Part shown: positions 1 through 32,554 of the stretch, piece after piece | How the letters are laid out: each line of letters begins with the position of its first letter | Numbering within the stretch: the first letter of the stretch is position 1 | IMG/VR virus record: IMGVR_UViG_3300037502_001319 | Span: 1 to 32,554 of that record | Source of the DNA: a virus | DNA length: 32,554 nt | Direction: 5' to 3' (one strand) | Notes under the pieces: model-generated | What the model saw: only the letters and a program-made list of their open reading frames with translations | What the model was told of the DNA's origin: nothing | Database searches by the model: none | Translations under genes and position numbers: made by a program

Positions 1-717
1 TTGCAACACTAGCATTGCATCACCAACCCCGCTGGAACCGAGTCGCAGTTGCGTCACCGCTCCTGATATGTTTGCGCCCACACGATCAACGCCCCCTGCT
101 GCAACGGTCAGTTTTTCTGCGGGCGAACTCGTCCCAATCCCCACCCGATCATTCGCCGCATCCACCACCAGCGTATCGCTGTCAATGTTCAGCCCGTTGG
201 GCGTCGTCACAGCCGTGCCCGTAATGGTCAGCGTGTCGCCTGATGCGTTACCGAGAGTTGTATTCCCGTTGACGGTCAGGTTGTTGACGGTTACGTCGCC
301 CCCGGTATTCGCAACCTTCACGAAGTCCGAGCCGTTCCAGGCACAAACTGCCCGCTCGCCGTTGGCAATCGAAACCCCGGTCGTGGGGCCTGCGCCCCTG
401 AGCGTCACCGCAAAGCCGCCCGTCGTGGCGTTGATGACCACATACGTCTTGCTCGCAGCAGGGACCGTGATGTTCCGTGCCGCTGCCCGGGAACCCGTGC
501 AATTCAGGATGGCGTACTGCGACGAAGTCGCGCCAAGCGCCATGCCCGTGGTTTTCGTCAGCGTGACATCTGCGTCAGTCGTGAGCGTCTGCGCCCCGGC
601 AATAGCAGAATCAAGGTACTGGGTAATGTAGTCATTGACCGTACTGCCCCACGTACCACTTAATTCCCCCGTAGCGGGAAGTGCAAGACCCAGGCTATTG
701 GTATACGAGGTAGGCAT
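1..717 (-). CDS. Tail fibre protein, N-terminal part (cut by the left window edge)
   Basis: An open frame reads leftward from ATG at 717 to the window edge, giving about 239 residues without a stop. The product begins MPTSYTNSLGLALPATGELS, an N-terminus common in fibre proteins of environmental phages. It continues with Thr/Gly/Asn-rich beta-structured sequence (NNLTVNGNTTLGNASG) and the motif RVGIGTSSPAEKLTV, typical of phage fibre shafts preceding receptor-binding or chaperone domains. Its ATG overlaps the TAA of the upstream gene (TAATG), so translation is probably coupled. It should be a receptor-contacting virion protein. The C-terminal specificity domain lies outside the window, so the ligand cannot be guessed. 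Confidence 0.8.
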   Translation of the reverse strand, partial: MPTSYTNSLGLALPATGELSGTWGSTVNDYITQYLDSAIAGAQTLTTDADVTLTKTTGMALGATSSQYAILNCTGSRAAARNITVPAASKTYVVINATTGGFAVTLRGAGPTTGVSIANGERAVCAWNGSDFVKVANTGGDVTVNNLTVNGNTTLGNASGDTLTITGTAVTTPNGLNIDSDTLVVDAANDRVGIGTSSPAEKLTVAAGGVDRVGANISGAVTQLRLGSSGVGDAMLVLQ

Positions 718-1136
718 TATGCAATCCTAATCACAGCCGTCGTGGCCGTTGAAACCGGGAACGTGATCGTGAAGTTTGTACCGTTGCCCGTCTTGTCTGA
801 GCCGAAGTCCAGCACCGCAACCGAGCGGTTGGCTTTGGACGAGTTGTAGATCAGCGCGCCCCGGGCGACAATGTTGGGCGTGGGGAACACCGCGTTACTG
901 AACGTTACGCACGCCGTGCGGCCATCCAGCGTGATCGCAGCCCCAGTGAGCGTGATGCCCCCTGCCACGTAGCCCGTACCGGACGCCTCGCCCGTCGCCG
1001 TGTAAACCGTCGTGGTGGGGCCCAGATCCGCCAAGCCTGTGTAGAGCGCGATCTTGATCGTGTCCGTGAGCAGGTCGTGAACCCCCTTGGGGAGTTCTTC
1101 CTTGAACGAGGAGGTGAGACCTTGGAGGAGCGGCAT
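717..1136 (-). CDS. Virion structural protein (139 aa)
   Basis: The product has an SFKEELPKGVHDLLTDTIKIALYT start followed by YTATGEASGTGYVAGG. This pattern recurs in a small structural protein found beside fibre genes in many environmental phages. It is a beta-rich, Thr/Gly-rich sequence with no membrane segment or catalytic motif. The start overlaps the stop of the adaptor gene (ATGA), and its own stop overlaps the start of the fibre gene, so the three are one operon. The exact virion position is unknown. A tail or fibre-attachment role is inferred from context. Confidence 0.65.
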   Translation of the reverse strand: MPLLQGLTSSFKEELPKGVHDLLTDTIKIALYTGLADLGPTTTVYTATGEASGTGYVAGGITLTGAAITLDGRTACVTFSNAVFPTPNIVARGALIYNSSKANRSVAVLDFGSDKTGNGTNFTITFPVSTATTAVIRIA

Positions 1137-1795
1137 CAGACCACCTGCATCTTAGGCTGACCGTTGCGGTATCCGTCCTGGCGGTTCTTCCCATCGAAGA
1201 GCATCTTGACCAGCACCAGCGACTCTTGGAACTGCTTCTCGTACATCGCCACGATGTCAGGCTCTTGCTTCATGAACCGCGCCGCCTCGACCATCACGCC
1301 GTTGAAGAGGACAGACTCGAAGTTATCACCCAGCCACGAGGTGCCAGTGAGCGACGTCGTGATGCTCTCCGGATAGGCGTTGTAGGCCACCTGAAGATTC
1401 AGGGTAGCGCCGGGAGTCGGAGCCAGTTGCAAAGTTTGCACCAGCGGGTTGCCTTGCGTGCCGTAGAGCGCGTAGTACCGAGGCGTGCCGGTATCGGTCG
1501 GGTCCGGGTAGGCAGAGCGCAGGAAGTTCACATCCTTGTTCAGCAGGTATTCCCAGTCTCCCGTAGCCAGCACCACTGCGACGCTGAAGGCGGAGAGGAA
1601 GTCGGCAGGTAGGTTTACCGTGCTGGTCCCGATGACAAGCGGAATGACCGAGTTCTTCCGAGTGATGGGCGCTTGGGTGGCGTTGAAGATTTTCTGCTCG
1701 GCAAGCACCGTCATCGTGGCGAAGTCAACCGCACCGAAGGTGTTTTCGGTGTAGTCCTCGACCGCAGCTTTAAGCTGCGTATAACTAAGCGCCAC
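1136..1795 (-). CDS. Phage adaptor protein (SU10/P22 gp4-like head-tail connector)
   Basis: This 219-residue protein opens MALSYTQLKAAVEDYTENTF and continues with helical segments (ATMTVLAEQKIFNATQAP) and the block LPADFLSAFSVAV. This layout is seen in adaptor proteins of short-tailed phages, which form a dodecameric ring below the portal. The C-terminal helix (EAARFMKQEPDIVAMYEKQFQESL) fits the family. It begins with GTG. Neighbours are fibre and small virion genes, in keeping with a connector position. Family assignment rests on remembered sequence pattern, so the fold is fairly secure but exact stoichiometry and position are inferred. Confidence 0.7.
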   Translation of the reverse strand: MALSYTQLKAAVEDYTENTFGAVDFATMTVLAEQKIFNATQAPITRKNSVIPLVIGTSTVNLPADFLSAFSVAVVLATGDWEYLLNKDVNFLRSAYPDPTDTGTPRYYALYGTQGNPLVQTLQLAPTPGATLNLQVAYNAYPESITTSLTGTSWLGDNFESVLFNGVMVEAARFMKQEPDIVAMYEKQFQESLVLVKMLFDGKNRQDGYRNGQPKMQVV

Positions 1796-1806
1796 GATTT
1801 ACATCC

Positions 1807-1986
1807 TTACGCCATTGGTCCGCGAGCCATCACGCCCTTCGTCGCCGCGCCAGTACCACGGATCTTGATGCCCGAAGTCTTGGGCGCCGGGTAGTCCTTG
1901 ACACGCGCATCGCCAACGGCGACGTTCAAATGGTCCACGCCCTTGGGCGTCGTGACCGCAGGGGTGGGAACAGGTTTGGCCTTCAT
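1807..1986 (-). CDS. Small basic virion-associated protein (59 aa)
   Basis: A short Pro/Lys-rich protein ending KIRGTGAATKGVMARGPMA, a C-terminus that recurs in tiny genes of the structural cluster of related environmental phages. There is no membrane segment. I chose ATG at 1986, which overlaps the upstream TGA (TGATG). A GTG three bases upstream (1989) is an equally possible start and adds one residue. The high positive charge suggests nucleic-acid or capsid-interior contact, but the function is unknown. Confidence 0.6.
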   Translation of the reverse strand: MKAKPVPTPAVTTPKGVDHLNVAVGDARVKDYPAPKTSGIKIRGTGAATKGVMARGPMA

Positions 1987-2150
1987 CACGGTGCCACCTT
2001 CTGGTTCATGACCTTCGCCATGCCGCGCCCGTACTTGAGCATGTCGGCGTCGGTCTTGCCGCCCTTCTTGAACCCGACCGCTTTCGGGCCGTGGGCCTTG
2101 CTCGCCGGGAGCTTGGCGTGCTCCTTGAGGGTCATAGGCTTCTTCATCAT
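1986..2150 (-). CDS. Small Lys-rich protein (54 aa)
   Basis: A short frame starting with tandem ATG codons at 2150 encodes MMKKPMTLKEHAKLPASKAH and ends GMAKVMNQKVAP. The upstream sequence GGAGTGATG supplies a ribosome-binding site. It overlaps the next gene by a stop/start overlap, which supports it being real despite its length. Lys, Gly and Ala dominate, like the other tiny genes of this cluster. I do not recognise a function. A virion-internal or DNA-contacting role is only a guess from charge and position. Confidence 0.55.
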   Translation of the reverse strand: MMKKPMTLKEHAKLPASKAHGPKAVGFKKGGKTDADMLKYGRGMAKVMNQKVAP

Positions 2151-2161
2151 CACTCCTTCGG

Positions 2162-2587
2162 TCAACTGACCGTTACTGTACCCGTTTCGCCCAGCGCCAC
2201 CAAGTAGTTAGGCGTCAGAACGGCATCGAAACTGCTGGCACCCCCAACCGGAGCCCAGCCCCACTGGAAAACCAGCATCCCCTCGCCGGGGAAGCCGTCT
2301 TGGAGAATTCCTGTACCTTGCGTCGGGTCAACTTGAAGACCTGTCGTACCGGAGGCGTACCACGTATTTGTATCTGGTCTAGGATCGCGGATAGCTTGTG
2401 GGTCGCTAATTGGCGTCATCCCTAACAACAGTTGTGGTTGATCAGGCGTCCAACAGGCCTTGCAAGCCTTGATTTGCGTCTGTCTAGTTTTAACTACTAG
2501 GTTTTTTAATTCCTTTAGATTAAACCGGAACCCACAAACATCACAAAAACCAAACGCTTTAGCGCCGTTTGCAAATCGATTAGCCAT
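2162..2587 (-). CDS. Zinc-ribbon virion-region protein (141 aa)
   Basis: The N-terminal half has CDVCGFRFNLKELKNL (Cys15, Cys18) and ACKACW (Cys43, Cys46), a four-cysteine zinc ribbon. It is followed by a conserved-looking DPQAIRDPRPDTNTW block and a beta-rich C-terminus. Proteins with this order occur in the structural clusters of many environmental phages. The gene directly follows the 232-aa structural gene with no gap. The Cys pairs argue for zinc binding and a structural or assembly role. The nucleotide composition around 2440-2560 is visibly more A/T-rich than its neighbours. Confidence 0.6.
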   Translation of the reverse strand: MANRFANGAKAFGFCDVCGFRFNLKELKNLVVKTRQTQIKACKACWTPDQPQLLLGMTPISDPQAIRDPRPDTNTWYASGTTGLQVDPTQGTGILQDGFPGEGMLVFQWGWAPVGGASSFDAVLTPNYLVALGETGTVTVS

Positions 2588-3286
2588 TTAGCCACCAATG
2601 AACATCTGACGTGGGACGAAACGGACTGCGCTTTTGTCTCTGTCCTCGGTACTGGCGAGATCCCACGCCTCGTCATACTGCGCTTTGAGTACCTGCATCC
2701 TGTCCGCCGCACCGGGGATCTTCATGGACAGGTAATAGGCAAGGCCTGCAACGAGGGCGTTGAGGAAACGGAACGGGATGTCCTGCGTATACGTACCGCC
2801 AGCACCAGCATCTTGAATCCTACGCAGTCGCCAGTAGACGAACTGGTACACACCTGTTTGGTCAGGCGTCGGCCACACCGTGATCTGCGGGATGGGCGCT
2901 TGACGGTTAACCCAGACCTGAATTGGTCGGGCTTGCTGGAGCTTGTTGGGGATCGAGGAGTACGTCGAGACTGAAATTCGGGTAATGGTCAGGTCAACCT
3001 GCGTGCTGACATTCCCAGCCCCCGTGCGGATCACGTGCTCGATGAGGTCTACCGTGTCTGCCGGTAGTGGATAGGTATTGACGCCTTGAGTTAGGTTGAT
3101 AGTGCCGCTGTCGATAGTCCATAAATTCACCCCTCTATTTGCCCAGTCGGCAAAGAGGAGGTTAAGACTGCGTCGAGTGGTACGCAAAGAATAGCCATCC
3201 CGCAATTCCGCGCCGCACCGCTCCCATGCCTCTTCCGCAATTTCGTTAAGATCTAGGTCGAAATTAGCGGTACCGGAGGTAGTCAT
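2588..3286 (-). CDS. Virion structural protein, tail/connector type (232 aa)
   Basis: The start is FDLDLNEIAEEAWERCGAEL, with a helical region RTTRRSLNLLFADWANRGVNLWTI, then a beta-rich middle (WPTPDQTGVYQFVYWRLRRI) and an Ala-rich C-terminal helix (RFLNALVAGLAYYLSMKIPG). This pattern is typical of a conserved structural protein found next to adaptor genes in environmental podoviruses, with gatekeeper or connector-like helical ends. It lies between the Cys-ribbon gene and a cluster of tiny basic genes. A head-tail junction role is inferred from neighbourhood, not from a diagnostic motif. Confidence 0.65.
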   Translation of the reverse strand: MTTSGTANFDLDLNEIAEEAWERCGAELRDGYSLRTTRRSLNLLFADWANRGVNLWTIDSGTINLTQGVNTYPLPADTVDLIEHVIRTGAGNVSTQVDLTITRISVSTYSSIPNKLQQARPIQVWVNRQAPIPQITVWPTPDQTGVYQFVYWRLRRIQDAGAGGTYTQDIPFRFLNALVAGLAYYLSMKIPGAADRMQVLKAQYDEAWDLASTEDRDKSAVRFVPRQMFIGG

Positions 3287-3517
3287 TTACTTGCTCTTTC
3301 CCGAAGGACTCACAGGCCACGACTGGCGTGCAGGACCGGTCTTCTTCTCCACCATCGCCTTGCGCTGCGTGGAACTCAGCTTCTTGGCTGCTTTGGCTGG
3401 GCGGCATGCGGGGTAAGCACGTGAGGTCTTCTCAGAACCCGAGCGCCCGCAGGCTTCCCCGGTCTTCACATCGACCCATTTTTCCTGAAACCACCGGCCG
3501 AGTCCTGCTTTAGCCAC
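3287..3517 (-). CDS. Small basic virion-region protein (76 aa)
   Basis: The readable core is GLGRWFQEKWVDVKTGEACGRS followed by a basic tail with YPACRPAKAAKK. This short-domain style (EKWVDVKTG...CGR...YPACRP) recurs in phage structural clusters. A longer frame exists to 3559, but GTG at 3517 sits right after the upstream gene's TAA (3520-3522) and gives the usual AKAGLGRWF start, so I prefer it. There are two cysteines in CGR and PACR. Function unknown. Confidence 0.55.
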   Translation of the reverse strand: MAKAGLGRWFQEKWVDVKTGEACGRSGSEKTSRAYPACRPAKAAKKLSSTQRKAMVEKKTGPARQSWPVSPSGKSK

Positions 3518-3519
3518 AG

Positions 3520-3792
3520 TTACCCACGCTTCTTCACTCGGTTGTCTGAGCCCGACCAAGACCCGCCGCGCTTCTTGTACTCCTTTGCAGCCCAGGCATT
3601 CGCATAGGCGCTCGGGTAGACATCGAACTTGGACTTGGCTTCGGCCTTGACTTTGGACCAGAGGGACGAGTTGTCGGCTTTAGCCTCCCCGCCCTTCGCA
3701 TACAGCTTGGTGGGCTCCGTCCCGTCCTTGCGGACGATGGACTTGGGCATCTTCTTGGGGTTGATAGCCCCCATCCCACGCGATTGGCGCAT
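3520..3792 (-). CDS. Small Lys-rich protein with YPSAYANAWAAKEYKKRGG motif
   Basis: Ninety residues, strongly basic. The C-terminal half carries SKFDVYPSAYANAWAAKEYK followed by KRGGSW, a short motif I associate with a small domain seen in environmental phages and large DNA viruses (possibly DUF5872). The N-terminal half has KMPKSIVRKDGTEPTKLYAKGG. It belongs to a run of five or six tiny basic genes between the fibre and connector genes. The role is unknown, and binding to packaged DNA or the head interior is only a guess. Confidence 0.55.
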   Translation of the reverse strand: MRQSRGMGAINPKKMPKSIVRKDGTEPTKLYAKGGEAKADNSSLWSKVKAEAKSKFDVYPSAYANAWAAKEYKKRGGSWSGSDNRVKKRG

Positions 3793-3794
3793 CG

Positions 3795-4139
3795 CTACAC
3801 CATCTTGCCCTTGGTATGGCCCTTGGTCACGCAGCCATCACCGCGAGTCACGCCACCCTTAGCGTAGGCCTTGCCGCCCTTGCGCATGCCTTTGGCCTCG
3901 GCCATCTCTTCGCGCACCATCTTCTTGGGCATACCGGCCTTCTTCATGGCCGCAGCGTGACGCATTTCCATCTTGGCATCTTTCATTTCAGGCTCCTTGA
4001 CGGCACCGCCGTCGTTATGGGCTTTCGGCCCGACAAATTTTTCGGCAACAGCCTTACTAATCCCTACCTTCTTGGCGAAGGCCGGGTTGTGCCTGACGGC
4101 TTCCATCAGGCGTTTTTGTTTGTCTGACTTGACCGGCAC
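3795..4139 (-). CDS. Lys/Gly/Met-rich small virion-region protein (114 aa)
   Basis: The start MPVKSDKQKRLMEAVRHNPAFAKKVGISKAVAEKF is followed by a helical Met/Lys-rich centre and the ending KGGVTRGDGCVTKGHTKGKMV. Both ends match a recurring small-protein type in marine and freshwater phage structural clusters. It is very basic and has no membrane segment. ATG at 4139 was chosen because the MPVKSxKQxRLM start is the usual one. Function unknown. Confidence 0.55.
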   Translation of the reverse strand: MPVKSDKQKRLMEAVRHNPAFAKKVGISKAVAEKFVGPKAHNDGGAVKEPEMKDAKMEMRHAAAMKKAGMPKKMVREEMAEAKGMRKGGKAYAKGGVTRGDGCVTKGHTKGKMV

Positions 4140-4157
4140 GGGAGTGTGTGGTTGGAG

Positions 4158-4406
4158 TTATTCCGCCTGCGCCCTGCGCTCGCGCAGAGTGTCCAGCTTA
4201 AGAGAAAGGGCGTCAAGTCGCTTGAGTAACTCGTTCATGTCCTGGCGGAACTCTGCCCGAGTGATATGGTCACGAGCCACCTCTTCGCGGGTGCGGTTCA
4301 ACAACACCCCTAACCGATTCAGTTCCGCGAACTTTTCCTTCAGGATAAAGCCAAGCATAGCTACGACGCCGGTCAGAACGATGTTCCAAAGGGTTGCAAT
4401 TTCCAT
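4158..4406 (-). CDS. Single-pass membrane protein with coiled coil (82 aa)
   Basis: The N-terminus (about residues 5-22, LWNIVLTGVVAMLGFILK) is one membrane segment. The rest is a charged amphipathic coiled coil (FAELNRLGVLLNRTREEVARDH, then MNELLKRLDALSLKLDTLRERR). That shape fits small phage lysis-accessory or spanin-like inner-membrane proteins, but no endolysin or lipoprotein partner is visible nearby. It could equally be a minor structural protein. Lysis is therefore a weak inference. Confidence 0.5.
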   Translation of the reverse strand: MEIATLWNIVLTGVVAMLGFILKEKFAELNRLGVLLNRTREEVARDHITRAEFRQDMNELLKRLDALSLKLDTLRERRAQAE

Positions 4407-4418
4407 AACACCAAACCC

Positions 4419-4697
4419 CTACCATTTCACCTTATCAGCCCAGTAGGCTGCGGACATTTTGCCTTTAGCGATGTTCGCGCTGTGACGCGCTTTGAATGAG
4501 GCACGCTTTTTGGTCATGCGCTCGGATTCGCCAGCTTTTGGTTTACCTGCGGTCTCGGCACCTTGCTCACCGAAGCGGATGATCTTCTCTTTCCCACCAG
4601 CACAGGCTTTGACCACGTGGGACTTTTTAGGGTGCCCAGGCGTGGCGCGGGGTGAGTTGCAGGCCATCTCCGCCTTGCGGACAGGGGTCTTAGCCAT
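4419..4697 (-). CDS. Conserved small basic phage protein (92 aa)
   Basis: The product contains HVVKACAGGKEKIIRFGEQG, then KPKAGESERMTKKRASFKAR, and ends NIAKGKMSAAYWADKVKW. This block is one of the most recurrent small proteins in environmental phages, including cyanophages. A longer frame reaches 4949, but ATG at 4697 gives the usual MAKTPVRKAEM start and only an 8-bp overlap with the upstream gene. It is basic and soluble, with two or three cysteines. The position in the structural block suggests a virion or DNA-contact role. The molecular function is unknown. Confidence 0.65.
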   Translation of the reverse strand: MAKTPVRKAEMACNSPRATPGHPKKSHVVKACAGGKEKIIRFGEQGAETAGKPKAGESERMTKKRASFKARHSANIAKGKMSAAYWADKVKW

Positions 4698-5115
4698 TAT
4701 CGGGCTCCGGTGCGGGTTGCACGACTTGGAGGTTGAGCCTACCCAACGCCGCCCACGGATCTTCAGCCGTGACGTCGGAAGTGGCGAACAGATCCTCGAT
4801 CTGCTCCAGGGTAATCTCAAGCCCCGCTTGCTCGCACATGGCAAGGACTGCGAAACTGTCGCCCGGTTGGTAGTCGGTCTGCACCCACTCAGGCGGGTCG
4901 CCTTGGAGTTCCCACGTTGCGAACGGCACCAGAGCCGCGAAGCCCTCACCGATGTAGCCCGTGCTGATGTAGTGCGTGGCAGGCTCGGTGCCTGTGGGGC
5001 TGAGAGGCGTCTCCCACATGCCTTGACTGTGCGCTGGGTCCAGCGTGGCCGCGATGGTGCGGGCTAGTTCGACGTCGGCGGATTCGACGATGAGGGTTCT
5101 GAAAACGTCGCTCAT
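4690..5115 (-). CDS. Hypothetical protein downstream of the fibre gene (141 aa)
   Basis: An acidic soluble protein starting MSDVFRTLIVESADVELART, with a Trp/Gly-containing centre (GYIGEGFAALVPFATWELQGDPPEW) and a Pro-rich end. The ATG overlaps the fibre stop (ATGA), so it is translationally coupled to the fibre gene. That coupling suggests a fibre accessory or assembly factor, but there is no diagnostic motif. I do not recognise the family with confidence. Confidence 0.55.
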   Translation of the reverse strand: MSDVFRTLIVESADVELARTIAATLDPAHSQGMWETPLSPTGTEPATHYISTGYIGEGFAALVPFATWELQGDPPEWVQTDYQPGDSFAVLAMCEQAGLEITLEQIEDLFATSDVTAEDPWAALGRLNLQVVQPAPEPDNG

Positions 5116-7481
5116 AGTTGCACCCCAGTCTTACCGGCTACCCATTGTTCTGTAGCAGCGATCTGACCGGCTGTCGTAGACGCTCCGCGCCCGATCAACG
5201 AGTAAAGTTCTCCGTTGAAGTACAGGCTCGTCTGGTTGCGTGCGCCGATGAACAGCGGGTAGTTGCCGTAGTTGCCGGTGCCTTGGTCGGTGCTGCTGGT
5301 CGCAGCTTGGGTGCCGTTAATTCTCAGCGTGCAAACGTCGCCGGAGATGTCTCCAATGCCAGTTAATACTCCGGTTATTGGCGCGGCAAATCCGCTTGCC
5401 AAACGAGCCCGAGCGTTAGCCGTTCCCCTACTTGAAAACTGTGCGTCAGCCGGCGCCAACGGACTTTGAGACAGATAAAACGTCCCGTTATTTGAATCTC
5501 CGTCTGCGCTAAGCTCGGCAAACATTTGGTTTGCCGCATCACTCAACTTCCGCACCCCAGCAAAAACGGTCATCTTGTCGGTGCTGGAGAAGTCGATATT
5601 GTTCGTCGTCAGGGCATCATCGAACGCGTCAAAGACGATTCTCGGGGTAAACCCCACCACATCGTAGTCCGTCGCTGCGGCGATGCGCTGGTACGTCGGG
5701 CCGATCAGGCCGGTGGCTTGGCTGGCGGGGCGTAGGTCGGCGCCCCAAACGAAGATGCCGCTGGTGCCGTCGCCGGTGTAGGTGTGCGAGTTGTCTGCAT
5801 TTGCGATGCCAACGTCAAGATTTGCATTTACAGCAATTGCAGCGGCGTTCACCACGCACCGATACCAGCCATTACCAACAGAACTGATTGACGCAGTCAA
5901 CCCGGCGGATACTGTACCAATAGTTCCGTTTAATAGATTAAACCAAGCCTGTTTGTTTCCAACAGTGTCTGCAAAATTCAAATACGCCCACGTTCTTTGT
6001 GCGGCTTTTATGTAGCAAGAAAATGTATATGAAATACCGGACAGCAAATAAAATTGATATGTCCTATGTTTACTTAGAGACGTATTTTCTTGAATGTAGT
6101 CCGCAGTGTTTCCACCTAGCGGGTCTAATGTAGAAGGCGTATTCGCAACGGAGCCAGATCCAAAAGCGTTTAGACCGTCTTTTGTCCAAGCGCCATTATC
6201 AAACTGCTCACTAAACGTCAGCAGGTTATACCTCGCCCGCAGCACCGGGCGCTTGGTGGAGGAGGTTTGGAAGGCGTGGTTGCCGGGGAGTTCGCGGACG
6301 GAGATGTCGTAGTACGCTGTTACTCCAGTCGCAGCGTTTGACGAACCCATTGAAATGTAGTGAGTCGTTGATGTTGCGACAAAGTAGAAAGACAACCTTA
6401 CGAACGTAGCGGAACTGGTATTTAGAAAGTTTGGAGTGCCGGAACCATCGGACTGCACTATTCCGATGAAACCATTGTTTGAACCAGAAACCACGCGCCC
6501 AAACGCGGACACTTGATACGTTTTTCCGACGACACAAGTGATGGCTTGAATCTGCCGCCCAAAGTTGGCTGTCGCCGTGACTTGGAAAACTCCAGACACG
6601 GACGCCATCGTTGATGCAAATGACGAAGCGGAGGCCCACCCAGTCGTATCTGTCCCGGCGCCATTCGTAACCAGCTCACTCCCCAGCACCAACCCCTTAG
6701 ACTTATCCAGCATTAATCCTACGGCTTGCTCCACCGCCGTCACGGGCGTGGTGCCTGCGGAGTCGGTATACATCACCGGCTGGGGTTGGTACTGAAGGAA
6801 GCTGATCTCAGGCGTGACGATCTGCTGGTAGGTGCTGGCGGTGGAGCCGAGTTCTAGTTGGGCGCCTGTCAAGTAAACGCCAGATGTCCCGTCACCAGAA
6901 TAAACGGCGGCTCCGTCACCCGTTGCCAAAAACACTCGAATACGGGCGGCGTTTCCAACAGAAGTCCAACTGATTTGGCATCGATACCAACCGCTACCAG
7001 CAGACGTTATTGCTGCCGTTGGAGATCCAGTTCCAGATACGGTTCCGACTGTGCCGTTGGCAAGATCAAAATATGCGCCAGCGGTAACTCCTTGGCCTTC
7101 TTGAAGCTGAATCCATGATCTTTCTGCGGCGCGGGCGTAAATTGTCGTTGTATAACGACTGCCGGCTGTAACAACTGTGTCTGCCGCAGACAAGAATAAA
7201 TGCGTGTTGGAAGCGGTGGAATCTTCTGTAATTTTAACGAGTGTTGATATACCGCTCGGAGGAACAACCGCAGTAGATGCGGCTGTTGTTGCTCGAACAG
7301 ATGTGTACGCAGCGTTCGTTAGCTGCTCCGTGTAAGTGAGCAAATTCCGCCGCCACGCCAGCGGGATGTCGGTGGGGTCGTAGAAAAACCCCTGCTCTCC
7401 GTTCGAGAAAAGGGATTGGGGATTAAACCCCCCGGACTGGGTCTGCCAAGACGGAAGGCCGAAGCCGAAACCGAAGGACAC
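5112..7481 (-). CDS. Large tail fibre/receptor-binding protein with duplicated jelly-roll-like modules (789 aa)
   Basis: The N-terminus is Gly/Phe-rich (residues 1-45). Two copies of one carbohydrate-binding-like module follow. Copy 1, about residues 46-225, starts NLLTYTEQ and contains GWYRCQISW and YSGDGTSGVYLTGAQLE. Copy 2, about 417-605, starts NLLTFSEQFDNGAW and contains GWYRCVVNA and YTGDGTSGIFVWGADL. Between them (about 270-400) is a related beta module (LVTNGAGTDTTGWASAS). The C-terminus (about 620-789) resembles a concanavalin A-like/LamG lectin domain, ending AATEQWVAGKTG. GTG at 7481 is the first start after an in-frame TAG and has a GGGGG ribosome-binding site. Adsorption to host surface glycans is the likely role. 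Patches of lower GC (for example 5900-6110 and 7020-7290) suggest mosaic exchange. Confidence 0.8.
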   Translation of the reverse strand: MSFGFGFGLPSWQTQSGGFNPQSLFSNGEQGFFYDPTDIPLAWRRNLLTYTEQLTNAAYTSVRATTAASTAVVPPSGISTLVKITEDSTASNTHLFLSAADTVVTAGSRYTTTIYARAAERSWIQLQEGQGVTAGAYFDLANGTVGTVSGTGSPTAAITSAGSGWYRCQISWTSVGNAARIRVFLATGDGAAVYSGDGTSGVYLTGAQLELGSTASTYQQIVTPEISFLQYQPQPVMYTDSAGTTPVTAVEQAVGLMLDKSKGLVLGSELVTNGAGTDTTGWASASSFASTMASVSGVFQVTATANFGRQIQAITCVVGKTYQVSAFGRVVSGSNNGFIGIVQSDGSGTPNFLNTSSATFVRLSFYFVATSTTHYISMGSSNAATGVTAYYDISVRELPGNHAFQTSSTKRPVLRARYNLLTFSEQFDNGAWTKDGLNAFGSGSVANTPSTLDPLGGNTADYIQENTSLSKHRTYQFYLLSGISYTFSCYIKAAQRTWAYLNFADTVGNKQAWFNLLNGTIGTVSAGLTASISSVGNGWYRCVVNAAAIAVNANLDVGIANADNSHTYTGDGTSGIFVWGADLRPASQATGLIGPTYQRIAAATDYDVVGFTPRIVFDAFDDALTTNNIDFSSTDKMTVFAGVRKLSDAANQMFAELSADGDSNNGTFYLSQSPLAPADAQFSSRGTANARARLASGFAAPITGVLTGIGDISGDVCTLRINGTQAATSSTDQGTGNYGNYPLFIGARNQTSLYFNGELYSLIGRGASTTAGQIAATEQWVAGKTGVQL

Positions 7482-7537
7482 ACTGACCCCCTAAACAGCC
7501 AACGCCACAACACCGTGCGAAGTACGCAACGGAGCCA

Positions 7538-7789
7538 TTAGAAGATCCGCACCATATTGATCGCGTTCGTCGTCGTGGCGAATACACGGATCACCTGAAC
7601 AGGCAGGATGGCTCCCGGCTGCACGTTGTTGAACGTGATATCAGTGCCCTGCGCCGTCGTCACGCGCACAATCCCGCCGCTACCGCAGAACAGCACCGAG
7701 GGATGGAACGTCACGCTATCGCTGGTCGTGACAGAAGCCGCGTCACCCGGAAACATCGGGAACGTCGGAGAGAAATTTGTTCTCGACAT
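7538..7789 (-). CDS. Small virion protein, spike-base/decoration type (83 aa)
   Basis: The sequence TFHPSVLFCGSGGIVRVTTA followed by QGTDITFNNVQPGAILPVQVIRV is a compact beta protein. It resembles small spike-base-like proteins (the RCAP_rcc01079 type of gene-transfer-agent and phage particles), where a conserved T-F-x-N-V-x-x-G-x-x-L-P-V-x-V-x-R-V pattern is usual. The gene has a TAGGAG ribosome-binding site just after a stable UUCG hairpin. The neighbouring fibre gene supports a spike or fibre base role. This identification is moderate and based on motif memory. Confidence 0.55.
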   Translation of the reverse strand: MSRTNFSPTFPMFPGDAASVTTSDSVTFHPSVLFCGSGGIVRVTTAQGTDITFNNVQPGAILPVQVIRVFATTTNAINMVRIF

Positions 7790-7801
7790 GCGAGGCTCCT
7801 A

Positions 7802-7821
7802 CCCCGCCCCGAAGGGCGGGG
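7802..7821 (-). other. Intergenic RNA hairpin with UUCG loop
   Basis: An 8-bp perfect stem (CCCCGCCC/GGGCGGGG) closes a four-base loop that reads TTCG on the minus (transcribed) strand. There is no T tract after it, so it is not a classic terminator. It ends a few bases before the TAGGAG ribosome-binding site of the 83-aa gene. It more likely marks an mRNA processing or stability point. The same hairpin-then-TAGGAG design recurs on the plus strand between 23 and 25 kb. Confidence 0.6.
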
Positions 7822-7831
7822 CGGTCAGGGC

Positions 7832-8335
7832 TTAGTAGGTGCTTGGAGCAGGAACCTGAGCGCCCGAGTCCGTACGCTGCTGGTAGATCACCGTGATGGC
7901 GATCTGGCCCGAAGTCGGGTTACCCGTCGTGGCCGTGAACGTGGCTTGCACTGGCACATCCACCGTGCCAATGTTGTCCAGCGCAGCCACCTTGCCCGAG
8001 ATCGCCGTGTCCACCGTAGCCTGAGTTACACGGGCTACCGAAGTGCCGGTGTTGAACGAAGCCGCGTAAGCGTCAGCCGTCGTGGCGTTACCGATCTGCA
8101 CACCCACTTGGGACACCGAGTTGCCCGTGATGGCAACCAGCACTTCGGGGATGAAGTTCAGGATCTTGGACCCAGCAGGCAGGACGAAGAGCGTCTGCGC
8201 CGCGGCGCCGGAAGTCAGGGCCACGCCCGAGACGTTGACGTAAGCCGTGCGCGAGAGCGTCACGAGGCCCGTGTTGTCCACGGGGTAGCGCGAAGTGCCG
8301 GTACGGAGCGGCCCCGACATCGTGGAAAAGCCCAT
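7832..8335 (-). CDS. Virion structural protein (167 aa)
   Basis: The start MGFSTMSGPLRTGTSRYPVDNTGLVTLSRTA, then ALTSGAAAQTLFVLPAGSKIL and a Thr/Val-rich beta C-terminus, is a pattern seen in a conserved structural protein near the capsid genes of environmental phages. It has no membrane segment. The homing endonuclease gene separates it from the capsid gene, so it was probably the direct capsid-operon neighbour before that insertion. A head or fibre decoration role is inferred. Confidence 0.6.
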   Translation of the reverse strand: MGFSTMSGPLRTGTSRYPVDNTGLVTLSRTAYVNVSGVALTSGAAAQTLFVLPAGSKILNFIPEVLVAITGNSVSQVGVQIGNATTADAYAASFNTGTSVARVTQATVDTAISGKVAALDNIGTVDVPVQATFTATTGNPTSGQIAITVIYQQRTDSGAQVPAPSTY

Positions 8336-8440
8336 TTTGTATTCCTCAGTTGCGCCCGTCGTCTTGAGGAGAAGTCTGCCGAGTCAGTCGGCGGGCTGGG
8401 TTGATTTCTCGGATGGGCCGTTGTATCACACCAAGCCCGT

Positions 8441-9463
8441 TTACGCAAGTCCCGCCTTGCGACAAGCCACACACGCGCCTCTGGTGAAACGCGGGCTGAT
8501 ATGTCCGTGGGTACACGGTTGACCGGTGAAGTAATGTTTTTCTCCCTTGTCCTTTGCCTCCTGACGCGTGCGGGGCAGGTGCTTGAACTCTTCCGGGATC
8601 TCAACGGGCGCTGGCGGCTCTATGGGCGCGTCTGCGTAGCAGAACAGCCATCCGGTCAGTTTCCCCTTGGCAAGCGGCTTCTGGGTCTTCATGACCCGTA
8701 CAAGCATCTGATACGGCACGCCGAGCTCCTCACCAGCAAGCGCAGTCCCGGGAAAGTCTCGACGGGTACCGTCAGGCAGGATGGCGTAGACCGGGCGGCG
8801 CATCTTTTCCTTGGACTCTTCGGTGTGGCTCTTGCCGAGGAAGTTCTTGTTCCCCCTGACCCGCTGGCGGATGGCTTCTTTTTCTGCTTCAGAAAGTGTC
8901 CGCCCCGGCCGTCCAATTTGCGCTTGGCTAATCTTCCTACGCGTCTCTTCGCTACGTGTTTTGCCCAGCCAAAAAGGCTGTGGGTTAGCTAATTTGGATT
9001 GGCGAATACGCTCTTTTGTCTCATCCGAATGCGTTTTACCAAGTCTGGGATGATTGTTAGGGTCTTCGGCGTAGAAGGCTTTGAGCGTTGCAGATATAGC
9101 TTCTTTTTGCTCTTCTTTAATTGGAACCTGGTACTTTGGGTTGCTTGCACCAAACCGACCACGCATGGGTGCGTCAGGAGAACTGCCTGCGTTATAGCAG
9201 TACGGTTTACCAAAATGCTCAGTAAGCCAGCGCGCTTCTGCGTCCCAAAGTTTAGTCGCGTCCTCGATGACTTCTTGAATTTCAAATCTGAAGCAGGCTT
9301 CACCGTACTTATTCCACGAAGCCTGAAGGTGCTTACAGTGATGGCGGTTATTTTGTAGAAGTTTTACGTGATTGCGAAAGCGTTCGCGGGCATCAATCGT
9401 ACTTCCAACGTAGAACTTGTCGTTGACCGTGTTGCGGATTTTGTAAATGACCGGCTGCTTCAA
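8441..9463 (-). CDS. GIY-YIG homing endonuclease with NUMOD3 repeats and C-terminal zinc finger
   Basis: The N-terminal GIY-YIG nuclease domain is complete: VIYKI (Tyr7), FYVGST (Tyr18, Gly20), Arg28, His32, catalytic Glu76 and Asn91. It is followed by NUMOD3-type DNA-binding repeats (GKTHSDETKERIRQSK, GKTRSEETRRKISQAQ, GKSHTEESKEKM). The C-terminus has CTHGHISPRFTRGACVAC, a probable zinc finger. It should nick or cut DNA at a specific site, probably in related phages lacking the gene. The start is TTG at 9463 with GGAG six bases upstream. It lies between the capsid gene's terminator and the next structural gene, has its own promoter, and is less GC-rich than its neighbours. All this fits a mobile, free-standing homing gene. 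Confidence 0.92.
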   Translation of the reverse strand: MKQPVIYKIRNTVNDKFYVGSTIDARERFRNHVKLLQNNRHHCKHLQASWNKYGEACFRFEIQEVIEDATKLWDAEARWLTEHFGKPYCYNAGSSPDAPMRGRFGASNPKYQVPIKEEQKEAISATLKAFYAEDPNNHPRLGKTHSDETKERIRQSKLANPQPFWLGKTRSEETRRKISQAQIGRPGRTLSEAEKEAIRQRVRGNKNFLGKSHTEESKEKMRRPVYAILPDGTRRDFPGTALAGEELGVPYQMLVRVMKTQKPLAKGKLTGWLFCYADAPIEPPAPVEIPEEFKHLPRTRQEAKDKGEKHYFTGQPCTHGHISPRFTRGACVACRKAGLA

Positions 9464-9495
9464 GGAATTCTCCGATACAAACGCTAAGAACTTTA

Positions 9496-9524
9496 ATGTT
9501 AAGCTCGGCGCACGGAGGTGTCAA
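9496..9524 (-). promoter_or_regulatory. Sigma70-type promoter for the homing endonuclease gene
   Basis: On the minus strand there is a perfect -35 box TTGACA (9519-9524), exactly 17 bases, then TAACAT (9496-9501) as the -10 box (4 of 6 matches). It lies immediately after the capsid terminator and about 33 bases before the TTG start of the endonuclease gene. This suggests the homing gene is transcribed independently of the late capsid operon, possibly by host RNA polymerase early in infection. Confidence 0.65.
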
Positions 9525-9526
9525 GC

Positions 9527-9555
9527 AAAAATAAAAAAGCCCGCCGAAGCGGGCT
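9527..9555 (-). terminator. Rho-independent terminator after the capsid gene
   Basis: A 7-bp perfect stem, AGCCCGC/GCGGGCT (9538-9544 with 9549-9555), closes a four-base loop. On the minus strand it is followed by TTTTTTATTT. It begins 25 bases after the capsid stop codon. It should end or strongly attenuate the late packaging/capsid transcript before the homing endonuclease gene. Confidence 0.88.
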
Positions 9556-9579
9556 CTGATGCTGAATTCCTGTAGCCTA

Positions 9580-10488
9580 TTAGGCCCCTGGAGATCCAAA
9601 CATACCGAGGGGATCAGAACACCCAAACGAGTACCTTTCACGCGCCTTATAGCGGTTATTGCCCGTGTCAAAATCTGCGTCCATTGACGTAGACAAAGGT
9701 ACACGAACAAAGTGCTTCAGGCCGTTCGGAACGTCCGTACGAAGGAACCAGGCATTAGTGTCCCCGAGAAAATGGTTTACGGTATACCCTTCCGGGATCG
9801 AACCGTTGTTCTTCAGCGCGTTGATGTCGTTGTCGGTCGTACCAACACGGAGGCTGGTTTCCAACAGGCGGGTAGCCACGAACATCAGGGCCGGGGGCAC
9901 GATCAGCTTGCGGGGCTTGGCTGCAATCAGCAGGCCACGCTCGTCCGTCCAACCAGCGATCTGAATGACGGCGGCTTCCAGGGAAGTCTCGTTCAGGTCA
10001 GCGCCAGTCGTGGGACGGTTGCTGTTGGTGCCGCCCGAGACCAGCGGGTGAGCGGTCGAGAACAGAGGCTGACCATCGCCGTACGTGACAGCGCTGGAGA
10101 AGCCGTTGTTCAGGATCGCAGCCGCCTTGACCTGCTTGGTGTAGGCCATCGCACGGGCCAGGGCCTTGGTGTAACGGGCCGAGAGGCTGTCGTACAGGTT
10201 GTCTTCCATCGCCTCTTCGGTGATAGAGAAACCCATAGCGATGGTCTCGTGGTTGTAACGAGCCGTCCAGGCTTCCTGGGCGTTGTCGTAGCGGATCGCA
10301 GAACCTTCGTTCTTGACCGGCGCGGCGCTGAAACCGGAGAGCTTGGTCTCCTCTTCAAACGAACGTTCGGAGGTCTCCGTTTCGTAGATCTCCTTGTGCT
10401 CTTCGCCGTAGCGCTTGTACTCCATACCGAACAGTGCGTTCAGGCCCGGAAGGAGTTCCTTGAGTAGTTGGGCACGAGAAATTGCCAT
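9580..10488 (-). CDS. Major capsid protein (Mu gpT-like family)
   Basis: A 302-aa protein beginning MAISRAQLLKELLPGLNALF with KRYGEEHKEIYETETSERSFEEETK, then ETIAMGFSITEEAMEDNLYDS, QPLFSTAHPLVSGGTNSNRP and a C-terminal YKARERYSFGCSDP. This order matches the Mu gpT-like major head subunit family, which has the HK97-type fold. It lies just after the scaffold, head and decoration genes and before a strong terminator, the usual position for the most abundant late product. The ribosome-binding site AAGGAG precedes the ATG. Length is normal for the family. Confidence 0.85.
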   Translation of the reverse strand: MAISRAQLLKELLPGLNALFGMEYKRYGEEHKEIYETETSERSFEEETKLSGFSAAPVKNEGSAIRYDNAQEAWTARYNHETIAMGFSITEEAMEDNLYDSLSARYTKALARAMAYTKQVKAAAILNNGFSSAVTYGDGQPLFSTAHPLVSGGTNSNRPTTGADLNETSLEAAVIQIAGWTDERGLLIAAKPRKLIVPPALMFVATRLLETSLRVGTTDNDINALKNNGSIPEGYTVNHFLGDTNAWFLRTDVPNGLKHFVRVPLSTSMDADFDTGNNRYKARERYSFGCSDPLGMFGSPGA

Positions 10489-10504
10489 TTTAAGTTACTC
10501 CTTA

Positions 10505-11329
10505 TTAGGCGATGTTGTAACGATGAACACCAAAGTTCACCTTTACAAGGACTTCCGGCGTGACAACAATCGCCACCGAACCAGCAACAGCCGTGGTAGC
10601 AGCCGTCACAGTCAGGGTCGTGTTGCCGCTGGTGGTCACCGTAGACGCAGCCGTCAGGAACGAGCCGGTGTACTGGAGGCCATCGCCAATCGAGTTGAAC
10701 ACTTCCGTGCCAATCGGGAGGAACGTGCCAACCGGCAAGCCACTCACAACCAGCGAAGTCGTGCCCGTACCCGAGACGTAGGTGGCACCGAACGAGGACT
10801 GCGTGTCAGGCACAAGACCCAGCACGCGGAAGCCCGCCGTCGTAGCACCAGCCGCCGTGGCCGCGATCACGCCGTTACGCGAGTTACCCGTCGAGGTCAG
10901 ACCCACCACGCTGGAGTTACCCACCATGTTGGAGCCGACGTTGATGGAGTTCGCAGACGAGATCACCAGCGAACCTGCGCTCGCCGTCACAGCCGTCTTC
11001 AGCACCACATCCGGATCGTCCGCGACATAAGCGACTGCATCACCGGTCAGCGTCGAGGCGGGCCAGTACTGCGAGAAGCGCTTCTGCTTGGTCACCGGGT
11101 CGGTGTACGAGCAGCCGAGGAAGAAACCAACAATGGTGTTGGTCGAGTTGACCGGCAGCGACGGCAGCACAATCGAGCCGTTCGTCAGCGTAACCGGGTC
11201 GCCAAAGAAAATGCTGGTGTTGTACGCATAGTTAATGCGGTACATACGGGTGGAACCCGCAAACACCTGCCCACCGATCAGATTGACCGGCTGATACCCG
11301 TAAGGGGCGTCTACCGTTGGGTAAGCCAT
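10505..11329 (-). CDS. Probable capsid decoration/stabilisation protein (274 aa)
   Basis: The start MAYPTVDAPYGYQPVNLIGG, then QVFAGSTRMYRINYAYNTSIFFGDPVTL, is typical of a conserved head protein next to gpT-like capsid genes in environmental phages. The rest is Thr/Ser/Val-rich beta sequence, including a low-complexity stretch (TAASTVTTSGNTTLTVTAAT). It has no catalytic motif and lies directly upstream of the major capsid gene in the operon. A cement or decoration role is the most likely reading, based on position and composition. Confidence 0.65.
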   Translation of the reverse strand: MAYPTVDAPYGYQPVNLIGGQVFAGSTRMYRINYAYNTSIFFGDPVTLTNGSIVLPSLPVNSTNTIVGFFLGCSYTDPVTKQKRFSQYWPASTLTGDAVAYVADDPDVVLKTAVTASAGSLVISSANSINVGSNMVGNSSVVGLTSTGNSRNGVIAATAAGATTAGFRVLGLVPDTQSSFGATYVSGTGTTSLVVSGLPVGTFLPIGTEVFNSIGDGLQYTGSFLTAASTVTTSGNTTLTVTAATTAVAGSVAIVVTPEVLVKVNFGVHRYNIA

Positions 11330-11332
11330 TTG

Positions 11333-11797
11333 TTACTCCGAAGTTGAACCGCGTCCGAACTTCACCTGGGATTGACGCTCACGGAAGAGCGGCATCCGGG
11401 GGTCATTCTCGCGCATGAATGAATTGTCCACCGATTCCATCTGGCCTTCGGCCTGACGGCGGTAGAACTCGTTGCGTTGGTCCGCAAATTCTTGAGGAAT
11501 CTTGCACAGCATCAGACCACCAACTTGGATGGTATCTGCGAACCGACCCTTGATCTCAGAGCCAAAGACTTGCACTTCCGGGTGATCCGAAGCCTTGACA
11601 GGCTCGTACCCTTCGCGCAGCTTGGACGAGATGTTGCTCGGGTCGTCAGTGCCAAGCGTGCTGAGACGAATCCACCGATACACGTAGCCCGGCTCCGGAT
11701 TCGGATCGGGCAGCAGCGACGGGGGCATCCACTTCTTCGGCCTTTCGGCCTTGGCGCGAGAGTCGAACTCACGGGGGACACGGGTATTCTCAGCCAT
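11333..11797 (-). CDS. Conserved head-region protein (154 aa)
   Basis: A soluble protein with a Pro/Arg-rich N-terminus, then GYVYRWIRLSTLGTDDPSNIS, SKLREGYEPVKASDHPEV, GGLMLCKIPQEFADQRNEFY and a Gln/Arg-rich C-terminus. Proteins with this YRWIR...REGYEPV...GLMLCK signature commonly sit between the scaffold and the capsid gene in such phages. Its start overlaps the scaffold stop by 8 bases. It may be a capsid assembly or minor head protein. No enzymatic motif is visible. Confidence 0.6.
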   Translation of the reverse strand: MAENTRVPREFDSRAKAERPKKWMPPSLLPDPNPEPGYVYRWIRLSTLGTDDPSNISSKLREGYEPVKASDHPEVQVFGSEIKGRFADTIQVGGLMLCKIPQEFADQRNEFYRRQAEGQMESVDNSFMRENDPRMPLFRERQSQVKFGRGSTSE

Positions 11798-12719
11798 TTG
11801 ACTTCCTCATTTCTTCTGCCACGGAGCGGGCGTAGACTTCCAGGGGAACCCCAAGCCGCTTGGCAAGGTTCACTTGAGATTGCGTCAGCACGATTTTCTT
11901 GGGCGCTGTGCTGCGAGTTGCGGGGGCGACCACCGTTGACTTCTTGGCAGGTTTCTCAGAGGGGAACGCATCTGGGAACATCTGTCGCATTTCCGAGTTG
12001 ATTTGCTCGTAATACTCGTCGCTGGAGGGGCTTACACCTTTCTCAACAAGCTCGTTGTGGACCTCAAGGGCTACCGCAGTCATCCGACGATTTGACCCAA
12101 ACCACGGATTGGCTTTCTGCCACGCAAGTGCTTGGGGGTCGGCCTGCGGTGCCGCTGGAGCGGGTTGTACCACAGGTTCTTCGGGTTTTGCAACAGGCGG
12201 TTTGAAGTTATTCACCCGCTCGGCTTTGATCTTGGCAGCGGTGAGCTTTTCCTGGGCGGCGATGAACGCCTCAGTATCACCCGCCTCGTGCGCGGCTTTG
12301 AGTTCGCGCTTGGCCTCTTCGACCTCGCTGGCGACGACTTTCTTGGCCTGCTCAAGGAGTGCTTCCTGTCCCTTACCCAGACTGCCTTGGAGTTTCTTGT
12401 TCTCCTCGATCAAAGACTGAGTAAGGCGTAGGGCTTCTTCGCGCTCACGGATGGCCGCTTCTTTGGCACGGCGCTCCTCGTGATATCCCTTGGAGAAGTG
12501 CTGGATGCGCTTCTTGACGCTTTCGGAATACTGCGCCAGTTCGTCATCCGTCACCTCCGCAGGAGGCTCCTTCATCGGCGGACGGCCACGGTCCTCCGGA
12601 GGCGTATCGTCTACGACTTCGATCTCGGGCTTGTCTTCGCCCTCGACCTCAAACTCGACCTTGTCATCGACGGACTTTTCCTTTTCAGCCTCGTCAGGGA
12701 ACTTGAATGTATCAGCCAT
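11790..12719 (-). CDS. Capsid scaffolding protein
   Basis: A highly charged 309-aa protein. The N-terminal third is acidic (residues 1-60), and residues about 80-180 form a long coiled coil (RIQHFSKGYHEERRAKEAAI, then LTQSLIEENKKLQGSLGKGQEALLEQ). A Pro/Ala linker follows, and the basic C-terminal helix (QVNLAKRLGVPLEVYARSVAEEM) is the usual capsid-binding part. Low aromatic content, charge pattern and its place between portal and capsid genes match internal scaffolds, which guide procapsid assembly and then leave. No protease is visible nearby. Confidence 0.78.
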   Translation of the reverse strand: MADTFKFPDEAEKEKSVDDKVEFEVEGEDKPEIEVVDDTPPEDRGRPPMKEPPAEVTDDELAQYSESVKKRIQHFSKGYHEERRAKEAAIREREEALRLTQSLIEENKKLQGSLGKGQEALLEQAKKVVASEVEEAKRELKAAHEAGDTEAFIAAQEKLTAAKIKAERVNNFKPPVAKPEEPVVQPAPAAPQADPQALAWQKANPWFGSNRRMTAVALEVHNELVEKGVSPSSDEYYEQINSEMRQMFPDAFPSEKPAKKSTVVAPATRSTAPKKIVLTQSQVNLAKRLGVPLEVYARSVAEEMRKSNG

Positions 12720-12728
12720 TGTTACTCC

Positions 12729-13127
12729 TTAAACCCTCTTAATCCCACGCGGATCCTGCACGACTGCCTCAACGCTATCATCATTGATGATACGGAATTC
12801 CTGCCCGTGGATCTTCATTCGCGTACCCGTATTGGGGCGGACCAACACGAAGTCACCCACCTTGCAGGACGGACCAGAGGGAAACCGCAGGGGATCGCGG
12901 TAAGCGTCGGGGCCCATCTTCATGACGAACAGCACCGGGGAGAGAAGCTCCTCGTAGTTCATCGTCTGACCGGCCTTCACCAGCCCGCTTTCGTACTCCT
13001 CTTCCGCACGCGGCACAGCGCACAGGAGGTGGTAAGTCACAGGATCTGGCACCTGTCGGGCCTTCTCTGCATCCGTTGCCGGAAGTTCAGACACGCCACT
13101 GTCCGTGGCAATAAGTAGATCGCTCAT
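12729..13127 (-). CDS. GroES-fold co-chaperonin-like protein (132 aa)
   Basis: The C-terminal half reads FPSGPSCKVGDFVLVRPNTG, then TRMKIHGQEFRIINDDSVEAVVQDPRGI. This is the beta-barrel pattern of phage GroES-like proteins (KxGDFVLV, GTRxKIHGxEFRxINDDxVxAVV). Such proteins (compare T4 gp31) replace the host co-chaperonin so that the capsid protein fits into GroEL. ATG at 13127 with a GAAGGAAAG site is the sensible start. A much longer upstream frame overlaps the preceding gene and is not used. A position among capsid genes supports the role. The mobile loop is not obvious, so GroEL binding is inferred. Confidence 0.65.
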   Translation of the reverse strand: MSDLLIATDSGVSELPATDAEKARQVPDPVTYHLLCAVPRAEEEYESGLVKAGQTMNYEELLSPVLFVMKMGPDAYRDPLRFPSGPSCKVGDFVLVRPNTGTRMKIHGQEFRIINDDSVEAVVQDPRGIKRV

Positions 13128-13142
13128 CAACTTTCCTTCGCA

Positions 13143-13164
13143 GGGGGTGGAATGGGGCACCCCC
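13143..13164 (-). other. Leader hairpin upstream of the GroES-like gene
   Basis: Inverted arms GGGGGTG (13143-13149) and CACCCCC (13158-13164) form a 7-bp stem with an 8-base loop between the 62-aa gene and the GroES-like gene. No T tract follows on the minus strand, so this is more likely an mRNA stability or processing element than a terminator. Confidence 0.45.
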
Positions 13165-13176
13165 GAAACCCCTTCG

Positions 13177-13365
13177 TCAATCTTCTTCGGAGAGCTTCTG
13201 CTGCAAGTCAACGATGTGGTTGAAGGCAAAAGACAGTCCCCGAATTTCTCCGCACAGGTTTCGGTATTCGTCAAAGTCCTTTGCCGCACCTGACACAACT
13301 GTTTGCGCAAGAACATCGCGGCGCTCTTCGATCTCTTTCAAGACCCGATCAAATATCGTTGCCAT
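13177..13365 (-). CDS. Small helical protein (62 aa)
   Basis: The product has IEERRDVLAQTVVSGAAKDF and EYRNLCGEIRGLSFAFNHIVD. The AKDFxEYRxLCGxIRGL pattern is shared by a tiny protein found next to portal genes in many environmental phages. It is almost entirely alpha-helical and acidic at the end. ATG at 13365 lies just below the portal stop (13369-13371). It may assist assembly, but the function is unknown. Confidence 0.6.
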   Translation of the reverse strand: MATIFDRVLKEIEERRDVLAQTVVSGAAKDFDEYRNLCGEIRGLSFAFNHIVDLQQKLSEED

Positions 13366-13368
13366 CGG

Positions 13369-15834
13369 TCATTCCTTGGGTTGGGCCTGTGCTTGCTTCG
13401 CCGCTCGGGCTTCCGCCTGCTGACGCAGCTTCATGCGGTGCGTCTGTTCCTTCTGGGTCATGTCCTGACGGGCGCGTGCTTGTTTGATTGCGAGATCCTG
13501 CTGCGCCCTGGCGAGACCGATCCGGGGGTCTTCCCCCTGCTTCCTCTGCGCTTCCAACGCGAGGCGTGCCTGCTCGATCTGCAACTTGCCCTGCGCGATC
13601 TGGAAGTCCCTCACGCTGTCCGCTTCCTTGCGTTTCAACTCCTCGGCCTTGAGTTGCAACTCCGCCTGAGCCATCTGAAGCTCGGGGTTTTGCGCCTGCT
13701 GTTGAGCCTGCTGCTGGGCGAACATGGCTTGGTTCTGCACCATCGTGCGCTGGGCAGCGGCGGCAATCAGCGGGGCCAGGGCCTTCTCATCTTCCGGTGC
13801 GATGGGAGCGTTGTTCTCCTCGTCGAGGGCCGGGAGCGGCACGCCAAGCTGCATCTCCACCTGGGCCCGGTAAGCGAACGCTGCGTGCTCTGCCATGTGC
13901 GCCATGAGCGCAGCCATCATCTGCTGAGCCATCGGGTTCTGCCCCAGCGTCGCAGCGATGTTGGGGTCCTGCATGAACGCTTGGTGCGTCATCATGTGGG
14001 CTTGGTGGTCCTGATAGGCAAACGCCTTGATCGGCTGCATGCGCAGCACCGCCATGTTCTCCGTCACCGGGTCGCGGGGCTTCTGGTCGTCCTCCACGGG
14101 CACGAGCTTGTCGGCGTTCTTGATCCCCAGCACCTCCAGCATCTGACGATGCAGTTGCGGCAGGTCGTAGATCTGCGGAGCGCCCTGGGCCAGTTGCAGC
14201 GCCGCTTGGTACTGCATGATCCGCTGCGCCATCGTGGCAGCGTTGGGATCGCTGACGGGGATGACCTCCACGAGGTCATAGTCAGACTGCTTGACGCCTG
14301 GGTTGCCGCCCTCGGGGGTGTACGAGTAGAACTTGGGCGTGAAGTCCCGAATGATGGCCTTCAGGAGCTTGAACTCCATCCGCAGGCTGGCGTGTACACG
14401 TGCCTGCACCGCCGACATCGTCTTCAACTGCCGCTCAAGGATCGCCAGCGTGGTCCCCACGGGCGCCTGGGCGCTCATGTCTGAGACCTTCAGGTCTGCG
14501 ATGGCAGCAAGCCGCCTGCCCTCCTCCGTGATGCGCTCCAGAAGCGCCGCAAGGACCTGTGAGGGCTCCTTGTACGGCAGGGGCATGATGTTGTCCCGCA
14601 CCGAGCCGCTGGGAATGTCTACGTCTCTGAACTCACCCGGAGCGATGGGGGTGTCGTCGCCCTTGATACGCAGGCCTCTGGACTTCAAGCCACCGGGCAG
14701 GTTGCTCAGCGTGCCCGCATCGACCAGTTGGCGAATGATCGAGGTTCCTGCGCGGGCGTAGCCACCGATGAGGTGGATGTACCCAAGACCATAGGCGCCG
14801 AAGCCGGGGATGTACGTGTACTGGACGAAGTGCTGCCGCTTGAGTCGCTTCTTGTCGTCCTCGTTCCAGTTCCTGCGCACCGCCAGGACTTTGTTCGTCC
14901 CACGGTCAATCGTGATGACGTACGGCAGCGCAACGCCGTCCTCGTCTTCGCCCAGATCCCAGTCAGCGTGCACCTCGTAGAGGTGGTACCGGTCATCGTC
15001 GGTCAGCGAGTACCCCTGATCTTCCGCCTTTTTCTTCTCGATGTCGGAGTAAAACCGCGTGGGCTCACCCAAGTCAACGTCCAAATAGAACCCGGAGACT
15101 TGCAGTTTCTTGATCTCGTTCTTCGTCTTCCTCATGACATGCGTCACACGCTCCGCCGTGTACACGTTGGACGCACCGTAGGGAATGATCAGGTCTTCAG
15201 CCGGGACGAACGGAGCAGCGGGCATGTCCGTGCTCGGGTCCGGGTAGAGCTTCTTGAACGCAGCGCCGATGAGGCCAAGAGAGAACAGCAGCCGCTCATG
15301 CTCAGAGCGGTAGTCGATCATCTTCTCGGTGAGCCACAGGTTCATGTCATCCCGAACACGGTCTGCGGCCTCTTCCTTGTAGCGGTCGATGGCGCCCATG
15401 ATCTGCGTCTTGACCGGACCCTGGGCAGGGAAGGTCTCCGTGATCATCTCGGACTGGAACCGCACTGCCGCCTCCGTCAGGAGGGGCGAGAACACCCCGC
15501 AGGCACCGGACCAGGGCTCCGTACGCTCTTCGTACTTCATCCCCAGGACTTCCAGCCCCTTGACGTACATCTCCACCCAGTCTTTGCGGGATGTGATGTC
15601 CGCGTCGATCAGGCTCATCAACTCGGAGCCGAGCGTCTCCAGCACATCCGGGTCGAGGGTCTCGGCTAGGTTGGCACCGAACTCATCGGCAGTTTCGCCC
15701 TCGGGCTCCAGCTCAATTTCCACACCGTCGATACCAACGGTAACCCCTTCGGGGTTTTCAATTTCGATTTCAATTGCCGGTTCCTCGGTGAGGAGCGCGG
15801 GGTCGAGAGGCGTGAGTGCAGGAGAAATTGCCAT
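13369..15834 (-). CDS. Portal protein
   Basis: An 821-aa protein, in the size class of P22-like portals. After an acidic N-terminus (about 1-60) the core begins near SRKDWVEMYVKGLEVLGMKY and WSGACGVFSPLLTEAAVRFQ. It continues with wing and stem regions (GYIHLIGGYARAGTSIIRQL, LLERITEEGRRLAAIADLKV) and ends in a long Gln/Ala-rich helical C-terminus (QAMFAQQQAQQQAQNPELQM), reminiscent of the P22 portal barrel. It forms the dodecameric vertex through which terminase pumps DNA. It sits between terminase and scaffold genes, and AAGGAA precedes the ATG. Confidence 0.9.
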   Translation of the reverse strand: MAISPALTPLDPALLTEEPAIEIEIENPEGVTVGIDGVEIELEPEGETADEFGANLAETLDPDVLETLGSELMSLIDADITSRKDWVEMYVKGLEVLGMKYEERTEPWSGACGVFSPLLTEAAVRFQSEMITETFPAQGPVKTQIMGAIDRYKEEAADRVRDDMNLWLTEKMIDYRSEHERLLFSLGLIGAAFKKLYPDPSTDMPAAPFVPAEDLIIPYGASNVYTAERVTHVMRKTKNEIKKLQVSGFYLDVDLGEPTRFYSDIEKKKAEDQGYSLTDDDRYHLYEVHADWDLGEDEDGVALPYVITIDRGTNKVLAVRRNWNEDDKKRLKRQHFVQYTYIPGFGAYGLGYIHLIGGYARAGTSIIRQLVDAGTLSNLPGGLKSRGLRIKGDDTPIAPGEFRDVDIPSGSVRDNIMPLPYKEPSQVLAALLERITEEGRRLAAIADLKVSDMSAQAPVGTTLAILERQLKTMSAVQARVHASLRMEFKLLKAIIRDFTPKFYSYTPEGGNPGVKQSDYDLVEVIPVSDPNAATMAQRIMQYQAALQLAQGAPQIYDLPQLHRQMLEVLGIKNADKLVPVEDDQKPRDPVTENMAVLRMQPIKAFAYQDHQAHMMTHQAFMQDPNIAATLGQNPMAQQMMAALMAHMAEHAAFAYRAQVEMQLGVPLPALDEENNAPIAPEDEKALAPLIAAAAQRTMVQNQAMFAQQQAQQQAQNPELQMAQAELQLKAEELKRKEADSVRDFQIAQGKLQIEQARLALEAQRKQGEDPRIGLARAQQDLAIKQARARQDMTQKEQTHRMKLRQQAEARAAKQAQAQPKE

Positions 15835-15843
15835 GTTGGTTCC

Positions 15844-17397
15844 TTAATAATACGCAGCCCGCCGCGCAGGGTAAAACTCTCGATCACGATAATCCGAAGG
15901 CAGGGTGATGAACCCGCCCTGACGGTATCGCGCAAGGCACATGGATAGGCAGTCCACGAGGTCGTCATGCGCTCCGTAGGGAAACGCAACCGACTGCTCG
16001 ATAACCTCCTCTGCCCACCTGCGCCCCTCCGGGTACCAGACCATACCCGAACGGATAATATCTGAAACGGCGTTCAATCGGGCAACTTTGTCGCCTGTGC
16101 CACGGTTTGGTGTGAACTCCTGCACCGGGATACCCATCCTGCGCAGTTCTTGGTACAGCGGCGTGCCGCTGGACTTTTTCTCAACGATGAACGCGTCGGG
16201 TTCCCAATCCTTCCATTCTCGGATGGCAAGATCCTTCAATTCCGGAAACTCGACGCGCACATTTATGGCGTTCAGGAGGATGATGTGCTGCGCACCGTCT
16301 GTCAGGTGGTCGTCGCTGAACACGCCGAAGGTCAGCAGGGCTGTGAAGTCGGCACGGTTGTTCTTTTCCGCAGCGGCGTCCAGCGCCATGATGATGTACT
16401 CGCAGGAGGGCGGGTCGTCCTTTGTCCACGGCTTCCACCAGTCCCTCTGGATGATCGCACCCTGCTCCCCCGTGGGGTTCTGCATGTACTGGGCGTTCCA
16501 TTGAAACGCAGGCATTGATGCCTTGGTCCGCTCCAGCGCCTCCAGATCGAACTTCTCGGGCCACAGAGCCTTCTCGATGACCTTTTCGCCCTCGTCGGTC
16601 TCGACGCGGGTGGTCATGATGGCCGGAAACTCAAAAACCTCGTATTGATCCGCCTTGGGATTATTGGCACCGTCCTTAATTAGGTGCCCGATGAGGTCAG
16701 ACTCATGCCACCGGGTATGGACCACCGCGACGCGACCCCCTGACATCAGACGAGTACGCGCACCGAAGGCAAACCACTGGTAAGTTTTCTCTAATTCGTC
16801 GAAATTACCCGCCAAAAGGTCCTGTTCCGAGTGCGGATCATCAACTAAAAGCAGGTCAGCGCCCCGTCCAGCCAGCGCAGCGCCTACGCCGCATGCAAAA
16901 TACTCTCCGCCGTGGTTTGTAGACCACCGACCGGCACTTTTTGAGTCCTGAGCAAGGGTAATTCCAGGGAAAATGGACGTATACCGGGGGTCTGCGATGA
17001 TATTTCGCACTTTTCGACCAAAATCGACCGCCAAATCCCCCGTATGGGACACCATCAGCACCTTTTTGCCTGGGAATTTGCCCAGAAACCATGCCGGAAA
17101 CAGCGTACTAACGAGGTGTGACTTGCCGTGGCGGGGCGGAATTGATACCGCGATGCGATCTTTCAGGCCGTAGGCGATCTGAGTAAGCAGTTCTGCCAGC
17201 CTTTTATGGTGCGGAGCCACGACATATGTCGGATCCATGTATTTGCAGAACTCAAGCAGGCTGTCTTGGCACAGTTTGGCCTGTTTCCGCCGTGCGAGTT
17301 CGTCGATGATGACCGCGATCTGAGTCTGTTCCTCAGGCGAGAACTGACTGATATTGGCAGCCAGGGCCTCAATCTCGGTCTCGGTGAGCGTCACCAC
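15844..17397 (-). CDS. terL: Terminase large subunit
   Basis: This is the DNA-packaging motor and headful/site nuclease. The ATPase domain has SIPPRHGKSHLVSTLFPAWF (Walker A-like, residues about 88-93), VLMVSHTGDLAVDFGRKVRN and DLLLVDDP (Walker B). The RNase H-like nuclease domain has IIMALDAAAEKNNRADFTAL (first Asp), AFIVEKKSSGTPLYQELRRM (Glu) and GAHDDLVDCLSMCLARY (C-terminal Asp pair). At 517 aa it is full length. GTG at 17397 (with another GTG directly after) follows the small-subunit TAA by one base. The partners are the small subunit upstream and the portal downstream. Confidence 0.95.
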   Translation of the reverse strand: MVTLTETEIEALAANISQFSPEEQTQIAVIIDELARRKQAKLCQDSLLEFCKYMDPTYVVAPHHKRLAELLTQIAYGLKDRIAVSIPPRHGKSHLVSTLFPAWFLGKFPGKKVLMVSHTGDLAVDFGRKVRNIIADPRYTSIFPGITLAQDSKSAGRWSTNHGGEYFACGVGAALAGRGADLLLVDDPHSEQDLLAGNFDELEKTYQWFAFGARTRLMSGGRVAVVHTRWHESDLIGHLIKDGANNPKADQYEVFEFPAIMTTRVETDEGEKVIEKALWPEKFDLEALERTKASMPAFQWNAQYMQNPTGEQGAIIQRDWWKPWTKDDPPSCEYIIMALDAAAEKNNRADFTALLTFGVFSDDHLTDGAQHIILLNAINVRVEFPELKDLAIREWKDWEPDAFIVEKKSSGTPLYQELRRMGIPVQEFTPNRGTGDKVARLNAVSDIIRSGMVWYPEGRRWAEEVIEQSVAFPYGAHDDLVDCLSMCLARYRQGGFITLPSDYRDREFYPARRAAYY

Positions 17398-17398
17398 G

Positions 17399-18010
17399 TT
17401 ACAGGTCCGCCAACGCGACGCTTGGGCGCACGGGGGTCACGGCTTCGATGGGCGGCGCGATGACTTTTGCGTCTTCGGCGTCTTCGGTGTTCATCAGACG
17501 GCGCAGCTTCTCGCGCAGGGAGTTCTCAAGCTCGACCGTAGACCGGTTGTTCACCGTGATCTCAGTGCGCTCAGTGAACAGGCCCACATCGCTGATCTTC
17601 CCAAGCAGCTCCAGTGCACGCATCCTGATGCGCGGATCCGGGTTTTCGGACTCTAGGATGAGCTTGTTGGTGACGTAGTTGCGCAGTCGCTTGGAGTCCC
17701 GCACGACGGCCATGTCGTAGGCAGACAGCAGGTGGTCCACATAGAGGGCACCCTCGGGGGTGTTGATCGTCGCGTTCATTTCCCGTGCAGGCACCGAGGC
17801 TCCCTCTGACAGGCGGCGCAGGTTGCTCTGCGCAACCGCTTGGACAAACTCCATGTCGGCAGGGGGGTCTGAGTACCCCTCGGCGTTCAACAGGAGGGCG
17901 GCGGCGCACGCAGCACGTGCGCGCTCCCGGACAGCCGTGTAGGGCATGTCACCTGCCTTGGAGCTTTTGGTCGGCAGAGGTACGAACTCGTCAACGGGAC
18001 ATTCGATCAT
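17399..18010 (-). CDS. terS: Terminase small subunit (likely)
   Basis: A 203-aa protein with SKRLRNYVTNKLILESENPD and PRIRMRALELLGKISDVGLF, then TERTEITVNNRSTVELENSL. This signature is typical of the small terminase subunit preceding TerL in environmental phages. It should recognise the packaging start site and regulate TerL. It is the first gene of the leftward block. A weak promoter candidate lies about 30 bases upstream. No classical HTH is obvious to the eye, so the call rests on sequence pattern and its position directly before TerL. Confidence 0.78.
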   Translation of the reverse strand: MIECPVDEFVPLPTKSSKAGDMPYTAVRERARAACAAALLLNAEGYSDPPADMEFVQAVAQSNLRRLSEGASVPAREMNATINTPEGALYVDHLLSAYDMAVVRDSKRLRNYVTNKLILESENPDPRIRMRALELLGKISDVGLFTERTEITVNNRSTVELENSLREKLRRLMNTEDAEDAKVIAPPIEAVTPVRPSVALADL

Positions 18011-18044
18011 CTAACCCCCGAGGGTGCGCAGGGAGTGGCGGCGC

Positions 18045-18073
18045 ATGGTAACCCTTAGTTGGTCCCGTTGCAA
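18045..18073 (-). promoter_or_regulatory. Weak sigma70-like promoter candidate for the packaging genes
   Basis: On the minus strand TTGCAA (18068-18073) and TACCAT (18045-18050) are separated by exactly 17 bases, each matching 4 of 6 consensus positions. The predicted transcript would start near 18038, giving a leader of roughly 28 bases before the terminase small subunit ATG. This is the only reasonable leftward candidate I see in the divergent gap. A phage-specific promoter could be used instead. Confidence 0.35.
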
Positions 18074-18284
18074 GTGGTGCTATTTTTGTTTTTGGGATTC
18101 TGGGACTCCTGACGGGGGGTGTTTCTATTTTGAGGGGGTGGGGGTGGGTTTGGGGGTTTTGTTTTTGTAGCCGGTTTATGTAGTCCGACGCTTTTTTGTG
18201 GTGGTTGTGGGTGGCGAATACAGCGCGAAGCGCCGCGCGGAGGACCCATTGCGCGCAGGGGGGCTCCGGGTACGGTGGGTCCGG

Positions 18285-18301
18285 GATATCCGCCGGATAA
18301 A
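18285..18301. repeat. Degenerate copy of the 17-bp palindrome
   Basis: GATATCC-GCC-GGATAAA differs from the GTTATCC-N3-GGATAAC consensus at one position in each arm. It lies about 70 bases upstream of the first rightward gene. Its position just upstream of a gene, like the perfect copies, suggests relatedness, but chance similarity cannot be excluded. Confidence 0.45.
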
Positions 18302-18370
18302 ACACGCGTTTCCCTATAGTGTAGGCGTGACAAACCTACATTCAATCAACCCTGACAAAAGGATGTCATC

Positions 18371-18916
18371 ATGTCCACGAAGCAAACTGCAAAGATCGAA
18401 GCCCTTAAGACTGTCGTGTCGTGCGCGCGTAACTATGCATCGATGGGTGCGAGCCTGACGCATGCCGCGATGTCTGCCCTGCTGATCGGCTGCGACGCCG
18501 AAGATGTCATTGAGGCCGCGCGCGGCGGGTATGAAGAGGCCGGTGAGGTCCTGCCCTCCGCTTGGGCTTCTAACCTCCGCCGCGTGGCAGCGGCAGGGAA
18601 GCGGCACATCGAGGCCGTGCGCGACGCGGATCGGTCCCTGAACAATCGTCTCTTGGACGATGTCGGCGTGCCGAAGGCTGGCAAGGGCGGGCGCCCGAAG
18701 GGTAAGCCCGAGACGAAGGCCGCAGCGAAGGGCAAGCCCGACACCGCGAAGGCCGACGCACCTAGTGTGCCGAACGCCGATGCATCGTGGAAGCAATTCC
18801 TCGAGACCCTGCGGGCGCAGGCCCCGGGTCGTAAGGATTGGCAATCCGAAGATATCGTAGCGTTTCAAGAGTGCGCTACCCGCATGATCGCCCTGATCGC
18901 CCGCAACGCGAAGTAA
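18371..18916 (+). CDS. AT-hook-containing hypothetical protein (181 aa)
   Basis: This is the first gene of the rightward block. The N-terminal half is helical (TVVSCARNYASMGASLTHAA, then GGYEEAGEVLPSAWASNLRR). Residues about 103-130 are a Lys/Ala/Pro-rich linker with GGRPKGKPE, an AT-hook-like core that binds the minor groove. The C-terminus (SWKQFLETLRAQAPGRKDW) is another helical domain. It looks like a DNA-binding accessory or regulator, but I do not recognise the family. ATG at 18371 has AAAGGA upstream, and a terminator follows directly. Confidence 0.6.
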   Translation: MSTKQTAKIEALKTVVSCARNYASMGASLTHAAMSALLIGCDAEDVIEAARGGYEEAGEVLPSAWASNLRRVAAAGKRHIEAVRDADRSLNNRLLDDVGVPKAGKGGRPKGKPETKAAAKGKPDTAKADAPSVPNADASWKQFLETLRAQAPGRKDWQSEDIVAFQECATRMIALIARNAK

Positions 18917-18923
18917 TCAACCC

Positions 18924-18946
18924 GCCCCCTTCGGGGGGCTTTTCTT
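18924..18946 (+). terminator. Rho-independent terminator
   Basis: Stem GCCCCC/GGGGGC with TTCG loop (18924-18939) is followed by TTTTCTTT. It lies 8 bases after the stop of the 181-aa gene. The downstream 54-aa gene begins only 12 bases after the T tract with a GGAGG site, so some read-through or a separate start is needed for it. Confidence 0.82.
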
Positions 18947-18957
18947 TCGGAGGCTAT

Positions 18958-19122
18958 ATGGATTTTGATTTCATAATCGCGACGGTAGAAATTTTAGACC
19001 CCCTCACTATGTTCCCCATTGTGCGGGAATGGCAATGGCTAACGCCGGATGACTGCCTTAGACTGGCGGAAGAATACGGAGTAGACGAGATTATCGGCCA
19101 CGTAGTCCACTGGCCGAAGTGA
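18958..19122 (+). CDS. Small acidic hypothetical protein (54 aa)
   Basis: The frame from ATG at 18958 is preceded by an ideal GGAGG site (18949-18953). It encodes MDFDFIIATVEILDPLTMFP and ends HVVHWPK. A longer frame to 18838 exists but overlaps the previous gene and terminator. The C-terminal part (LTPDDCLRLAEEYGVDEIIG) is helical. Flanking terminators on both sides make it an isolated unit. Function not recognised. Confidence 0.65.
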   Translation: MDFDFIIATVEILDPLTMFPIVREWQWLTPDDCLRLAEEYGVDEIIGHVVHWPK

Positions 19123-19127
19123 CCGAC

Positions 19128-19161
19128 GCCCCGCAGGGTTCGCGCCCTGCGGGGCTTTTTT
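19128..19161 (+). terminator. Strong rho-independent terminator
   Basis: An 11-bp perfect stem, GCCCCGCAGGG/CCCTGCGGGGC, closes a six-base loop (19139-19144) and is followed by TTTTTT. It starts 6 bases after the stop of the 54-aa gene and should end rightward transcription here, isolating the first two genes from the following non-coding region. Confidence 0.92.
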
Positions 19162-19283
19162 GTGTCCCTACGGGACCGGGTGTCAAGAGTACGCGAGCGG
19201 CACGCCAGCACGCGAGACCCACCGCCAACAACGCCCGCTGCGCCTGCACGCGAGCCACGCACACTGCGCACACATCGCGCTGA

Positions 19284-19300
19284 GTTATCCAGCGGATAAC
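19284..19300. repeat. 17-bp palindrome, copy 1
   Basis: GTTATCC-AGC-GGATAAC, perfect 7-bp arms with a 3-bp centre. It is paired with copy 2, 39 bp away centre to centre, close to a whole number of helical turns, as in cooperative operator pairs. Confidence 0.85.
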
Positions 19301-19322
19301 CAACCCACGCGCTTCTCACAGA

Positions 19323-19339
19323 GTTATCCAACGGATAAC
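19323..19339. repeat. 17-bp palindrome, copy 2
   Basis: GTTATCC-AAC-GGATAAC, with the symmetry extending by one base on each side (A and T). Preceded like copy 1 by a GAGTTATCC context. It lies in the non-coding region after the strong terminator. Confidence 0.85.
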
Positions 19340-19651
19340 TACGCCCCACGCCGACACCCGGTCCCGAGCAGGGGGCGAGGAAGGCAGCGGCCCGCCGTGG
19401 CCGGTTTGTTCCAAATGTTCCAAGTTCTTTTCTATGAAAACTATAAGTATACAGCTAGGGGTTTTCACTTCTCTTGTCCGGGAAGCGAATAAAGTATAGC
19501 TCTCATTCCGGTGGTGTGGCGGCTATGGTTTTTTTGGGCCTCGAACAAAAGAACCACGGAACAAACACGGCAAATCAACAACTTACGCGCGCCGACCCCG
19601 TTCCCCACCTGCCTCATTTTTGAGCAGTCGCTATATGTCTTTTTTCAGCGC

Positions 19652-19673
19652 ACTATACAAGGCCTTCCTAAGG
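19652..19673. repeat. Direct repeat, copy A (ACTATAC...GGCCTTCCTA)
   Basis: This copy shares ACTATAC, AGGCCTTCCTA and a terminal GG with a second copy 78 bp downstream, differing by an A/T change and one extra A. The TATACA part resembles a -10 box, but I see no good -35 box 16-18 bases upstream. Possibly a phage-specific promoter or protein-binding site. Confidence 0.7.
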
Positions 19674-19729
19674 TGTGTTGTAAACACGCGTCACTTTACT
19701 ATGCTAGCCCCCAAAGACTATACAGCCGT

Positions 19730-19750
19730 ACTATACTAGGCCTTCCTAGG
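19730..19750. repeat. Direct repeat, copy B
   Basis: The second copy of the ACTATAC-T-AGGCCTTCCTAGG element, ending 19 bases before the ATG of the 348-aa gene. A third, shorter ACTATACAG lies at 19717. The closeness to the start codon suggests control of that gene. Confidence 0.7.
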
Positions 19751-19769
19751 CAACCCCGGAGCCCTCTCC

Positions 19770-20816
19770 ATGCAGCACCCCGACCCCACCCTCCTCGCAC
19801 GCCGCGTCGCCCTCCGCGTCGCCCCCGACAAGCGCTTCCACGTCGTCTACCGGTCCAACCACCTCAACCCCCGTGCCTCCTGGGGCCTCACCGTGCCCAC
19901 CCTGCACTCCACCTACACCGCCGACCTCTCCAACCCCGACGAGACCACCTACTCCAACCCGATCCTCATCTTCGACAACTACCACGTGCCTCTCATCTGC
20001 TACCTGCCCGCCTTGCAGGTCACCATCCAGCACCCCGACGACGCCGAGCCCCACACCATCAACCCCATCACCGGGCATCCCGGCATGCAGGTCACCGAGG
20101 TGCTGGAGATCGAGGCCATACGCTCCATGCAGGGACCGACCCGCGCGGGCAAAGGCGGCACTGCCTACCAAGACTCGCTCCTGCGTGACCGCAACAGGCT
20201 GATCGCGGACATGTTCACCAAGCGGTGTGCCAAGGGTCTCACCACGCATCAGGCAGTAGCTTCCATATGCAAGCGCATGCTCATTGGACCCAGCACCGTG
20301 ACCGTTGCGATGGCAGAGGAGGGCTATACGTTCGACCCGCCGAAGGCGCGAAGTAAGCCCAAGTTCAGCACCTCGTATGACCACCACTACAAGAACACGC
20401 GGCTGAAGAAGATGGTGATGATGTTCCGCACCAACATCGGCCCGGTGCACAAAGTGGGTTCGTTTGAGATCAATGACCTGCTCACATCAGGCCCAGGCGG
20501 ATACCCAACCCACTGCCCAGTGACGGGCGTAGAGCTAGATTGGGGCGTGGACTCGTCCATCCGGTCGGTCCGTATCATCAAGATCAATCCGACTGAGAAG
20601 GTCTCCGGTAAGAATGTGCTGATCGCATCACACATTGGCCGCTACCTGCTGAGCGACACTCGATCTCCTAAGAGCATCGCCTACATGCTGCGCAGCGTGC
20701 CTGATGCAGATGACATCCTGCGTAACACGAAGAACTGGATCGACCTGCATCCCGGTAACGAGATGGGTGCAACGACTGTGCGTTGCGTGGAACACGAACT
20801 GAGGAACGGCTCATGA
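19770..20816 (+). CDS. Probable DNA-binding protein: HTH-like segment plus degenerate endonuclease VII/HNH-like treble clef (348 aa)
   Basis: Residues about 150-185 (LTTHQAVASICKRMLIGPST, then VTVAMAEEGYTF) look like a helix-turn-helix. Residues about 240-300 hold YPTHCPVTGVELDWG, then IIKINPTEKVSGKNVLIASHIGRYLLSD. This parallels phage nucleases with CPVxGxxL...LDRIDPxKGYVxGNVxVIS, but the catalytic DR-like positions are changed (KI), suggesting a binding-only or altered nuclease. The first 350 bases use C at nearly every third codon position, unlike the second half, so the gene may be chimeric. Its stop overlaps the next start (ATGA). A regulator or recombination nuclease is possible. Confidence 0.55.
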   Translation: MQHPDPTLLARRVALRVAPDKRFHVVYRSNHLNPRASWGLTVPTLHSTYTADLSNPDETTYSNPILIFDNYHVPLICYLPALQVTIQHPDDAEPHTINPITGHPGMQVTEVLEIEAIRSMQGPTRAGKGGTAYQDSLLRDRNRLIADMFTKRCAKGLTTHQAVASICKRMLIGPSTVTVAMAEEGYTFDPPKARSKPKFSTSYDHHYKNTRLKKMVMMFRTNIGPVHKVGSFEINDLLTSGPGGYPTHCPVTGVELDWGVDSSIRSVRIIKINPTEKVSGKNVLIASHIGRYLLSDTRSPKSIAYMLRSVPDADDILRNTKNWIDLHPGNEMGATTVRCVEHELRNGS

Positions 20817-21094
20817 ACGCGTTGATTTGGTATCTGTCTGATGCCATACCGTATTACGCCGACGAAGGACCGAAGGATTACGAATGGTTCCCGTACGATG
20901 ACAACTGTTACGATGATGAAGAGACCGTGTACCTCTACGGAGACGGCGTGGCTTTAGGTTACGGCAGCGGAAACGGATGGGGTGCTCGCGGTTACGGGGT
21001 CGAGTACTCAAACGATGCGTGGAGTGGCGAACGGGGCGACGGGTCCATGTTCGGTGACGGGAACGAAAGATACCCAGTGGTTTTTGAGGACTGA
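20813..21094 (+). CDS. IWYLxDA-type Gly/Asp/Tyr-rich small protein, copy 1 (93 aa)
   Basis: The start ATG overlaps the previous stop (ATGA). The product begins MNALIWYLSDA and then becomes acidic and rich in Gly, Asp, Tyr and Asn (YLYGDGVALGYGSGNGWGAR). The opening matches two other small proteins at 26113 and 26215 (MILIWYLADAAMHG, MIFIWYLADAVMHG). Hence there is a family with a conserved 10-residue N-terminus and a variable Gly-rich body. No known domain. A sigma70 promoter for the next unit follows the gene by about 75 bases. Confidence 0.65.
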   Translation: MNALIWYLSDAIPYYADEGPKDYEWFPYDDNCYDDEETVYLYGDGVALGYGSGNGWGARGYGVEYSNDAWSGERGDGSMFGDGNERYPVVFED

Positions 21095-21169
21095 ACACCA
21101 CCTGAACACGACACCGAAACGCGACAAATAACCAACCGAAATGAAGTACCCAAACCCTTGACAAAACCC

Positions 21170-21198
21170 TTGACATAACCCCCCACTTGTGATACAAT
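21170..21198 (+). promoter_or_regulatory. Strong sigma70 promoter
   Basis: TTGACA (21170-21175), exactly 17 bases, then TACAAT (21193-21198): a perfect -35 box and a 5-of-6 -10 box. A second TTGACA at 21158-21163 forms a tandem ACCCTTGACA repeat. Transcription should start near 21205, giving a leader of over 400 nt before the 94-aa gene. A perfect copy of the 17-bp palindrome lies at roughly +28 to +44, a position suited to repression. Confidence 0.82.
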
Positions 21199-21231
21199 AA
21201 TGATGTTGGGTGGGAAATCGCACAACAACGG

Positions 21232-21248
21232 GTTATCCACCGGATAAC
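21232..21248. repeat. 17-bp palindrome, copy 3 (promoter-proximal)
   Basis: GTTATCC-ACC-GGATAAC, located just downstream of the predicted start of the strong promoter, so protein binding here could block transcription. The left arm plus centre reads TTATCCACC, 8 of 9 positions of a DnaA box. Confidence 0.85.
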
Positions 21249-21503
21249 GCGGGTACCAGTTCTTTCACAATTCGCATCATGCGCCGACTAACATCGGCGG
21301 CAGGCTTTGCCTGCTAGTACACCCCGCCTCGTGCGGGGTCCCTGCGATCCTTGGCGGGTAAGAATCCCTGCGAGGATGATGTACGGCAACGTGCATCGAA
21401 AGGCCCTCAAGTAATCCCGTGAGGCAGGGACGGTGCCCTTAATCACCACAACTGCACGGGGGTGCATGGTAGGTTCGGAAATACTCGCCTGCCTAAACGC
21501 CCC

Positions 21504-21600
21504 CTGCTTAAAGGGTTTGATGGTTATCCCCTGGATAACACGCTGCGCGCTTTGCGTCCGCAGCCTGCCTAAATACAAACACCCCGAGCCCTTTAAGCAG
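21504..21600. repeat. 12-bp inverted repeat enclosing a palindrome
   Basis: CTGCTTAAAGGG and CCCTTTAAGCAG are exact reverse complements separated by 73 bases, with GTTATCC-CCT-GGATAAC in the loop. It could form a long-range RNA stem in the leader or a DNA cruciform. The right arm ends 29 bases before the 94-aa gene. Confidence 0.75.
21523..21539. repeat. 17-bp palindrome, copy 4
   Basis: GTTATCC-CCT-GGATAAC, inside the loop of the 12-bp inverted repeat in the long leader. The centre differs from other copies while the arms are perfectly kept, as expected of a protein-binding site. Confidence 0.85.
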
Positions 21601-21628
21601 CGTCGTGCTGCGAACACCGGAGAGTGAA

Positions 21629-21913
21629 ATGAACATCATCACCAACAACCGCCCACGCCCGCTGGCGTGCCTCGTGGACCTGCCTGCCAAGGTGCAGGAG
21701 GACTTCGACTACCTCAACGACCCGCACGAGTACCGGCTGGTGCAGTACAAAAGCCACTGGTACGACGTTTACGACAGCCAGTCCATCACCCGCGAGTTGG
21801 GCTTCGACCAGTTCAAGGGCTGGCACGGCATCCAGTCAGACTCGTTTTTCTCCGGCATCCTGTTCCGCCTCGTCGGTGACGACGAGGTGATTGTGGGCCG
21901 CTACGCGGCCTGA
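21629..21913 (+). CDS. Conserved small phage protein (94 aa)
   Basis: The centre reads VDLPAKVQEDFDYLNDPHEY followed by RLVQYKSHWYDVYDSQ, and the end is DSFFSGILFRLVGDDEVIVGRY. This is a pattern I recognise from many phage early regions without known function. ATG at 21629 has GGAGAG upstream. A frame beginning at 21605 is longer but lacks a site. It is the first gene after the strong promoter and long leader, so probably expressed early. Confidence 0.65.
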   Translation: MNIITNNRPRPLACLVDLPAKVQEDFDYLNDPHEYRLVQYKSHWYDVYDSQSITRELGFDQFKGWHGIQSDSFFSGILFRLVGDDEVIVGRYAA

Positions 21914-21922
21914 GGAGTTGAC

Positions 21923-22189
21923 ATGATCAAGACCGAGACCTTCCTGCTGCCCATCCACTGGGCCCCGTACCTCATCAACGGTGACGCGTCGGGGTACACC
22001 GACGCAGAGATTGCCGAGATCGACGAGTGGGAGACTGCACATGCCCCGGGCCCGTGCATCGATGTGGAGGAGTACGCCGAGTTCTGCTGGCGCGGCGACG
22101 ATGGCCTGATGGGGGCGGACCGTGCGACGTTCACGTTCCAAGTCATCACGCCGTGTTTCGCGGATGGTGAGCCCATCGCGTGGCACTGA
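21923..22189 (+). CDS. Small conserved phage protein (88 aa, DUF6926-like)
   Basis: The start MIKTETFLLPIHWAPYLING followed by DASGYTDAEIAEIDEW resembles a widespread small phage family (I recall it as DUF6926, unverified). The rest is acidic with ATFTFQVITPCF. GAGGAG precedes the ATG by 5 bases. Function unknown. It belongs to the early-type run started by the promoter at 21170. Confidence 0.62.
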   Translation: MIKTETFLLPIHWAPYLINGDASGYTDAEIAEIDEWETAHAPGPCIDVEEYAEFCWRGDDGLMGADRATFTFQVITPCFADGEPIAWH

Positions 22190-22236
22190 CCTGCCAAACA
22201 CAGCCAACACCAGCAAAACTATAGGAGTGAGAAGCG

Positions 22237-22506
22237 ATGAATAAATCCGAACTTGCAAAGGCCTTTGTCATGGGCCGTTCAGGCAGTTGCCACAATGCGC
22301 ATACCGACGGGCAGACGTACACGCTGCACAAGTCCCCCATCGTGGTGAAGCATGGTACGCAGTACCAGTTCTACTGGCACAGGTATTACACGGTGACGAC
22401 GGCATCGCATATGAATGAGGTGCTGCGTGCGCTCGGTGCGCCGTTCCGTGTGAGCTACGCACAAGCCCGCGACAGCGGGCAGGACTGCTTTGTGTGGGGG
22501 GTGTGA
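22237..22506 (+). CDS. Hypothetical protein (89 aa)
   Basis: The product begins MNKSELAKAFVMGRSGSCHN and has a His/Tyr-rich centre (YQFYWHRYYTVTTASHMNEV). It may be a small beta-helix mixed fold. AGGAG lies 9 bases upstream of the ATG, and the stop overlaps the next start (TGATG). I know of similar proteins only as phage hypotheticals. Confidence 0.6.
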   Translation: MNKSELAKAFVMGRSGSCHNAHTDGQTYTLHKSPIVVKHGTQYQFYWHRYYTVTTASHMNEVLRALGAPFRVSYAQARDSGQDCFVWGV

Positions 22507-22664
22507 TGCGCTGGCCTCGCCGTGGCTGCCCCGAACTGCATCAACGCGGCAAGTGGTGGCTCGTGCGGTGGTATGACCCTATCACTAAGCGTGCCCGTGC
22601 ACTGCGTACTCGTAGCGAAACGTACGCTAAGATGGTGTATGAATTCATGAAGGGAACGAGATGA
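22506..22664 (+). CDS. Tiny basic protein resembling an integrase arm-type DNA-binding domain (52 aa)
   Basis: The core GKWWLVRWYDPITKRARALR followed by TRSETYAKMVYEF has the look of the three-stranded beta plus helix arm-binding domain found at the N-terminus of tyrosine integrases, but there is no catalytic domain here. It is strongly basic. Both ends overlap neighbours (TGATG at the start, ATGA at the end), which supports it being real. A stand-alone DNA-binding protein is likely, but this is inferred from pattern only. Confidence 0.5.
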   Translation: MRWPRRGCPELHQRGKWWLVRWYDPITKRARALRTRSETYAKMVYEFMKGTR

Positions 22665-22873
22665 GGTGTGTTAACTGCAATGACGATATCGACCCGCGTC
22701 GGGTGGCCCTCGGTTACCGAGTGTGTCTTCTGTGCGGCGAGGAAGCTGCCCGCGAGGAAAGGACCCGGTGGTGCGTCCTCACGCCCCACAAGCAAGGTGC
22801 CATGTTCTTCACGAGCGAGTTCGCTCGTGAGGCGGCGAAAGGTATTGGAAACAAGGGCGGTTTGCACCGCTGA
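22661..22873 (+). CDS. Zinc-ribbon phage protein (70 aa)
   Basis: The start MRCVNCNDDIDPRRVALGYR followed by VCLLCGEEAAREERT has two Cys pairs (CVNC and CLLC) around DPRRVALGYRV. This matches a common small phage protein with a DksA/TraR-like zinc finger layout. The remainder includes CVLTPHKQGAMFFTS. ATG overlaps the previous stop. It may modulate transcription, but the DksA coiled coil is absent, so this is only suggestive. Confidence 0.65.
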   Translation: MRCVNCNDDIDPRRVALGYRVCLLCGEEAAREERTRWCVLTPHKQGAMFFTSEFAREAAKGIGNKGGLHR

Positions 22874-22882
22874 GAGGACATT

Positions 22883-23113
22883 ATGAAACTCAACATCGAA
22901 GTTACCGACCTGTTCGGACACGAGCCGAACTATTCGTGGGTGCGTCGCCACGAACTGGAGGTGCCCGAATGCATGTCCAACTACAGCATCGTGCGTCGTG
23001 TCAAAGCCCTCATTGGGTGGAACGGTAGGAGGTGTGTCACCACCGATCATGGTGACATGATAGAATTACGTCCTTACGGGGCGTGCCTTGTGTGTTTCGT
23101 AACGTTCAATTAA
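22883..23113 (+). CDS. Hypothetical protein (76 aa)
   Basis: A small mixed-charge protein starting MKLNIEVTDLFGHEPNYSWV, with RRVKALIGWNGRRCVTTDHG and a C-terminal cysteine pair (ACLVC). The ribosome-binding site GAGAGGA precedes the ATG. It is the last gene before the palindrome at 23119. It looks like a phage small early protein. No function recognised. Confidence 0.58.
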   Translation: MKLNIEVTDLFGHEPNYSWVRRHELEVPECMSNYSIVRRVKALIGWNGRRCVTTDHGDMIELRPYGACLVCFVTFN

Positions 23114-23118
23114 CAGCG

Positions 23119-23135
23119 GTTATCCACCGGATAAC
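23119..23135. repeat. 17-bp palindrome, copy 5
   Basis: GTTATCC-ACC-GGATAAC, identical to copy 3. It is located 36 bases before the start of the DUF3150-like gene that opens the MoxR/VWA module, and is followed by a GNRA-loop hairpin and a CTAGGAG site. Confidence 0.85.
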
Positions 23136-23142
23136 CATAACT

Positions 23143-23158
23143 GCCCCGGCGACGGGGC
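23143..23158 (+). other. Intergenic hairpin with GCGA tetraloop
   Basis: The stem GCCCCG/CGGGGC closes GCGA (a GNRA loop). There is no T tract. It is immediately followed by CTAGGAG and the start codon of the DUF3150-like gene, the same design as other intergenic hairpins in this block. Confidence 0.55.
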
Positions 23159-23170
23159 CTAGGAGTTCCC

Positions 23171-24109
23171 ATGAGCATCACATCCATCACCGCCGCTGCC
23201 ATGCTGGGCAGCATCAATATCTCCGTGTGGGAAGCACGAAAGCAAGACCGCAAGACTGCCGAGGAGGTGGCCGTCTCCAAGGGTGCACGGTCTAAGCGCG
23301 CCGCCACGGTGCATAAGCATTTGTTTTCGGAATGTCCGGCCCTTGAAGCCATAAAGTCCCTGCGCGGCGAGGTGCGGCAGTGGTTCAACACCGTGACCCC
23401 ACCCTGGGATGACAACGGTTGGCGCATCGTGACCGTAGCCCAGTACCTCGACATCACGGCGCAGGCTTCCAAGTACGAGCAGCGGTTCAACGCACTGGTG
23501 CGGACGTTCCTCGCGACATACTCAACGGAAATCTCGAAGCAGGCCTTCGAGATGGGCGCGCTGTTCGACCGCAGCGAGTACCCGCACGAGGACGAGGTGG
23601 CTGCCAAGTTCCGCTTCTCGTACGCAATCCAGCCCCTGCCTGCGTCGGGTGACTTCCGCGTGGATATCGGCAACGAGGCGAAGAACCAACTGATCGAGCA
23701 GTATGAGCGGCAGATCACGGAACGGGTGTCACGCGCTGTGGCTGACGCGTGGGAGCGGGTCAAAACGCAGGTGGAGTGGGTGCGTGAGCGCATGGATGCT
23801 GTGCTGGCGTACGACCCCGATGCCGTGGAGGAGGTCAAGACCACGGACGACGACGGTGCCGTCGTGTCGGTCGAGATCAAGAAAAAGCGCCGCCCCAAGC
23901 TGTACGACAGCATGCTGGAGCAGGGCCTTGCCCTGACTGACCTGCTCAAGGACCTGAACGTGACCAACGACCCGCGCCTGGAGGAAGCGCGGCGTGATTT
24001 GGAGGCGGCACTGAGCCGCGTCGACATTGACTCCCTGAGGGAGTCCCCCGAACTGCAACGCAGCACGCAGGCTGCTATGCAGGATATTCTCGACAAGTTT
24101 GCGCTGTAA
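23171..24109 (+). CDS. DUF3150-like protein, first gene of the MoxR/VWA module (312 aa)
   Basis: The start SITAAAMLGSINISVWEARK followed by QDRKTAEEVAVSKGA, then HKHLFSECPALEAIKSLRGEVRQWFN, matches my memory of DUF3150 proteins of proteobacterial phages and plasmids, often near MoxR/VWA genes. The rest is strongly helical and charged (QLIEQYERQITERVSRAVAD, then AWERVKTQVEWVRERM), suggesting a scaffold or partner protein. CTAGGAG lies upstream. The downstream AAA+ and DUF2201 genes suggest it is a substrate adaptor or structural component of that module. Biochemical function unknown. Confidence 0.6.
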   Translation: MSITSITAAAMLGSINISVWEARKQDRKTAEEVAVSKGARSKRAATVHKHLFSECPALEAIKSLRGEVRQWFNTVTPPWDDNGWRIVTVAQYLDITAQASKYEQRFNALVRTFLATYSTEISKQAFEMGALFDRSEYPHEDEVAAKFRFSYAIQPLPASGDFRVDIGNEAKNQLIEQYERQITERVSRAVADAWERVKTQVEWVRERMDAVLAYDPDAVEEVKTTDDDGAVVSVEIKKKRRPKLYDSMLEQGLALTDLLKDLNVTNDPRLEEARRDLEAALSRVDIDSLRESPELQRSTQAAMQDILDKFAL

Positions 24110-24116
24110 TCAACCC

Positions 24117-24130
24117 GGGGCTTCGGCCCC
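24117..24130 (+). other. Intergenic hairpin with UUCG loop
   Basis: GGGGC-TTCG-GCCCC directly after the DUF3150-like stop, followed by ACTAGGAG and the next start codon. There is no T tract, so it is more likely an mRNA stability or processing element than a terminator. Confidence 0.6.
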
Positions 24131-24147
24131 ATCACTAGGAGAGAGAA

Positions 24148-24732
24148 ATGTTTGACATCAACACCGCTATCAACACCGCTATCGCCACGGCAGTTGCCGA
24201 GGCTACCCGTCCGCTTCTGGAACGCATCGCCGTGCTGGAGGAGACGGTGGACATCAACAATGCCAGTATCGCCACGCTGAATAACCGGCTGAACGAGGCT
24301 GCACCTGCCGTTCAAGTCGACGAGGCCAAGATGGTCGAGGCACTGAACTCTCAGGAATGGTTCTGGGAAAAGCTGTCCCGGTTCGTCACCGACAACAGCA
24401 GCATCACCGTCGAGGACTTGCACATGGTGCAGCGCCGCGTCACCGCACTGGAGGGCAGCATCACCGTCGAGGACTTGCACATGGTGCAGCGCCGCGTCAC
24501 CGCACTGGAGGACGCACGCTACCAGGGTGCGCTGAGCCGCAGCGATGTGGAGGCGTTGATCGAAGCGGCAATCAACGACCACTGCGAGACCTACGACCAC
24601 GACCAGTACGACGAGGTCTATAACGAGTGGGGCGGCGAGAGCCCGGACGAGTTCGTCAGGGACGATGACCTGCGTGGCACGGTCGAGGAAGTCATGAACA
24701 GCGCTTCGTTTGAAGTGACTGTGCGCCTGTAA
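24148..24732 (+). CDS. Coiled-coil protein with exact 57-bp tandem repeat (194 aa)
   Basis: Residues about 10-55 form a coiled coil (EATRPLLERIAVLEETVDIN, then SIATLNNRLNEA). Residues 85-122 are two copies of SITVEDLHMVQRRVTALE(G/D), identical at the DNA level apart from the edges. The C-terminus is acidic (NEWGGESPDEFVRDDDLRGT). It looks like a structural or adaptor protein rather than an enzyme. It is placed between the DUF3150-like and AAA+ genes with a TAGGAG site, so probably part of the same module. No family recognised. Confidence 0.58.
   Translation: MFDINTAINTAIATAVAEATRPLLERIAVLEETVDINNASIATLNNRLNEAAPAVQVDEAKMVEALNSQEWFWEKLSRFVTDNSSITVEDLHMVQRRVTALEGSITVEDLHMVQRRVTALEDARYQGALSRSDVEALIEAAINDHCETYDHDQYDEVYNEWGGESPDEFVRDDDLRGTVEEVMNSASFEVTVRL
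24399..24513 (+). repeat. 57-bp tandem repeat within the coiled-coil gene
   Basis: Two adjacent copies of a 57-bp unit (24400-24456 and 24457-24513) differ only near the copy edges. In protein this is a 19-residue duplication, SITVEDLHMVQRRVTALE plus G or D. The near-perfect identity points to a very recent duplication or an assembly duplication. Confidence 0.9.
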
Positions 24733-24737
24733 ACAAC

Positions 24738-24751
24738 GCCCCTTCGGGGGC
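24738..24751 (+). other. Intergenic hairpin with UUCG loop
   Basis: GCCCC-TTCG-GGGGC after the coiled-coil gene, followed by TTAGGAG and the 87-aa gene start. This repeats the hairpin-then-TAGGAG design and lacks a T tract. Confidence 0.6.
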
Positions 24752-24764
24752 TTAGGAGAACCAA

Positions 24765-25028
24765 ATGAAAGATCTTGGAATTCAGCTTGCCATCGTGGAC
24801 AATGGCTTCGTTTACGTCGGCAATATCATCTTCGACGGTGACTATTACGCCGTGACTAACGGGTACAATGTCCGCAAGAGTGGCACCACGAAGGGCTTCG
24901 GACAACTGGCCTTTGAAGGTCCGCTCGGTGAGACCGCACTCGACCCGGTGCCTACGGTGCTCGTGCCTAAGGCACGGCTGTGCCACTTCATCGAGTGCAA
25001 TGATGTGTGGAAGAAGCACATTAAGTAA
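24765..25028 (+). CDS. Conserved small phage protein (87 aa)
   Basis: The product opens IQLAIVDNGFVYVGNIIFDG, continues YYAVTNGYNVRKSGTTKGFG and QLAFEGPLGETALDPVPTVL, and is rich in beta structure. Similar short proteins with VDxGFVYVG...NxRxxGTTxGxGxLA are common in phages of Proteobacteria but have no function that I know of. It directly precedes the AAA+ gene. The ribosome-binding site TTAGGAG is good. Confidence 0.6.
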   Translation: MKDLGIQLAIVDNGFVYVGNIIFDGDYYAVTNGYNVRKSGTTKGFGQLAFEGPLGETALDPVPTVLVPKARLCHFIECNDVWKKHIK

Positions 25029-25060
25029 CCCACCGCGATACCAACCACTAGGAGTGAACA

Positions 25061-26116
25061 ATGAACCTCAAGCTCAACATCAATCAGATCTTCAAGCTCA
25101 TCAGCATCAACGGTGCCGATAAGACGTACATCATCGAGGGTCCGATGGGCTCCGGTAAGTCGAGCATCGTGAAGATGTTCAACACCACGAAGTACAACGT
25201 GGTGACTGTGGACTGCACGCAGTGGGATGTGGGCGATGTCCAGATCCCGAGCATCGACAAGGAGCGCCGGGTCATCGAGTTCCTGCCCAACGTGTTGCTC
25301 GTGGGTGACTACAGCAAGCCGATGGTGGTGCTGCTCGACGAGATCGGCAAAGCCTCCCGCCCTGTGCAGAATGCGCTGCTGCCGGTGATGCTGGAGCGTC
25401 GTGTCGGTGCGGTGCCGCTGCCCGAGGGCAGCATCGTGTTCGGTGCGACCAACCTCGGTGCCGAGGGTGTGGGTGATCTCTTCCAAGCCCATGCCTGTAA
25501 CCGTGTCTCATTCATCGAGATGCGCAACCCGACCGCAGACGAGTGGGTGGAGTGGGGTCTCGCCAACGGCGTGAACGAAGCCATGCTGGCCTGGGCCAAG
25601 GAGGAGCAGGGCCGACTCTTCGGCACGTTCAAAGACCACCAGAACCCTGCCGACTTCCCGTACGGTTTCCACCCCAAGGAGAAGCGCCGCTCGTTCTGCA
25701 CGCCCCGCTCGCTGTATCTCGCCAGCATCGAACTGCGTGAGGATCGCCGTGCGGCTGTGGGTGATGCCGACATCACCCTGGCTGCCATCGCTGGCAACAT
25801 CGGCCCCCGGGCTGCGTTCGACCTGATGGCCTTCGTGGAACTGGCCGACAAGCTGCCTGCCTGGGCGACGATCATCAACGCCCCGGACAAGGCCAAGGTG
25901 CCCGACAACGCTGCGGCCATGATGATGACGGTCTATCGTGCAGTGATGCGTACCGATAGGGATACGCTCGACGCTGTGATGGTCTACATCAAACGCCTGC
26001 CGGTCGAGATGCAGTGTGTCTTCGCCACGCAGTTGCTCCGTGCCCGCAAGCAGTGGGCTGCGCTGAACGCAGAGTTCACGGATTGGATCCGCGCCAATCA
26101 CTGGGTGATGAAGTGA
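25061..26116 (+). CDS. MoxR-type AAA+ ATPase (351 aa)
   Basis: A clear AAA+ core: Walker A GPMGSGKS (residues 27-34), Walker B VVLLDE (89-94), sensor 1 GATN (128-131), and Arg148 in the arginine-finger region. The segment NALLPVMLERRVGAVPLPEG corresponds to the ALLEAMEER block of MoxR family members. The C-terminal half is helical, as in this family. MoxR ATPases work with VWA proteins to remodel or activate target complexes (RavA-ViaA, CbbQ-CbbO, NorQ-NorD). Here the partner is probably the DUF2201-type protein at 26476. TAGGAG precedes the start. Confidence 0.85.
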   Translation: MNLKLNINQIFKLISINGADKTYIIEGPMGSGKSSIVKMFNTTKYNVVTVDCTQWDVGDVQIPSIDKERRVIEFLPNVLLVGDYSKPMVVLLDEIGKASRPVQNALLPVMLERRVGAVPLPEGSIVFGATNLGAEGVGDLFQAHACNRVSFIEMRNPTADEWVEWGLANGVNEAMLAWAKEEQGRLFGTFKDHQNPADFPYGFHPKEKRRSFCTPRSLYLASIELREDRRAAVGDADITLAAIAGNIGPRAAFDLMAFVELADKLPAWATIINAPDKAKVPDNAAAMMMTVYRAVMRTDRDTLDAVMVYIKRLPVEMQCVFATQLLRARKQWAALNAEFTDWIRANHWVMK

Positions 26117-26205
26117 TCCTCATTTGGTACCTAGCTGACGCTGCGATGCATGGCAACGGCAACGGCGACGGCGACGGCTACGGCAGAAAAGCTAAACTTT
26201 TCTAG
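26113..26205 (+). CDS. IWYLxDA-type Gly/Asp/Tyr-rich peptide, copy 2 (30 aa)
   Basis: The start is GTG overlapping the ATPase stop (GTGA). It encodes MILIWYLADAAMHGNGNGDG and then DGYGRKAKLF. The nucleotide sequence of its first 45 bases is strikingly like that of the next gene, indicating a tandem duplication. It is too short for a globular domain. It is translationally coupled to the AAA+ gene, which argues that it is a real peptide of the module. Role unknown. Confidence 0.55.
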   Translation: MILIWYLADAAMHGNGNGDGDGYGRKAKLF

Positions 26206-26214
26206 GAGGTACGA

Positions 26215-26466
26215 ATGATCTTCATCTGGTACCTAGCGGATGCCGTCATGCATGGCACCGGCACTTGCGTAGACCCCGCTCTTGCGCAGGTGTTGTCCGA
26301 AGGTAAGGACTTCTTCGGCGACGGGCGCGACTACGGTCACGGTAACGGCGATGTCAGTGGCGCGGGTGAAACGTTTGCCAGTGGGTACTCCCTGGCCAGA
26401 AGTGGAGAGTGCTACGGCTACGGACCTTCTTACGACAACGGCAAGTCTTTCCCATTCACATTTTAG
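26215..26466 (+). CDS. IWYLxDA-type Gly/Asp/Tyr-rich small protein, copy 3 (83 aa)
   Basis: It starts MIFIWYLADAVMHGTGTC and continues in a Gly/Asp/Tyr/Ser-rich low-complexity body (FFGDGRDYGHGNGDVSGAGE). An AGGAGG site precedes the ATG by 5 bases. It sits between the MoxR-type ATPase and the DUF2201/VWA gene. The N-terminus is shared with 20813 and 26113. A short hydrophobic segment (IFIWYLADAVM) is present but is not long enough to be a convincing membrane helix. Function unknown. Confidence 0.6.
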   Translation: MIFIWYLADAVMHGTGTCVDPALAQVLSEGKDFFGDGRDYGHGNGDVSGAGETFASGYSLARSGECYGYGPSYDNGKSFPFTF

Positions 26467-26475
26467 GAGAATCAC

Positions 26476-27666
26476 ATGTCCCCTGAAGATCGACTCTTGC
26501 GGACCCGGGTTGCAGTTATGCGCGACCCTCGGTTCCTGGCCCTGGCGGGCCTCATGATGATGGGCGAGTGCAAGCTCGTGGATGACCTACCCACTGCTGC
26601 GACAAACGGCAGGGATGTGCTCATCGGCAGGCAGTTCATCGATACGCTGGATGATCAGACACTACGTTTTGTGATACTCCATGAGTATTACCACGTGCTG
26701 TTCATGCACATGGTGACTTGGAAGCACCTGTTCGACGAGGACCCGCAGCTTGCGAACATGGCCTGCGATGCGGTGATCAACATCATGCTGGACAAGCAGG
26801 CCGGTGCGAAAGCTGATGAGTTCCTCACGGTGTGGCCCCATGCCATCCTCGACTACCAGTACGATGGGCTGGATGCAGGTGAGGTGTACCGGCGACTCAA
26901 GGCCCAGGCCAAGCAACAGCAGCGTAGTGCAAGCGGCGGCAAGGCCCAGCAGATGGACGAGCACCGGCCCGCATCAGGCGGTGCCAAGGATGGCGAGGTA
27001 GGCGAAGCCCTGAGCGAGGCGCAGGCTGCCCAGGTGGCGAAGGCGGTGGACACCGCTGTGCGTCAGGCAGCGATCATCGCTGGCAAGACCGGTGCGTCTC
27101 TCGACCGCAGCGTGAAAGATCTGCTGGCGGTGACCGTCGACTGGCGCGAGATGCTCAGAGACTTCCTGCGTTCGACCTGCACGGGCACTGACCTGTCCAC
27201 GTGGCGCCGCCCGTCGCGTCGCGGCATGGCGATGGATGCCACCCTGCCATCGAGGTACTCTGAGTCTGCCAAGCGTGTGACCATCGGCGTGGATACCTCG
27301 GGCTCCATCGGTGCCGAGCAGCTTCGTCGTGCACTGACCGAGATCATGGCTGCGTGTGAGACCGTCAAGCCTGAGATGGTCGACGTCATCTACTGGGATG
27401 CGCAGGTGGCAGGGCACGAGGTCTACGAGGGCGACGCAGTCACCACGCTGGCCGAGGTGACCAAGCCCAAGGGCGGGGGCGGCACCGACCCGGTCAGCAT
27501 GCAGCGGTATATGGACGCGCATGGCATCAAGCCCGACTGCATCATTCAGTTCACCGATGGCTACATCGGCAGGGATTGGGGCACGTGGCCTGCGCCCGTG
27601 CTGTGGTGCGTGAGTACCAAGAACATCACCGCGCCGAGCGGTACCACGCTCTATGTCCCCGCCTAA
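26476..27666 (+). CDS. DUF2201-type metallopeptidase-like and VWA domain protein (396 aa)
   Basis: The N-terminal domain has a zinc-peptidase-like HEYYH (69-73) plus His78, as in the DUF2201/COG3864 'predicted metal-dependent peptidase' family. A charged Lys/Gln/Ala linker spans about 140-190. The C-terminal domain is a VWA-like fold with MIDAS residues: DTSGS (273-277), GGGGTD (Thr337/Asp338) and TDG (360-362). Such proteins pair with MoxR-type ATPases like the one at 25061. It may act as a substrate-binding arm of the ATPase or as a protease. Whether the peptidase is active is not known for the family. Confidence 0.82.
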   Translation: MSPEDRLLRTRVAVMRDPRFLALAGLMMMGECKLVDDLPTAATNGRDVLIGRQFIDTLDDQTLRFVILHEYYHVLFMHMVTWKHLFDEDPQLANMACDAVINIMLDKQAGAKADEFLTVWPHAILDYQYDGLDAGEVYRRLKAQAKQQQRSASGGKAQQMDEHRPASGGAKDGEVGEALSEAQAAQVAKAVDTAVRQAAIIAGKTGASLDRSVKDLLAVTVDWREMLRDFLRSTCTGTDLSTWRRPSRRGMAMDATLPSRYSESAKRVTIGVDTSGSIGAEQLRRALTEIMAACETVKPEMVDVIYWDAQVAGHEVYEGDAVTTLAEVTKPKGGGGTDPVSMQRYMDAHGIKPDCIIQFTDGYIGRDWGTWPAPVLWCVSTKNITAPSGTTLYVPA

Positions 27667-27700
27667 AAACGGGAACGGGTGTCAACTCAATATCAACTCC

Positions 27701-27714
27701 GGCGCTGCCGCGCC
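27701..27714 (+). other. Intergenic hairpin
   Basis: GGCGC-TGCC-GCGCC lies between the DUF2201/VWA gene and the 98-aa gene and is followed by GGGAG. The design matches the other intergenic hairpins in this block, though the loop is not UUCG. Confidence 0.5.
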
Positions 27715-27729
27715 GATTCGGGAGTTCCT

Positions 27730-28026
27730 ATGGCAACGAAACAGCAATTCGACTATGTCCTGCTAACTATCGGGTATTACAAATACGCGATACCCAAGGA
27801 GGCAGCGTTCAAGTTCCTCGACCTGTGTTCAGGCGCTGACATGTATCAGTGGGACCACACGTGGGATGGGAGCGAGCAGGTCCATGAAGCCCGTCCGCTG
27901 ACCCCGAGCGAGATGCCCACCGTCTCGCTGATCGGCCCGGTGCAGTTCCATCAGGCGTTGGAGAACTACAAGGCTCGGCAGGAGCGAGAAAGGCAGAAGA
28001 AGGCCAAAGAAAATGATCCTGCCTGA
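27730..28026 (+). CDS. Hypothetical protein (98 aa)
   Basis: The product begins MATKQQFDYVLLTIGYYKYA, has PKEAAFKFLDLCSGADMYQW, a Pro/Thr-rich middle and a Lys/Glu-rich helical tail (ENYKARQERERQKKAKEN). A GGAG site lies 5 bases before ATG at 27730. An upstream ATG at 27679 lacks a site. Its end overlaps the next gene by 14 bases. No function recognised. Confidence 0.6.
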   Translation: MATKQQFDYVLLTIGYYKYAIPKEAAFKFLDLCSGADMYQWDHTWDGSEQVHEARPLTPSEMPTVSLIGPVQFHQALENYKARQERERQKKAKENDPA

Positions 28027-28321
28027 CACACGTGTAATGGAAACTACCTACCGGCTTGTCCCGCTTGAGGACAGTCTCGGTCTGTACCGCGTCGCGGTGT
28101 ACCCGCGTGGCCCTGCACCGATACAGGAGGCAACGTATCGCTTCGACATGCTCCCTGCGTGGATGCAGGACGGCATCAGGATGCTCGACACAGCCGGTGC
28201 TGGGTACAAGGTGCCGAGCGTGGGCATGAAGATCGGTACAAATTATTGGTTTGAGGCTGTTGACAGATGGCCTACATCCGACGACACTATCGGCCTCGCT
28301 GCGCGGTGCAGCGATGCATAA
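28013..28321 (+). CDS. Hypothetical protein (102 aa)
   Basis: A soluble protein with TYRLVPLEDSLGLYRVAVYP and EATYRFDMLPAWMQDGIRML. The start at 28013 overlaps the preceding gene by 14 bases. An in-frame ATG at 28037 (MTETT-like context METTYRL) would avoid the overlap, so the start is uncertain. No domain recognised. Confidence 0.55.
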   Translation: MILPDTRVMETTYRLVPLEDSLGLYRVAVYPRGPAPIQEATYRFDMLPAWMQDGIRMLDTAGAGYKVPSVGMKIGTNYWFEAVDRWPTSDDTIGLAARCSDA

Positions 28322-28338
28322 CCCTCTCAGGAGTAATG

Positions 28339-28587
28339 ATGGATTTCAAGATCGAAGCTGGCGTTCCGTTTACATCTAACCGTGGCGGTCGTGGGCGTAA
28401 GCCCACCGCGTTCCCGCTGCACGAGATGCGTGTGGGGGATTCGTTCCTTATCCCGTGCGATACCAAGGACAAGAAGGCTGTCGAGTCGTGGCGGCGCAAG
28501 CTGCTGGTCGCCAAGAAGCGCATGGAAGGTGGACAGTGGTCTACGGCTACGGTGTCTGACGGTATCCGCGTGTGGCGCACTGAGTAA
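28339..28587 (+). CDS. Small phage protein with FPLHEMRVGDSFLIP motif (82 aa)
   Basis: The product contains NRGGRGRKPTAFPLHEMRVG, then DSFLIPCDTKDKKAVESWRR, and ends TVSDGIRVWRTE. The (Y/F)P(F/L)xxMxVGDSF...GxRVWR pattern recurs in a small phage family (I recall DUF7303, unverified) with possible DNA-binding character. The second of two ATG codons (28339) fits the CAGGAG spacing. A terminator-like hairpin follows. Confidence 0.6.
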   Translation: MDFKIEAGVPFTSNRGGRGRKPTAFPLHEMRVGDSFLIPCDTKDKKAVESWRRKLLVAKKRMEGGQWSTATVSDGIRVWRTE

Positions 28588-28607
28588 GCCCAAACAAACG
28601 TCACTCA

Positions 28608-28634
28608 ACGCTCTGCCTCGGCAGGGCGTTTTTG
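28608..28634 (+). terminator. Probable rho-independent terminator
   Basis: Arms ACGC...CTGCC and GGCAG...GCGT with a 2-base loop and a bulge are followed by TTTTTG. It lies about 20 bases after the 82-aa gene. The imperfect stem and tiny loop make it weaker than those at 18924 and 19128, so partial read-through is likely. Confidence 0.6.
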
Positions 28635-28658
28635 TTGGCGAGCCGAAAGGCGAGTCAT

Positions 28659-28673
28659 CCGCCCGTAGGGCGG
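28659..28673 (+). other. Intergenic hairpin
   Basis: CCGCCC-GTA-GGGCGG, 6-bp perfect stem, followed by AAGGAG of the 51-aa gene. No T tract. Another example of the hairpin-then-ribosome-binding-site layout. Confidence 0.5.
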
Positions 28674-28694
28674 TATTACGTCCAAGGAGTTGAA

Positions 28695-28850
28695 GTGGAA
28701 ACTAAAAGAGTTCGTCAAGCCATCCGCCTATGGAAAACCCCAGATGTGCCCCGGCATGTCTGGCGGCACAATGTCCGCGCATGGTTGCGCATGATTGGTC
28801 TGCTGGGGGACAAGTGGCTATTCGCAAAGCCCATCACCCGCAAGGGGTGA
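28695..28850 (+). CDS. Small basic hypothetical protein (51 aa)
   Basis: The frame from GTG at 28695 has AAGGAG 5 bases upstream. It encodes a Trp/Arg/Lys-rich protein starting METKRVRQAIRLWKTPDVPR and ending WLFAKPITRKG. A longer frame to 28632 lacks a site. The basic, Trp-rich pattern suggests nucleic-acid binding. The stop is overlapped by the next start (GTGA). Confidence 0.5.
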   Translation: METKRVRQAIRLWKTPDVPRHVWRHNVRAWLRMIGLLGDKWLFAKPITRKG

Positions 28851-29011
28851 AGGAACAGTCATCACCCATCCTCCGAGCCATCGAGAAGGGCGTCTGGCCC
28901 TTCCTCCTGCACGTGCAGGATGGCCGGTGGTACCTCAACAAGGCCAAGAAGCGCAGTCGCGCTGAGGAACTCAACCAGCAAGCAAACCAACTAGGAGAAG
29001 CGAAATGGTAG
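28847..29011 (+). CDS. Small hypothetical protein (54 aa)
   Basis: It starts with GTG overlapping the previous stop and encodes KEQSSPILRAIEKGVWPFLL, HVQDGRWYLNKAKKRSRAEE and a Gln-rich end. A longer frame beginning at 28730 overlaps the preceding gene and is not preferred. The last codons overlap the next ATG. No family recognised. Confidence 0.5.
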   Translation: MKEQSSPILRAIEKGVWPFLLHVQDGRWYLNKAKKRSRAEELNQQANQLGEAKW

Positions 29012-29280
29012 ACAAAGACGAAGCCCTATTCCTTGCGGATGAACTTGAAGCACCGCTTGGTACGGTGATCAGCAGCGAGGTGGACCGCAGGGCGGTAGCA
29101 GAACTGCGACGGTTGCACAGAGTCAATGCCGAACTGCTGGAGGCGTTGCGCTGGATCGAGCGCCGCTGCCCTGCCCAACTTCTTCAGCAAGAGCTGCACA
29201 GAATCCACATGGAAGCAGCGCATGACGCTGGTGCTTGTGCCCGCGCCGCCATCACCAAAGCCGCAGGAGAACAGACATGA
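29005..29280 (+). CDS. Small helical phage protein with AELRRLHRVNAELLEAL motif (91 aa)
   Basis: The product has DEALFLADELEAPLGTVISS and RAVAELRRLHRVNAELLEAL. The same building blocks (AELRRLH, ELLEALR) recur in the partial gene at 32248, so this phage carries at least two copies of this early-type family. TAGGAG precedes the ATG. Such proteins are common in phages without a known role. Confidence 0.55.
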   Translation: MVDKDEALFLADELEAPLGTVISSEVDRRAVAELRRLHRVNAELLEALRWIERRCPAQLLQQELHRIHMEAAHDAGACARAAITKAAGEQT

Positions 29281-29441
29281 AGCACGAACAGGACGAACAA
29301 CCAGACCCCGCCGAGTCGGCCACCGAGGTGGGGCATAAGCCTGACGAGGAAGAACTCGATGACTTGTCGTGGGCCATCGTGAAGTTGGCCGGTGCGTTGA
29401 TGCTGGTCGGTATCGCCGTGGGCGTGATGTGGGGGAAGTGA
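29277..29441 (+). CDS. Single-pass membrane protein (54 aa)
   Basis: The start overlaps the previous stop (ATGA). An acidic N-terminal part (HEQDEQPDPAESATEVGHKP) is followed by one membrane segment (AIVKLAGALMLVGIAVGVMW) at the C-terminus. It resembles small phage membrane proteins. Holin-like or anchoring roles are possible, but a holin would normally be longer. Its stop overlaps the following start (TGATG). Confidence 0.5.
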   Translation: MKHEQDEQPDPAESATEVGHKPDEEELDDLSWAIVKLAGALMLVGIAVGVMWGK

Positions 29442-29803
29442 TGGGAAATTTGAAACTCATCCGCCCCGCGTACCGCAGGAAGGTGAATGCCGGGACTTTT
29501 GCGCGGCTTGTTTCCCACCTGATGCTTGGCGCGTCAGTTGCCGACCTCGTAGAGGAGACCGGCCTGACCAAGGCAACGGTGCGCAAATACATCAACGCGT
29601 TGTACAACCACGGTGTGGTGAGGATTTCATCCTGGGAGCGCACGACGATGAACCGTCCCGTGATTGCGGTGTACAAGGTCGGTCAAGAGACCGACGTCAA
29701 GCAGCCGCGCATGACGCCGACCGAGAGGAAGGCGAAGTACCGGGCTAAGAAGCGCCGGGAGAAGGAAGCTCTGCTGGAGCAGGCGTGGAGGGAGGCGGCA
29801 TGA
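29441..29803 (+). CDS. Winged-helix/HTH DNA-binding protein (120 aa)
   Basis: Residues about 20-65 hold TFARLVSHLMLGASVADLVE and ETGLTKATVRKYINALYNHG followed by VVRISSWERTTM. This is a helix-turn-helix with a wing, like MarR/ArsR-type or phage replication/regulator winged helices. The C-terminus is very basic (TERKAKYRAKKRREKEALLE). ATG at 29441 overlaps the upstream stop, so a longer frame to 29369 is not used. It is probably a transcriptional regulator of the phage. The target sites are unknown, and the 17-bp palindromes are possible candidates. Confidence 0.65.
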   Translation: MGNLKLIRPAYRRKVNAGTFARLVSHLMLGASVADLVEETGLTKATVRKYINALYNHGVVRISSWERTTMNRPVIAVYKVGQETDVKQPRMTPTERKAKYRAKKRREKEALLEQAWREAA

Positions 29804-30000
29804 TAAATGACCCCTTCGGTCCAGTGCCCCTCAAGCGCGAGGGCGCTATTGCAGACCCAGATTCGTTTACATGGGAGTGCGATCTCAGCCTGTGTGAGAA
29901 GTGTAGACAGCATTATTTAAGCTGGAAGCAGCAGTATCTTGAGCAAGAGGGTAAGTGGAAACAGCAATGCCTTGAACGGAAAGCCGGGGGTACGTCATGA
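29800..30000 (+). CDS. Cys-containing hypothetical protein (66 aa)
   Basis: Start ATG overlaps the previous stop (ATGA). The central CDLSLCEKCRQHYLSWKQQY has three cysteines (CxxxxCxxC) that could bind metal with the following His. The C-terminal part is a Gln/Lys-rich helix. No family recognised. Its stop overlaps the next start. Confidence 0.5.
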   Translation: MINDPFGPVPLKREGAIADPDSFTWECDLSLCEKCRQHYLSWKQQYLEQEGKWKQQCLERKAGGTS

Positions 30001-30227
30001 GCGAAGCCGCCCTCCTCTTCGGTGTTTACGTGTCCGGCGTTTTGGTCGGCATCGGCATGACGCTGATGTTTAAGTGGCACAACCGACGCGCAATCCAGAA
30101 GGCCACCGCGCAGGAATGCGCAGACATTCTGCGGTGCTACGTGCCCGTGTTCATGTTCAAGGACCACGGCAAGTTTCAAGGTGCCCATCCGATTGATGTG
30201 CTCAAAGAAAGGTTTGGTGTGAGATGA
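29997..30227 (+). CDS. N-terminal membrane-anchored small protein (76 aa)
   Basis: A hydrophobic N-terminus (AALLFGVYVSGVLVGIGMTL followed by MFKW) makes one membrane segment or uncleaved signal. The rest is soluble (RRAIQKATAQECADILRCYV). It starts by ATGA overlap. A membrane-anchored accessory protein of unknown role. Confidence 0.5.
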   Translation: MSEAALLFGVYVSGVLVGIGMTLMFKWHNRRAIQKATAQECADILRCYVPVFMFKDHGKFQGAHPIDVLKERFGVR

Positions 30228-30616
30228 CTGACCTAAGAGCGGCAGCAGAACAAGCCCGCACCGCCCTGAACTGGGCAGCGGATCACATCCCTCCGCAAGG
30301 GGACCATTGCCAGTGTCCGGTGTGCTTGGCGTTGGATGCGTTGGAGGAAGCGTTGAAACAGCCCATACCGGACTACGAACGCGGGTTTATCGATGGCATG
30401 AGTGAGCAAGCCAGACGCAGCGTGGACAGGGCGGTGCATGCGATGGCGAAGGAACCTCAACGCACATCCCTCGGCCTTACAGAAATCATGAAGCTGATGG
30501 ACAAAGTACCGAAAGGTACGTTCTACGGCATGGTTCCTGGTGATGCCATGCGTATCTGGCTGTTAGCCGCACTTGAGACGGAAAAGGCGCATGGGATCAA
30601 GGGAGTGAAGGAATGA
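30224..30616 (+). CDS. Small phage protein with MTDLRAAAEQA N-terminus (130 aa)
   Basis: The N-terminal segment MTDLRAAAEQARTALNWAAD is like those of the next two genes (MTTLREAAQHVAAEL, MSDLRKAAQQALEAL), though the rest differs. A Cys/His cluster (HCQCPVC) at about residues 28-34 may bind metal. The C-terminal part has a conserved-looking GTFYGMVPGDAMRIWLLAAL. It is coupled to its neighbours by ATGA overlaps. Function unknown. Confidence 0.52.
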   Translation: MTDLRAAAEQARTALNWAADHIPPQGDHCQCPVCLALDALEEALKQPIPDYERGFIDGMSEQARRSVDRAVHAMAKEPQRTSLGLTEIMKLMDKVPKGTFYGMVPGDAMRIWLLAALETEKAHGIKGVKE

Positions 30617-30891
30617 CCACACTACGTGAAGCAGCGCAGCATGTGGCTGCCGAACTGCGTGCCGACATCAACTACACAAGTATGGGCACGCCGCAATCGA
30701 TGCGGGATGAATGGATGGCAGAGATGGCCGAGATGCTGGAGAAGGCAGCGGAGCCTCTTACTTTGGACAAGTTGTCCAACGCCCTCGTGATGTCCCGTCT
30801 TATCGACAAGGACGCCATTGAGAACCCCGAGGAGTACGACGACGGCGTGACGCTGGAGCAGGTACGGGCTGTTTATAGGGGGCTGGTATGA
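30613..30891 (+). CDS. Small phage protein with MTTLREAAQHV N-terminus (92 aa)
   Basis: This is the second of three neighbouring genes with related N-termini. It is helical and acidic (DEWMAEMAEMLEKAAEPLTL, then DDGVTLEQVRAVYRGL). It starts and ends with ATGA overlaps. No domain is recognised beyond the shared leader. Confidence 0.5.
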   Translation: MTTLREAAQHVAAELRADINYTSMGTPQSMRDEWMAEMAEMLEKAAEPLTLDKLSNALVMSRLIDKDAIENPEEYDDGVTLEQVRAVYRGLV

Positions 30892-31337
30892 GTGACCTGA
30901 GGAAAGCCGCCCAGCAGGCGCTGGAGGCGTTGGAGGGAGACTGCATTCCTTGGTCTGGAGGCCTACTGCAAGGATACGGAATCATTTGGAACTTTGGTGC
31001 CCCAAAGAAAAGAAAGAAGGCCCACGTTGCCGCATGGGAATCTATCAATGGACCAGTTCCAGATGGATATGTTTTGGACCATCTATGCCGCCGAAGCTGC
31101 GTGAACACAAAACATCTTGAACTTGTGACTGCCGCAGAAAACACATTGCGCGGCTTTGGGCCCACGGCGATCAACGCCAGGAAGACGCACTGCGTCCACG
31201 GCCATGAACTCTCTGGCAAGAATTTACTGATTGATTACCGAGGCCGAAGGAAGTGCAAAACATGCCAAGCGGCCCACGAAAAGGCATACAAAGACAGGCA
31301 AAAGATGGAGCAAAGCAATGAACAATGCGGAACTTGA
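30888..31337 (+). CDS. HNH homing endonuclease fused to a MSDLRKAAQQALEALE leader (149 aa)
   Basis: After the leader (1-17) comes a typical phage HNH endonuclease: DCIPWSGGLLQGYGI, AHVAAWESINGPVPDGYVLD, then HLCRRSCVNTKHLELVTAAE. The motif residues are Asp64-His65, Asn73 and His76, with Cys67 and Cys71. The end, THCVHGHELSG...CKTC, is a zinc finger like the one in the GIY-YIG enzyme. It should cut DNA, probably at a homing site in related phages. The leader matches two neighbouring genes, so the nuclease probably invaded such a gene just after its start. The nuclease body is visibly less GC-rich than its flanks. Confidence 0.85.
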   Translation: MSDLRKAAQQALEALEGDCIPWSGGLLQGYGIIWNFGAPKKRKKAHVAAWESINGPVPDGYVLDHLCRRSCVNTKHLELVTAAENTLRGFGPTAINARKTHCVHGHELSGKNLLIDYRGRRKCKTCQAAHEKAYKDRQKMEQSNEQCGT

Positions 31338-31977
31338 AAAGGCACTGAAGCGGGCTTTTGGTCTTGGGCAAACTTACTGGCAGCAATCCGACAGCGAGTC
31401 ATATGCACAAAACCGAAAGTCAGATGAAACGCTTCAGAAGTTCAGAGATTTGACGGCCTCAACCTTAGCCGCGCTGGAGCAGCAGGAGCCGGGCGTATGC
31501 GCCCGGTGTGGCGGGTTGGTCTATGACCCGGTGCTGGCGCAGGAGGAGCAGGAGCCGGTGGCGTGGATTCAGCCCGACCACCTCCAGAAAGCGCGGCAAG
31601 CGCCGTTCCTGTGCCGAGTCGAGCCGACGAAGCGGTTGGCGGACTTCGTGCCCCTCTACACCCACCCACCCCGCCGCGAGACGGAGCAGGAGACCATCAC
31701 CCCCGCCGAACTCAGCGCAGCCCTCGGCTGGCCTGGGGGCATCAGCACTCCGGTGCTGGACAAGGGGGAACTGCTGCGGATGGTGGCCGCCCACCCACCC
31801 CGCCGCGAGTGGCAGTCGCTGACGGATGAGGAGATGCTCCAGTGCCTGAAGTGGAATGAAGCGCTTGAACTGTTCAATGAGCATCGCGTGCCTGCTGAAC
31901 TGATCGAGGAGGGAAAGCAGGAAGGCCTTGGAAAAGGCCGCGCCATCGAGCAGGCTTGTAAGGAGCGAAACACATGA
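31318..31977 (+). CDS. Phage protein with repeated HPPRRE segments (219 aa)
   Basis: The product has an N-terminal helical part (LEKALKRAFGLGQTYWQQSD), CARCGGLVYD (a Cys pair), then EPVAWIQPDHLQKARQAPFL, FVPLYTHPPRRE and REWQSLTDEEMLQCLKWNEA. The EPVAW...PLYTHPPxRExxxLTDEE pattern is typical of an early-type protein family found in phages of Proteobacteria. Here a 129-bp in-frame segment is flanked by two 20-bp copies encoding HPPRRE. ATG at 31318 overlaps the end of the HNH gene. Function unknown. Confidence 0.58.
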   Translation: MNNAELEKALKRAFGLGQTYWQQSDSESYAQNRKSDETLQKFRDLTASTLAALEQQEPGVCARCGGLVYDPVLAQEEQEPVAWIQPDHLQKARQAPFLCRVEPTKRLADFVPLYTHPPRRETEQETITPAELSAALGWPGGISTPVLDKGELLRMVAAHPPRREWQSLTDEEMLQCLKWNEALELFNEHRVPAELIEEGKQEGLGKGRAIEQACKERNT

Positions 31978-32090
31978 TCCCCGCCGATTGCATGGCGTAC
32001 ACAGAGGTATTTCAAACGCTGAAGCTGGAGGTGGGCCTCACGGCGGTCTTCGGCATTCTGCTTGGCATGGTTATCGGGAGGAAGTCATGA
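31974..32090 (+). CDS. Tiny membrane protein (38 aa)
   Basis: The frame starts with an ATGA overlap at 31974 and encodes MIPADCMAYTEVFQTLKLEV and GLTAVFGILLGMVIGRKS. The second half is one membrane segment ending in RKS. Its stop overlaps the next start. Small phage membrane proteins of this type have many proposed roles, none of which can be assigned here. Confidence 0.45.
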   Translation: MIPADCMAYTEVFQTLKLEVGLTAVFGILLGMVIGRKS

Positions 32091-32242
32091 GTGAAGAAGA
32101 CCTCGATTTGACGCATGAGGTAAAAGAGCGAATCAGCGCGGCGGTGACTGAACTCGTAAACAAAATGACTGCGCAGTTGCCAGAGCACATTGACGAGCTT
32201 GTCAGAACGCAACTCACCGAATCGTACAGATTCTGGAGATAG
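32087..32242 (+). CDS. Small acidic helical protein (51 aa)
   Basis: Start ATG overlaps the previous stop (ATGA). The product is an acidic helix (DLTHEVKERISAAVTELVNK, then QLPEHIDELVRTQL) ending SYRFWR. No family recognised. Confidence 0.45.
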   Translation: MSEEDLDLTHEVKERISAAVTELVNKMTAQLPEHIDELVRTQLTESYRFWR

Positions 32243-32247
32243 AAAGC

Positions 32248-32554
32248 ATGAGTGAAGAAAAAGCACTGGCCCTGCGGCTGGCTGATGCGTTAGTAGCGGA
32301 TCGTTGGCACCCGAGATACAGAGAACACGCCGCAGCCGAACTGCGCCGCCTGCACGACCTAGTCGCCGCCTGCGAACCGTACCTGAAGGAAGGCGAGACG
32401 CCCGCCGAGCGCATCAAGCGTGAACGCGGGGACACGGAAGCTGTGTGTCGGATGTACGTCAAGCAGCGGGAGAGGAATGTCGAGCTGCTGGAGGCGTTGC
32501 GCGTGTTTGTGTCGTGCTCGCTTCCCGTTTCAACGGAGATTGATGATCGTGGAC
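32248..32554 (+). CDS. Helical phage protein, N-terminal part (cut by the right window edge)
   Basis: An open frame runs from ATG at 32248 to the edge, giving about 102 residues: MSEEKALALRLADALVADRW, then AAELRRLHDLVAACEPYL and RERNVELLEALRVFV. The AELRRLH and ELLEALR blocks match the 91-aa protein at 29005, suggesting a paralogous early-type family. No function known. Confidence 0.55.
   Translation, partial: MSEEKALALRLADALVADRWHPRYREHAAAELRRLHDLVAACEPYLKEGETPAERIKRERGDTEAVCRMYVKQRERNVELLEALRVFVSCSLPVSTEIDDRG

Follow-up and report, generated by a model that had tools for sequence, protein, structure and literature searches.

A phage repressor need not confine itself to a single control region. 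In the Cluster A mycobacteriophages, such as L5, Bxb1 and TipsytheTRex, one repressor serves numerous sites scattered over promoters and the short gaps between genes, and a site upstream of its own gene is autoregulatory (PMC6550527, PMC9283540). In these temperate phages the sites are asymmetric, 13 bp long and occupied by a repressor monomer whose helix-turn-helix (HTH) is recognised; site sequences are lineage-specific, and the distance between motifs correlates with the distance between genomes (PMC6550527, PMC9283540). In Streptomyces phage R4 the repressor works both on an early promoter and on numerous sites between genes (PMC10276819).

The locus described here lies in an IMG/VR virus record, IMGVR_UViG_3300037502_001319, all 32,554 bases of which are referred to as the window. 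In the window and its relatives alike, one site recurs several times within a genome, at promoters and in the gaps between genes. As in Cluster A, the copies are dispersed, one of them lies upstream of the proposed regulator gene, and site sequences are lineage-specific. Unlike those of Cluster A, the sites are palindromes rather than 13-bp asymmetric sequences bound by a monomer. The proposed regulator matches no recognised domain, searches found no integrase, and the type of palindrome does not follow genome distance, exchange between near-identical genomes being frequent. The R4 pattern of sites at an early promoter and in many intergenic gaps is also shared, whereas R4-type phages are temperate actinophages with integrases. 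Phages phiC31 and phiBT1 carry conserved inverted repeats, 17-bp palindromes across the early region that are bound by the phage repressor; the dispersed 17-bp early-region palindromes of the window resemble these, although phiC31 and phiBT1 are unrelated, temperate phages. In lambdoid heteroimmunity, repressor and operators are exchanged as a cassette, and joint exchange of gene and operators is again the point of likeness, but lambdoid phages are temperate, with CI-type HTH repressors and few, clustered operators. Functionally the arrangement resembles the stoperator systems; it differs from them in its palindromic sites, its unrecognised regulator family, the lack of integrase, resolvase and ParB matches in eight records, and its frequent exchange. 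A literature search of partial coverage found no relevant account of palindromic operators between the genes of lytic phages.

Palindromic sites in the window

The window consists of a leftward block of terminase, portal and capsid genes and a rightward early region encoding, among others, a DUF3150-like protein, an AAA ATPase and a DUF2201 metallopeptidase/VWA protein. Its nearest terminases among named phages, at 40-46% identity, are those of Pelagibacter phages HTVC023P and HTVC027P, phage DSL-LC04 and Planktothrix phage Pag-Yong1. Judged by eye, a GIY-YIG-like homing endonuclease sits between structural genes (8441-9463) and an HNH-like endonuclease in the region of small genes (30888-31337); a small early protein (24148-24732) contains an in-frame tandem duplication (VEDLHMVQRRVTALE twice). 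Integrase, resolvase and ParB domains (PF00589, PF00239 and PF02195) were sought in eight records, some of them fragments, and none was found, while capsid relatives within bacterial assemblies lie overwhelmingly on contigs from metagenome-derived bins. The phage group thus far shows no temperate signs, and the absence of lysogeny genes is provisional because some records are fragments.

A sequence-only reading had drawn attention to GTTATCC-N3-GGATAAC in the rightward half of the window, and its five perfect copies and one copy with two mismatches were recovered at the positions claimed (Table 1). None of 100 shuffles reached eight or more matches at three or fewer mismatches (shuffle mean 0.68), and the half-site GTTATCC is absent from the rest of the window outside the five perfect palindromes. 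All six sites are non-coding, touching not one coding base of the gene list in an early region where non-coding DNA makes up 13%; mechanical open reading frames do overlap the sites at 19284, 19323 and 21523, with weak or no ribosome-binding sites and without a conserved homologue to mark them as genes. Two sites form a pair whose starts are 39 bp apart. The degenerate copy at 18285 is counted as real because nearly all relatives hold a palindrome there, some 85-130 bp ahead of the first early gene.

Table 1. Positions of putative operators, promoter elements and genes in the window
Feature	Position	Strand	Evidence
Site 1, degenerate GATATCCGCCGGATAAA, putative operator at first-early-gene promoter	18285..18301		2 mismatches; syntenic palindromes between conserved flanks
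TATAGT, -10-like element of first-gene promoter; site 1 overlaps -35 region	18315..18320	+	Read from sequence; kept in relatives
Proposed cognate regulator, encoded by first early gene (181 aa, pI 9.3); N-terminal part variable, C-terminal part conserved	18371..18916	+	Palindrome-type covariation
Putative operator, perfect palindrome, first of pair	19284..19300		Equivalent pair flanks TTGACA promoter in G003, G005, G006 and G012
Putative operator, perfect palindrome, second of pair	19323..19339		As for first of pair
Hyperdiverged 348-aa protein, probable target gene; stretches resembling HTH and HNH by eye	19770..20816	+	14 homologues, mostly 18-38% identical
Sigma-70-like promoter TTGACA-N17-TACAAT, 11/12 match	21170..21198	+	Conserved in relatives
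Putative operator ~28 bp beyond expected start	21232..21248		Motif scan and promoter position
boxA-like sequence GTTCTTTCACAAT (GCTCTTTAACAAT in relatives) in long leader RNA	21259..21271	+	Read from sequence; relatives
Putative operator, perfect palindrome, preceding gene at 21629	21523..21539		Motif scan
Putative operator between gene ending at 23113 and DUF3150-like gene	23119..23135		Palindrome likewise placed in G001, G003, G012, G005 and others
DUF3150-like protein, downstream target gene	23171..24109	+	Protein matches

A scan of viral contigs for the bare motif gave 57 loci, mostly with single copies; those with several (L030, L038, L047 and L074) are distant relatives of the window phage, and the first gene of L038 falls, by eye, in the other main first-gene family. 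A second repeat, ACTATACNAGGCCTTCCTARG, occurs twice upstream of the 348-aa gene (19652-19673 and 19730-19751) and resembles a -10 element combined with an operator of another kind.

Positions kept and sequences replaced in related phages

Thirteen relatives (the G series) were recruited through the DUF3150-like protein and read as whole sequences, and more were added later using the first early gene; this is a sample by protein matches, not a random sample of phages, and some records are fragments. The perfect palindrome of the window occurs in 0 of the 13, nearly all of which have another repeated palindrome at equivalent places: ahead of the first early gene, in the stretch separating that gene from the 348-aa gene, just past the latter, and in front of the DUF3150 and ATPase genes and of later ones. 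Across the window and its relatives the sites are palindromes of 16-18 bp, with GTTAACCACGGTTAAC in G012 and G006, RTTAAACGCGTTTAAY in G003 and G005, GTTATACASTGTATAAC in G002, G013 and G011, GTTAGGAAGCTTCCTAAC or GTTAGTAACCTTACTAAC in G001, G007 and others, and GCGTTTACYRGTAAACGC in G008 and G009. Divergence of the arms in related phages had been proposed as grounds for abandoning the operator reading. Taken literally the arms are indeed not conserved, but they change together with the regulator gene, and from the compared sequences we regard this joint change as evidence for operators, not against them.

Replacement at fixed positions also bears on whether the palindromes might be DnaA boxes marking a replication origin or a DnaA-titrating element, a rival raised from the outset on the resemblance of TTATCCAC, present in two copies, to a DnaA box. 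Close relatives have TTAAAC, TTAACC, TTAGGA or TTTACC instead of TTATCC at the same sites, the sequence TTWTNCACA is not kept among them as DnaA boxes require, and DnaA specificity would not differ between phages with identical terminases; the idea fails on these comparisons and is scarcely credible. ParB/parS sites were likewise rejected, no ParB homologue (PF02195) having been found in eight records, some of them fragments.

Covariation of palindrome type with the first early gene

Across the phages compared, the families of first-gene proteins match palindrome types and do not match genome relatedness. Among 25 phages, identity of the first gene predicts a shared site-1 type with an AUC of 0.953, against 0.525 for terS and 0.488 for terL; among 30 distinct phages the AUC is 0.915, with most nearest-neighbour errors coming from L122 and from the single-member class of the window. 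On the far side of the first gene the AUC reaches 1.0 (24 phages; 0 of 1000 permutations as good), and further GTTTAC-type relatives, recruited later, all carry the predicted palindrome type. The closest pairs make the same point at single loci. G001 and G012, and G006 and G007, are 100% identical in both terS and terL, yet their first genes are 18-21% identical and their palindromes, set between conserved flanks, differ; G002 and G003 share 99% of terS and 94% of the 348-aa protein and differ in both first gene and palindrome. The claim that the palindromes are operators for a dimeric protein is well supported, and palindrome type tracks the first early gene.

The covariation has its exceptions. 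The site beyond the 348-aa gene lies over 2 kb away from the first gene and still matches the first-gene class wherever found, except in G001, and further downstream G001, G002, G007, G009 and G013 have sites that mismatch their own first-gene class. Such sites would be expected from cassette exchange that leaves older sites behind; they may be relics of an earlier specificity or, possibly, the sites of a second regulator. L122 has a protein of the TATAC class and a site 1 of the GTTTAC type, although its +842 site does match. Linkage could explain part of the covariation, because site 1 and the next site lie near the first gene.

Two other proteins had a claim to the palindromes. The 348-aa protein adjoins the paired sites and sits between sites, has an HTH-like stretch, and varies among phages as much as one might expect of a protein that switches specificity; its identity nevertheless fails to predict palindrome type (AUC 0.567, permutation p 0.28, against 0.995 for the first gene in the 12 phages where the two are comparable). 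G002 and G003, with 94% identical proteins, have different palindromes, and the same palindromes accompany proteins only 29% (G012 and G006) or 21% (G002 and G013) identical. It was rejected as specificity determinant on this lack of covariation, and that it binds the palindromes at all is quite improbable. The gene is in its own right unusually fast-changing or repeatedly replaced, its protein being mostly 18-38% identical among phages in which the flanking genes are 70-95% identical. The winged-helix protein (29441), originally put forward as a binder, dropped out: its only relative in the compared regions is a partial match in G001, while palindrome type follows the first gene.

What the first-gene protein itself offers is a basic character (pI 8.7-9.6 in all six checked) and little that is familiar. 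The window protein has no Pfam match, PHROG matches at chance level only and no match to a PDB family, and its predicted structure is poor (pLDDT 48); that of the other main family is better (pLDDT 73), with no significant match in PDB or BFVD, and no clear homology links the two main families (hhalign probability 12%). The covariation with palindrome type is strong and directly observed; since the protein has no recognised DNA-binding domain and no fold match, it is from this covariation that we infer DNA binding. Operator specificity probably resides in the N-terminal part, because the window and G012 share the C-terminal part of the protein (79%, 61/77) yet differ in operator, their N-terminal parts being 14% identical (12/88). 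A search for a second phage with the N-terminal part of the window protein found none, and the link between the window's own protein and operator is drawn by analogy, because the window is the sole member of its palindrome class in the phage group.

The same layout appears in Planktothrix phage Pag-Yong1 (OL906435), where GGTTCA-N3-TGAACC (GGTTCAGNCTGAACC) occurs 16 times within the 41 kb that were read, once 74 bp upstream of a 187-aa first early gene, and where 9 of the 11 early-region copies are wholly intergenic. Because its first-gene protein has no detectable similarity to the other first-gene families, Pag-Yong1 supports the layout, not homology. The records MinM2 and Pra-JY27 encode that protein with 100% identity. 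OL906435, OQ594354 and PP438419, each of 65,014 bases and with an identical first-gene protein, name different cyanobacterial hosts, and their host assignment may deserve checking; a literature search of partial coverage returned no paper on Pag-Yong1.

Site geometry and a proposed repressor

The placement of the sites relative to promoters suggests what a bound protein would do. The paired sites flank a TTGACA promoter in four relatives, with no evident promoter between them in the window; the site past the 348-aa gene keeps a near-constant distance beyond the conserved TTGACA-N17-TACAAT promoter, about +28 in the window as first noticed there; and in G005 and others palindromes stand immediately before ribosome-binding sites. 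This geometry fits repression or roadblock, as in stoperator systems. Site 1, lying at or just upstream of the -35 region, and the lack of a good -35 element in some first-gene promoters would suit an activator of early or middle promoters, but the flanking pair, the site near +28 and the sites before ribosome-binding sites fit repression or road-blocking better, and activation seems unlikely. Arms of 7 bp around a 3-nt centre could also be read as hairpins, whether N4-type virion RNA polymerase promoters or structures in mRNA leaders, and the window phage has ATPase genes in common with several named phages that we take to be N4-like. Against this, no giant RNA polymerase gene was seen by eye among the large open reading frames of the near-complete relative G001 (which include a 2259-aa protein), sigma-70-like promoters are present alongside the palindromes, and many relatives have perfect 14-16 bp palindromes with a spacing suited to binding of double-stranded DNA, so that hairpins are highly improbable.

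The conserved promoter is followed by a long non-coding leader (21206-21620 in the window) holding a putative operator, the boxA-like GCTCTTTAACAAT and then conserved structured modules; the same leader is found in G003, G005, G006, G008, G009, G012, G013 and L107, the window copy being diverged. One module of 62 columns has compensatory changes on both sides in 8 of 20 pairs, and an Rfam search of the window and eight relatives gave nothing above threshold. The structured module is a candidate new phage RNA.

Taken with the covariation, the geometry makes it likely that the first gene encodes an autoregulating repressor of the early region, exchanged together with its matching operators. The small, basic and probably dimeric protein would bind the palindromes, repress its own promoter and other early promoters, and obstruct transcription passing through the early region, with early-gene shut-off or a timing switch as the outcome. 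Its variable N-terminal part would set operator specificity, and related phages would swap the gene and nearby operators as a unit, so that each lineage has its own, non-cross-reacting set.

A wider proposal is offered tentatively, as one that may well not hold: phages without detectable lysogeny genes might carry DNA-binding autorepressors of a family not described before, exchanging the specificity part and the operators between genomes like an immunity cassette, such that co-infecting relatives of the same type cross-repress and those of different types ignore each other, a heteroimmunity without lysogeny. The analysis puts a name to a candidate regulator in an aquatic phage group whose early genes are almost all unannotated, and at least six natural regulator-operator pairs are on offer for studies of orthogonality in vitro. 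If the arrangement is true of strictly lytic phages, it raises the question of why they should diversify repressor specificity as temperate phages do, to which competition or interference in co-infection may be one answer.

What the first reader, a model, noticed from the sequence alone, without database searches (positions are those of the whole stretch)
23171..27666. Phage-borne MoxR AAA+ / DUF2201-VWA module with extra small partners
The sequence shows an intact AAA+ ATPase (Walker A and B, sensor 1) and an intact HExxH plus VWA (MIDAS) protein. They form one tightly arranged run with a DUF3150-like protein, a coiled-coil protein, a short conserved protein and two Gly-rich peptides. Cellular MoxR-VWA pairs (RavA-ViaA, CbbQ-CbbO, NorQ-NorD) remodel or activate specific complexes. 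What a phage would remodel is not established. The extra partners make this a candidate undescribed phage chaperone or protease system, for example one acting on a host complex or on a capsid/tail assembly step.
Basis: partly seen in the sequence, partly recalled or inferred. Interest (0 to 1): 0.8.

Follow-up and report, generated by a model that had tools for sequence, protein, structure and literature searches.

The report
Three-gene MoxR–VWA–DUF3150 phage machine
This phage carries a three-gene set (a ring-shaped ATPase, a protein joining a predicted zinc-protease domain to an adhesive VWA domain, and a third protein of unknown fold called DUF3150) that recurs together in many other phages and, in a related form, on conjugative plasmids, probably as an ATP-driven machine that takes apart protein complexes; the two small Gly-rich peptides, the coiled-coil gene and the short gene next to it are not part of the core.

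Summary
An intact MoxR-type AAA+ ATPase (25061-26116) and an intact HExxH metallopeptidase–VWA protein of the DUF2201 family (26476-27666) lie in one run with a DUF3150-like protein (23171-24109). The claimed six- or seven-gene module does not hold. The coiled-coil gene, the 87-aa gene and the IWYLADA peptides are sporadic or lineage-specific.

A three-gene core does hold. Of viral loci chosen by DUF3150, with at least 3.5 kb on both sides, 38/38 carry the VWA gene and 37/38 the ATPase. Of loci chosen by VWA, 29/29 carry the ATPase and 24/29 DUF3150. Gene order differs between lineages, and a related triad sits on conjugative plasmids. N4, Bacillus phage G and others keep the ATPase and VWA genes without detectable DUF3150, so DUF3150 is an optional third subunit.

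The MoxR + metallopeptidase–VWA pair in phages is already published (Iyer 2021, PMC7824862). The DUF3150 triad shared by phages and plasmids appears undescribed: no paper in the held library names DUF3150. The neighbourhood is mostly DNA replication and recombination genes, so I favour an ATP-driven remodelling or proteolysis machine acting on nucleoprotein complexes. The substrate remains inferred.

The parts
23171..24109 (+). DUF3150-like protein, 312 aa: third core subunit (helical, long 45-residue helix, no PDB fold match)
   Evidence: Pfam DUF3150 24.8 bits vs cut-off 24.9; profile-profile to plasmid DUF3150 94%, E 8.5e-8; AF2 pLDDT 91.2, pTM 0.80; no PDB fold match at E<=0.001; viral matches at E<=0.001 are DUF3150 or unnamed/uncharacterised phage proteins
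25061..26116 (+). MoxR/midasin-type AAA+ ATPase, 351 aa: core subunit
   Evidence: Pfam AAA_5/AAA; PHROG_1297 E 4.5e-47; best PDB sequence match Midasin E 3.8e-22
25139..25162 (+). Walker A GPMGSGKS of the ATPase (residues 27-34)
   Evidence: sequence; G30, G32 and K33 invariant
26476..27666 (+). DUF2201 protein: N-terminal HExxH metallopeptidase domain plus C-terminal VWA (MIDAS) domain, 396 aa: core subunit
   Evidence: DUF2201_N 1.3e-28, DUF2201 7.7e-14; Foldseek: Rea1-MIDAS 3.2e-4, NorQD complex 4.3e-4, selecase 1.2e-2
26680..26694 (+). HEYYH zinc-site motif (residues 69-73)
   Evidence: H69, E70 and H73 invariant in 18 diverse homologues together with H78, N94, D98, N102
27292..27306 (+). 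MIDAS DTSGS (residues 273-277)
   Evidence: D273, S275 and S277 invariant in 18 diverse homologues
24148..24732 (+). coiled-coil protein, accessory and not core; contains an exact 57-bp tandem duplication at 24398-24511
   Evidence: absent from the ~92%-identical relative L002; 3/80 DUF3150 loci; repeat
24765..25028 (+). 87-aa conserved small protein, accessory to part of this lineage
   Evidence: dN/dS 0.03 versus L002; 6/80 DUF3150 loci
26113..26205 (+). 30-aa IWYLADA Gly-rich peptide, GTG start overlapping the ATPase stop; accessory cassette
   Evidence: sequence; similar to the next peptide; motif found only in window and L002
26215..26466 (+). 83-aa IWYLADA Gly-rich peptide, accessory cassette
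   Evidence: multicopy in L002

Best explanation
The core is a three-component MoxR-VWA system. SHOWN by comparative genomics: DUF3150, the MoxR AAA+ ATPase and the HExxH-VWA protein recur as a unit in many phages, and a related triad recurs on conjugative plasmids; the ATP, zinc and Mg/MIDAS sites are conserved. INFERRED from the MoxR/midasin paradigm: the ATPase forms a hexameric ring, the VWA MIDAS docks on it and grips an acidic residue of a partner, and ATP hydrolysis pulls that partner apart. INFERRED: DUF3150 is the dedicated adaptor or client that selects the target, and the fused zinc-peptidase domain cuts it, so the set works as a two-part AAA+ protease/remodeller. INFERRED from gene neighbourhood (weakest step): the target is a DNA replication or recombination nucleoprotein complex, of the element or of the host, that must be dismantled during phage replication or plasmid establishment.
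For: Two-way linkage: DUF3150-selected loci with >=3.5 kb on both sides, 38/38 VWA and 37/38 AAA; VWA-selected loci with >=4 kb on both sides, 29/29 AAA and 24/29 DUF3150. The DUF3150 loci span 8 clusters at 50% identity. Three gene orders: DUF3150-AAA-VWA, AAA-VWA-DUF3150 and AAA-DUF3150-VWA on plasmids. Conjugative plasmids: the DUF2201-type triad on Burkholderia and Simplicispira plasmids and a MoxR-DUF3150-VWA triad with a CobT/CoxE-like VWA on pCAR1, and annotated MoxR/AAA, DUF3150 and VWA genes together on IncC and other plasmids. DUF3150 occurs in 1,118 plasmid records, 969 of them typed conjugative. Mirror-tree: DUF3150 distances follow those of AAA (r 0.68; 0.67 given the neighbouring PolA) and VWA (0.43; 0.37), against 0.24 for PolA. 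DNA-metabolism context: PolA within about 8 kb in 38/44 phage loci, exonuclease in 20, SNF2 helicase in 11; ssb, recT/bet and/or lambda-exonuclease within 5 kb on all five plasmids sampled. Fold: the MIDAS matches midasin and NorQD, the zincin domain weakly matches selecase; AAA is closest to midasin.
Against: No interaction was tested. Phage early genes cluster anyway, so the DNA neighbourhood is weak evidence, and pCAR1 has its ssb/recT/exo genes about 10-20 kb away. On some plasmids the triad also borders transfer genes (traF/traH; VirB4-like). N4-type phages keep the ATPase and VWA genes without detectable DUF3150, so DUF3150 is dispensable to the class. The PA5oct ATPase is flagged as seen by mass spectrometry, and other genes so flagged in that record are called structural, which hints at a virion role. 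Proteolytic activity is inferred from motifs only.
Confidence: 0.45

Rival explanations
1. Virion-assembly chaperone/protease: the MoxR-VWA-peptidase set remodels and trims capsid or tail proteins, as proposed for jumbo phages and shown in part for Acidianus two-tailed virus p618/p892. On plasmids it would help build the conjugation apparatus.
For: Iyer 2021 proposes exactly this for jumbo phages (PMC7824862). ATV p618 binds VWA protein p892 and other virion proteins (PMC4124505). The PA5oct ATPase carries an ESI-MS/MS flag. A roseophage has a second structural module near the gp24/25 homologues (PMC4193335). On plasmids the triad can border traF/traH or VirB4-like genes.
Against: In the window the module lies on the strand opposite the structural block. 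In relatives it sits beside PolA, exonuclease and SNF2 genes. N4 gp24/25 are described as middle genes, not late (PMC4193335).
Confidence: 0.22
2. Counter-defence or host-takeover machine: DUF3150 recruits a host defence or stress complex, which the ATPase and peptidase dismantle.
For: Shared by phages and conjugative plasmids, which both meet host defences; placement away from the late structural block; sporadic distribution; PADLOC finds no known defence component in it, so it is not a defence system of a catalogued kind.
Against: No known counter-defence family was identified nearby apart from one AcrVA2 annotation beside the Pag-Yong1 copy. Conservation as core genes in N4-like phages (PMC7650795) is unusual for a host-specific counter-defence gene.
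Confidence: 0.2
3. DUF3150 is an unrelated neighbour carried along by shared ancestry, and only the ATPase-VWA pair is functional.
For: N4, phage G, PA5oct, phiFa, RHph_TM27A and 5/29 VWA-selected loci lack detectable DUF3150. Tunturi_3 has DUF3150 but no detectable VWA homologue.
Against: Three gene orders with retained linkage, plasmid recurrence, and mirror-tree correlation with AAA well above that with PolA.
Confidence: 0.08
4. One reading: coiled-coil, 87-aa and Gly-rich peptides are working partners of the core.
For: Tight packing in one run; coiled-coil homologues also near the module in L006, L014, L015 and L037-L039; 87-aa gene in 6/80 loci.
Against: Coiled-coil gene missing in the ~92%-identical relative L002; Gly-rich peptides only in window and L002, where copies lie at three different places.
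Confidence: 0.04

Closest known systems
Jumbo-phage MoxR-vWA-metallopeptidase pair (Iyer et al. 2021, PMC7824862)
   Same: MoxR ATPase gene paired with a VWA protein carrying an N-terminal metallopeptidase domain
   Different: No DUF3150 partner mentioned in the passage read; a virion-assembly role was proposed there without experiment
N4 gp24/gp25 (Schitoviridae core genes)
   Same: Homologous ATPase and HExxH-VWA proteins, close together and in the same order
   Different: No detectable DUF3150; gp25 is labelled 'HNH endonuclease' in RefSeq
pCAR1 ORF100-103 / IncC-type plasmid MoxR-DUF3150-VWA cluster (PMC2642839)
   Same: Same three-part make-up, with DUF3150 next to the VWA gene
   Different: pCAR1 VWA protein is CobT/CoxE-like with no peptidase match; pCAR1 ATPase has a CbbQ_C domain, the window ATPase does not
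RavA-ViaA, CbbQ-CbbO, NorQ-NorD
   Same: MoxR + VWA chaperone principle; VWA model matches the NorQD complex
   Different: From family knowledge, no peptidase domain or DUF3150 partner; the window ATPase has no CbbQ_C match
Midasin (Rea1/MDN1)
   Same: AAA closest to midasin in PDB by sequence; VWA matches Rea1-MIDAS by fold
   Different: Midasin is a single giant chain; here ring and MIDAS are separate genes and a peptidase is added
Acidianus two-tailed virus p618/p892
   Same: Viral MoxR + VWA pair
   Different: Archaeal virus; p618 is a virion component; no peptidase domain (PMC4124505, PMC7824862)

Membership tests
MoxR AAA+ ATPase | Walker A/B, sensor 1, conserved arginines | tested here: met
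MoxR AAA+ ATPase | closest to the MoxR/midasin branch rather than other AAA+ clades | tested here: met
   AAA_5 match; midasin best PDB match, E 3.8e-22, others 4e-8 or weaker; no tree built
CbbQ/NorQ | CbbQ_C C-terminal domain | tested here: not met
   no match at E<=0.1, while pCAR1 AAA matches at 3.2e-8
RavA-ViaA | RavA triple-helical and LARA domains | not tested
   no direct comparison with RavA made; the window ATPase is 351 aa
DUF2201 metallopeptidase-VWA | DUF2201_N with HExxH, fused to DUF2201 VWA with MIDAS | tested here: met
DUF2201 metallopeptidase-VWA | peptidase activity | not testable with these tools
   needs an assay
DUF3150 (PF11348) | Pfam gathering score | tested here: inconclusive
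   24.8 versus 24.9 bits; relative L017 26.3 bits; profile-profile 94%, E 8.5e-8
MoxR-DUF3150-VWA mobile-element triad | three genes linked in independent elements | tested here: met
MoxR-DUF3150-VWA mobile-element triad | the three proteins form a complex | not testable with these tools
   single-chain folding only
Known anti-phage defence systems (PADLOC) | match to a system component | tested here: not met
   best E 0.0035, a weak AAA match

The most novel reading that the evidence does not exclude
DUF3150-MoxR-VWA is an undescribed class of ATP-driven remodelling/protease machine shared by phages and conjugative elements, with DUF3150 (no PDB fold match) as substrate adaptor, which dismantles DNA replication/recombination or defence complexes; on phages the VWA subunit carries its own zinc peptidase, and on many plasmids a CobT/CoxE-like VWA replaces it.
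Probability: 0.3. Interest if true: 0.8.

Novelty: new variant of a known kind. Interest (0 to 1): 0.58.

Why it matters
A conserved three-gene machine of unknown function turns up in many uncultivated phages and, in a related form, its DUF3150 gene on over a thousand sequenced plasmids, most of them conjugative and many from clinical bacteria. It has gone without a name, partly because the peptidase–VWA gene is mislabelled 'HNH endonuclease' in a phage family database and in RefSeq. Showing what it remodels would settle whether viruses and conjugative plasmids share a common ATP-driven step in handling DNA or in assembly, and would give a first function to DUF3150 and DUF2201.

Tried and rejected
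(a) DUF3150 in N4, phage G, PA5oct, phiFa and RHph_TM27A: Pfam search of the whole records found none, although that search also misses DUF3150 homologues found otherwise (L003, L006, Pag-Yong1); hhalign against every ORF of at least 130 aa in the fetched 12-17 kb regions found none. The five VWA-selected loci without DUF3150 were also negative.
(b) PDB fold of DUF3150: no match at E<=0.001, best 0.19, so no mechanism can be read from its fold. BFVD matches at E<=0.001 are one DUF3150 protein and unnamed or uncharacterised phage proteins.
(d) Literature on DUF3150: zero papers in the held library; N4-like + MoxR: zero. The CRISPRi-ART paper's main text does not mention N4 gp24/25.
(e) A CobS/CobT cobalt-chelatase reading was considered from memory only and dropped; the window VWA hits DUF2201, not CobT_C.
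(f) An anti-phage defence reading: no PADLOC match of note.
Full report
The window is a 32,554-base virus record. Structural genes (terminase, portal, major head protein, tail protein) lie on the minus strand in the left part, and small + strand genes fill the right part. DUF3150-bearing relatives of the same lineage lie on contigs of up to 61-67 kb, so the record is probably a fragment.

Observation. The ATPase (25061-26116), the HExxH–VWA protein (26476-27666), the DUF3150-like protein (23171-24109), the coiled-coil gene, the 87-aa gene and two Gly-rich peptides are all there. The family assignments are strong for the ATPase and the DUF2201 protein. For DUF3150 the Pfam score alone is borderline (24.8 against a cut-off of 24.9), but profile–profile comparison with plasmid DUF3150 proteins gives 94% probability and E 8.5e-8. 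The zinc site (H69, E70, H73 with H78, N94, D98, N102) and the MIDAS (D273, S275, S277, T337, D361) are invariant in 18 homologues from phages and plasmids, the distant ones at 24-30% identity to the window. DUF3150, the ATPase, VWA and the 87-aa ORF are under purifying selection against the closest relative (dN/dS 0.03-0.18).

What belongs together. In loci fetched by DUF3150 similarity, all 38 with at least 3.5 kb on both sides carry the VWA gene and 37 the ATPase; coiled-coil 3/80, 87-aa 6/80, Gly-rich peptide 0/80. In loci fetched by the VWA protein, 29/29 carry the ATPase and 24/29 DUF3150; a few of these contigs are the same as in the first set. The counts are of related contigs, but the DUF3150 proteins fall into 8 clusters at 50% identity, and the gene order differs: DUF3150-AAA-VWA, AAA-VWA-DUF3150, and AAA-DUF3150-VWA on plasmids. 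Linkage kept through reordering is hard to explain by descent alone. In 38 loci that also carry PolA, DUF3150 distances follow ATPase distances (r 0.68, 0.67 given PolA) and VWA distances (0.43, 0.37) more closely than PolA distances (0.24); closer physical linkage could contribute to this. Further genes (u76, d115, d102, d106) are syntenic across the window's lineage but absent or rare in the other DUF3150 lineages, so they mark the lineage, not the module.

DUF3150 is optional. N4 gp24/gp25, phage G, PA5oct, phiFa and RHph_TM27A have the ATPase and VWA genes without detectable DUF3150. Tunturi_3 has a DUF3150 homologue but no VWA match was found.

The triad on plasmids. Simplicispira and Burkholderia plasmids carry the DUF2201-type triad. 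pCAR1 carries MoxR (with CbbQ_C), DUF3150 (8.3e-92) and a CobT/CoxE-like VWA protein in a row, and five further plasmids sampled by DUF3150 similarity, including IncC plasmids, carry genes annotated as the same three. DUF3150 was found in 1,118 plasmid records, 969 typed conjugative. A transcriptome paper noted that the pCAR1 cluster is conserved in R478, Rts1, SXT and R391 (PMC2642839).

Structure. DUF3150 folds with high confidence (pLDDT 91.2, pTM 0.80) but has no PDB match at E<=0.001. The VWA protein model (pLDDT 79.6) matches Rea1-MIDAS and the NorQD complex, and more weakly the metallopeptidase selecase. The ATPase is closest to midasin among solved structures. This supports the ring-plus-MIDAS working principle, not a named substrate.

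Function. The pair was proposed to assist virion assembly in jumbo phages (PMC7824862), by analogy with Acidianus two-tailed virus (PMC4124505). In the phages with DUF3150 the neighbours are DNA genes: PolA in 38/44 loci with at least 7 kb downstream, exonuclease in 20, SNF2 helicase in 11. On the five plasmids, ssb, recT/bet or lambda-exonuclease genes lie within 5 kb, in the IncC case between the ATPase and DUF3150 genes. Some plasmid copies also border transfer genes, and the PA5oct ATPase carries a mass-spectrometry flag, so the assembly rival stays open. I put the nucleoprotein-remodelling reading first at about 0.45.

Novelty. The ATPase–VWA–peptidase pair is published. The DUF3150 triad linking phages and conjugative plasmids appears undescribed in the held literature (no paper names DUF3150; subscription journals are largely missing from that library). 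I rate it a new variant of a known kind.

Noticed in passing
phrog_1314; N4 gp25 (NC_008720), phage G gp576 and other RefSeq phages: The DUF2201 metallopeptidase-VWA family is named 'HNH endonuclease' in PHROGs and in RefSeq phage records, although the window member matches only DUF2201 and peptidase families in Pfam.
   Followed up: partly
window 21896-21910, 23143-23158, 24117-24130, 24738-24751, 27700-27715: GC-rich stem-loops (two with a TTCG loop) lie directly before the ribosome-binding site of several genes; L002 has a stem of different sequence at the DUF3150 junction. Chance was not tested.
   Followed up: partly
window 26113-26466; L002 9786-10003 and 10954-11301: WYLADA Gly/Tyr-rich peptides occur in several copies at shifting places in the window and L002, like small mobile cassettes.
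   Followed up: partly
window 24398-24511: Exact 57-bp tandem duplication inside the coiled-coil gene, so a recent event.
   Followed up: no
plasmid loci L114-L118: The MoxR-DUF3150-VWA triad sits beside or interleaved with ssb, recT/bet or lambda-exonuclease genes.
   Followed up: partly
window 8441-9463 (-) and 30888-31337 (+): GIY-YIG-type homing endonuclease between structural genes, and an HNH endonuclease near the right end.
   Followed up: no
L022 8872-9831 (Tunturi_3 gp96): A DUF3150 homologue annotated 'HNH endonuclease' in a phage without a detectable DUF2201-VWA gene.
   Followed up: partly
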